From IMG/VR virus record IMGVR_UViG_3300031658_000028, positions 1-39,541 of that record: DNA of 39,541 nt; one strand, 5' to 3'. Position 1 is the stretch's first letter, and each line of letters opens with the position of its first letter. The DNA comes from a virus. Of this stretch, positions 1 to 39,541 are shown in pieces. The notes under the pieces are model-generated. The model saw only the letters and a list, made by a program, of their open reading frames with translations. It made no database searches and was not told the origin of the DNA. The position numbers were made by a program, and so were the translations under genes.

Positions 1-660
1 TGAAAAGTTTTCCATTTGTTCATCGGACTCTTCGTACTCACCATCATCAGAGCCACCCATTTCCAGACCCTTTTGTTCTTCTAACAAATTCTGCATGGCA
101 TCTTCGGTCTTGGAGAACTCAAACATTTGTTCTGCGACAATGACAACATCATCCCATGTTTCAGCAGTGTAACAGGCATCAACCATCACTTGTTCTTCAT
201 CACTGAATTCTAACGCGAGGAATGACCCAATCTTATAATGAAGATTGCATCTATCGATTAGCGGTAGTTCTTGGGGAGTTCGGTCTAGTTTGTCGAGACC
301 GAAAAAATCTTTCTTGAATAGTAGTTGGTATCCCTGAAAGAATGACTTAACTAGGCCTGGATATCTGACCTTCATCAATCTCTCATTCCTAACGTCTTCT
401 ACAACATTTAGAAAAGACTTGAAGTTGGGAGAATGGGTAGTCACCGCATTGTGCCAACCTTCGGCGGGAGTCTCCAGCGCGTGACCAACCTCATGGCCTA
501 TAAAAAGGTCATATAAAAATTCGGGCATATCCTTCCAATTTGGGAGGACAATCTTTCGCGTTTTAAGGTCAAAGTAAGCAGTCTCTACATTCTTATGTTC
601 AATAGAAACATCTTCAGTAGCAAGTAACTTTGCAAGCAGCGATTTGTCTTTAATATCCAT
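1..660 (-). CDS. CobT-like HEXXH metallopeptidase, C-terminus cut by window edge
   Basis: The reading frame is open from an ATG at 660 to the left edge (220 codons, no stop). Residues 56-60 read HEVGH, a zinc-metalloprotease HEXXH motif, followed about 28 residues later by NVVEDVRNE, which would supply an acidic third ligand. This HEXXH plus EDxRxE arrangement resembles the peptidase-like domain of CobT-type proteins that T4-like marine phages often carry, usually annotated as peptidase or CobT. The visible C-terminal part is very acidic (GSDDGEYEESDEQ), as in CobT linkers, so a VWA domain may lie beyond the edge. It is the last gene of its strand run here and has an early-type promoter upstream (689-717). 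Substrate unknown; a virion-protein protease or a partner of a CobS-type ATPase are both possible. Confidence 0.7.
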   Translation of the reverse strand, partial: MDIKDKSLLAKLLATEDVSIEHKNVETAYFDLKTRKIVLPNWKDMPEFLYDLFIGHEVGHALETPAEGWHNAVTTHSPNFKSFLNVVEDVRNERLMKVRYPGLVKSFFQGYQLLFKKDFFGLDKLDRTPQELPLIDRCNLHYKIGSFLALEFSDEEQVMVDACYTAETWDDVVIVAEQMFEFSKTEDAMQNLLEEQKGLEMGGSDDGEYEESDEQMENFS

Positions 661-688
661 AGTCTTCTCTCATCTCGATTACATAGTG

Positions 689-717
689 ATCATGACATAC
701 TTTGGGGCAGAAGTCAA
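689..717 (-). promoter_or_regulatory. Early-type sigma70 promoter before the CobT-like gene
   Basis: On the minus strand TTGACT (717-712) is followed by a 17-base spacer and CATGAT (694-689). The spacer ends in TGT, giving an extended -10 (TGn) that would offset the weak hexamer. The -35 lies in the string CTTGACTTCTG, which is repeated at two other minus-strand promoters (9156-9184 and 9842-9870). The leader to the ATG at 660 would be about 22 bases. Confidence 0.6.
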
Positions 718-743
718 GAACTATCCGCCGCAGTAAGCCCTTG

Positions 744-751
744 ATTTATAA
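744..751 (-). promoter_or_regulatory. Possible late promoter variant TATAAATC
   Basis: The minus strand reads TATAAATC, 7 of 8 matches to the T4 late consensus TATAAATA. It sits inside a small inverted repeat (739-755, CCCTT/AAGGG with a 7-base loop) in the intergenic stretch above the CobT-like gene, 84 bases from its ATG. Weak evidence, since one mismatch in AT-rich DNA is easily found by chance. Confidence 0.3.
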
Positions 752-774
752 GGGAAAGCGAAAAAAGATTGAAT

Positions 775-933
775 TTATTTGGGTGAATCTGGCCCAGAAA
801 TGAGATTTTCTATGCGAATTCGTTGATCTTCGAGCATTTTCTGTTGATCTTTGACCTGTTTTTCCTGAAATCGCAGTATTTCCGCTTGGTGGGTGATGAT
901 CTCTTCTTGACTTGGTTTAGTTAAATCCGTCAT
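775..933 (-). CDS. Small coiled-coil-like protein, 52 aa
   Basis: A short gene: ATG at 933, TAA at 775. The product is 52 residues, mostly Glu, Gln, Lys and Ile in a heptad-like pattern (EILRFQEKQVKDQQKMLEDQ region), so probably one amphipathic helix or coiled coil, ending in a Gly-Pro-Asp-Ser-Pro tail. It starts one base after the TGA of the gene at 935-1306 (TGATATG), consistent with translational coupling, and no separate strong ribosome site is visible. Function unknown. Small helical proteins like this occur in T4-like phages as chaperones or scaffolds, but nothing here proves such a role. Confidence 0.6.
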   Translation of the reverse strand: MTDLTKPSQEEIITHQAEILRFQEKQVKDQQKMLEDQRIRIENLISGPDSPK

Positions 934-934
934 A

Positions 935-1306
935 TCAGCTACCTATTCGTTCAAAGTACCTTGTTACGGCCGTAATCCGTTCTATTTGTTTGTCAATAAT
1001 GACATCTCGATTCGGCCAGTGAATGTAATCTTTGTCTGGGTTCCGTTTCAGATTCTTTAAGAGGGGCAATATTAAGTCTTCGGCATCCCGCAACTTAGTA
1101 GCGACATCAGTCTCCAACAACGCCCTGTGTTCATTTATCATACCAGAATTGTCAGAGGAAAGAATCCTAGACTCCAGCACTTCTAGTTTATCCATTATCT
1201 TATCTAATTGGTCTGCTGGTATTTCCGCCTGAACTGGTTGGGTGTCTGTCTCACCCTTTGGTATCTCATCTACAGCGGTAAACCCAAAATCGAAATCGTC
1301 TGCCAT
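935..1306 (-). CDS. Conserved T4-like marine phage protein, unknown function (123 aa)
   Basis: Starts at ATG 1306 behind a good AGGAG ribosome site and ends one base before the next small gene. The N-terminus is acidic and aromatic (DDFDFGF), followed by a helical, coiled-coil-like stretch at about residues 33-52, and the C-terminal half is helical with many charged residues and NRDVIIDKQIERI. The FDFGFTAV type of start is, from memory, recurrent in hypothetical proteins of marine T4-like phages. No catalytic motif or membrane segment is seen. It follows iscU and iscA with an 8-base gap, so it is probably on the same transcript. Confidence 0.7.
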   Translation of the reverse strand: MADDFDFGFTAVDEIPKGETDTQPVQAEIPADQLDKIMDKLEVLESRILSSDNSGMINEHRALLETDVATKLRDAEDLILPLLKNLKRNPDKDYIHWPNRDVIIDKQIERITAVTRYFERIGS

Positions 1307-1314
1307 GGTATCTC

Positions 1315-1635
1315 CTACGTTGCTTCTGTGAATTGTATGCTTTCACCACAACCGCATGAGCTCAATTCGTTGGGGTTGGATACTTCTATAGTCGTACCCA
1401 TAAGTTCTACTTTCAATTTTACTTCACTTCCCTTTAGGAATCCAGACGCATAGTCTTCTACCACTAGGATATCATCCACCAAAACTCCGTCATCAAAAGT
1501 ACTGGTGTAATCCCATGTGTATGAAAACCCAGCACAACCGCTACCCTTAATTCCCAATCGGACATACTTTGAACTGGGGTCATTCTCTAAGAGTTTCTGC
1601 CAGTATTCTTTTGCATCCGCATTTAGCGTTATCAT
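1315..1635 (-). CDS. iscA: A-type iron-sulfur carrier (IscA/ErpA family)
   Basis: A 106-residue protein of normal family length. The three ligand cysteines of A-type carriers are all present: C34 in GSGCAGFSY and C94 and C96 in SSCGCGESIQF near the C-terminus. Such proteins accept Fe-S clusters from a scaffold and hand them to apo-enzymes. The ATG at 1635 overlaps the stop of the scaffold gene iscU by four bases (ATGA), so the two are translationally coupled. The pair suggests cluster delivery to host or phage Fe-S proteins during infection. Whether it is ErpA-like or IscA-like cannot be decided by eye. Confidence 0.93.
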   Translation of the reverse strand: MITLNADAKEYWQKLLENDPSSKYVRLGIKGSGCAGFSYTWDYTSTFDDGVLVDDILVVEDYASGFLKGSEVKLKVELMGTTIEVSNPNELSSCGCGESIQFTEAT

Positions 1636-2003
1636 ATTTTAGACCTGTAGTCTGAGATTGCTGCCTTAATTGCATCTTCAGCCAACACAGAACAATGTAT
1701 CTTCACTGGGGGCAATGCAAGTTCTTCTGCCAGTTGGGTATTCCGTATCGCGTTTGCGCCATCCAATGTCATACCTTTGATCATCTCAGTCACTAAACTA
1801 CTACTCGCAATAGCACTACCGCATCCATATGTTTTAAAACATGCGTCACTGATAATACCATCATCTACCTTAATCTGTAGTCGCATAACATCACCACAAG
1901 CAGGAGCGCCGACCATACCTGTACCTATATTATCGGCAGGATCCCACTTGCCCACGTTACGCGGGTTCTCGTAATGATCTAATACTTTATCTGAATAAGC
2001 CAT
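1632..2003 (-). CDS. iscU: IscU-type Fe-S cluster assembly scaffold
   Basis: 123 residues, about the size of bacterial IscU. All cluster ligands are in place: C36 with D38 (APACGD), C61 (TYGCGS) and C104 (KIHCSVLAED), with H103 next to the last. LPPVK at 97-101 is the motif recognised by the HscA chaperone, which marks it as ISC-type rather than SufU or NifU. The N-terminal YSDKVLDHYENPRNVG is also classical. It would build [2Fe-2S] clusters using the host cysteine desulfurase and pass them to the overlapping iscA product. The start has an AGAGAA ribosome site just downstream of a terminator, so its own promoter is not obvious. Confidence 0.95.
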   Translation of the reverse strand: MAYSDKVLDHYENPRNVGKWDPADNIGTGMVGAPACGDVMRLQIKVDDGIISDACFKTYGCGSAIASSSLVTEMIKGMTLDGANAIRNTQLAEELALPPVKIHCSVLAEDAIKAAISDYRSKI

Positions 2004-2012
2004 ATGTTTCTC

Positions 2013-2047
2013 TTTAAAAAAATCCTCTGGGCGGTTTTTGGCCAGAG
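2013..2047 (-). terminator. Rho-independent terminator after the secreted nuclease
   Basis: On the minus strand CTCTGG (2047-2042) pairs with CCAGAG (2030-2025) across an 11-base loop. One further G-A follows, then seven T (2022-2016). It lies between the nuclease stop (2088) and the iscU start (2003). The plus-strand side also runs into T-rich sequence, so it may work in both directions. Confidence 0.85.
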
Positions 2048-2087
2048 TTTATTTTTCTCGCTATTTTTGATATAAACATCGTTTAGT

Positions 2088-2552
2088 CTAGTCGCACCAT
2101 GATTCTTTCTTATCGCCAAAGTATTCACGCGCATATCCATTCTCTAGTAATGCGTATCGTAAACTGACCCCATCAACGATAACGTCACCCAATACTCGAC
2201 CACCGTACTTGTCCCACGACATAATACTCACTTGTATCACAGTACCAGACGCAATGAAGAGTTTGGTGAAGGATGATGCTTCATCACCCAATGCTTTCTC
2301 TGCATCGCAACTACCACGCCAAGATTTCTCTGGAGTGTCTACACCGAAAACACGGATACTTAGTTCTTGTTTCAGTGGTTCCGGTAGAAAGTTTGCTTCA
2401 AATGCAACCGTGTCACCGTCAATGATGCGGGTGATTGGGAAATCGTAGATTACTTGTGGTTTCTCTGCGGCAAATCCAGCGCTAGCAAATATTGAAGCGG
2501 TGGCTATTAAAATAGTCATTGTTATCAATTTAATTCGTTCTTGCTTTGTCAT
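2088..2552 (-). CDS. Secreted staphylococcal-nuclease-like endonuclease
   Basis: 154 residues. Residues 1-29 form a Sec signal peptide: basic start (KQERIK), a hydrophobic stretch at 9-27 and an FAA/E cleavage region. The mature part is an SNase (thermonuclease) domain: IIDGDT (calcium-binding Asp), R67 and E75 in IRVFGVDTPE, and R119 in DKYGGR, matching the catalytic Arg-Glu-Arg set. Two cysteines (C82, C153) could form a disulfide, in line with export. In a Gram-negative host the enzyme would act in the periplasm on DNA or RNA, perhaps scavenging nucleotides or degrading incoming rival phage DNA. It has its own late-type promoter (2586-2593) and terminator, so it looks like a self-contained unit. 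Confidence 0.9.
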   Translation of the reverse strand: MTKQERIKLITMTILIATASIFASAGFAAEKPQVIYDFPITRIIDGDTVAFEANFLPEPLKQELSIRVFGVDTPEKSWRGSCDAEKALGDEASSFTKLFIASGTVIQVSIMSWDKYGGRVLGDVIVDGVSLRYALLENGYAREYFGDKKESWCD

Positions 2553-2585
2553 AGAATATTCTTTCGGTTAGTTAGTTGGTACGCC

Positions 2586-2593
2586 TATTTATG
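2586..2593 (-). promoter_or_regulatory. Late promoter variant CATAAATA before the nuclease gene
   Basis: The minus strand reads CATAAATA, 7 of 8 matches to the T4 late consensus, 33 bases from the nuclease ATG. That is the same distance as the exact late sites elsewhere in the window. It is part of a CTATTTA/TAAATAG inverted repeat (2585-2604) that spans the deformylase stop codon. Confidence 0.5.
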
Positions 2594-2596
2594 CGT

Positions 2597-3109
2597 TTAA
2601 ATAGCCGATGTTAGTCTTTTATGGTATTTTCTTGCTTTCTTTATAGCCCGTTCCAATTTAAACTTAGATACTCGGCCAGTAAAATTCTGTCCTATCATGT
2701 GGTCGTACTCGTGCAGGGCGACTCTGGCCCACATCCCATTAAACTCCTCCAAGACAATTTCACCGGACTCGTTCTTATAACTCATGCTACATTTAGTGGG
2801 TCTGGTTACCATCAGTTGAATGCCAGGCGCAGACAAACACCCCTCCATCATGGTCTCTTGTTCTTCACTATACGACACCAACTCTGGGTTAAATAAAACT
2901 CTCTTCGAGCCGTATGAATTACCCATAGTAAACACTTTGGCATTACGGCCCACTTGGTTGGCGGACAATCCTACCCCACCCAAATCATTCTGTTTATTCC
3001 AAATAGATTCTGCAAATTCGTGAGCATCTTCATTTTCAAAATCAAACTCGTTAGGTGGCACTTTCAACATTGGATGGTTCAATGGTAATAAATTCAAATC
3101 TTCGCTCAT
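2597..3109 (-). CDS. def: Peptide deformylase
   Basis: 170 residues with all three deformylase motifs: GVGLSANQ at 45-52, EGCLS at 89-93 (metal ligand C91) and HEYDH at 133-137 (two His ligands and catalytic Glu). The enzyme removes the formyl group from the N-terminal Met of nascent proteins in the cytoplasm. Phage deformylases are common in marine T4-like phages and are usually explained as keeping up with rapid phage protein synthesis. The C-terminus is short and basic, without the long helical extension of many bacterial enzymes. The ATG overlaps the gp46 stop by four bases (ATGA). Confidence 0.95.
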   Translation of the reverse strand: MSEDLNLLPLNHPMLKVPPNEFDFENEDAHEFAESIWNKQNDLGGVGLSANQVGRNAKVFTMGNSYGSKRVLFNPELVSYSEEQETMMEGCLSAPGIQLMVTRPTKCSMSYKNESGEIVLEEFNGMWARVALHEYDHMIGQNFTGRVSKFKLERAIKKARKYHKRLTSAI

Positions 3110-4776
3110 GACATCACACTATAATCCCTAATTTTTTCAAATTTAATTTGACTTCTAAATTTATCGAACAACTGGTCACCCTTGTGTGAAATCACAAACA
3201 CATTGGTTTCCTCTCCTATGGTACTTAACAGGTTCATAACATAATCAACCCCATTGTTATCCAAGGAACTGTCAAATACTTCATCGAGTAATAACAGGTT
3301 AGTACTAGCACTATTTTTCATCTTAGCAATAGTTCGCCATGTGAATAGTAATGCCAAGTCTATCCGTTGTTTCTCACCCTCACTGAAACTAGAGTAAGAA
3401 AAGTTATCTCTGTGTCTGGATTTGATAGTCTCGTTGAACTTCTCATCCAACTCAAAGTGAACAAAGAAATCCATGGCGGCCAAATACTTATTGACCAACT
3501 GGTTGATTACTGGCAGATATTGCCGGATGACTCTGGTCTTTATCCCAGTGTCCTTTAGAAGACTAGCAGCAGCGGTATTGTAATGTTGTTCTTCACTCTT
3601 CTCCGTTCGCATTCTATTATGAACAGTTAAGTCTTTTGCCATGTCTCTAAGTTTTTCAGTCTCGACATCTATGTCAGCTGCATTAGTTTCTGCATCATTG
3701 AGTTCTAATATCAGTCGGTTCTTGAATCGTTCCTGTGATATCATTTCATTCTGAGTGTCTTGTATGGTGGTAACAATCTGTTGATACTGTTCTATATCAT
3801 CATGCACCAAATTACACTGAACGTCCATCTCACTCAGTCCAGCGGTCAACTCATCTATTCGCTGAGTCTTCTCTCTGGTCTTCTCTTCCTTGAAGTCATG
3901 TGTCAACCCCTGTTTACAGGTTGGACATTCATCCGTATCGTGATAGAACCCTAGTTCTTTGGTGGTTCTATTGAGGCTCGTTCTGAGTTTGTCCTTGAGA
4001 CTGTCAAGTTTTCGGAGGCGCGTTGTTGGGTCATTCTTACTCTCCTTCTGTTGCGTTGCAATTGCGAGTTTTTCATTGAGTTGAACAGACGCCTCGATGA
4101 GTTCATTAATAGTTTCCTTTATTTTATCGACTTTGATTTTTTTATCTTTTTCTAACTGTTCTATATATTGTTTTTGAACTGTCGCCTTTTGTTTGGATAC
4201 CTCCACGGTGGTTTCAATGTCCCGCACCTCTTCCCTGAGTACGGCAATGTTATCTTTCAACACCTGATTCATTGTCGTGAATATTTGAATGTCAAGAATA
4301 TCTTCAATAATTTCTCGGCGAGATGCTGAAGGCAGTTGCATAAAGGGAGTAAAAGAAGCACTTCCCAATATAACTATCTGTGTGAATGATTTAAAATTCA
4401 TTTTTAGAATACTATCTTCAAGATACTTTTGCGTGTCTCTCACGGCAGCGTCTTGGTCTAGCATCGTGCCATCACAGTACAATTCAAATGCACTTGGTTT
4501 GATACTACGAACAACTTTGTATTCTTTGACACCAATTCGGAACTCTATCTCACAAACCAAAGCCTTGTTGTTGATAGAATTTACCAGTTGGGGTTTACTT
4601 ATTTTACGGAAGGGTTTGTTGAACAATGCAAAACACACTGCGTCAAGTATAGTAGACTTTCCGCTTCCATTATCACCAACTATCAATGTACTGGGACTTC
4701 TATTAAAATGTACTTCGGTAAAACTATTTCCTGTAGATAGAAAGTTCTTCCATCTAATCTTCTCAAATGTTATCAT
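3106..4776 (-). CDS. 46: Recombination endonuclease subunit gp46 (SbcC/Rad50-like)
   Basis: 556 residues, as expected for T4 gp46. It has a Walker A at 34-42 (GDNGSGKST), long coiled-coil arms with a zinc-hook CPTC at 284-287, an ABC signature SFSEGEKQ at 463-470 and a Walker B LLLLDEVFD at 494-502. With gp47 it forms the Mre11/Rad50-type complex that resects DNA ends for recombination-dependent replication and helps degrade host DNA. The start overlaps the gp47 stop by four bases (ATGA), which couples synthesis of the two subunits. Confidence 0.97.
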   Translation of the reverse strand: MITFEKIRWKNFLSTGNSFTEVHFNRSPSTLIVGDNGSGKSTILDAVCFALFNKPFRKISKPQLVNSINNKALVCEIEFRIGVKEYKVVRSIKPSAFELYCDGTMLDQDAAVRDTQKYLEDSILKMNFKSFTQIVILGSASFTPFMQLPSASRREIIEDILDIQIFTTMNQVLKDNIAVLREEVRDIETTVEVSKQKATVQKQYIEQLEKDKKIKVDKIKETINELIEASVQLNEKLAIATQQKESKNDPTTRLRKLDSLKDKLRTSLNRTTKELGFYHDTDECPTCKQGLTHDFKEEKTREKTQRIDELTAGLSEMDVQCNLVHDDIEQYQQIVTTIQDTQNEMISQERFKNRLILELNDAETNAADIDVETEKLRDMAKDLTVHNRMRTEKSEEQHYNTAAASLLKDTGIKTRVIRQYLPVINQLVNKYLAAMDFFVHFELDEKFNETIKSRHRDNFSYSSFSEGEKQRIDLALLFTWRTIAKMKNSASTNLLLLDEVFDSSLDNNGVDYVMNLLSTIGEETNVFVISHKGDQLFDKFRSQIKFEKIRDYSVMS

Positions 4777-5840
4777 ACAATTTCAACATGTTGTGCTTCC
4801 ACATACAAAGATTGCAACAGTGATTTGAGTCTTTCCTTACTCAATTCGGTGACGGTATTGTCAACGTAGTCATTCAGTAGGGTAATCGTGTCATCAAGTT
4901 TCAAATCCATCTCACCTACGGCATTATCTTCAAACTCTGAGAAGTCTTCAATAATTTTTAGTTCAGTGAGATTACATGTATATAAAGAATCTATTAGTTT
5001 GTCAAACTTCGTGAAGTTTTCCTTTTTTACTACTACAACCTTGACACAAGAGCCAACAGTTTTTGTCACATCGAACTCAACATCCTCATCAACATCATTA
5101 TAGAATATTTTGTGGAACATTCTATAAGGATTTTTCATAAACTCTATTTCATTCGTTTCCGTATCGTATATGTTAAACCCTCTAGCATCATTGTAATCTG
5201 ACCATGTAATTTCGTAAGGATTTCCAAGGTAAGTAACATTGTCCCTGCTACTGCGATGATGATAATGGCCAGAACAAACCAAATCAAAGCGCTTAAAGGA
5301 AGTATGATCCATTCCATGCTCATTTGGCATACCTTTGTACATTTGGAAACCGGAAAACTCAAAGTGTCCAAAACATACTTCCGCGTCAGTTCGTTCGACC
5401 ATCTCCATAGTAGTGTTATAGTTATCACTACAAATCCAAGGAACAAAAAGGATTTTTCTTTTATCAAACACCAATTCTGTGATTTCTGGATAAACTGTAA
5501 CATTCTCATACTCTTTAAGCAAAAGTTCTGGCGCATTCACTTGGTTAGTATTTTTAAAATAAGTATCGTGATTGCCAGGAATCATATGGATATCTATATT
5601 TAGGTTCCTTGCATGGTCAAAGAAATACTCCTTACAACTCTTCAGAGTATTGTAGTTCATATATTTTCTACGGTCAAACACATCACCAAGATGCATGATG
5701 GTTTTTATGCCCCTCTCTTCCAGTGTAGGGTAGAAGAATTCATCGTAGAATTTTTTGAAGTATGCATCAAACGGAAGACTATCAGACCTCGCACCAAAGT
5801 GTGTATCATTTACTAAAGCTATTTTCAAGGGCGACTCCAT
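4773..5840 (-). CDS. 47: Recombination endonuclease subunit gp47 (SbcD/Mre11-like)
   Basis: Calcineurin-like phosphoesterase motifs in order (numbered from the ATG at 5840): NDTHFG at 11-16, GDVFDRR at 52-58, GNHD at 89-92, FGHFE at 158-162 and GHYHH at 191-195, the metal-binding set of Mre11 nucleases. It partners gp46. Start choice: a longer in-frame TTG exists at 5855, the first ATG is 5840, and a TTG at 5828 (LKIALVND) sits six bases behind a GGAG, so real initiation at 5828 is possible and would give the typical short KIAL start of the family. It overlaps the upstream glycosyltransferase gene by about 35 bases. Confidence 0.96.
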   Translation of the reverse strand: MESPLKIALVNDTHFGARSDSLPFDAYFKKFYDEFFYPTLEERGIKTIMHLGDVFDRRKYMNYNTLKSCKEYFFDHARNLNIDIHMIPGNHDTYFKNTNQVNAPELLLKEYENVTVYPEITELVFDKRKILFVPWICSDNYNTTMEMVERTDAEVCFGHFEFSGFQMYKGMPNEHGMDHTSFKRFDLVCSGHYHHRSSRDNVTYLGNPYEITWSDYNDARGFNIYDTETNEIEFMKNPYRMFHKIFYNDVDEDVEFDVTKTVGSCVKVVVVKKENFTKFDKLIDSLYTCNLTELKIIEDFSEFEDNAVGEMDLKLDDTITLLNDYVDNTVTELSKERLKSLLQSLYVEAQHVEIV

Positions 5841-6810
5841 GCATTTTGTTGTCAAACTGTTGGTAGTACTCTTCGATGGACAAAAGTACCTCGTTGTAAT
5901 TCTTTCTATATTCTTCTAGTTTCTTATCAAGAAAATCATTATCTCTCAATTGCATTACCTTAGACTTCAAATCATCAAAGTCTTCTATCCTTTGCCAGTC
6001 ATCTATATTGTATGTGTTGTTTTTATCATACTGTCTCCACACAAAGGGTATCATTCCTATTGCAAGAGCCTCAATATATCTAGACGTAGTAGCGCACTCA
6101 TCTTTCCAGTTAAAACACAACGTAAATCGGTTGGGTTCTAGAAGAGGATACAGTAGATTCCAATCCTTTATCCAAGATGACTGTCGTTTGATACCAGAAG
6201 GAAATCCACCAATCAAAGTACTTGTCAAGTCTGGGTCGCGGTAAATCTTTCTGATGATTTTATCGCGGTCACACCCCGACTTCATCCTACCCCAGTAACC
6301 AAAATCGGTTTTCTTTGGTTCGGTGTATAGTGGATTGCCAAACTTGTTCCGTATAAAGTGATACTTCATCCCATGAATATTTCCAGAGAAATCAATCTCA
6401 TCAATCTCCGTGTAGGATTTTATAGGAATGTTCTGTAGTGTATCTTCCCTGTATAGTTTTTCAGTGTCGCCCCTATCACTTCTCATAACAACAACGTGTT
6501 TGCCTTTGAAGTGTGGGATGATGGTATCCATATGCGACTGCGACTTCTCCAAGTCCTTGGGGTTCATCTGCAACTCACCATGATACCGGAACTCACTGTC
6601 ACTTGGTATAACGATGACATCAGCCCACTCTATCGACTCAGGCGTTCTCTTTGGTCTAGTACCATCAAACGATATGTTGTATGTCCGGTATTCGTTCTGT
6701 GGATTGTTTCTCATCCACTTAACATAATTCTCCAAGAAACTATCGAGTACCGTTGCTAATGGGCCCTCGTACTTTACATTAGACCTTAGTCTTGCACATG
6801 TTATTTTCAT
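5806..6810 (-). CDS. Probable GT-B-type glycosyltransferase
   Basis: 334 residues from the ATG at 6810, chosen over an upstream TTG at 6816 because GAGGG lies in front of it. The C-terminal half contains SRYIEALAIGMIP (from residue 243) after RFTLCFNWKDE, resembling the nucleotide-sugar-binding E-x7-E region of GT-B enzymes. FGYWGRMKSG at 170-179 could be the start of the second Rossmann lobe. The N-terminal half has IEWADVIVIPSDSE, a Rossmann-like pattern. It lies between gp47 and a cytidylyltransferase, away from the other glycosyltransferases. A role in phage DNA base glycosylation or in surface glycan synthesis is possible; the sequence does not settle it. Confidence 0.6.
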   Translation of the reverse strand: MKITCARLRSNVKYEGPLATVLDSFLENYVKWMRNNPQNEYRTYNISFDGTRPKRTPESIEWADVIVIPSDSEFRYHGELQMNPKDLEKSQSHMDTIIPHFKGKHVVVMRSDRGDTEKLYREDTLQNIPIKSYTEIDEIDFSGNIHGMKYHFIRNKFGNPLYTEPKKTDFGYWGRMKSGCDRDKIIRKIYRDPDLTSTLIGGFPSGIKRQSSWIKDWNLLYPLLEPNRFTLCFNWKDECATTSRYIEALAIGMIPFVWRQYDKNNTYNIDDWQRIEDFDDLKSKVMQLRDNDFLDKKLEEYRKNYNEVLLSIEEYYQQFDNKMHGVALENSFSK

Positions 6811-7219
6811 TAACAACTACCCTCTTTCTTAGACTTGTAGTTGAGAAAGAATGTTCTCTATTGGTGTAGTGAATTTCTATGTCTAATTCCCTACCCGTAT
6901 ATTCTTTCCACTCATATTCCTGTCCCAGAAACCTTATGTCTGGATTCCTAGCAAGCAACAAATCAACCAACGACTCCTCAGTTTCATATGGAATTATCTC
7001 ATTGACGTATCGAACTGCCTGTAGTTGTTCATATCTCTCATAGACAGACTGAACAGGGGGGTTCTTCTCATCGGGTCTATCAACAGTTGGGTCTGTCTGC
7101 AATGCACATATCAAATAATCACAATTATCTTTTGCTTCTCTTAACATACATATATGGCCTGCATGTAGTAGGTCAAAACAACTTGCGACAAACCCCACCT
7201 TTATCGATTCATTAATCAT
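6779..7219 (-). CDS. Cytidylyltransferase-family nucleotidyltransferase
   Basis: 146 residues from the ATG at 7219, which overlaps the glutaredoxin stop by eight bases (ATGATTAA). It has the HxGH signature (H19 A G H22 in FDLLHAGHICML) and the second motif STTSLRKR near the C-terminus, the two hallmarks of TagD/RfaE-type cytidylyltransferases. Such enzymes join CTP (or ATP) to a phosphorylated alcohol or sugar, giving for example CDP-glycerol or ADP-heptose. Next to a GT-B-like gene it may provide an activated donor. Similar genes are frequent in marine T4-like phages. The substrate cannot be read from the sequence. Confidence 0.88.
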   Translation of the reverse strand: MINESIKVGFVASCFDLLHAGHICMLREAKDNCDYLICALQTDPTVDRPDEKNPPVQSVYERYEQLQAVRYVNEIIPYETEESLVDLLLARNPDIRFLGQEYEWKEYTGRELDIEIHYTNREHSFSTTSLRKRVVVNENNMCKTKV

Positions 7220-7463
7220 GTTTGTCTGCCAACCATTCCATCCGCGAAAACTCTCCGTACCCACCAACCAACTCACCATCCACAAATACTTGCGGGAATG
7301 TTTTTGCGTTAGGTACTTTTTCTATCAGTTCATCCATTGAGAAGTCTACATCCAACATAAGTTTTTCGTAGTTGGCAGGCATAGCTTGAACTATCTGTTC
7401 TGCAATCTTCTCAGCTTGGTCACAGTATGTACATGCTGGTTTTGAATAAATTTGTATTATCAT
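7212..7463 (-). CDS. grx: Glutaredoxin
   Basis: 83 residues, thioredoxin fold. The active site is CTYC at 11-14, with the cis-proline loop TFPQVF at 55-60 and the glutathione-site GGYGEF at 67-72. It reduces disulfides, most likely for ribonucleotide reductase, and could also touch Fe-S metabolism alongside the phage iscU and iscA. The start at 7463 overlaps the stop of the upstream gene by four bases. Confidence 0.95.
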   Translation of the reverse strand: MIIQIYSKPACTYCDQAEKIAEQIVQAMPANYEKLMLDVDFSMDELIEKVPNAKTFPQVFVDGELVGGYGEFSRMEWLADKHD

Positions 7464-8572
7464 CTTATTATATCTATCGTGTTAATTGTTTCGGAATTCC
7501 AAACTTCCAGTTCCTTTCGTATCCGGCCGTCTGATACCAAGTTGTTATATCGTTTGATTGCCTTCTTGCGCCACCACTCAATAACATTGGGCAGTTCAAA
7601 CCTATCAAAGTTCTCCGCCTTTTCTAATTGTTGCGTCTTACCTAAAAGAACATCCTGTACATTAGAATATCCATACTCACTCATATAGAATCTTTTCTGC
7701 GTGGTAACATCGGTTGATTTCTTAATTACGTCACAGAATAGTTCATATGCCTTATCATCATGTACTTTCAAATTTTGTTTGAGTACCTGTATCATCTTAG
7801 TTTGATACTTTAGTTTTCTACTGGATGCACCTTTGTGAATAAGTACTTCACCACCGTTCTTTTCTTCAAACCAATCTCTCAGGTGAAAGTATATATCTTC
7901 ACCCATAGTCAACAAGAAGGATGACATGGTGTCACCTTTATATCTTAGGAAAGGTTTCATGCCATCATACATTGATGCACCTTTAATATTGCCGTATAAG
8001 GAAGTGGTCTCAAACAAACAAAACTCTGTCTTATACTTTCTGTTCAACATTCTCCGTACTTCATGCGAACAACAAATTGCAGCCAGTAACTTACCACCCA
8101 GATAATTAAATCCGAATGGTTGTACTGGAACTATATTAAACCCCATGATTGCCCGTTTATTAAAAATGGGCAAGTCGGGAACACCACCAAGAAAATCATT
8201 CCTTGGTTTGGAGTTTATTAGAGGTGAACCCAACTTGATAAATCCAACCGCCTTATTGGTAGTTGTTTCTTTGACCACAAGTTTCATTTCCTTGCCTGGC
8301 GCTTGGTCTGGTGAGAAAGATGCAGTCATCTCTAACATTTGATCAAACGATTGGTTAGGTACTTGTACGATTTCAAAGTTCATATCTTCTGGATGCATGT
8401 CCCATGATTGAAACATATCATCTTCTACACTCATACCAAAAAGAGGCGGTGGCAGTTTGTTCACCCTGTCTATCTTTCTGATACGAAAGTAATCATCTAT
8501 CCTCTCAAACTGAGAAAAATAATCGATGACTAGTTTACTAGCATAAATTGTATCTTCTTTACTGAGATGCAT
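7460..8572 (-). CDS. DUF4338/DruA-like protein, function unknown
   Basis: 370 residues from the ATG at 8572, preferred because AAGAG stands seven bases before it; earlier in-frame starts lie deep in the neighbour gene. The central part (about 95-215) has VGFIKLGSPL, then AIMGFNIVPV and LGGKLLAAIC, then FCLFETTSLYGNIKGASMYDG. This order of a substrate-exposing sheet, a helix after a conserved Leu-Ala, and a LFETT plus GxxY/M segment recalls DUF4338, the family of Druantia DruA. The resemblance is remote and judged by eye. The C-terminal third is basic and helical, suggesting nucleic-acid contact. It overlaps the upstream gene by 14 bases. Confidence 0.55.
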   Translation of the reverse strand: MHLSKEDTIYASKLVIDYFSQFERIDDYFRIRKIDRVNKLPPPLFGMSVEDDMFQSWDMHPEDMNFEIVQVPNQSFDQMLEMTASFSPDQAPGKEMKLVVKETTTNKAVGFIKLGSPLINSKPRNDFLGGVPDLPIFNKRAIMGFNIVPVQPFGFNYLGGKLLAAICCSHEVRRMLNRKYKTEFCLFETTSLYGNIKGASMYDGMKPFLRYKGDTMSSFLLTMGEDIYFHLRDWFEEKNGGEVLIHKGASSRKLKYQTKMIQVLKQNLKVHDDKAYELFCDVIKKSTDVTTQKRFYMSEYGYSNVQDVLLGKTQQLEKAENFDRFELPNVIEWWRKKAIKRYNNLVSDGRIRKELEVWNSETINTIDIIR

Positions 8573-9119
8573 AGTTAGACTCTTGGTCATTGAACCACGA
8601 TGGTATTTGTCTGGATGTCCACTTTGCAAATCCTTTCTTTTCCTTGATGTAATATTCTCGGTAAGCATTGACTGTGATAGATTGTTTGCAATTGTCTGGC
8701 ATGCATTGTGGTGGGTCAGTAAAAATACCTGTTGGGATATTGACGGGAGGCGTTGACAAGAAGTTCCGCAACTTATAATCTGTCATGTGTACTCTGCCAT
8801 ATCGATGCGTGTATTCATCACACAGAGAAACGAACAGTTCGTACATGTACTGATACTGCACTTTGTTTTTGCGAACCCATATAGCAGATGGGTGATTGAC
8901 ATGTGAGGCCTTGTACAGGACACCTTCGCGGTCTGACTCAGACAGTCTCCACCGTTGGATGCGTCTACCACTAGAGGCGTCAATGTAGTGGTCGCCATCG
9001 AGCATTCTGTGCGCGGTTGATAGTAGTTGCGCGTACTCGATGACCATCTTTACTACATGTTTATCGCAGTGATATGTCGCAGATTCGGCCGGTTGTCTGT
9101 GTAGATAAAATATGTTCAT
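8559..9119 (-). CDS. Conserved phage protein rich in His/Cys motifs (186 aa)
   Basis: 186 residues. The N-terminal MNIFYLHRQP followed by YHCDKHVVKM, then SHVNHPSAIWVRKN and the C-terminal YREYYIKEKKGFAKW are recognisable hallmarks of a family found in many phages but, as far as I recall, without an assigned biochemical function. The conserved His and Cys residues (CDKH, HVNH) could bind metal or act in catalysis. No membrane segment is present. It is the first gene behind the early-type promoter at 9156-9184 with a leader of about 35 bases, so it should be expressed early together with the genes below it. Confidence 0.75.
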   Translation of the reverse strand: MNIFYLHRQPAESATYHCDKHVVKMVIEYAQLLSTAHRMLDGDHYIDASSGRRIQRWRLSESDREGVLYKASHVNHPSAIWVRKNKVQYQYMYELFVSLCDEYTHRYGRVHMTDYKLRNFLSTPPVNIPTGIFTDPPQCMPDNCKQSITVNAYREYYIKEKKGFAKWTSRQIPSWFNDQESNYASQ

Positions 9120-9155
9120 AATAAAGAAAACTCCAATTAAACTCTATATGCACAC

Positions 9156-9184
9156 ATGATCTCATATTCCAGACCAGAAGTCAA
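9156..9184 (-). promoter_or_regulatory. Early-type sigma70 promoter after gp55
   Basis: Minus strand TTGACT (9184-9179), 17-base spacer ending in TGA (extended -10), then GATCAT (9161-9156). The -35 contains the TGA stop codon of the gp55 gene (9183-9181). It shares the string TTGACTTCTG with the promoters at 689-717 and 9842-9870. Confidence 0.65.
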
Positions 9185-9807
9185 GACTTTTTTTCGTCTT
9201 TTACCTCTTCGGGATTGTCTGATAACTGGGGTATCTTTTCCTTGGCCAACTTGAGTGCCTCTTTATCATCTAGATATAGGGGGCGTCTTTTAGGCATCTT
9301 CTTATCTTGGTCAGCGTACTGCGCCTTGTGTTTCTCGGCATCATCTATCTGTTTCTTCATGTACTCAACAAAATCAGCTGACCCAGACTGTGCGCCTTCG
9401 GAATCCAACATACCTTGTAGGTCAAGGTTTTGAATATACTTGTACTTAGTGTCAAGTTGTTTCTTTTCCTTCTGGATACGTCTTAGGAAGGCGTAGTAGG
9501 TAATCTGTGTGAAGTAAGCAAAGGGGTTCTTGGACTTGTCATGGTCAAAGTTATCAATGTAGGTTATACAATTTTCTATTCCATCAAGAATCATCTCCTC
9601 TCTGAAAGTATAATTCACAAAGTTACTCTTATAAGCCAAGTGATTGGCAATCTTAACCATACACTCACCGATGTACTCACCAACACGAGGTTTTGGGTCT
9701 CCCCTATCCAGTGCAGCTAATCGATTAATCCTATACTCAGTCATCGCAACAAGGAAATCCTTATTGTTGACGTAGTGCCTGCTTGGTGTTTTTGTTTTCT
9801 TAGCCAT
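9181..9807 (-). CDS. 55: Late-transcription sigma factor gp55
   Basis: Product of 208 residues from the ATG at 9807. HYVNNKDFL near the N-terminus and the stretch EEMILDGIENC, then KNPFAYFTQITYYAFLRRI match the region-2-like core of T4 gp55, which directs host RNA polymerase to TATAAATA late promoters. The tail is charged and may contact the sliding clamp pathway. Start choice: ATGs at 9843 and 9831 are in frame, but 9843 lies inside the -10 hexamer of the promoter at 9842-9870 and 9831 would have almost no leader. 9807 has AAGAAGAAG in front and gives a T4-like length ahead of YVNNK. The exact late consensus upstream of several structural genes fits with this factor. Confidence 0.93.
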   Translation of the reverse strand: MAKKTKTPSRHYVNNKDFLVAMTEYRINRLAALDRGDPKPRVGEYIGECMVKIANHLAYKSNFVNYTFREEMILDGIENCITYIDNFDHDKSKNPFAYFTQITYYAFLRRIQKEKKQLDTKYKYIQNLDLQGMLDSEGAQSGSADFVEYMKKQIDDAEKHKAQYADQDKKMPKRRPLYLDDKEALKLAKEKIPQLSDNPEEVKDEKKS

Positions 9808-9841
9808 AGTCTTCTTCTTAGTTACTGTCATTATGTTACCC

Positions 9842-9870
9842 ATTATATAGTATTGTTACCCAGAAGTCAA
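9842..9870 (-). promoter_or_regulatory. Strong early-type sigma70 promoter for gp55
   Basis: Minus strand TTGACT (9870-9865), 17-base spacer, perfect TATAAT (9847-9842). It shares TTGACTTCTG with two other sites. Transcription should begin near 9835. It stands back to back with the plus-strand promoter at 9906-9934, with 35 AT-rich bases between the two -35 boxes. Confidence 0.85.
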
Positions 9871-9905
9871 GCCCTTATTTATTTTAATTTAATTGCAAAT
9901 AGTTC

Positions 9906-9934
9906 TTGACAACTGCCTGGGGATGATGTATAAT
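9906..9934 (+). promoter_or_regulatory. Perfect consensus sigma70 promoter facing against the gene array
   Basis: TTGACA (9906-9911), exactly 17 bases, TATAAT (9929-9934) on the plus strand. Every annotated gene for kilobases on either side is on the minus strand, so this promoter would make an RNA antisense to the 3' end of the gene at 9971-10408. A 76-codon plus ORF with an AGGGA in front begins at 9955, but its composition looks like an antisense shadow. Confidence 0.75.
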
Positions 9935-9970
9935 ACCTTGTCGTTTAAGGGAAGATGGCAGTAGCTGCTG

Positions 9971-10408
9971 CTAGTGAAGCACACGTTTCCTTCTGCCGAC
10001 AATCTCTTCAACCATTTCTTTCAGTGTCTCCTCATCATATTCCGCACTATCAAGATAATCGTCAATGGTTTCTTGATTTATTACGTCATCGTCTTCTTCC
10101 GACATCTCACCTTCAATGTCTTCAAAGTATGTTTCCTTTAGTTCTTCAAATCCCTTTGCGAAATATTCACTCAGCGGCGCAATAGATAATACATTACTTT
10201 TATTTATTTCAAATGCGGTGGCGCTTGTAAATGACATCCAAGGTCTAATAGAATAGGCCTCTTGAGTTTTATTCACAGGGATTCGCATTACCTCCATTGG
10301 GTAATGAACCATATACTTACCTTCCGAGTCTAATTGAATAGACTCTTCAACATCAGCTACAATCTGTAGTCCACTTTCAAAACAGATTATCTTTGGTGAA
10401 TGATTCAT
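9971..10408 (-). CDS. Possible Sm-like (Hfq-fold) RNA-binding protein
   Basis: 145 residues. The first about 95 residues are beta-rich: SGLQIVADVEES, then YMVHYPMEVMRI, SIRPWMSFTSA and NKSNVLSIAPLSEYF. This spacing of a short strand, a bent sheet with a pro-aromatic PW, and a final Ser-Val-Leu strand resembles Sm1/Sm2 patterns, and an Sm-like fold has been described for a protein of putative cyanophage origin. The last 45 residues are strongly acidic (GEMSEEDDD) and end in basic GRRKR. It sits between gp55 and UvsW, whose stop it overlaps by four bases. The family assignment is an inference by eye; the gene itself is secure from length, overlap and composition. Confidence 0.72.
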   Translation of the reverse strand: MNHSPKIICFESGLQIVADVEESIQLDSEGKYMVHYPMEVMRIPVNKTQEAYSIRPWMSFTSATAFEINKSNVLSIAPLSEYFAKGFEELKETYFEDIEGEMSEEDDDVINQETIDDYLDSAEYDEETLKEMVEEIVGRRKRVLH

Positions 10409-11883
10409 ATCTTTGAGTTTACCTTAACTATCTTATAATCGAAAGATTCTTCGTTGTACATCTTAACTCTTTCAAGAAGGTGATTCAACGTGTAATTCTT
10501 TTTATCCTTCCAAGAGAGGTCATCTCCTACATCAAACAAGTTACACTTGTCTTTCTGTTCACTTTTTCTAAGTCCTCGACCAATAGACTGTAGGTTTCTG
10601 ATTCTACTTTTACTGGGTGAGGCAAACACAATATTGTTTAGACTCCTTATATTTATACCCGTAGAAAAAGTTCCGTAACTGGCAATGATTATGGTGTCGG
10701 TTGATTGTTCAGTGAGTTTCCTTATCTCTTCTCGTTGGGTAGTCTCAGTACCACCGAACACAAAGTACACTGGGCGTTTTGTCATCTTCTTTATCATTTC
10801 GTTTAAGACTGCACCGTGTTTTTCTACAAACTGATAGAGTAGAAGTGTGTTGCCTTTCTGTGCAACAGTCAGTTTAGTAATGATATCATTCCTACCAACG
10901 TGGCTTACCAAGAAATCCATTTCTTCTGGGTAGGTCATTTTGGATACTAGTTTCCTCTCGTTGTCTGCATACTCAATTAACATACAAACAATTTTTAGTT
11001 CGGCGAGTTCCTTCTTGTCCATCAGTGTCTTGGTATCAGTTACTTTGTACACCTTGCCAAAGACTCCCTCCAACACTAGTCTATGCGTCTTAGTACCATC
11101 CAGCGTACCAGTAGTACCTATCCTGAATCTGGCGTTAACGCATTTGTCCATAAGTGTCTGTAAAGATTTTGCCTTGAATAGGTGGGCCTCATCGCCATAG
11201 ACCACATCAAATTCTTCAAACCACGACTTCGGGTATTTGTAGATTGATTGCCATGTCGAGATAATTACATCAGCTTGGTTTGTCTTTTCTTTACCACCAT
11301 ATATCCTATGACAATACTTTTCTACACTGAAACCATTGTGTGTCGAGTAGTCGGCGAAATCACCGTACATCTGTTCTACTAAAGAGGTAGTAGGAACCAC
11401 TATAAGTTGTTTCCTCCCTAAGGCGTGATGGTATCGCGCCAGAGAGTATATTATGAGGGACTTTCCGCTAGCGGTGGGTGATAGAAGGAGACTCCTGCCA
11501 CGGTTGATTGCATCGTATATTGCGTTCTCTTGGTAGTCTCTTGCCTGTATTGGTTTTCCGTTGCCGTGTAGTTTTAATCTCTGGGTAAATTCTTTCACCT
11601 CTTCCATCGGCATGGATTCACCAATGTCATCCATCTCCAACACGACTTTGTATTCTAGTTGTTCTGCAAACTCCAACAGATAAGGTAACAGACCGACATA
11701 AAGTTCCATTGTCTGCATGTTGTACAAACGGATCTTCCCATCCCAGTGACGGTTTCTAAATGATGGCATGAACGAGGCTCCCGGCACCTCAAAGGTAAAG
11801 AAGTCAGAAATCTCCCTCGTTATGCCATCATCTGACGCAGCCACATTCATATGAACATGGTCTTTTTGTTTAATAAAAATCAT
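10405..11883 (-). CDS. uvsW: UvsW-type SF2 DNA/RNA helicase
   Basis: 492 residues, close to T4 UvsW. Residues 1-105 match the substrate-binding N-terminal domain (FRNRHWDGKIRLYN). The helicase core follows: Q-motif-like RDYQENAI at 116, Walker A SPTASGKS at 135-142, DEAH at 231-234, TTGTLD near 258 and QSIGRGLRK at 432-440 (motif VI). UvsW branch-migrates recombination intermediates and unwinds R-loops, shifting replication from origin-dependent to recombination-dependent mode. It lies directly after uvsY, as in T4. No clear ribosome site stands before the ATG at 11883, so coupling to uvsY (one base apart) is likely. Confidence 0.97.
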   Translation of the reverse strand: MIFIKQKDHVHMNVAASDDGITREISDFFTFEVPGASFMPSFRNRHWDGKIRLYNMQTMELYVGLLPYLLEFAEQLEYKVVLEMDDIGESMPMEEVKEFTQRLKLHGNGKPIQARDYQENAIYDAINRGRSLLLSPTASGKSLIIYSLARYHHALGRKQLIVVPTTSLVEQMYGDFADYSTHNGFSVEKYCHRIYGGKEKTNQADVIISTWQSIYKYPKSWFEEFDVVYGDEAHLFKAKSLQTLMDKCVNARFRIGTTGTLDGTKTHRLVLEGVFGKVYKVTDTKTLMDKKELAELKIVCMLIEYADNERKLVSKMTYPEEMDFLVSHVGRNDIITKLTVAQKGNTLLLYQFVEKHGAVLNEMIKKMTKRPVYFVFGGTETTQREEIRKLTEQSTDTIIIASYGTFSTGINIRSLNNIVFASPSKSRIRNLQSIGRGLRKSEQKDKCNLFDVGDDLSWKDKKNYTLNHLLERVKMYNEESFDYKIVKVNSKI

Positions 11884-11884
11884 A

Positions 11885-12328
11885 TTATATTAGGCCGGCC
11901 TGTGTCTTGTTCCATTCAACGGCATTTTTGATGTCCCATGTACGCGAGTTTAAACTACGCAACACTCTATCAAGAAAGTCCACAGTTGTTTCTAGGTAAT
12001 ACACTTTATCTTGTTGTTTGATTACGTCACCATCTCCATCTAGTACTGACCTCATATCTGATTTGAGAACAGAGTTTTTTCTCCACGGTTCCCAACCAAG
12101 TGAGTCGAGTTCCTCTCTAGATAATTCCCCACGGAAGTATTCTGACTTGACTCTCTCGAGCCGGTGTAAGTCGGCGGCCGCCTTTCTTACTTGTAGTTTG
12201 AAATTTGATAAGTGGGTAACATACTTAGAGTGTAGAAGCGGCGTCCTAGTAGACGAGCTTCCCAAGTCTAGTTCATCGATTTTTGCGTCTGCCGCCCACA
12301 TGTCTTGTAGTTCACTTAATGTTGCCAT
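11885..12328 (-). CDS. uvsY: Recombination mediator UvsY
   Basis: 147 residues, the usual length. The helical composition with SKYVTHLSNFKLQVR in the N-terminal half, LDSLGWEPWRKN in the middle and a C-terminal RSLNSRTWDIKNAVEW segment match UvsY of T4-like marine phages. UvsY loads the UvsX recombinase onto single-stranded DNA by displacing gp32. Its position between uvsW and the structural block starting with a tail-tube-like gene is the same as in related phages. Confidence 0.92.
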   Translation of the reverse strand: MATLSELQDMWAADAKIDELDLGSSSTRTPLLHSKYVTHLSNFKLQVRKAAADLHRLERVKSEYFRGELSREELDSLGWEPWRKNSVLKSDMRSVLDGDGDVIKQQDKVYYLETTVDFLDRVLRSLNSRTWDIKNAVEWNKTQAGLI

Positions 12329-12342
12329 AATATACTCTAGGT

Positions 12343-12930
12343 TTACGTTACTGGTTTGATATTAAATATCCTGTACTTAAACGATGCAATCCCGACAAAA
12401 TACGGTGAGTCCCCACCTGATATATCAAAGTCTAGTCCACTGAGGGCAATTGGGAAAGCATCCTTAAACAGTATCTCCATGTTTGGATTGTTGTTAGAGT
12501 CCAACACGAACAGACTTGCGTCACTAACCTGTCCAATGGATTCTTGTTTCTTAGTATTCTGTCCTCCAGTTCGCCATCCCTGACCCTTAATAAACGAACC
12601 AAACTGGGCGTGTTTCTCTGGGAATCCCAACCCAACTAACCAGTTGTATAACTCAGTGTAGTTGGTCATGTCTTCTTGTATCAAGAATCTTATGTTTAGG
12701 TCACCAAAAGTAAGTTTGTCGCCCGGATATGGTATGTCAGATAGGGGGGTGCTCTGTGTAGGAAATCCCAAAGTCATGTCTGGAATGTTTGCACCCTGAC
12801 AAAAGAATGCTACGTTGGGTATGTTATGAACTTGGAACTTAAACCCATTGGGTCTGAGGTAGTCAAGTTCTACTCCCGTTGCAGCTGCAAAGTTGCCTTC
12901 TGCGATATTTGGATTTGGTGTGAATGCCAT
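12343..12930 (-). CDS. Tail-tube-like virion protein (gp19/gp54-type fold)
   Basis: 195 residues, with AGGGAG in front of the ATG. NGFKFQVHNIPNVAFFCQGANIPDM, PLSDIPYPGDKLTFGDLNIRFLIQEDM and the ending VGIASFKYRIFNI follow the pattern of phage tail-tube proteins: an N-terminal strand pair, the loop that packs against neighbours, and a terminal strand. It differs from the main tube gene at 18823-19341, so it is probably a second tube-family member, such as a baseplate tube initiator or a structural paralogue. It has its own exact late promoter at 12964-12971 and follows the gp23 terminator. Confidence 0.75.
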   Translation of the reverse strand: MAFTPNPNIAEGNFAAATGVELDYLRPNGFKFQVHNIPNVAFFCQGANIPDMTLGFPTQSTPLSDIPYPGDKLTFGDLNIRFLIQEDMTNYTELYNWLVGLGFPEKHAQFGSFIKGQGWRTGGQNTKKQESIGQVSDASLFVLDSNNNPNMEILFKDAFPIALSGLDFDISGGDSPYFVGIASFKYRIFNIKPVT

Positions 12931-12963
12931 TTCTGACTCCCTAAGTTTGTCTTGTCTTATACC

Positions 12964-12971
12964 TATTTATA
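12964..12971 (-). promoter_or_regulatory. T4-type late promoter (TATAAATA)
   Basis: Exact TATAAATA on the minus strand, followed by GG, 34 bases from the ATG at 12930 and just past the gp23 terminator. It should start late transcription of the tail-tube-like gene and continue into uvsY and uvsW. Confidence 0.8.
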
Positions 12972-12985
12972 ACAAATCTTAAGCC

Positions 12986-13016
12986 AAAAAAAAGGGAGAC
13001 CCTAAAGTCTCCCTTT
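12986..13016 (-). terminator. Strong rho-independent terminator after gp23
   Basis: Ten base pairs: AAAGGGAGAC (13016-13007) with GTCTCCCTTT (13000-12991), six-base loop, then a T run (12993-12986). It isolates the very abundant gp23 transcript from the genes below it. Confidence 0.95.
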
Positions 13017-13051
13017 GAAAGTGGTTGGGTTAACCCCAACTTCTTTTTGGT

Positions 13052-14317
13052 TTACATCAAGTTTGCAATCTTAACCGAACGATAGTACTGGTTACGGTTA
13101 GCAGTGAAAGTGTCACCATCAGTAGTTCCGTTTGACTGTGTTACGAATGGGTTAGCAATCATACCGTAGCGAGTCTTAAAACCAATTTTTGGTTGGAAGG
13201 TAGCAGGGTCGATAGCGCGAACCATTTGCAGAGGCACATAAGGACAGTAAAATAAACCAGCGTCATAAGGTGAAGTACCTTTATAACCAACACAGTAGAA
13301 CTGACTAGCAGAACCAGTGTTAGCGGAATAAGGGTCAACATATACTTTATAACGACCATTGAGGATACCAGCAAAAGTATTACCTGTATCGTCTACGTTC
13401 AAGTTTGTGTCAAGAGCAGGAGCATAGTCTAACGCACCAGCCATTGAAAGTGCAGAAGCAACATCTGAAGAACAGATGATGAAGTTACCCTTCCCTCTAC
13501 GAGTGTCTTGAGCAATTACATTGGCATCACGTTCAATGTTGAACAAGAGACCTTTGAATCGTTCTACAGACCATCGACCGTTTGAGTCAACGTCAAGGTC
13601 AAAAGTACCAGCGGTTGCAGTAGATGCAGCACCAGTTTTTGCGACCTTGTAGATAGTACGGATTACTTCACGGTTAATTTCCGCGAGGATTTCTTGAGAA
13701 AGAATGTTTGACAATTCTGACTCAGCATCAAGACCGTGAACTGCCTTGAGGTCTTGTGCAAGTTCAACAGTATATTCTGCTTTCAGGGCACGAGACTTAG
13801 CGGTTACAGTAGTCTTCTCGATTGAGAATGCCATCTGGTTAAGAGTAGTGTCATCGCCAAATGTTTCAGCGTTGTCACGAGTTGCACCAGTACCAGTAGT
13901 ATAAGTACCGTCAACTGGGTTAGACCCAGCGTGAGTTCCTGCACCAGAGAAATCTGTGTCTGCTTCGTTGAATAAAGCCTCTGTACCAGTTTGACTAGTA
14001 TAGTGTGACTTCATTGCAAAGATTAGACCAGTTGGCCCTGTCATTGGTTGAACACCACAGACATCATACGCCATCAAGTTAGGAAGGGCACGCCTTACCA
14101 ATGAGATGAGGATGGGGTCATAAGTGTCAACAGCACCTGACATGTTGTTTGCATTTACTGCTTCGTTGATAATTCCTTTTTCTTCACGCAGTGCCTTCTC
14201 TTGGTTCTCAAGAATAATAGCTGTTACCGCTTTACGGTAACTATCCTTGATAACACCCAGATCCGGATGTTCCAATACTGGACTCCACTTTTTTTGGATT
14301 TCTTCTGAAAGATACAT
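13052..14317 (-). CDS. 23: Major capsid protein gp23
   Basis: 421 residues with AGGAG before the ATG. The N-terminal delta region holds KWSPVLEHPDLG, a standard gp23 signature. The prohead-protease site fits the (L/I)xE rule at I50-N51-E52, so the mature protein would begin at A53 (AVNANNMSG). LISLVRRALPNLMAYDVCGVQPMTGP and the C-terminal KIGFKTRYGMIANP are also typical. It forms the hexamers of the head. It has an exact late promoter upstream (14362-14369) and a strong terminator directly downstream, as suits the most abundant virion protein. Confidence 0.98.
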   Translation of the reverse strand: MYLSEEIQKKWSPVLEHPDLGVIKDSYRKAVTAIILENQEKALREEKGIINEAVNANNMSGAVDTYDPILISLVRRALPNLMAYDVCGVQPMTGPTGLIFAMKSHYTSQTGTEALFNEADTDFSGAGTHAGSNPVDGTYTTGTGATRDNAETFGDDTTLNQMAFSIEKTTVTAKSRALKAEYTVELAQDLKAVHGLDAESELSNILSQEILAEINREVIRTIYKVAKTGAASTATAGTFDLDVDSNGRWSVERFKGLLFNIERDANVIAQDTRRGKGNFIICSSDVASALSMAGALDYAPALDTNLNVDDTGNTFAGILNGRYKVYVDPYSANTGSASQFYCVGYKGTSPYDAGLFYCPYVPLQMVRAIDPATFQPKIGFKTRYGMIANPFVTQSNGTTDGDTFTANRNQYYRSVKIANLM

Positions 14318-14361
14318 TGTAGTCTCCTATTTACTTTCTTTGGTTATTAACTTGTTAAGGT

Positions 14362-14369
14362 TATTTATA
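14362..14369 (-). promoter_or_regulatory. T4-type late promoter for gp23
   Basis: Exact TATAAATA on the minus strand, 45 bases from the gp23 ATG, in the 58-base gap between gp22 and gp23. Confidence 0.85.
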
Positions 14370-14375
14370 TAATAC

Positions 14376-15593
14376 TTATTTTCTAAGTTGTTTGGTAATC
14401 GCCTGAGCGTATTTACTAATCGAACCACCGTCATCTTGGTACTCTTCATCAATAGTATCGGTCATAACATTGTCCGATTCAGTCAACGATTGAACTTGTC
14501 CCTGTTTAGGGAAGTAGTTGTCCTTAACAACGGTTACTTTTTCAGCAAACATCTCAGCACTACCAAAGTCAACATCCTCTACCAGAGAAGTAAGTTTCTC
14601 TCTTTCGGAAAGTGTTAAATCTTCAGTTGATTCACCGATAATCTTAGAGCGAAGCAGTTGTTCTCTCTGACCAGTGATACTGATTTGCGCTTCTACAGAC
14701 TCATTGAGTTTCTTTTTCAGAACTTCAATTTCGTCTTGCATTTCACCAAGTACATCGTACTTATCTTGAGGTACTTCGATGTAGTGTTCGGCAAATACGG
14801 TTTTCAAAGACGATATAAAGTCTTCGGTGATTTCAGTGCGGAGCCCACGTTCTATTGCGAGTTCGTTTTCCTTCATCCAGTTTTCGGCAACATAGTTTAG
14901 ATACTGGTCAATTTTCTGAACCATATCTTCTTTGAAAGTTTCTTTTTCTATTAGAGCCTGTTCTTCCAGTTCTTTCTGGATGCCCTCTATCTCATTTGAA
15001 AGTCTAGCGGTGACTACTGTTTCAAACAAATCAGCAGCTTTTATTTTAAACTCTTCGGAGAGATGTTCTTCGTCTGCGAAAAGGTTTTGGATGTCGTTTT
15101 CAAACAGGGTTGATTCTTCTTCGGTCACTTCAGTGTCCTCCAAGTCAGTTGATTCAGACTCAGCGACAACTGTTTCGTTCTCGATTTCATCTTCAGTGAT
15201 TATGTCTTCGTCATCGACATCAGAATCTTCCCGAACACCAGCAGAAGTCTTCTGTGCAACAACAGTCTTAGGATCTACACCGTCCTTATAGTTGGTTGCT
15301 TTACCAGCACCTGAATTAGCAGGTTTTGGTGCGCCTCCAATCTTAGATGCAGCAGCTTTTCCAACTTCAGAAGTCAATCCACCTTCGGGATTACTAGTTC
15401 CACTTAGGTCTTGGATTGCAGGGTTGGCATTTGAATCACCTTGAGTTGGATTCTTCGCATCTCCACCAGTACTATTTGGTGTAAGGTTTGCTGCAGCTCC
15501 AGCCTCGTCCAGTTCTTGAAATTCTTCGTTAAGAGCGGACTCTACTTCCTTACCCTTAGCGAGCATTTCTCTTATTTTGCTTTCTACGCCCAT
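14376..15593 (-). CDS. 22: Prohead core scaffold protein gp22
   Basis: 405 residues between gp21 and gp23, the T4 position. Residues about 30-120 are low-complexity Gly/Ala/Asn/Pro, then a very acidic stretch (DEDIITEDEIENE), then long helical segments rich in Glu and Lys as expected for a scaffold that is degraded during head maturation. The C-terminus LTSLVEDVDF and DGGSISKYAQAITKQLRK matches marine T4-like gp22. AAAGGAG precedes the ATG. Confidence 0.92.
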   Translation of the reverse strand: MGVESKIREMLAKGKEVESALNEEFQELDEAGAAANLTPNSTGGDAKNPTQGDSNANPAIQDLSGTSNPEGGLTSEVGKAAASKIGGAPKPANSGAGKATNYKDGVDPKTVVAQKTSAGVREDSDVDDEDIITEDEIENETVVAESESTDLEDTEVTEEESTLFENDIQNLFADEEHLSEEFKIKAADLFETVVTARLSNEIEGIQKELEEQALIEKETFKEDMVQKIDQYLNYVAENWMKENELAIERGLRTEITEDFISSLKTVFAEHYIEVPQDKYDVLGEMQDEIEVLKKKLNESVEAQISITGQREQLLRSKIIGESTEDLTLSEREKLTSLVEDVDFGSAEMFAEKVTVVKDNYFPKQGQVQSLTESDNVMTDTIDEEYQDDGGSISKYAQAITKQLRK

Positions 15594-15630
15594 GTTAATT
15601 TCTCCTTTGAGATTTGCGTTATACTGTATT

Positions 15631-15638
15631 TATTTATA
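15631..15638 (-). promoter_or_regulatory. T4-type late promoter for gp22
   Basis: Exact TATAAATA on the minus strand, 38 bases from the gp22 ATG, in the 50-base gap after gp21. Confidence 0.82.
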
Positions 15639-15643
15639 ATAGT

Positions 15644-16297
15644 TTAGATTTTTGATAACTTGTCTAAGAATGAACTGAACACATCCATCTTAGCTTCCTC
15701 TAGTTCACGGTAATTAGTTTTCTTAATTTTCTGAACTGCGAGGTCGATATCCTGTTCTGTCCAAGCACCCTCTACTAAAACCCACTCTTTGTTCTCCATG
15801 ATACCCCTGACAAATGCATCGGGGGCAGATGGGTCAGCAACAATATCTGCTGCGGTGGATAATATGAAGTCATCTTGAACCTCATTGATGCCATTCCTTT
15901 CCTTTAGAGTTCCTAAACCTCTAGAACTCACACCAAGGGAGGCACCTTCATCAATAAGGTTTTTGACGATGTTTCCCATAGGCGTATCAAGAATCTTTGC
16001 TTTCCCAATATAATTCGTACCATCTTCTCTCAATGAAGTAATCATATGTGACACACGGTCTAAATTAATGGTTGGGCCGTCTGGGTGTCCTAGTTCTCCC
16101 ATCGCCCTTTTCTTATCGATACTTTCTGTAACATAACGGGTGACTTCCCTTTGCATTATCTCGCGTGGGTAGACTCTACCGTTTCTGTTTTTAAGGTCAG
16201 ATTGCAGAAAGACTCCCTCTATGAACAATGAGGTCTTGCCATCTTTCTCTTCTTTAAGATATTTTAAATCTTCAACTACTTCGCGTATTAATTTCAT
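15644..16297 (-). CDS. 21: Prohead core protein protease gp21
   Basis: 217 residues from the ATG at 16297, which shares one base with the stop before it (TAATG). The herpesvirus-protease-like catalytic region shows H71 in GELGHP and S124/S125 in LGVSSRG. NRNGRVYPREIMQREV at 38-53 is a strong family signature. The enzyme cleaves gp23 and core proteins at (L/I)xE sites during head maturation. A longer frame reaching 16357 exists but would overlap the upstream gene by 60 bases without a ribosome site. Confidence 0.96.
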   Translation of the reverse strand: MKLIREVVEDLKYLKEEKDGKTSLFIEGVFLQSDLKNRNGRVYPREIMQREVTRYVTESIDKKRAMGELGHPDGPTINLDRVSHMITSLREDGTNYIGKAKILDTPMGNIVKNLIDEGASLGVSSRGLGTLKERNGINEVQDDFILSTAADIVADPSAPDAFVRGIMENKEWVLVEGAWTEQDIDLAVQKIKKTNYRELEEAKMDVFSSFLDKLSKI

Positions 16298-16683
16298 TAT
16301 CCTAAGTCTCCCTGATTCTGATGTTGTTGTGAACCGTAACCAGAAAGTTTTGCACACTCTACAATGACCGTACCAGAACCAGCGTTGGTTATAGCAACCA
16401 CAATGTCGTTTGTGTTCAAATGATTATCTGAGAATCCATGAAATTCTAGTGTTCCAGTTTCCGCTAAATCATATAAAACCACACTGTTTCTAGTAATGGT
16501 AGCAACTCCAGCAGCACCTAACGACCAGTGTATAGCTTTAATATCAACTTTCGGAGATGATTGTGTCTCCGTAGATTTCTTTAGTGTAGTTGCTAAAGCG
16601 ATAGTGGATGATGCATCAGTGCCGCGAACTGCGACTACGCCATGTGTTTGTGTAAGTTTTAAAACATTTTGGATAACGGCCAT
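16297..16683 (-). CDS. Small virion structural protein of the head block
   Basis: 128 residues with AGGAG before the ATG. MAVIQNVLKLTQTHGVVAVRG and a beta-rich body (STIALATTLKK, GTLEFHGFSD, GTVIVECAKLSGYGSQ) are shared, from memory, by structural proteins of marine T4-like phages placed between gp20 and gp21. The product may decorate the head or form part of the neck. No enzyme motif is present. It lies between the small prohead genes and gp21, on the same transcript. Confidence 0.75.
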   Translation of the reverse strand: MAVIQNVLKLTQTHGVVAVRGTDASSTIALATTLKKSTETQSSPKVDIKAIHWSLGAAGVATITRNSVVLYDLAETGTLEFHGFSDNHLNTNDIVVAITNAGSGTVIVECAKLSGYGSQQHQNQGDLG

Positions 16684-16693
16684 TTACTTTCTC

Positions 16694-17056
16694 CTAATTC
16701 TTTTTCTTGGAGTAATGATTAGCGTGAGGCCCTTCCGCGATTACTTCTAACGCATAGGTTTCACACATCTCTACTCCGTGTTCAAACATTATCCTATACC
16801 AAGCAACATCGCCATCTTTGTTTGGTACAGCATGTTCGCCCACTAAAGGTTTACCAGTGCCGTACTTAGGATGAACTACTTTGGATGCACACATGTGGTG
16901 GTCTGCAAACTGGCGGGCAGAGTCATCTGAACTTCCTTGTTTCGGGGGAGTGACATCGCCCTTGGAACCATCTTTTGCTGGGTGGTTAGCGGTAGGTTCT
17001 GCCAACTTCGGTTTTTCTACCGATGCACCCTCGCGTAGTTCCTTAAACGTCTTCAT
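16694..17056 (-). CDS. Small head-block protein of unknown function (120 aa)
   Basis: The ATG at 17056 follows AGGAGAGGG and is preferred to the longer frame from 17098. The product begins MKTFKELREG, a start shared by many small proteins of marine T4-like phages, then has a Pro/Lys/Gly-rich linker and a C-terminal domain with CASKVVHPKYGTG and VAWYRIMFEHGVE, possibly a small beta-barrel. It lies between gp20 and gp21 where T4 keeps its minor prohead core genes. The frame overlaps the neighbour upstream by 14 bases. Confidence 0.72.
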   Translation of the reverse strand: MKTFKELREGASVEKPKLAEPTANHPAKDGSKGDVTPPKQGSSDDSARQFADHHMCASKVVHPKYGTGKPLVGEHAVPNKDGDVAWYRIMFEHGVEMCETYALEVIAEGPHANHYSKKKN

Positions 17057-17291
17057 TTCCCTCTCCTGTTTCGGTTTCGGTCTGTTGTTCTTGGTCATTG
17101 AAAATCGCAGTAGAGATTTCCTCTTTCCTAGCAGATACTAATTCATCTGCTCTCTGTCCCATAGCAACTGCAAATTCATCATTGGCACCAGTGTAATCAC
17201 CATCGCCCCATTTGTCCATCATTTTCCTGATAGAATCTTGTGGGTCTATTGTATCGGCAATTTCTACTTCCACGTTATCCACTTCACTCAT
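17043..17291 (-). CDS. Prohead core protein, gp68-like
   Basis: 82 residues from the ATG at 17291, four bases after GGAGAG; an in-frame ATG at 17303 lacks such a site. The segment NDEFAVAMGQRADELVSARKEEIST is the kind of helix that typifies gp68-like small prohead core proteins (ALxxRKxEV pattern). The C-terminus is acidic. It overlaps the gp20 stop. T4 keeps genes 67 and 68 in this place. The assignment is from pattern and position only. Confidence 0.65.
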   Translation of the reverse strand: MSEVDNVEVEIADTIDPQDSIRKMMDKWGDGDYTGANDEFAVAMGQRADELVSARKEEISTAIFNDQEQQTETETGEGNEDV

Positions 17292-18792
17292 CTGACTCTC
17301 CATTAGTTATTTCATTCTCAGTCGCACTAGATGCAATCTGTTTATCAATGATATTTATCTCTTCGTCAGAGAACTTTAAAATGTTTCTCTGGACGTAATC
17401 CTTACTAAACAGTTGACCTACGAATGGTGCAACATTGTTTAATATCTCTAACCGACTCCTAAGAATCTCTTGTTCTTTAGATTCTGTATAGTAAGCATCC
17501 TGTGCAAACATATACTGTATGTCGTGTTTAATATCTGGCCACTCATCTTCGGTGATGATACCCTTCAATATAAGTTGAGTCTTTAGTATGTCATCAAATA
17601 TGCCACTAAATCTAGTTCTCAACTTTGAAACGAACTTGGTAAATTTAAGTTCATCCCTTGTAATCTCAGCAGACCTACCAAAGTTTAATCCTGCCTGTTG
17701 TTCCAATCTGGAAACAGGTACATTCAGAGATTGATATAGTTTCTTTTGAAAGTAAACCACATCTTCAATCTCACCTAAGTTGGCACCGCCTGGCAATGTT
17801 TGAATCTCTGTGCCTCGACCACCCTCTTTGCGTGGCAACCAGAAGTCTTCCAACATTGACATCATCTTTTTGTCATCTCGTATCTCACCAGTATCACTAT
17901 CGTATACCAGTTTGTTTCTGTAACGAGACATAACATCTTTTAGATATTGTTCTGCTTTACCAGTGGGTAAATTACCAACATCTATATAAAAAATTCGTCT
18001 TTCGGGAGCGCGTGTGATGCGATAAATAACAACTGCGTTCTCCATCATTCTCAATTGGTTCGCAGGGCGTATCGCCTTGTGAAGATAAGATAAAGGTATA
18101 TTCTTATCTTGGTCAACTAGACCTGATGTACAATATGTAACAGCGTCTTTGTTAACTTTGATTGCCTTGTCATTGGCGGTATCTGACCGATATGACATAC
18201 CTGAGTTGGCAGCAATCCCTTTTTCATCGAATACAAAATACTCATCTACATTTTTAACGAGAGTAACTTCGGTCTTACTATCTTTACCTTTAGTAATCTC
18301 TCTGACCTTTCGGATTTTCCTTGGGTCAACATAACGAACATCTTTTATTCCTTCTTTTGGTTTGTCTGTGTCAACAACCTTATGAAAGAAAATGCGTCCG
18401 TCAATATACCATCGTCTGAAATAGTCTTGGGCCCTTGTGTTGAAATCCAGCATCCTAAGAACACTATCAAACTCTGTGAAGATAGCCTTCTTAACTGCTG
18501 CGCCCTGATTAACCTTATCAAGATTTAACTTGACAGGTTTCTCATCATCCAAGTTTGCGATAGCATCGTTGACAACATCCTCAATGGCTGCGTCAACGTC
18601 ACCCATCATCGATATATCCCTATATCGTTTAATCAGCTGGGTTTCGTTATTAGCAGTACCTTCTATATCAAAGTAAGTACCGTAATAACCCCCCGCCTTT
18701 ATACTTTCCAAACTCCCATCATCGTGTGGCGGAACAAAAGATTTTTCCGTCTTTGATGATTTTCTGGATATATCTAATCCAAACAATTCCAT
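17284..18792 (-). CDS. 20: Portal vertex protein gp20
   Basis: 502 residues, a normal size for gp20 of marine T4-like phages. Family marks include KRYRDISMMGDVDAAIEDVVNDA near the start, FFHKVVD, YRITRAPERRIFYIDVGNLP in the middle, LEDFWLPRKEGGRGTEIQTLPGG and SRLEQQ. It forms the dodecamer through which DNA is packed and the tail is joined. A GAAGG site precedes the ATG. Confidence 0.98.
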   Translation of the reverse strand: MELFGLDISRKSSKTEKSFVPPHDDGSLESIKAGGYYGTYFDIEGTANNETQLIKRYRDISMMGDVDAAIEDVVNDAIANLDDEKPVKLNLDKVNQGAAVKKAIFTEFDSVLRMLDFNTRAQDYFRRWYIDGRIFFHKVVDTDKPKEGIKDVRYVDPRKIRKVREITKGKDSKTEVTLVKNVDEYFVFDEKGIAANSGMSYRSDTANDKAIKVNKDAVTYCTSGLVDQDKNIPLSYLHKAIRPANQLRMMENAVVIYRITRAPERRIFYIDVGNLPTGKAEQYLKDVMSRYRNKLVYDSDTGEIRDDKKMMSMLEDFWLPRKEGGRGTEIQTLPGGANLGEIEDVVYFQKKLYQSLNVPVSRLEQQAGLNFGRSAEITRDELKFTKFVSKLRTRFSGIFDDILKTQLILKGIITEDEWPDIKHDIQYMFAQDAYYTESKEQEILRSRLEILNNVAPFVGQLFSKDYVQRNILKFSDEEINIIDKQIASSATENEITNGESDE

Positions 18793-18822
18793 AATATTTT
18801 ATACCTTCTTCAATTTCGTAGT

Positions 18823-19341
18823 TTAAACTACATCATAATGTGTGTATTGCCATGTTACTGTAAATTCTTCAAAGATATCATTCTGTGCATAGTTCAATGC
18901 AATTTCTGACATCTGAATAGGAAACGCATTCCGCAATGTATAAGAACCATTGGCCAATACTGTGTCATTCCTATCTAGGTGTTCTACTACAATGTCACTC
19001 TGGTACTGTGAGGGACTGAGTGTGATACCTTCGTTGGTTGCGCGGTCATTCATACCGTTCATCCAAGCTTCAAAGGGTGCGCGTAAACTAAAATCAGAGT
19101 CATTAACTACTGTGATTGTCCAAGGGTCAAAAATTCTTTCGCCTGCAAGTTTAATCTCCCTACCACGATACTGAATGATAGCAGGGTTTACATTGGATGC
19201 AGGCAAAGATGCCCCTGTTACGAGCAAACTATATGATGGGTCAACACCAGTTACATATGATGGAAAGGCGAGCTTGACCCTAAACTGATTGGGTCTCGCT
19301 CCTCCGGCTCCGAGTCTGGATTTGAATTCTTCAATGTTCAT
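18823..19341 (-). CDS. 19: Tail tube protein gp19
   Basis: 172 residues, matching gp19. MNIEEFKSRLGAGGARPNQFRV, GASLPASNV, YRGREIKLAGERIFDPWTITV and FPIQMSEIALNYAQND are standard gp19 sequence. It polymerises inside the sheath to form the DNA channel. It lies directly after gp18 and before gp20, with AGGAG and its own late promoter (19366-19373). Confidence 0.97.
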   Translation of the reverse strand: MNIEEFKSRLGAGGARPNQFRVKLAFPSYVTGVDPSYSLLVTGASLPASNVNPAIIQYRGREIKLAGERIFDPWTITVVNDSDFSLRAPFEAWMNGMNDRATNEGITLSPSQYQSDIVVEHLDRNDTVLANGSYTLRNAFPIQMSEIALNYAQNDIFEEFTVTWQYTHYDVV

Positions 19342-19365
19342 CTGTTTTTTCTCCTAACTTAAATC

Positions 19366-19373
19366 TATTTATA
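19366..19373 (-). promoter_or_regulatory. T4-type late promoter for gp19
   Basis: Exact TATAAATA on the minus strand, 25 bases from the gp19 ATG, in the 36-base gap after the gp18 stop. Confidence 0.8.
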
Positions 19374-19377
19374 TGTC

Positions 19378-21321
19378 TTAACCACCGAGTTCTTCAAACG
19401 ATATTCCGCTTCGTGTCGCAACAAACGTAAGTGTGATGAAGTTAATAGACTTAGCAGGTTTAACAAAGATGTCAGCCCTGAACTCATTCGCGTCTATAAC
19501 AGCAGCAGTATTGTTTGTTTCGTCACAGATTACACGGAAATCATAAACGCCTCGTCTTCCCTGCACATCGCGCAAGAAAGGTTCTACTAGAGCAGTAAAC
19601 TGTGCCCTTGTAAACGCATCGTTAAACTCAAATAGTTGGAATTTAGCAGCAGTAGCAATTGCCTTCTCTAAGACAATGAACAACCTACGAACATTAATTC
19701 TATTAAACGCACTTGGTGCATCAAGCATTGTCTTGTCACCAAACAAAACGATACCATTTCCAGGCGTTGAAATTACAGGGTTGACACCTTTTGAATACAG
19801 TGTGTCTCTCTCTGCTTTATTGGGTGACCATGCAAGTTTAATTGCATTCTTAATCTGTCCACGGTTGAGTCCGCCAGGCGAGAACCAAGGGTCATCGGCC
19901 TTGTCGGTAACAACACATGTACCAGCGATGTCTCCGTTCAACGGAATATAGACATAACGGTCATTGTACTTGTCGTACATGTACTTCCAACCTGAGTCAT
20001 ATACCGCATAAGATGAACGAGTATATGCATTGAGGTCGGATACTGATATGATTGACGTAGTTTCTGAACCTTCGTTGTTAACTACCGCAGCCCTCTGTGG
20101 TGAGAGGAATACCATAGCATCTTTACGAATCTCAGCAACACTATCGATAACATAGTCACCAACAGCAGTGGCGTGTGCAGAAGTAATGAGTAGGTTAACA
20201 TCTACCAATTCGTCATTGGCAAATAATAAGTAACCAGCCTGTAGGTCAGCAGTAGCAGGAGCAGCATCAACACCACCAATTAACTGATTGGTTGCATCAC
20301 CATCGCCAACACTGATTAAAGTTTTGAATACTGTTCCACCCGCAGATGAAGTTCCCCAGTTTGTACCAGTAGCAGCATGATCCATCCACCAAATCCACTT
20401 TGAACGCTGATTGATTACGTTCTTATAGAAGTTTGTTTGATTTAAGTCATCTTTTGCATCGGAAGCCTTAGACATTCCAGCAAATAATTCTAGGATTGTT
20501 CCAGCAGTACCAGTGATTGCACCAGAGTTATCGATGACAGCAACATGAACTTCGTCAAAGGTCGCACCGTTCTGTTTCGCATACTTGGTTGTAGTTGGAT
20601 TGAAATCAAAGTTCTTCTTGTAAACACTTTCGGTTTGCAGTACAGCAGTTGCAACAGCACCAGAACCACCACCTCCAGAGAAGGTGATTGCAGGAGCAGA
20701 TGTATATCCGTATCCAGCATTAGTAATTGTTATTCCAGTAACAGCGGTGCCTGCAAGGACAACCGTACCAGTTGCAGTAATACCACCAGCGGCGGGAGTG
20801 ACACCCGTTGGGTCAGCAAAGACACAAGTAGGTACAGAACTATATCCAGAACCAGCAGTACCAATGGTAGCACTACCTACAGATAAACCGGACGTTGAGG
20901 TGACATCTAAGATTGCAACTTTAATCGCGTTACCTAGCGTGCCTGGGTATTTAGCTGCCCATATACCGACAGAACCTTCTCCGGCAGAATAATTCTCTTC
21001 GTAGGATGTTTTGTTTTTGATGGCAACCGCAGTTCCAGAAACTCCTGCATTTCGTGCAGCAGAACCGACTTCTCTTACATTCAGCAATGCTGAACCATAA
21101 GCCAAGAAACTTGATGCGGTCATGTGGTCGTAATATGTTGTTAGTGTTGGTTTGCCAAACCTTTGCACCAGATCATTTTCTGATGAGGTTGCAACAATCT
21201 CATGTGCAGGCCCCCACTGGTAATCACCTACTATTCCACCAACAGTGGTGGCTACAGCAGGGACAACATTCGTAAGGTCTTTTTCTTGTACTAAGACGCC
21301 AGGCGATAATTGGAAAGCCAT
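19378..21321 (-). CDS. 18: Tail sheath protein gp18 with a GxGY-repeat insertion
   Basis: 647 residues, AAGGAG before the ATG. The N-terminal SPGVLVQEKDLTNVVPAV and the C-terminal GVYDFRVICDETNN, FVKPAKSINFITLTFVATR belong to the contractile-sheath family. Residues about 145-230 are a Gly/Thr/Ala-rich insertion with two repeats of the type GxGYxSxP (GSGYSSVP at 157-164, GYGYTSAP at 203-210). This looks like a small beta domain that would sit on the tail surface. The same motif occurs in gp15 and in the fibre protein at the right edge. Confidence 0.97.
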   Translation of the reverse strand: MAFQLSPGVLVQEKDLTNVVPAVATTVGGIVGDYQWGPAHEIVATSSENDLVQRFGKPTLTTYYDHMTASSFLAYGSALLNVREVGSAARNAGVSGTAVAIKNKTSYEENYSAGEGSVGIWAAKYPGTLGNAIKVAILDVTSTSGLSVGSATIGTAGSGYSSVPTCVFADPTGVTPAAGGITATGTVVLAGTAVTGITITNAGYGYTSAPAITFSGGGGSGAVATAVLQTESVYKKNFDFNPTTTKYAKQNGATFDEVHVAVIDNSGAITGTAGTILELFAGMSKASDAKDDLNQTNFYKNVINQRSKWIWWMDHAATGTNWGTSSAGGTVFKTLISVGDGDATNQLIGGVDAAPATADLQAGYLLFANDELVDVNLLITSAHATAVGDYVIDSVAEIRKDAMVFLSPQRAAVVNNEGSETTSIISVSDLNAYTRSSYAVYDSGWKYMYDKYNDRYVYIPLNGDIAGTCVVTDKADDPWFSPGGLNRGQIKNAIKLAWSPNKAERDTLYSKGVNPVISTPGNGIVLFGDKTMLDAPSAFNRINVRRLFIVLEKAIATAAKFQLFEFNDAFTRAQFTALVEPFLRDVQGRRGVYDFRVICDETNNTAAVIDANEFRADIFVKPAKSINFITLTFVATRSGISFEELGG

Positions 21322-21387
21322 TTTGTTCTCCTTCGTATTTCGTTTTTAATCTAACTTGACTAAAGTAATAATAGTTATTCCTGACAA

Positions 21388-23028
21388 TTATTTATAAGAG
21401 TTACTATTTCCCGAATCAACCGTATCAAACATCCAATAATCACCATCTAGAACCACGCCTTCCTCTTCAAGGCCATTTACTACAAGTCCGAATGGTGTTA
21501 AATCATTCTCAATCATCCTCATCTGGGAGTTATATAAATTGTCTCTAATATCAACATTAGTTAAATCCTTAAAGAAAGTATTCGTAGTCAACCACGAAAA
21601 CAAGACCATGCACATGGCAAGGTCATCGTGATATCCCTCGTCAGCAGAAAAACTTCCTGCCTTTTCGACAAAGGTTGACAATTCACTAATACAATCAGCA
21701 TCAAACAATAAGAACTTCTGTTCTTCTATCAAACTTTTCAGTGCCAAACACCCTTGTCTTTTTACAGCCTTGGATGTTCTAACCCCTAGAGTACTTTGTT
21801 TTCCAAAGCCAGGCGAAACATACTGTTTACTCTTCTCCTGTACACACGAAAAAATATTCTCATATTCTAATTCTTGGTGAAGTATATCTACTACTTGTTG
21901 GCCAATATCGTTGGTCTCAATCAGTACATATGCATCGTTGTAATCTTTAGCAACCTTCTGGATAAAGTCTGGATACAATAATGGTGATACTTTATTGTCT
22001 CTATATTTACCTACTACTCTGAACGGCATCTGAGTAATGTCTATGAGTACAAATGCGGAATAATCTCCACCGACACCCCTAGATGTATCTGCCGTTATCA
22101 CATAATATTTATGGTTCTTGGGTTCTTCGTATAAATCCAAACCATCCTTCTGGTAGATTGGATCAACTGATGACATGACAGCAAGAGACTTACCATTAAT
22201 CAAGGTATTCGATGACCCTAAGAAGTCACATAGAACCTCCTGATTAAACTTTACCTCACCCAACATGTCAAGTTGTTCTTGGGCCCAATCAGCATCGCGG
22301 CCTGGGATTTCGGTGTACGGAATGAACATGTTCTTAAAACCATTCGTACCCTTCTCTGACTCATTCCAGAACTTCCAGAAATGATTGTATCCCAATGGGG
22401 TTGATGTCAATAGAATCTTTGTAGTTTCACCAGCAGAAATCGTAGGATATACAGACGCGAAAAAATCATCTGCTACGTTGTTTGGTATGATTGCCGCCTC
22501 ATCGATATACAACCAATTGACCGACTTACCCCGAATACCAGAAGAAGTAGTTGCAGATGTGAATACACGAGACCCGTTTTCTAAATCAACATCACCCTTG
22601 TTCCATGTCTTGACACCCTGTTGCATCCACACGGGTAAATTCTCGTACATGGTTTGGTATCGTGACAGTACTTCTCTGGCGGCCGCAGTCTTGTTTGCCA
22701 TGATGGCAATAGTTTTGTCGGCATTAAATATGGAATAGTGTAGGATACATGCAGCAGCAGTCACAGTCTTGCCCTGCTGCCTTCCTTCCATTAGAATAGT
22801 CTTTCGATTGGTTGTAATGAACTCGACTTTTCTTTTCTGACATTCATATAATACGAAAGGTTGCAACCCGTTGTCCAAGGTTACTATCTTGCAAAAGTTT
22901 TCTATGAAATAGATGGGGTCATTCTCACACTTTACAAATTCTTCAAACTCCCACTTCGTAAAGTCATGTTGATACCCAATCGATTTTAGATTTGGATTGC
23001 CGTGATACGACTGTTCATTCTGAGTCAT
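21388..23028 (-). CDS. 17: Terminase large subunit gp17
   Basis: 546 residues from the ATG at 23028 (a TTG six bases earlier is in frame but unlikely). The ATPase domain has a Walker A-like GRQQGKT at 82-88, a Walker B LYIDEAA at 173-179 and the coupling motif LLTSTP. The nuclease domain has VITADTSRGVGGDYSAF and the terminal acidic GYHDDLAMCMVLF, which provide the metal-binding Asp residues. It packages DNA into proheads with gp16 and gp20. The start overlaps the gp16 stop by 14 bases. Confidence 0.98.
   Translation of the reverse strand: MTQNEQSYHGNPNLKSIGYQHDFTKWEFEEFVKCENDPIYFIENFCKIVTLDNGLQPFVLYECQKRKVEFITTNRKTILMEGRQQGKTVTAAACILHYSIFNADKTIAIMANKTAAAREVLSRYQTMYENLPVWMQQGVKTWNKGDVDLENGSRVFTSATTSSGIRGKSVNWLYIDEAAIIPNNVADDFFASVYPTISAGETTKILLTSTPLGYNHFWKFWNESEKGTNGFKNMFIPYTEIPGRDADWAQEQLDMLGEVKFNQEVLCDFLGSSNTLINGKSLAVMSSVDPIYQKDGLDLYEEPKNHKYYVITADTSRGVGGDYSAFVLIDITQMPFRVVGKYRDNKVSPLLYPDFIQKVAKDYNDAYVLIETNDIGQQVVDILHQELEYENIFSCVQEKSKQYVSPGFGKQSTLGVRTSKAVKRQGCLALKSLIEEQKFLLFDADCISELSTFVEKAGSFSADEGYHDDLAMCMVLFSWLTTNTFFKDLTNVDIRDNLYNSQMRMIENDLTPFGLVVNGLEEEGVVLDGDYWMFDTVDSGNSNSYK
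21389..21396 (-). promoter_or_regulatory. T4-type late promoter for gp18
   Basis: Exact TATAAATA on the minus strand, overlapping the gp17 stop codon, 68 bases from the gp18 ATG. Confidence 0.75.
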
Positions 23029-23464
23029 GTTCAATTATTTTTGTGTTTTCAGATTTCAGGGCTCTTAACATTTCAGATGTTGTACCAGAAAAAACTAAAT
23101 TGTTCGTTGTATTATTTGTAATAGCTTTTGGTGTATCTGAATGTCGTTCGATTTGTGATTTTGTTTGTTGAACTGCCATCATATCCTTGGCTTGTTCACC
23201 CATAGTTTTGATAATTTGTCCAGCAACTTCATAGGCGCGAGGGTTGTCACTGTTGGTTGCGACATTTAATATCCCCTTTGCGGCCTCATCAGCATACTCC
23301 ATAGACCGCATCAAGGTATTTCTTGCGTGTTCAAAATCTGCGTCTAGTTTCTCTTCGCTGGTATTTCCTTCAGCAACGACAATCTCGCCACCATTTAGTT
23401 CAGCGAGTTCAGTAGTTACTGTGTTGAATGTTGCATCAAGTGCATCGAATACTTTATTTTTCAT
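23015..23464 (-). CDS. 16: Terminase small subunit gp16
   Basis: 149 residues. ARNTLMRSMEYADEAAKGILNVATNSDNPRAYEV and the following AGQIIKTMGEQAKDMM, then a C-terminal SGTTSEMLRALK, match gp16 of T4-like phages: a long helical hairpin that oligomerises, with DNA recognition near the N-terminus. The start shares one base with the gp15 stop (TAATG), and the gene overlaps gp17, which fits coupled translation. Confidence 0.93.
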   Translation of the reverse strand: MKNKVFDALDATFNTVTTELAELNGGEIVVAEGNTSEEKLDADFEHARNTLMRSMEYADEAAKGILNVATNSDNPRAYEVAGQIIKTMGEQAKDMMAVQQTKSQIERHSDTPKAITNNTTNNLVFSGTTSEMLRALKSENTKIIEHDSE

Positions 23465-24462
23465 TATACATAAGTTTGGTCAAACTCCTCCACGAACCTA
23501 TAAGGGTCATCCTTATTGGGGTTAGCATTATAATTGGGTGGTTCTTCAAATGACACAGTGGGTGCTGTTGCGTAACCACTTCCAGCATCATCAATGATAA
23601 TTCTAGTTACCGAACCGGCGGTAGAAATTTCTGCGTGGGCCCTAGCGTTACCTGTGAGGTTAACATTCGGTGCATTGGTGTACCCATCGCCACCATATAT
23701 TACATCGATTGCGGATAATGCGCCCAATGCAATCGTAGCGGCCGCGGTTGGCAATGTTGTTCCAACCGATTGTGTAAGTTTGACATTAGGGCCAGCCATC
23801 GCTGGGTTCTCATATGCCTGTACAATTGCTTTCTTAATGAACGATTGATTACTTACAAACCCGTAATAGTTTAATTTCATCGTGAAGTTCAAAGTCCAGT
23901 TAATACTTTGTCTATCTGCAAACGCACCAACGGTTGTATCTTCATAACTAATACTGTCTAATGTTATCTTTATATCTCTTTTGATACCCAACTCAGGCAA
24001 GTCATTAATAGTAACATTGAAATCTGGGTTGAAGTATGGCAATATCTGTTCTACTACCTGTAACGCATCTTCTTGATTTTTAGCAAAGAGATACAATGAA
24101 ATGTTCATATCATATGGAGTGGAAACAAAACTTGTCTTATAACTATTTGTCTGTTGACCAGTTGTAGTTATATTCTTTTGTATTGGCGAGACCTTCCTTG
24201 CTGGGTCATACTGCAACCCTATAATCTCAAACCCCATTCTGGGTAGAACTATAGCAACCTCACCACGAGATTCGGTGGTTGGAATAGCTTCAATTCTAGA
24301 CAGAAATTTCTGTTTGGTTGAATATGAAAGCGGAATACGAATGACCTGTTCAGTCACATTACTAGCATTCACCCGATTGATTTGGAGATTATTAAAAATA
24401 GTTCCAAATGCAATTATAGCTTTGCGAGTGTGTTGATTATAAAATTGTTTATTTTTAAACAT
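23464..24462 (-). CDS. 15: Tail sheath stabiliser and completion protein gp15
   Basis: 332 residues. FYNQHTRKAIIAFGTIFNNLQI, IRIPLSYSTKQKFLSRI, LPRMGFEI and SFVSTPYDMNISLYLFAKNQEDALQVVEQILPYFNPDF are diagnostic of gp15, which caps the tail and joins it to the neck. The C-terminus (about 225-307) carries an added domain with GGDGYTNAP at 257-265 and GSGYATAP at 294-301. This extra part is related to insertions in gp18 and the right-edge fibre protein. Confidence 0.95.
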   Translation of the reverse strand: MFKNKQFYNQHTRKAIIAFGTIFNNLQINRVNASNVTEQVIRIPLSYSTKQKFLSRIEAIPTTESRGEVAIVLPRMGFEIIGLQYDPARKVSPIQKNITTTGQQTNSYKTSFVSTPYDMNISLYLFAKNQEDALQVVEQILPYFNPDFNVTINDLPELGIKRDIKITLDSISYEDTTVGAFADRQSINWTLNFTMKLNYYGFVSNQSFIKKAIVQAYENPAMAGPNVKLTQSVGTTLPTAAATIALGALSAIDVIYGGDGYTNAPNVNLTGNARAHAEISTAGSVTRIIIDDAGSGYATAPTVSFEEPPNYNANPNKDDPYRFVEEFDQTYV

Positions 24463-25214
24463 TATATCTCACCAAATGGATTCGATTCTGTGAAGTCGAG
24501 TATGTTAGATGCCTTCTGCCATTCATCAAAGTCGGCATTATCTGCACCCGTGTTACCTCTACCCGTAGCAAAACTCTCTAGTATTAGAGTGTCGTTGTTT
24601 TCAAACTTCAACAAGTCTCCGGTTTCTAACTGGAACTGGAACTGTAATATATCGAGACTCTGTAGGTCTTCGATGCCATCAATGTCAGTATTACCAGTAT
24701 CCAATCTTTCTGAACTATATTCAAAGAGTTCAGCTTGAATCTTAAATGTATATATCTTTCCCAACTGGTAGAATGGATTTTGGAACTCTACAAATTTGAT
24801 TTCAAATATAGATCCGGTCTTGGGAAAATACAACAAGTCACCCTCGGCGGGCCTTGCTGCCAGTTGGAATGTGCCACCGGCGTCAGATTCCCTGTCTACC
24901 ATTTGTTCCCATCGTCTTTTAGATAGGATAAAGGTCGCGGAATCTCTAATCTCTATACCGAACCTACTGAATAAATCACCCTCTCCTTCAAACCCCTCGA
25001 CATTTTCCATGTACATTTCGAGTGGGTACTGTTGTGAGAACTTGGACAGTTCATCTTCATCGAAAATGGTATCCCTATTTACCAAAGTCCTAGGCATATA
25101 GTGAACATCGTGTCCGTATATTTTTAGACTTTCAATAACCAAGTCTTCTACTAGACGTTGTTCGCCTGTAGTTCCGCTGGTATTGCCTGATTGGAAATAA
25201 ACATTCGTAGCCAT
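24462..25214 (-). CDS. 14: Neck protein gp14
   Basis: 250 residues. YFQSGNTSGTTGEQRLVEDLVIESLKIYGHDVHYMPRTLVNRD is the typical N-terminus, with LFSRFGIEIRDSATFILSKRRW and GDLLYFPKTGSIFEIKFVE following. gp14 with gp13 completes the head neck after packaging. The stop shares one base with the gp15 ATG, and there is a 4-base gap to gp13. Confidence 0.95.
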   Translation of the reverse strand: MATNVYFQSGNTSGTTGEQRLVEDLVIESLKIYGHDVHYMPRTLVNRDTIFDEDELSKFSQQYPLEMYMENVEGFEGEGDLFSRFGIEIRDSATFILSKRRWEQMVDRESDAGGTFQLAARPAEGDLLYFPKTGSIFEIKFVEFQNPFYQLGKIYTFKIQAELFEYSSERLDTGNTDIDGIEDLQSLDILQFQFQLETGDLLKFENNDTLILESFATGRGNTGADNADFDEWQKASNILDFTESNPFGEI

Positions 25215-25218
25215 TTGA

Positions 25219-26184
25219 TTACCCTGCTATCATCATCGGTGGCAATTCATACTTCAATTGCATTTCATCCTCAATAGTAGCAACTTCTTGAATTGCTTCC
25301 GAATATATTTGGTCTCCATTGAGAGTTACCCCACCGGGCAAAGCAATTCCACCAAACTTCTTCATGTTTTCGCCCCACTGCCTTTTTATAAGCGCGGTTG
25401 CGTATCGTTTCAAAAACATATCATCGTAGACTTCGGTAAATGTTGTCGCGTCTATGATTGCATATCCTTCTGCGATAACCCAGTTACCTATATTGAAGGT
25501 TCTATCCATGTCGGTATCGATGTAGACTCGATTTGTTTTTCTATTGAATCGTATAGGTCTTTCATTGGTAAAAAGATTTTCCAATAGATTCATGTGAGTC
25601 TTGACTTGGGCGTAGTATGTGACATCCGCAGACAGTAAGTTGTACATGTCATTCAATGCAAACTGATAGTCAACATCAAACAGTCCATCTGATTTGCCAC
25701 CGCCTCTTCCGTAGACACCACCAAACTTAAATAACTTTGTTACATTGAGAACTTCATTCCCAATTGGTATGTATCCGTTCTCTATGTCACCCTTGACAAT
25801 TGCAGTAATTGTGCCAGTTGCGCCAGAGTCAAACCCAGTAATGTCTTCGCCGACTGCGAATTCCGTAGCGGTAATTGGTTTTTCGTAAACAACTGAAGTT
25901 CCAGCACTAGACTTGTGGACTATAGCTATTGCGTTTGTAGTTCCACCCGTAACTCTTTCACCTTCCGTGAAGGTCGCGGCCGTGGATATGGTCAATGCCG
26001 AACCAGTTAATTCTCGTTTGATGTAAGAACGCTCAACGCCATCAAAATGATACTCGTTCCAGTGTTGGAAAGCATCATCTATTCTGTCTTCTATCTGGTC
26101 ATCATCGACATTTATCTCTATTACTGGGTATCCCAACCTTCGTAAACAGTAATCGATGAGCCCTTGTCGTGAGGAAATTGCCAT
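25219..26184 (-). CDS. 13: Neck protein gp13 with inserted beta domain
   Basis: 321 residues. DYCLRRLGYPVIEINVDDDQIEDRIDDAFQHWNEYHFDG at the start and KMKKFGG-type sequence (WGENMKKFGGIALPGG) near the end are standard gp13. Between ERSYIKREL and NGYIPIGNEVLNVTKLFKFG an extra segment of about 70 residues (61-131) is Gly/Thr/Ala-rich with GERVTGG and GEDITGFDSGATG, a repeat style seen in phage surface domains. It binds gp14 and caps the filled head. AGGAG and a late promoter lie upstream. Confidence 0.95.
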   Translation of the reverse strand: MAISSRQGLIDYCLRRLGYPVIEINVDDDQIEDRIDDAFQHWNEYHFDGVERSYIKRELTGSALTISTAATFTEGERVTGGTTNAIAIVHKSSAGTSVVYEKPITATEFAVGEDITGFDSGATGTITAIVKGDIENGYIPIGNEVLNVTKLFKFGGVYGRGGGKSDGLFDVDYQFALNDMYNLLSADVTYYAQVKTHMNLLENLFTNERPIRFNRKTNRVYIDTDMDRTFNIGNWVIAEGYAIIDATTFTEVYDDMFLKRYATALIKRQWGENMKKFGGIALPGGVTLNGDQIYSEAIQEVATIEDEMQLKYELPPMMIAG

Positions 26185-26224
26185 GTGAACTCCTAATGGT
26201 AAATAGTTTTCTAATACTTTCGAC

Positions 26225-26232
26225 TATTTATA
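26225..26232 (-). promoter_or_regulatory. T4-type late promoter for gp13
   Basis: Exact TATAAATA on the minus strand, 41 bases from the gp13 ATG, in the 52-base gap after the neck-fibre gene. It probably drives gp13-gp14-gp15-gp16-gp17. Confidence 0.83.
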
Positions 26233-26236
26233 AGAC

Positions 26237-27967
26237 TTAGGATTGGTCATAGGCATACAACAAGGCCTTCAATGCGTCAATTTCCTGTTTGACATAAGCT
26301 GTAGTGGCAAGTTGCGTGGTGTTTGTCCCCGTTGAGGCGGTTGGTGCAGACGGAGTTCCTGTCAAAGCAGGACTAGCCAAAGGTGCTTTCAGACCAATCG
26401 AATTTGATATGGTGGTACTAAAGGCGGCATCATCACCCAAGGCAGCAGCAAGTTCATTTAAAGTATTTAAAGTTGCCGGTGCAGAATCAAGTAGATTTGC
26501 AACTGCCGTTGCCGTAAATGCGGTTGTTGCTATCTGTGTTGTATTAGTAGCCGCGGTTGCAGTTGGCGCAGTCGGGGTTCCCGTTAAAGCCGCACTGGTA
26601 AACATCGTTGCTTTACTTTCGTTTGTAACATTACTTACATTGGAAGCGGCCGCGTATGATGATAAGTCCGGTGGCGTATATGTGAATTGTCCATTGGAAT
26701 TATTATATGAGATTCCACCACTACCAGAAGCAGATGCGTCTGCACTAATGGCAAGACCTGTCAACCCAATTTTACTAGAAATCTGTGTTTGTGCATTTGA
26801 AGATAATGTACTAATGTACTGAAACTCAGTGTTTGTTACGGAACCGTCTGCAATCTTAGTTGCATTAATTTCTGCTCCCGATTTAATATTGTCATCTTCA
26901 ATATTTGTAAGTGAGTTGCCAGTTGCATCTGCATCAAAAGTTTTATTTGTAAATGTAGTTGTAGTTGATGCGGTAACAGCATCAGTTATTCCATATCCAG
27001 ATAATGTAGTGGGTCTGGATGTTACAGCAGAGAATGGTACATCGGAATCATCTGCATCTGCACCAACCCATTTCTTAGATGTGGCATTGTACTGAAGGAA
27101 TTTTCCATTTACCTTTGCGGTATCTCTGTCGATGTCATCTAAGAATTCTAGGCGAACTTCACCACCGCCACCTATGCCTTGCATACCCAATATCAATTGT
27201 CGTATATGTGAATTGATGCCAGTAATCTGTTGTTGTAGACCTTCGTTTTCGTCTACCTGTTCTTTTACTACCTTTTTCTTCTCTTTGAGATAATTTACTG
27301 CAAGTTCTTGTAAGTTTCTTTCGTCCTTATCAACTGTTTCAACTGGTTGCAGAGAAGCACTAGTATCCAACAACTCAGCAATCACATCATCGGCTGACTT
27401 GTGTTCATCAAACAGAGTGGAAACCCTACCTTCTATAACACCAGAGTATTTCTCCTCCAGTTTATTAACCTTCGACTCAAGACCAAATATATCTGGGTCT
27501 TGTACACCAGACTTTTCTACGGGGGTCTCTATGAGTTGTATCGGGTGGTCTTTTAATTGATATGGTTGATTTGTATGTGGTAAAGTAACTTCTGATATTT
27601 CACTAACTGGTCTGATATCAAACTCGTTTGCCATTTTCGCTGGGTCAATATCAGCAAAGAAATCTGGCAGTGCCGACTCAACAACAACCTCTTCTTCATC
27701 CTGTAGAATCAATGGTGTTACGTCTTGGAATTCTTTTTTGATTTCCTGCAACTGTTGGAGTTTACTTTTGTTCGCAGACTCTTCTTCACCCAGTGTTTTG
27801 AGTTGACTTTTGAATACGCTCCAGAAATCTTCCTTAACAGATGCACTATGATCTTGTTTCTTTCTTTTCTTGGCAACAACCTTTAGTGTTTTGTCTATCT
27901 CTAAGGCCTTGGTTCTATCTTTCTCTTTTGCTATAGCTTCAAAGAGTTTCTTTAGTTCGTCTTTCAT
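26237..27967 (-). CDS. Neck or tail fibre protein at the wac (fibritin) position
   Basis: 576 residues. The first 100 are highly charged, with a coiled-coil stretch, followed by Pro/Val-rich linker and a second coiled coil (163-260). From about 270 the sequence becomes typical fibre material: KFLQYNATSKKWVG at 289-302, SRPTTLSGYGITDAV at 317-331, and two copies of ALTGTPxAPTA...TNTTQxATTA at 460-484 and 534-558. It lies directly before gp13, where T4 has wac (fibritin whiskers). A trimeric whisker or collar fibre is therefore likely, anchored by its N-terminus. The last residues KQEIDALKALLYAYD look like a small trimerisation helix. Confidence 0.8.
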   Translation of the reverse strand: MKDELKKLFEAIAKEKDRTKALEIDKTLKVVAKKRKKQDHSASVKEDFWSVFKSQLKTLGEEESANKSKLQQLQEIKKEFQDVTPLILQDEEEVVVESALPDFFADIDPAKMANEFDIRPVSEISEVTLPHTNQPYQLKDHPIQLIETPVEKSGVQDPDIFGLESKVNKLEEKYSGVIEGRVSTLFDEHKSADDVIAELLDTSASLQPVETVDKDERNLQELAVNYLKEKKKVVKEQVDENEGLQQQITGINSHIRQLILGMQGIGGGGEVRLEFLDDIDRDTAKVNGKFLQYNATSKKWVGADADDSDVPFSAVTSRPTTLSGYGITDAVTASTTTTFTNKTFDADATGNSLTNIEDDNIKSGAEINATKIADGSVTNTEFQYISTLSSNAQTQISSKIGLTGLAISADASASGSGGISYNNSNGQFTYTPPDLSSYAAASNVSNVTNESKATMFTSAALTGTPTAPTATAATNTTQIATTAFTATAVANLLDSAPATLNTLNELAAALGDDAAFSTTISNSIGLKAPLASPALTGTPSAPTASTGTNTTQLATTAYVKQEIDALKALLYAYDQS

Positions 27968-28126
27968 CTATGCGTCCTCAACGACTTTGCATTGGCATGG
28001 GTCACATTTGCACATGTAACATGCAGTCTGCGGCGTATTGTCTTCTCCATCTCTCCCTCGATCCCTGTTACCGTCACCATTCAGTTCGGTCAAATCTTGT
28101 AGGGTTTCAAGATAATTCTTACCCAT
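27968..28126 (-). CDS. Cysteine-rich miniprotein, 52 aa
   Basis: An intact short frame: ATG at 28126 (GGATTTGAGTC in front), TAG at 27968, touching the ATG of the next gene without a gap. The N-terminus is helical (YLETLQDLTEL), the middle is Asp/Arg/Gly-rich, and the C-terminus has five cysteines in eleven residues: CYMCKCDPCQC at 36-46 (C-x2-C-x-C-x2-C-x-C). This could bind zinc or an Fe-S cluster. It stands between an Ig-like structural gene and the neck-fibre gene, so expression should be late. Function unknown. Confidence 0.7.
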   Translation of the reverse strand: MGKNYLETLQDLTELNGDGNRDRGRDGEDNTPQTACYMCKCDPCQCKVVEDA

Positions 28127-28136
28127 GACTCAAATC

Positions 28137-28469
28137 CTATTTGGTTACTTGGGGCGAAACGGTTACTATACCTTCTTGTACTCTATATGTATTAGATGAA
28201 CTCGCAATTTCCACATCATAAACATACCGTCCATATTTTAACGCAGCTGTCTGTGTTGAAGTTAACGACAGTGTAATAACACCAGTGGCGTCCACATCAG
28301 CGGTTGTAAAACTTGTATAAGTAGTACTATCATAACTCTTTCGGAATTGAGAAGTCACAACGTACCCTGTAAGGTTCATTATGGTGGCCCCATCAGTGGT
28401 AACAGCAATAGTCTCACTGTAAGTTGCACCTTGGTCTATCACCAAATTTTTAATTACTTTCTTCGCCAT
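28137..28469 (-). CDS. Ig-like virion structural protein
   Basis: 110 residues, entirely beta-type: IDQGATYSETIAVTTDG, NLTGYVVTSQFRKSYDST, GVITLSLTSTQTAALKYGRYVYDVEI and a terminal GIVTVSPQVT. This is a small protein seen, from memory, in many marine T4-like phages near the neck and fibre genes, with a fold like the N-terminal domain of BppU-type baseplate proteins. It probably attaches fibres or decorates the virion. An AAAGG site precedes the ATG. It is divergent from the glycosyltransferase operon with 17 bases between the two start codons. Confidence 0.8.
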   Translation of the reverse strand: MAKKVIKNLVIDQGATYSETIAVTTDGATIMNLTGYVVTSQFRKSYDSTTYTSFTTADVDATGVITLSLTSTQTAALKYGRYVYDVEIASSSNTYRVQEGIVTVSPQVTK

Positions 28470-28486
28470 GGAATATACCTTTAATT

Positions 28487-29131
28487 ATGAGAACCATTGT
28501 CACCCTTAAATACGGAAACAAGTACTCTTCTGATTGCGTAAACACTATTTATAATATGTGTGAAAATCAGTTTGACAGGTTCGTTTGTTTCACCGATCTC
28601 ACCACTGGACTAAATGACAACATAGATTGTCTTCCTATAGATGGATTAGGTAACTGGGAAAAAATATCTCTCCTCCGCAATAGCTTTGATGGAGATAACC
28701 TATACCTTGACTTGGATGTCATCGTACAGGGCAATCTTGACCCGTTATTCGCGTTGTGTGATGAACCTACCATATGTGAGACATATTGGAAAAACTTCGG
28801 GGGTGAGTGGAACTCCAGTGTTATGGCATGGAACAAGTCTAATGCAAGTCACATACCAGAGTATTTCTTTGAGAACTATGATTATAACTTGCATAAATAT
28901 AACGGTAAGGATGATAACTTTTTATATGATGAGAACCTATTCAAGAGAACCTTTCCTAAAGGGTTGATATACTCTTTTCTTGGCGGCGTAGATGTTGAAT
29001 CAGATACTTCCCCAAGGGCCCATCAAATAAAACCAGATTACCCAGTTGTTCTTTTGAATGGGCAAAATGAAGTCAACTACAATTTGAGACAAAAATATTA
29101 TGATGCACTTTCTTTGCATAAAATGGGGTAA
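28487..29131 (+). CDS. GT-A glycosyltransferase, first of four paralogues
   Basis: 214 residues. Metal-binding DxD motif in YLDLDVIVQ (D75-D77); the short N-terminal strand VTLKYGNKY with VNTIYNMC is shared with the three following genes. WNSSVMAWN at 108-116 corresponds to the acceptor-side N-S-G/S segment of GT8-like enzymes. FPKGLIYSF lies near the end of the catalytic domain. It would transfer a sugar from a nucleotide donor; the acceptor is unknown. It opens the plus-strand cassette. The only space upstream is 17 bases, so the promoter must lie inside the divergent gene. It overlaps the next gene by 32 bases. Confidence 0.85.
   Translation: MRTIVTLKYGNKYSSDCVNTIYNMCENQFDRFVCFTDLTTGLNDNIDCLPIDGLGNWEKISLLRNSFDGDNLYLDLDVIVQGNLDPLFALCDEPTICETYWKNFGGEWNSSVMAWNKSNASHIPEYFFENYDYNLHKYNGKDDNFLYDENLFKRTFPKGLIYSFLGGVDVESDTSPRAHQIKPDYPVVLLNGQNEVNYNLRQKYYDALSLHKMG
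28546..28553 (-). promoter_or_regulatory. Candidate late promoter (TATAAATA) for the Ig-like gene
   Basis: Exact TATAAATA on the minus strand, 77 bases from the ATG of the Ig-like structural gene. It lies inside the divergent glycosyltransferase gene, so chance is not excluded. The distance is the longest of the exact sites. Confidence 0.5.
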
Positions 29132-31832
29132 CAAGTACTCTCCAGAATATGTAAACAATCTCTACAAAATGGTTCAGCAAAACTACTCCAAACGGTTTAA
29201 GTTTATATGCTACACGGACGAACCAGAGGGCATAGAGAAATCTATCAAGATTCGACCTATCCCAAATGTAGACCCCCTGCATCCAAAGTACTGGTTTGGC
29301 CAAGAAAACTTCTGTTGGGATAGAGCAAAGTTTCTTGTCTTGAACTCCCATCATTGGTTGAAGACAAAGGGGCCTTTCTGTTACCTAGATTTAGATGTAA
29401 TAATCCAAAACAACATCGATGAGATAGACGAACTATCCAAATCCCCGCACATGCTTTACTCTAACTGGGAAGACCCTCGCGTACTAAAGGATAGAAGATT
29501 TAGTGACATACGGGGAAGTTTGTATAACTCCAGCGTAATGTTATGGTGTACCGACCAAGGCGAAAAGATTTACAATGATGTAATGAAACACAAAGATACT
29601 GTGTTTAAGACTTTTTTTAAAGGTACTGACAACTATTATCCCTACAGAGAACACGATGTAGTCGGTGATAACTATTGGACTTTCTTGCCTGATGATTGGG
29701 TGTACTCGTATAATAGGGGAAGAACATATCCAGATGACGTAACACAACATCTATACAGAGAGAATTCTAAGTTTTGTATATTTGAAGATTCTATTGGCGG
29801 CAAAAATAAGAACAACCTCAAACCACACGAACTGAGAGACTACAATCTTTTAATCCACTGGCATGGCAAAACAGAATTTGAAAGACTCTGGTTACCCAAG
29901 TTTCCCGACAATTTTTTCGATAAGAATAAACACACGGATAGAATTGATACCCTGATTGAAAACGCAAATGAGTACGACCCATTTGTAAAACAGATTGAGG
30001 CTAGACACAAATCAACCATCGATGAATTCAGCAATGATTTGATTTCTATGCATAAGAAGTTTTTAGCAGACTTCCCAACAGACCCATTGTTACTCGGTGG
30101 AGATGAATCATTGTATTGGAATAAAGATGCCGATGGTATCTATGAATTCTACACGGATAGATTCGTCTACAAGATGCACAAAGTTGTATTTAATATCCTT
30201 GAAGAGAAGTTTAAGAAAGATAACCCCAAGATTAAAAGTGATTGGGAACAGTACAACAACTCGTTTAACAATATCAAAAACTGGTCTAAGTTTGATTCCA
30301 TGTCGGATGATACCCTAGAAAAGAATTATATGGATGCGAATATTGTGAATGGCATTCGTTCCATGATAGAAGAGAACGACTTGGTATCTCTTGCCGATAA
30401 GATGATTGAGTATTTTCCCGAACTAGATTTGCTCTTTGAAGGCACAGTGTCACAAATAAAAGAAGCCTTTCCAGAGATAGAGAAAGAAATATCTGACCTG
30501 ACTTTCATTCGACAGATAAAACCAGAACATAGGAATACAATCAAGGAGATATATGATACTGGTGATATGATTTCCATGCATAAGAAGTTTTTAGCAGACT
30601 TCCCAGAGGACACACTTCTTATCAATGGCAGTCAATCCTTGTACTGGAACAAGAATGTGGATGGTATATACAACTTCTACAAAGAAAGATATATTGCTAG
30701 ACAACATGCGGTTGTTTCGGCCGAACAGGTTGTTCATGGCCCAGTGAGATATTTTTGGAACATTACTAACTACCAATGTTTTGCATTGTATCGGAGACTG
30801 TGGCACAAGAATGTTCTACCAAAACTCAAAGACGAGTTTATGAACAATGTGAAACTCTATGGTATGCAGCGATTGTTCTGGGACGCGAGTAATGAGGATA
30901 CACAACAATTATATAAAAGATACTACATCGATAATCTCAAAGAACTCTTTTACAAACAGGATTACGAGGCGGTATTTGAAAGACTATATAACATCATACC
31001 AAAAAATGACCTGTTAAACATTTTAAAACAGGACAAGACATCGGATGATGATACCTTAGTAAAGTATTTTCAAATGCATGGTGAACAATACAGTGACATG
31101 TACAAGGGATTATATGAAGATGGCTCACCAGAAGGAGCGTTAATTCAACTCAGTAGTTCAAGAAATGATACGGATGACGAATACAATGACATCTTCGTAA
31201 CTGGCCACGAACACACTTTATCATCTATCAAAAAGATATTCGATAGATACGGTGTGAGTTGGGTGACATTGATGTGTGAAATAAGTGACCCGACCAAGGC
31301 GCTTTGGTTTGAAGACATCTGCAAATATTTTCGCAAGAAAAATGTCACGGTGCATGTTCAGACGTATGATAAAAGTTATCTCAAACCAGAATGGGTTGAC
31401 GATATCGAATATATAGATCATCCTCAACTCTCTGAGAATATGCCAGTTATAAGGAAAACGATAGCAAGTGATATCCCAGTTGACTTAGAAACACTGAAAA
31501 TATTTAAGAAGAAAGATGAGGTAAGGAGACCAAAACCCAAGGCGAAAAAAGCAGAACCAGTGTGGTGTGATGCTCGAAAGAGTGGTTACTTCTATATTAG
31601 TTCTGACGGTGGTGCATACCCATGCGCTTGGACTGCTAGAGATGTATTAGAGAATAGGGTATTGCCATACCACCCCATCGACTACACATACAATAGTAAG
31701 TACAATAATTTAATCCATTTCACCGTGGGCGAGGTTATATATAATAATGACTTTGAAAATATAAGTGAAAGTTTAAAGAGGAATCCTTTGAATATTTGTA
31801 ATAAAAAGTGTGGTGGTTGCCATGCGAGTTAA
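29100..31832 (+). CDS. Glycosyltransferase fused to repeats and a SPASM-like Fe-S domain
   Basis: 910 residues, far longer than its paralogues. Residues 1-275 are a GT-A domain (IKWGNKY, HPKYWFG, DxD in CYLDLDV at 94-100, YNSSVMLW, PDDWVYSYNRG). Residues about 300-640 are helical with a recurring motif G-x2/3-L-Y/F-W-N/D...L/F-Y-x2-R-Y/F, about four copies (333, 510, 547, 588), and an identical MHKKFLADFP at 317-326 and 493-502. Residues about 680-775 recall a radical-SAM half-barrel (VTLMCEISD, VTVHVQTYD) but lack CxxxCxxC there. Residues 823-907 look like a SPASM/twitch domain: C823, ISSDGGAYPC (C842) and ICNKKCGGC (C900, C904, C907). It probably binds an Fe-S cluster. Its stop overlaps the next gene by 11 bases. 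Confidence 0.82.
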   Translation: MMHFLCIKWGNKYSPEYVNNLYKMVQQNYSKRFKFICYTDEPEGIEKSIKIRPIPNVDPLHPKYWFGQENFCWDRAKFLVLNSHHWLKTKGPFCYLDLDVIIQNNIDEIDELSKSPHMLYSNWEDPRVLKDRRFSDIRGSLYNSSVMLWCTDQGEKIYNDVMKHKDTVFKTFFKGTDNYYPYREHDVVGDNYWTFLPDDWVYSYNRGRTYPDDVTQHLYRENSKFCIFEDSIGGKNKNNLKPHELRDYNLLIHWHGKTEFERLWLPKFPDNFFDKNKHTDRIDTLIENANEYDPFVKQIEARHKSTIDEFSNDLISMHKKFLADFPTDPLLLGGDESLYWNKDADGIYEFYTDRFVYKMHKVVFNILEEKFKKDNPKIKSDWEQYNNSFNNIKNWSKFDSMSDDTLEKNYMDANIVNGIRSMIEENDLVSLADKMIEYFPELDLLFEGTVSQIKEAFPEIEKEISDLTFIRQIKPEHRNTIKEIYDTGDMISMHKKFLADFPEDTLLINGSQSLYWNKNVDGIYNFYKERYIARQHAVVSAEQVVHGPVRYFWNITNYQCFALYRRLWHKNVLPKLKDEFMNNVKLYGMQRLFWDASNEDTQQLYKRYYIDNLKELFYKQDYEAVFERLYNIIPKNDLLNILKQDKTSDDDTLVKYFQMHGEQYSDMYKGLYEDGSPEGALIQLSSSRNDTDDEYNDIFVTGHEHTLSSIKKIFDRYGVSWVTLMCEISDPTKALWFEDICKYFRKKNVTVHVQTYDKSYLKPEWVDDIEYIDHPQLSENMPVIRKTIASDIPVDLETLKIFKKKDEVRRPKPKAKKAEPVWCDARKSGYFYISSDGGAYPCAWTARDVLENRVLPYHPIDYTYNSKYNNLIHFTVGEVIYNNDFENISESLKRNPLNICNKKCGGCHAS
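30048..30077 (+). repeat. 30-base exact direct repeat, copy 1
   Basis: Begins ATGCATAAGAAG and is identical to 30576-30605, inside the fused glycosyltransferase gene. It codes for MHKKFLADFP. The flanking DNA has diverged although the protein motif continues for about 30 residues. Confidence 0.95.
30576..30605 (+). repeat. 30-base exact direct repeat, copy 2
   Basis: Second copy, 528 bases (176 codons) after the first and in the same frame. Identity at third codon positions suggests a recent duplication or gene conversion, and recombination between copies would delete 176 residues in frame. Confidence 0.95.
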
Positions 31833-32634
31833 TGTAGTATGTGCTAAATGGGGAGACAAGTACGGCCCACATTTTGTTAATCGACTTTATAACATGTCTA
31901 AACGCAATACACCCGCGACAATGGATTTCCATTTCTACTGTTATACCGACAATGCTGAGGGATTTGACCCCGATATTAAAGTTATCCCATTCCCAGACAT
32001 CCCTAACATCCACCCAAAATACTGGTTCGGCGCAGATGACTTTAAGTATGGCATGGCGCGTTGTTGGGATAGACCAAAAACCTTCGTGTTTAACACGCAC
32101 AATTTTGCCGCAGATAAACCAACTGGACGTTTCATCTTCTTTGATTTGGATATAATAATCCAAGGTGATATCACGCCTCTCTTAACGTACAACACCGAAC
32201 AACCAACTAAGATGCGGTCTTGGTGGCAAGACCCTAGACCAATGAAGACCAGGCAATTCAAACTGTCTCATGGTGCATACACGAATGGCAGTTGTCAAGT
32301 GTGGAGTGATGATCAGGCAGAACCTATCTGGAATGATGTTCTAAAAAATCAAGAAAAGATTTGGTTTACCTTCACAGACGGCACGGATAATTACCACTCT
32401 TGGAGATGGGGAGAGTATGGTGCAAAACTTTGGGACAACTTCCCCTCGCACATGGCGTACTCATATAATAGAGGACGGTCATGGGATGAAGATGATTTAA
32501 ATATTGGTATATACAGACCGAACTGTATACTCTGCGTATTCAATGTTGACCTATTACCATTTGAAGATGAAAGTAGAGGTACTATAAAACAGGATGAACT
32601 CGCAGATCCTAAACTATTGGAGCATTGGAGATGA
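31822..32634 (+). CDS. GT-A glycosyltransferase, third paralogue
   Basis: 270 residues from the ATG at 31822 (upstream in-frame codons belong to the end of the fused gene). VCAKWGDKY with VNRLYNMS at the start, HPKYWFG at 64-70, CWDRPKTFVFNTH, DxD in FFDLDIIIQ (D108-D110), then DNYHSWRWGEYG and HMAYSYNRGRSW. It is closest to the N-terminal domain of the preceding fused protein, which shares HPKYWFG, CWDR and YSYNRGR. Probably both arose by duplication and now use different acceptors or donors. The stop overlaps the next small gene by four bases (ATGA). Confidence 0.85.
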   Translation: MRVNVVCAKWGDKYGPHFVNRLYNMSKRNTPATMDFHFYCYTDNAEGFDPDIKVIPFPDIPNIHPKYWFGADDFKYGMARCWDRPKTFVFNTHNFAADKPTGRFIFFDLDIIIQGDITPLLTYNTEQPTKMRSWWQDPRPMKTRQFKLSHGAYTNGSCQVWSDDQAEPIWNDVLKNQEKIWFTFTDGTDNYHSWRWGEYGAKLWDNFPSHMAYSYNRGRSWDEDDLNIGIYRPNCILCVFNVDLLPFEDESRGTIKQDELADPKLLEHWR

Positions 32635-32789
32635 AAACGTACTGGAGATTGTGGGCCAAGAGTCTGGGTGAGAAGGAAGGAAACACCGACATCGAGGCAG
32701 ATAAGATTGCAATGATTAGAACTGTCGTGGTACTCGTAAATTTTATTACATGTTTCTTTATAATTGCAGGAAATGTCCACCAATGGTAA
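32631..32789 (+). CDS. One-helix membrane miniprotein, 52 aa
   Basis: ATG at 32631 overlaps the previous stop (ATGA) and the TAA at 32787-32789 shares one base with the next ATG. The product starts MKTYWRLWAKSLGEKEGN, then an acidic part, then a hydrophobic stretch at about 28-48 (IRTVVVLVNFITCFFIIAG) that should span the membrane. Similar short proteins with a Trp-rich start and one helix occur, from memory, in marine T4-like phages. It could anchor or regulate the glycosyltransferases at the inner membrane, but the function is unknown. The tight overlaps on both sides support that it is real. Confidence 0.78.
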   Translation: MKTYWRLWAKSLGEKEGNTDIEADKIAMIRTVVVLVNFITCFFIIAGNVHQW

Positions 32790-33463
32790 TGAATATTTAC
32801 ACGGTAAAATGGGGTGAGAAATACAATCACCAACATGTAAACAAAATCTATGAAGCGTGTCTAGAGTTTGTGACTTGCGACTTTAATTTCTTTTGTCTGA
32901 CAGAAAATCCAAAAGGATTGGATGAGAACATTACCCCGTTAGCTTTGCCGGGCGGAAACAAACTGGCTAAGTGGTGGAACAAGATGTATCTCTTTGATAC
33001 TAGTATTGTCTCCCAGAAGGGAGAGAAGATGTTCTTTGACATCGATACTATACTACAACAAAACATAGACTCAATTGTGAACTACGAACCAGAAGATAAT
33101 CTTTGTTTCGTGAAGACATGGTGGCACGACTTAGAATCTTCTTATAAAAACACTAGACACATTCCGCATAAATACACCGATCTAAACTCTTCGGTTCTTA
33201 GGTGGAATGATGAGTTGAACACGGAAGAGATTACAGAATACTTTAATAAACATCGAAAACAAATACTATGGTACTATCGTGGTCTTGACAACTTCTTCTA
33301 CAACAGAAGAATAACCAAAATCAAATTGTTTCCTATCGGTTGGGTGTATAGTTTTAACCAAGGCTATATATTTCCACACGACATAGAAAAACATACCTAC
33401 AGGGAACTACCATACATTTGTATTTTCGACTCAATGGGAAAAGGTGAAGATGTTAAATTTTAA
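32789..33463 (+). CDS. GT-A glycosyltransferase, fourth paralogue
   Basis: 224 residues from the ATG at 32789, coupled to the miniprotein by TAATG. The start IYTVKWGEKYNHQHVNKIYEA repeats the paralogue signature. DxD in MFFDIDTIL (D84-D86), LNSSVLRWN for the acceptor-side segment, and FPIGWVYSFNQG near the end. GNKLAKWWNKMYLFD replaces the HPKYWFG segment found in the second and third copies, so it resembles the first copy more. It overlaps the methyltransferase-like gene by 14 bases. Confidence 0.85.
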   Translation: MNIYTVKWGEKYNHQHVNKIYEACLEFVTCDFNFFCLTENPKGLDENITPLALPGGNKLAKWWNKMYLFDTSIVSQKGEKMFFDIDTILQQNIDSIVNYEPEDNLCFVKTWWHDLESSYKNTRHIPHKYTDLNSSVLRWNDELNTEEITEYFNKHRKQILWYYRGLDNFFYNRRITKIKLFPIGWVYSFNQGYIFPHDIEKHTYRELPYICIFDSMGKGEDVKF

Positions 33464-34133
33464 TTTTTTGAATAATTTGAAACACTGGGGTGAAGCGTTA
33501 CATATTATAGAAAACAAAATGCCCCATAAACTAACAGATTTTAGGCAGTCTCTACAAGAAAATAATATGGAGGCCTCAATCTGGTTGGTTGAAGAACTTA
33601 AAAAATACTTAGAAGAATATTATACTAAACAAGGAAACCTCAGAATATTAATACTGAATTCTTGGTTGGGTGTTCCTATGGTTCCTCTTCTATGTGAGAA
33701 TTTAGATGTAGGTCAGATACACCTAGTCGATATGGATGAGGAAAGTATTACTCTGTCCAAGTCATTCCACAAATATTACGCCCAAGAGAAGTTTGTAAAC
33801 ATCCGACATTGGAACATGGACATCCCATTTGAGTTTGAGAATCTAAACAAGATTGATGTTGATGTGGTAATTTGTATTCACACGGAACAGATGTATCCGT
33901 TAACAGAACTCAACGGCAAGAATCCCAACGCAGTCTATGCGATGCAGAATTCAAATGTGGTTGAAGAGATGTATGGCATCAACTGTGTCAACTCTATAGA
34001 CGCACTGAAGGAACAGGTGGGTATATCAGAGTGTGGGTACGAGGGAACCAAACAACAAGTATATTACTCGTGGGAAGGAAAGAAAGACTTTGACCGATAT
34101 ATGATTATCGGCCAGAGAGAAGGTTTCTTCTAG
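33450..34133 (+). CDS. Methyltransferase-like protein, class I Rossmann
   Basis: 227 residues from the ATG at 33450, behind AAGGTGAAG; a GTG at 33444 is also in frame. The central part has LRILILNSWLGVPMVPLL at about 64-81, then GQIHLVDMDEESITLSKSF with acidic residues D94/D96, and VDVVICIHTEQMYP at 137-150. This is the strand-helix order of SAM-dependent methyltransferases, but motif I lacks the usual GxGxG, so activity is not certain. Similar proteins are annotated as methyltransferases in marine phages. It ends the plus-strand cassette; its TAG shares CTAG with the opposing gene. Confidence 0.65.
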   Translation: MLNFNFLNNLKHWGEALHIIENKMPHKLTDFRQSLQENNMEASIWLVEELKKYLEEYYTKQGNLRILILNSWLGVPMVPLLCENLDVGQIHLVDMDEESITLSKSFHKYYAQEKFVNIRHWNMDIPFEFENLNKIDVDVVICIHTEQMYPLTELNGKNPNAVYAMQNSNVVEEMYGINCVNSIDALKEQVGISECGYEGTKQQVYYSWEGKKDFDRYMIIGQREGFF

Positions 34134-34753
34134 ACTACATTTATGGTGGTGATGTCTTTTATCATGTCCTCCCACAATCCTTTGTGGGGGATAACAAATC
34201 CAAATGTTTGTCTAGGGCCGGTACTTCCAGCGGTGTGCCAGTATGGTTCTTCTTTACCACCATAATACCCTATCTTGATATTCCAACCCACTGGGTCAGT
34301 GATGGTTTCGACTTTGCCGTCCTTTACATGCCGGAAGAATCCAGTGCCTTCACTGTGAGACATAAGAATATTATATCCAGGCACATCCCAATTGTTATGC
34401 CACGCCATGAAACCACCAGCGGGATAATAGACATGGACGGCATTAAACTTCGCACATAACCAAGCAGACAACTCCGCGCATGTAGATAAAGATTTCCGCA
34501 TAAGTTCTTTGTTGACGCCATGTGTATTGTGAAAGTCGCATACCTTTGCAAACTCTGGCGGCCCCTTGTGGTCTAATCCCTTAGACTGAACTTCTTTGAG
34601 ATATTCTTCTGAGGTATAATATTCCATGCCCCTGTCACCGAATCGTCTTTCGTCCAAGGGTAAATCATTGTCGAACGAATGTTCATCGTAGAAATCCATC
34701 CACTCGTGAAGAATGTCCAACAACTCTGGGTTTACTACCTTCAATGTTTCCAT
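34130..34753 (-). CDS. 2OG-Fe(II) oxygenase-like protein with altered HxD motif
   Basis: 207 residues. The C-terminal half resembles the double-stranded beta-helix of 2OG oxygenases: VHVYYPAGGFMAWHNNWDVPGYNILMSHSEGTGFF (proximal site), GYYGG, then YWHTAGSTGPRQTFGFVIP with distal H173 and R181 eight residues later, which fits 2OG binding. The proximal motif is H119-N-N121 instead of HxD, so iron binding may use D123 or be weakened. The family may hydroxylate a sugar, base or protein. It overlaps the start side of the fifth glycosyltransferase by 13 bases and meets the plus-strand methyltransferase gene at a shared CTAG. Confidence 0.6.
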   Translation of the reverse strand: METLKVVNPELLDILHEWMDFYDEHSFDNDLPLDERRFGDRGMEYYTSEEYLKEVQSKGLDHKGPPEFAKVCDFHNTHGVNKELMRKSLSTCAELSAWLCAKFNAVHVYYPAGGFMAWHNNWDVPGYNILMSHSEGTGFFRHVKDGKVETITDPVGWNIKIGYYGGKEEPYWHTAGSTGPRQTFGFVIPHKGLWEDMIKDITTINVV

Positions 34754-35460
34754 TTATCTATATGCCTATTCAGTAGATAATGTCTAATTATAACTTCGGT
34801 GCCATCCAACTCTTCTGGTTTCTGACCAACAACAAAATTCCACCTAGCATCGGGTGACCCAAACTCCCCAACAGTAACGGTATCTTTGTGTGCCGTTTTG
34901 TTTAGCAAGTACCACATCGTAAATGTATCCCACGGCTTGACCGATTCTGGATACGGACTGACATCATGCATCGGCGCACTTTGTATTAAATAATACTTGT
35001 ACCAATCATCCATCAACTTTGTTGTTGCTTTGTTCTTGCGATATACAAAGATACCACAGTGGTATTTCATACTCTCATCATCATTCAGTTTTGTTATCTT
35101 TGCATTGTAGGGACGGTTCAGTGTGAATATCACATCGTTGTCTTTTAGATGGTCGAATGCATATCTAATGTCTTCGTGTTCTATCATAGTGTCACAGTCT
35201 AGATACATCGTGACATCGTATGGACTTGTAGACAACGCCCACAATTTTGCTCGGTTGTTCATAGGCATATCATTGCCCAACCCGTCATGCGTTCTTATCT
35301 GGTCAAAGAGTTTGTAGTCATCGAGTTCTACCCAATCTGCGTGAGTGAATAGAGTTACGTTAGCTTCTGGATAGAAATCTTTGAGGGACTCTGCGGATTT
35401 TTTCGCAGCGATGTAATAATCTTTTCTAAGAGAAGCTACATATATGTAGCCCTTAGTCAT
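34741..35460 (-). CDS. GT8-like glycosyltransferase (fifth GT-A)
   Basis: 239 residues from the ATG at 35460, which overlaps the upstream stop by eight bases (ATGACTAA). GYIYVASLRKDYYIAAKKSAESL, NVTLFTHADW and MNNRAKLWALSTSPYDVTMYLDCDTMIE at 67-94 follow the GT8 layout with a DCD metal site (D88, D90). HCGIFVYRKN corresponds to the acceptor-side segment. Unlike the four plus-strand copies it lacks the KWGxKY start, so it is a separate lineage. It is placed beside fibre genes and may glycosylate a fibre. Confidence 0.82.
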   Translation of the reverse strand: MTKGYIYVASLRKDYYIAAKKSAESLKDFYPEANVTLFTHADWVELDDYKLFDQIRTHDGLGNDMPMNNRAKLWALSTSPYDVTMYLDCDTMIEHEDIRYAFDHLKDNDVIFTLNRPYNAKITKLNDDESMKYHCGIFVYRKNKATTKLMDDWYKYYLIQSAPMHDVSPYPESVKPWDTFTMWYLLNKTAHKDTVTVGEFGSPDARWNFVVGQKPEELDGTEVIIRHYLLNRHIDKWKH

Positions 35461-35959
35461 TTTCGGCAATGTCCTGCGCGGCGAGTTCTGGGAACGTACC
35501 ATCTGGTTTGAATGTATTTGGTGAGGCATAGAGTGCTTCTGACTGTAGTAACATGGTTACATAAGCCTGAACTTCTAACTGAGTCTTTGATTTGCGAATC
35601 AATTTCTTGAATCGTTTATCGTCTGAGTTTTTGATGGCAGGGATTTCAAATGCTTCCAATTTCATATTGAACAGGGCTTCTTGCATCAATCGGTTCTTGT
35701 GAACTTCTCGTTGCTGGTCTTCCTTCTCTGAATTCTCTTCGCAGGCAATTACATGGGCATCGGTGTTTGATTGAATATCTTCTTCACTGAACTCTTCCAA
35801 GATGGCAGTGAAGTCGGCATTAACCAATCCTTCTGTTATGTTACCAACATTGATTTGAGCGGGCCGATATGATTCACCAACCAATATTTCACAAAATAGT
35901 GAACGGGTTTCTTTATCTATCCATCGGGGGTTGCGGTACTTCGGAGTGTTTTCGGTCAT
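35453..35959 (-). CDS. Conserved protein next to fibre genes, unknown function
   Basis: 168 residues with GAGGA before the ATG and a late promoter upstream (36011-36018). It starts KYRNPRWIDKETRSLFCEIL and is helical and acidic in the middle (EEFSEEDIQSN, EENSEKEDQQREV), ending with PNTFKPDGTFPELAAQ. Such proteins often follow tail-fibre genes in marine T4-like phages and may help fibre assembly or attachment, by position only. No recognised motif. Confidence 0.7.
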   Translation of the reverse strand: MTENTPKYRNPRWIDKETRSLFCEILVGESYRPAQINVGNITEGLVNADFTAILEEFSEEDIQSNTDAHVIACEENSEKEDQQREVHKNRLMQEALFNMKLEAFEIPAIKNSDDKRFKKLIRKSKTQLEVQAYVTMLLQSEALYASPNTFKPDGTFPELAAQDIAEND

Positions 35960-35980
35960 AATAAATCCTCATAATTTAAA

Positions 35981-36010
35981 TAGGGGCGGTGTTGATATCA
36001 CCTACCCCTA
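35981..36010 (-). terminator. Stable hairpin between fibre genes
   Basis: Minus strand TAGGGG-TA-GGTG, seven-base loop, CACC-G-CCCCTA: ten pairs with a small asymmetric internal loop, followed by TTTAAATT. It lies after the fibre gene stop (36025) and directly downstream of the TATAAATA at 36011-36018. It could end the fibre transcript or shape the 5' end of the late transcript. The weak T run makes a pure terminator role uncertain. Confidence 0.55.
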
Positions 36011-36018
36011 TATTTATA
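36011..36018 (-). promoter_or_regulatory. T4-type late promoter before the 35453-35959 gene
   Basis: Exact TATAAATA on the minus strand, followed by TAGGGG, 52 bases from the ATG at 35959. Transcription would begin within the hairpin at 35981-36010. Confidence 0.72.
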
Positions 36019-36024
36019 ACACAT

Positions 36025-36999
36025 TTAAGCGGTTCGTATGAACAGTTGTTTCGTTTCCTGAGTAGCACTAGATGTCAGTACAGTTGCACCAGCGTAAGTA
36101 CCAGTGTATGTACCAGAGTATGAACCGGCATAAGCACCGTTAAGGTATCCAGCAAAGAATCTATTGTAGTAACCAGTATAAGAACCAGTGTAGTTTCCAG
36201 AGTAGTTCACATTGGAGATACTCTTTAACTGGTCAGTCATGGTTGAACCCATCTGTACCCAAGTTCCAGTTGCAGAAGGTGAACCAGTTTGCAGTAAGTA
36301 TTTTCCAACACCACCAGCAATGATTCGGTTTCTGAATGCGGGAACTAATGTTTGTAGGTTTGCAGCAGACATTTCCTGCGGTTCACCTGCCGTAGCGGCT
36401 TTCAATAGAATGTTCGTGTCTGTACCAGCAGCAGTAGTGGGCGCAGTTTTTTGGTAAAGATTGTAAGCTACGTCTGTTCCATCAACCTGAGTTTCAGTAA
36501 ACGTGTACCGACTCGTCCAAGTTCCACCGGAGGGTGAAGATGTTCCAATTTTGTATTGGCCAACCGTATTTGCATCCTCAGCGCACATTGCAGTTATAAC
36601 GAGGTCTAGTACTTCTGTATCTAGTTCCGTGTCTGTGGCTTGTTCTACGGACGTTCCTGTCCACCTCAGAGGGTTGATTTGAGAACTTTCACTAACAGCA
36701 CCAGTAGCCTGATTCAATCGATAGACGGTAGTTGTTATAGCTCCACCAGCGGGGTGTGTTCCTACCGTTTCATTTCTTTCTCTGTTTGAGAATGTTCCTA
36801 CTTCGGTTGCTGCGGCAGAACCACCCGTAACTATTTTGAGTTCGCCAGTACCGTTACCATCAGTATCGGTGGCAAATTTTAGAGTCACCACTCCCGCTAC
36901 TTGGTTCTTTATTTCGACTGCGGTCAACTCGCGGAGTCCTTGAAGTCCTCCCGCTGCAGCTGGATAAGCTCCTGCTTTTAATGTTACTGGGCCTGCCAT
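36025..36999 (-). CDS. Fibre-like structural protein with Tyr-Gly tetrapeptide repeats
   Basis: 324 residues, AGGAG before the ATG. The N-terminus (AGPVTLKAGAYP, LRELTAVEIKNQV) and the Thr/Gly/Ala-rich body are typical of marine phage fibre or baseplate-associated proteins. Residues 266-304 contain a run of YxGx units (YSGN, YTGS, YTGY, then YAGS, YSGT, YTGT, YAGA) broken by YNRFFAGYLNG. Such a periodic Tyr-Gly stretch is likely to form a beta-solenoid or a trimeric shaft near the tip. The last residues ETKQLFIRTA may form the end cap. A receptor-binding role is plausible but not shown. Confidence 0.78.
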   Translation of the reverse strand: MAGPVTLKAGAYPAAAGGLQGLRELTAVEIKNQVAGVVTLKFATDTDGNGTGELKIVTGGSAAATEVGTFSNRERNETVGTHPAGGAITTTVYRLNQATGAVSESSQINPLRWTGTSVEQATDTELDTEVLDLVITAMCAEDANTVGQYKIGTSSPSGGTWTSRYTFTETQVDGTDVAYNLYQKTAPTTAAGTDTNILLKAATAGEPQEMSAANLQTLVPAFRNRIIAGGVGKYLLQTGSPSATGTWVQMGSTMTDQLKSISNVNYSGNYTGSYTGYYNRFFAGYLNGAYAGSYSGTYTGTYAGATVLTSSATQETKQLFIRTA

Positions 37000-37010
37000 T
37001 CAAGTTCTCC

Positions 37011-37856
37011 TTAATTAAGTAACGTACCAGATGAATTATAGACGGCGAGGCCTCTATGTTTAATCCAATCCGTTGCATCTTTACATGTTAAAGTAAATGT
37101 AGTCTTAGCAGGTAGTGTTACAGCAGCGTTTGCCGATCCACCATCAATCTTATCGGAACTCGCGGGATACAATTTACAGTCTGTGGTGGTAGTATTCGAT
37201 ACAACAAGATGTAAACCAGCAGCGGCGGTTGGTAAAACAACACCCTGCGTGGCAGCACCGACAGTGCCGATTACATTCATTGTTTCTGTCAACCCAGTTG
37301 CATCACCTTGACCAGAACCGGCAGTAGATACCGCAGCAGTCACACCAAATTGTGTTGAACCAAGTAATTGAACACTTGTATTTACTATCAAGTCTGCGAC
37401 ATTGGTTCCACCAGAACCTACTTGTCTCCATCCACCAGTACTAACACCTATCAACTCAGCACCATTAGCAGTTACTACTGATACAGGGGCGTTTGCAGAA
37501 CCACCATCGATGGTTTCTGTAGAAGCGGGATATACTTTGATAGTAGCCCCACTCACATTGTAGATGTTTATTACCAGACCAGCAGCGGCAGAAGGTAGAA
37601 GTATACCTTGGTTCAATGAAGCAGTCGATACGATATTATATGTTTTAGTTAATGCGGTTGCGTTACCCTGAGTACTACCAGCAGCAGTCACAGTGGCAGC
37701 GATGCCAAATGTAACATTACCACTAGCAGTAAGAGTCCCAACCACAACATTGTTTCCAGATTCATACTTATCATTGTTGAGGTTACTAAAGTTAGTATCC
37801 ACCTCAGTATTGGTAAGTGGAGAACCCTTGGAAGCTCTGAGTGTTATAGTAGTCAT
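37011..37856 (-). CDS. Tail-fibre protein with a duplicated beta domain
   Basis: 281 residues. The N-terminal GSPLTNTEVDTNFSNLNNDK is a well-known fibre attachment motif in marine T4-like phages. Two similar domains of about 95 residues follow (about 50-143 and 170-266): each has FG(I/V)xAxVxxAGSxQG(N/D)AT, then (G)(I/V)LLP or VVLP...AAAGL, then KLYPASxxxIDGGSANA or KVYPASxxxIDGGSANA, then a terminal strand. The short third part HRGLAVYNSSGTLLN may be a tip. The product is probably a fibre segment that joins others to the baseplate. Confidence 0.82.
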   Translation of the reverse strand: MTTITLRASKGSPLTNTEVDTNFSNLNNDKYESGNNVVVGTLTASGNVTFGIAATVTAAGSTQGNATALTKTYNIVSTASLNQGILLPSAAAGLVINIYNVSGATIKVYPASTETIDGGSANAPVSVVTANGAELIGVSTGGWRQVGSGGTNVADLIVNTSVQLLGSTQFGVTAAVSTAGSGQGDATGLTETMNVIGTVGAATQGVVLPTAAAGLHLVVSNTTTTDCKLYPASSDKIDGGSANAAVTLPAKTTFTLTCKDATDWIKHRGLAVYNSSGTLLN

Positions 37857-37871
37857 GTTCGTCCCTATCTG

Positions 37872-38096
37872 TTATTTATCAATATTATTAACAAGTTGCA
37901 TTAAAATGCTTTTGATTTCTTGGAAATCTTCTTTGAGACTATTTATATCATTCGACATTTCATCTATCTGAGTTGTCCGTTTGTTCGATAAAAACTTTCT
38001 CTTTTTGTATGCAGCCAACCCATTATGATCCACGTTAATAAGACCACCAGATGTCTTGTCTCTTTCGTACTCTGAACTAGATACCTGAGTTTTCAT
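37872..38096 (-). CDS. Small conserved fibre-region protein with C-terminal coiled coil
   Basis: 74 residues. GGLINVDHNGLAAYKKRKFLSNK in the middle is a motif known, from memory, in small proteins of marine T4-like phages. The C-terminal part (NDINSLKEDFQEIKSILMQLVNNI) is a heptad-type helix. It lies between two fibre/structural genes with gaps of 9 and 15 bases, so it is transcribed with them. A structural or chaperone role for fibres is possible; the sequence does not decide. Confidence 0.75.
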   Translation of the reverse strand: MKTQVSSSEYERDKTSGGLINVDHNGLAAYKKRKFLSNKRTTQIDEMSNDINSLKEDFQEIKSILMQLVNNIDK

Positions 38097-38105
38097 AGTT
38101 ATTTA

Positions 38106-39541
38106 TCACGCCTGTAAGGCGATAATCCTCAACTGTTTTGCTTCTGGTATTACAGAAGTATTTGTAGAAAGCATGACCAGTTTCGCAGAGAAGTATTTGA
38201 ATCTCTTGAAACTAGTAGCGGCGACAGTAGCGGTTACTACGGGTCTTGTTCCCAAGAATGTCCACGTTATACCACCATCAGTCGCAGTTCCACTTGTGTG
38301 CGTAGGCGGAGAAGCGGCACCAGATGTCCCACCGATTGTTGCTTTGTATATCTTGCCATTGGTGTGAGCAACAATAGTGTTAACCGCAAATTGAGTACTT
38401 ACTGTATGGTCTCTAAATACCTTGATTGTTGGTGCAGACCCATATCCACGGCCTGGGTTAACAATCTCGACAGTGGAGAGTCCACCATTATTCAATGTCG
38501 TAGTCTTGATTGCTGCCTGTGCGCTTGGCGTGCCACCCGCACTTATGAAGAAATCCACATCACTTGTATTAGCAATACCACTACCAGCAGTACCAATCGT
38601 TAGTGCATTCACACGACTACTGGAGTATTCAAACACCCCAGCAGAATCAGTAGCGGTACTAGGAAGTTTAAAGTTGAAGTCGATGAATTGATTCTGTGCC
38701 ATCGAGAATCCAGCAGGAGTAGTATCATCATACTCCATTTCTACCCAAGGTAAATCTCGTTGGAAATTTCCGTCATCTTCCTGAGCCTGTCCCTTGAAGT
38801 AAATCTTGAAACTTGAACCCTGCGGCATCCTCAGCGCGACTGAAAGTCTCACATCTTCAGCTTCCTGTCCATCAGCAAGTCGTACTACCCTAGAAAGGAA
38901 TTTCGATTTTGCATTACCGGCGTTACCTGTTTCATTCGTGGTATCATTGTTTATCTCATAACTCCTAGTAATTACAGAATTACGATAGAGAGAAAGCACC
39001 GGCGATAAGTCAGCAGTCGTTGTATTCAACGAGTAGCGGTGTCGATAACTCTTCTTCGCCAATCGGTTACCACCACTAAATGCAGCTTCGTTTGACGCAG
39101 AATATATTGCCTTTTCTGCGGTCAACCCCTGTCTCACAACAGGAAGCATGTCAGTGAATGTTGTCCCAGCGGCACTAGCACCGACTGAATTAGTAGAACA
39201 GATTTTATAACCTAACTGCGCTTCTGGGAATTCTTTAGCCGTCATATTTGTTCTGAAGTTATTAAAGACCTTATTATAGATACTTGCAATCTTGAAAGTA
39301 GTGTTTCTATTGTAACCTATTTCACCACCAGCGGTGAGTGGTTCACCTGTACCAAGAACATCATTCGCAGCAAAGAATCTGTCTGCGTCACTATGAGCGG
39401 CAGCAACAGTTAATCTGTTATAGGTGATGTCTATTTTCTCTGTTAACGGGTCAACTTCTTCCACGTTACCATACTTCATCTTGAGCGAGAAGGTAGCACC
39501 AGAAGCACCAGAGGGAGCAACGGATAATTGTCCTGTAGTAT
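38106..39541 (-). CDS. Large virion structural (fibre/baseplate-type) protein, N-terminus beyond window
   Basis: The frame stays open to the right edge (an internal ATG at 39479 is not the start), so the N-terminal part is missing. The visible 477 codons have ITYNRLTVAAAH, KSKFLSRVVRLADGQEAEDVRLSVALRMPQGSSFKIYFKG and LPWVEMEYDD, the style of the large fibre or baseplate proteins of marine T4-like phages. A Gly-rich segment with NALTIGTAGSGIANTS and NPGRGYGSAPTIKV (about 38430-38610) carries the same GxGYxxxP type of repeat as gp18 and gp15. Another insert, GKIYKATIGGTSGAASPPTHTSG, looks like a carbohydrate-binding beta motif. Confidence 0.8.
   Translation of the reverse strand, partial: TTGQLSVAPSGASGATFSLKMKYGNVEEVDPLTEKIDITYNRLTVAAAHSDADRFFAANDVLGTGEPLTAGGEIGYNRNTTFKIASIYNKVFNNFRTNMTAKEFPEAQLGYKICSTNSVGASAAGTTFTDMLPVVRQGLTAEKAIYSASNEAAFSGGNRLAKKSYRHRYSLNTTTADLSPVLSLYRNSVITRSYEINNDTTNETGNAGNAKSKFLSRVVRLADGQEAEDVRLSVALRMPQGSSFKIYFKGQAQEDDGNFQRDLPWVEMEYDDTTPAGFSMAQNQFIDFNFKLPSTATDSAGVFEYSSSRVNALTIGTAGSGIANTSDVDFFISAGGTPSAQAAIKTTTLNNGGLSTVEIVNPGRGYGSAPTIKVFRDHTVSTQFAVNTIVAHTNGKIYKATIGGTSGAASPPTHTSGTATDGGITWTFLGTRPVVTATVAATSFKRFKYFSAKLVMLSTNTSVIPEAKQLRIIALQA

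Follow-up and report, generated by a model that had tools for sequence, protein, structure and literature searches.

A probable antisense promoter conserved between the Sm-like gene and gp55 of T4-like phages

Several described systems resemble the locus analysed here. CfrI, an antisense RNA of cyanophage S-PM2, also belongs to a T4-like marine cyanophage and also overlaps gene ends, according to PMC2984593 and PMC5931967; PMC2984593 calls it the first report, the original being Millard et al. 2010. The R-loop origins oriF and oriE of T4, which are regulated by UvsW, are similar in that a promoter lies near uvsW or uvsY in a T4-like phage. In T4 itself uvsW is a late gene, and its product is a helicase that unwinds origin R-loops (PMC3016281). 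The sigma70-type early and middle promoters of T4-like cyanophages such as S-PM2 and Syn9 share host-type hexamers with the present promoter, and ATAAATA is the late-promoter core of these T4-like marine phages (PMC2984593). The structure 3BY7 represents an Sm-like protein of putative cyanophage origin (PF16243, PHROG 471/527). No published description of an antisense promoter at the Sm-like/gp55 locus was found in a literature search that stopped short of the Syn9 start-site study (Doron et al. 2016).

Gene neighbourhood and promoter sequence

The window (the whole stretch of 39,541 nucleotides analysed, IMG/VR record IMGVR_UViG_3300031658_000028) belongs to a T4-like marine phage, as judged from neighbouring proteins that match gp23, the tail tube, UvsY, UvsW and the late sigma factor gp55 in PHROG and Pfam. 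Among annotated isolates, Pelagibacter phage Mosig is closest by DNA, and cyanophages come next. Every gene of some size between about 935 and 28469 lies on the minus strand, in agreement with the preliminary description, which had placed all neighbours of the promoter on the other strand. The gene order is tail tube-uvsY-uvsW-Sm-like-[promoter]-gp55 and is identical in Syn9, P-SSM2, P-HM2 and others. The UvsY recombination mediator is encoded at 11885..12328 (-; PHROG 231, Pfam UvsY) and the UvsW helicase at 10405..11883 (-; PHROG 16, Pfam UvsW_N), the latter overlapping the start of the Sm-like gene (9971..10408, -). The late sigma factor gp55 occupies 9181..9843 (-; PHROG 234, E=5.5e-59). 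Close to gp55, the product of 7460-8668 (-) matches Pfam DruA (Druantia defence protein, E=4e-8) and PHROG 19197, whose function is unassigned, and that of 8559-9119 (-) is a pyrimidine-dimer DNA glycosylase-like protein (PF03013).

The late-promoter motif ATAAATA stands ahead of the tail tube-uvsY-uvsW-Sm-like operon at 12964..12970 (-). This motif is twofold enriched in the window (21 copies against 10.3 expected), with 18 of the 21 on the minus strand, and its copies lie mostly at minus-strand gene starts. A scan of the window revealed no sigma70-type site of at least 10/12 driving the operon, and no sense-strand intrinsic terminator was found there between the operon end and gp55. Behind gp23 there is a strong intrinsic terminator with an 11-bp stem and a T run (13016-12991, -).

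On the plus strand TTGACA-N17-TATAAT spans 9906-9934, just as the preliminary description had it, with the -35 box at 9906..9911 and the -10 box at 9929..9934. Both hexamers are perfect (12/12) and their 17-bp spacing falls within the 16-18 bp allowed for sigma70-type promoters. No other 12/12 match spaced by 16-18 bp occurs in the whole window; when spacers of 15-19 bp are admitted, two perfect pairs occur against 0.05 expected from dinucleotide shuffles. The second TTGACA/TATAAT pair, at 8753-8779 (+), has a poor 15-bp spacer and lies within the minus-strand gene 8559-9119. From the promoter position the transcript is predicted to start at about 9940 and to run antisense to the gene at 9971-10408 and then to that at 10405-11883. 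The antisense relation to the 3' end of the Sm-like gene, as first proposed, applies to this transcript and not to the promoter itself, which lies outside both genes, in the gap that separates the Sm-like stop (9971) from gp55.

A divergent sigma70-type promoter of gp55, TTGACT-17-TATAAT (9842..9870, -; 11/12), sits 35 bp from the antisense promoter in the window. Its -10 box overlaps the ATG at 9843, so gp55 more likely starts at the internal ATG at 9831 or at that at about 9807, which has a good ribosome site. Among the relatives, a gp55-sense promoter of at least 10/12 is found in 103 of 123. In many cyanophage-like loci (L048, L051, L052 and others) the gp55 and antisense -35 boxes overlap as CTTGTCAAG, forming a compact bidirectional promoter.

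Conservation among relatives

Loci of relatives were fetched by protein similarity to gp55, UvsW or the Sm-like protein only, blind to the promoter, and an antisense sigma70-type site was counted if it scored 10/12 or better and lay no more than 230 bp from gp55. Conservation of the promoter had been set beforehand as a test, and such a site is present in 121 of 123 unique loci, always antisense, although these related sequences are not independent events. Across the set gp55 identity to the window drops to about 50%. The count in dinucleotide shuffles was 6.7 +/- 2.5 of 123, and among equally sized windows elsewhere on the same strand it was 133 of 2888 (4.6%). In the two exceptions, L020 and L021, the promoter lies directly after the Sm-like gene (11/12 and 12/12, respectively), and a dehydrogenase-like gene is inserted between it and gp55. 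Metabolic-looking inserts at the Sm-like/promoter/gp55 boundary are found in L020 (3235-4032), L021 (3256-4038) and L027 (723-1445); by eye they are UDP-glucose dehydrogenase-like and SGNH-hydrolase-like.

Isolates that carry the antisense promoter include Syn9, P-SSM2, P-SSM4, P-HM2, S-SSM7, DSL-LC03, S-RSM4, Mosig, phiM12 and phiN3, and their hosts are Synechococcus, Prochlorococcus, Pelagibacter and Sinorhizobium. Of these, phiM12 and phiN3, which infect Sinorhizobium, belong to another genus; in the Methylophilales phage Melnitz the promoter is weaker and rearranged. In Syn9 (NC_008296) the homologous antisense 5' end is predicted at about 123698 on the minus strand. Among 84 distinct relatives with 17-bp spacing the -35 box is invariant in 83, and TA...T of the -10 box is invariant in the relatives. 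The hexamers are more conserved than the spacer: information per base reaches 1.98 bits at -35 and 1.54 bits at -10, whereas the spacer holds 0.47 (84 distinct 17-bp spacers). Drift everywhere but in the two hexamers is the pattern expected of selection on a promoter. As far as comparative sequence evidence goes, the backward promoter is very probably a real switch that makes an antisense RNA.

The element is also encountered elsewhere. An exact pattern for its cyanophage version occurs in at least 120 stretches. Of 80 element loci examined, 55 have it in antisense ahead of gp55, whereas the stretches of the other 25 contain no gp55; in most of these 25 the element lies elsewhere, generally in sense, ahead of other genes. 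Syn9 has two copies, one at the homologous antisense site and the other amid a run of small genes. The sense copies ahead of other genes indicate that these phages use the element as a promoter class, and what is distinctive at the Sm-like/gp55 locus is its fixed antisense placement. The Syn9 start-site study reportedly describes an early regulatory element not known before, and this may be the same promoter class. An extra promoter copy with the dyad AAGG-tgtcg-CCTT lies at 140125 (+) of G001, the contig of L009, in L327; behind it come a tiny frame, ATG-GCT-GCT-GCT-AAG-TGA, then another promoter-like site and a gene, and the arrangement looks like a leader.

Start-site dyad, predicted RNA and Sm-like protein

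The expected start, TG at 9939-9940, lies within a dyad, CCTT-gtcgttt-AAGG (9936..9950, +). In relatives this dyad is a short inverted repeat after the -10 box, centred on the conserved TG; it is weak in the window, poor in the window's sister clade and stronger in other relatives. Examples are CAGGA-atg-TCCTG in phiM12, AACGG-tgt-CCGTT in Mosig, AACTC-tgtca-GAGTT in S-SSM7 and CGCT-ctgt-AGCG in L028, and the consensus of the set is AACCCT-gta-AGGGTT. The two arms coevolve: an arm forms 2.94 Watson-Crick pairs with its own partner and 2.20 +/- 0.135 with swapped partners (0 of 5000 permutations), and the excess is smaller, indeed modest, when plain shuffles and Watson-Crick pairs are used. An RNA hairpin was considered and rejected: allowing wobble pairs brings no specific gain, the 5' arm precedes the expected start, and the excess in plain shuffles is modest. 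The first two of these points make a protein-bound operator the simplest reading, and the dyad is probably an operator that turns the promoter itself off.

The first part of the predicted antisense RNA is placed at 9940..10059 (+) from the position of the promoter. Its predicted structure is not unusual (z -0.60), and a search of 8500-11500 with Rfam 15 covariance models gave no match up to E=1. No conserved ORF downstream of the promoter and no conserved RNA sequence beyond about +15 were detected in relatives. A small protein from the plus-strand ORF 9955-10185 (76 aa) was rejected as the product, having no PHROG or Pfam match and being absent in relatives. A general intrinsic terminator giving a short RNA was likewise rejected. 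In the sister clade L006-L018 a hairpin AAGGATA/TATCCTT is followed by TTCTTTTT, making a good terminator of about -7 to -10 kcal/mol some 45 nt from the start; none exists in the window, and terminator-like structures occur in 31% of relatives against about 19-20% of controls. As neither an ORF nor a terminator is conserved downstream, a noncoding antisense RNA is the probable product. The suggestion of a regulatory or antisense RNA is consistent with this sequence evidence, regulation by that RNA being hypothetical. In phiM12 a 50-aa ORF (L354 3613-3765, -) precedes the Sm-like gene after the antisense promoter, and the first product there would therefore not be antisense; the same small ORF is frame-broken in phiN3 (L360).

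The Sm-like protein has 145 aa, with an acidic, helical C-terminal part. Alone it gives a weak match to 3BY7 (E=0.86) and a sub-threshold match to DUF6561. When 13 relatives are combined into a profile, 3BY7 is matched at E=2.3e-6, which reaches the Sm/LSm family by sequence; the profile also matches designed TIP60 chains, aligned over the same N-terminal sequence. Pfam PF16243 (Sm_like) is found in 6 of the 13 aligned relatives. The AlphaFold model has a mean pLDDT of 75.7, mostly 80-93 over residues 1-90, and displays the five-stranded bent beta barrel of Sm/LSm-like proteins. It superposes on 3BY7 with TM 0.80-0.86 and rmsd 1.6-2.6 A, and the next matches are spliceosomal Sm/LSm proteins. 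The fold check that had been set for the suspected Sm-like identity thus came out in its favour, and by model and profile the 145-aa product has the Sm fold. In Syn9, P-SSM2, P-HM2 and others the gene is usually annotated 'methylamine utilization'.

Possible functions and comparison with known systems

The reading we favour, tentatively and at somewhat less than an even chance, is that an early, host-sigma70 antisense promoter under selection opposes the late uvsY-uvsW-Sm operon at the gp55 boundary by means of a noncoding RNA. A host-type promoter kept by selection between the late operon (tail tube-uvsY-uvsW-Sm-like) and gp55 would direct transcription against the 3' end of the Sm-like gene, yielding a noncoding RNA from about 9940. 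Judged by promoter motifs, it would be active early, with unmodified host polymerase. The RNA would act in cis, by convergent transcription and antisense pairing, so that read-through and early expression of the Sm-like/uvsW end may be kept low until gp55-dependent transcription takes over; the dyad, as a probable operator, would shut the promoter itself off. Early silencing of the operon would make sense because T4 UvsW is late and removes origin R-loops. The opposed operon has a late motif, no sigma70-type site of 10/12 or better and no intrinsic terminator before gp55, so that levels of UvsW and the Sm-like protein would be held down by an early antisense promoter. Against this mechanism stand the intervening ORF of phiM12, the weak, rearranged version of Melnitz and the unremarkable RNA structure. 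Its target is ambiguous, because the promoter stays with the Sm-like gene in L020 and L021 but with gp55 in L027. A bolder form appears unlikely, namely an ancient antisense switch common to kyanoviruses and the Sinorhizobium T4-like phages, starting in the coevolving dyad, whose noncoding RNA would time the change from early to late transcription and, through uvsW, from origin- to recombination-dependent replication, possibly with the phage's own Sm-like protein.

That the promoter is instead a transcription-primed replication origin is improbable. The RNA would then stay as an R-loop and prime the leading strand, as at T4 oriF or the early-promoter-dependent oriE, and only the promoter would need to be conserved. 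Conservation of the promoter without conserved RNA sequence is what such an origin predicts; a promoter is present at the site, as in T4-type R-loop origins, and adjoins uvsW and uvsY; and the site falls in a broad low of detrended GC skew in four of five genomes. Those lows are 20-45 kb wide, however, and Mosig does not fit the skew pattern; the window has no A+T-rich unwinding element, since +1 to +60 is 52% GC against 41% window-wide. The first 60 bases in relatives are no more A+T-rich than their surroundings (33.1 vs 33.7% GC).

A short RNA of about 45-60 nt, ending at a terminator that overlaps the Sm-like stop codon and acting in trans or bound by the Sm-like protein on other messages, has only a small chance of being the product. 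The terminator of the sister clade and the Sm-like protein encoded next door agree with it; the small excess of terminators over controls, their lack in the window, the loss of conserved sequence beyond about +15 and the empty Rfam search do not. An equally small chance is given to a collision terminator or insulator, in which the opposing promoter stops late-operon polymerases before gp55 and the RNA itself is inert. The operon end without an intrinsic terminator and the fixed boundary position, retained where genes are inserted, would suit it, but the dyad would be left unexplained, and we know of no cost when the late operon reads through its own gp55. Unselected antisense initiation from symmetric -35 sequences in a divergent promoter region, to which the overlapping boxes of many cyanophages (CTTGTCAAG) might point, is very improbable given that the window's two promoters lie apart and are both kept, that the antisense site is the commoner (121 vs 103 of 123 loci) and that the -10 box and start site are separately conserved.

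To our knowledge, these abundant marine viruses lack MotA and AsiA. As comparative evidence goes, the retention of an antisense promoter at one site in phages that infect Synechococcus, Prochlorococcus, Pelagibacter and Sinorhizobium is unusually strong in suggesting that such an RNA matters, and its position between the helicase that in T4 silences origins and the late sigma factor makes it a testable handle on how marine phages time their programme. The transcript would also be an obvious RNA to consider as a partner of the orphan phage Sm-like protein (structure 3BY7), although binding is hypothetical. With 3BY7 the window protein shares the Sm barrel, by profile and fold, at 18-23% identity, and it adds an acidic helical tail of about 55 residues. 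CfrI is placed at psbA and a homing-endonuclease gene, whereas the window promoter is at Sm-like/gp55 and is also found in phages of non-photosynthetic hosts. Unlike T4 oriF and oriE, the window has a consensus sigma70 promoter rather than a MotA promoter and is without an A+T-rich unwinding element, and an origin role is hypothetical. Finally, the same element with its downstream box occurs in sense upstream of other genes, and the copy at the Sm-like/gp55 locus differs from those early and middle promoters in being antisense at a fixed locus and in carrying a start-site dyad.
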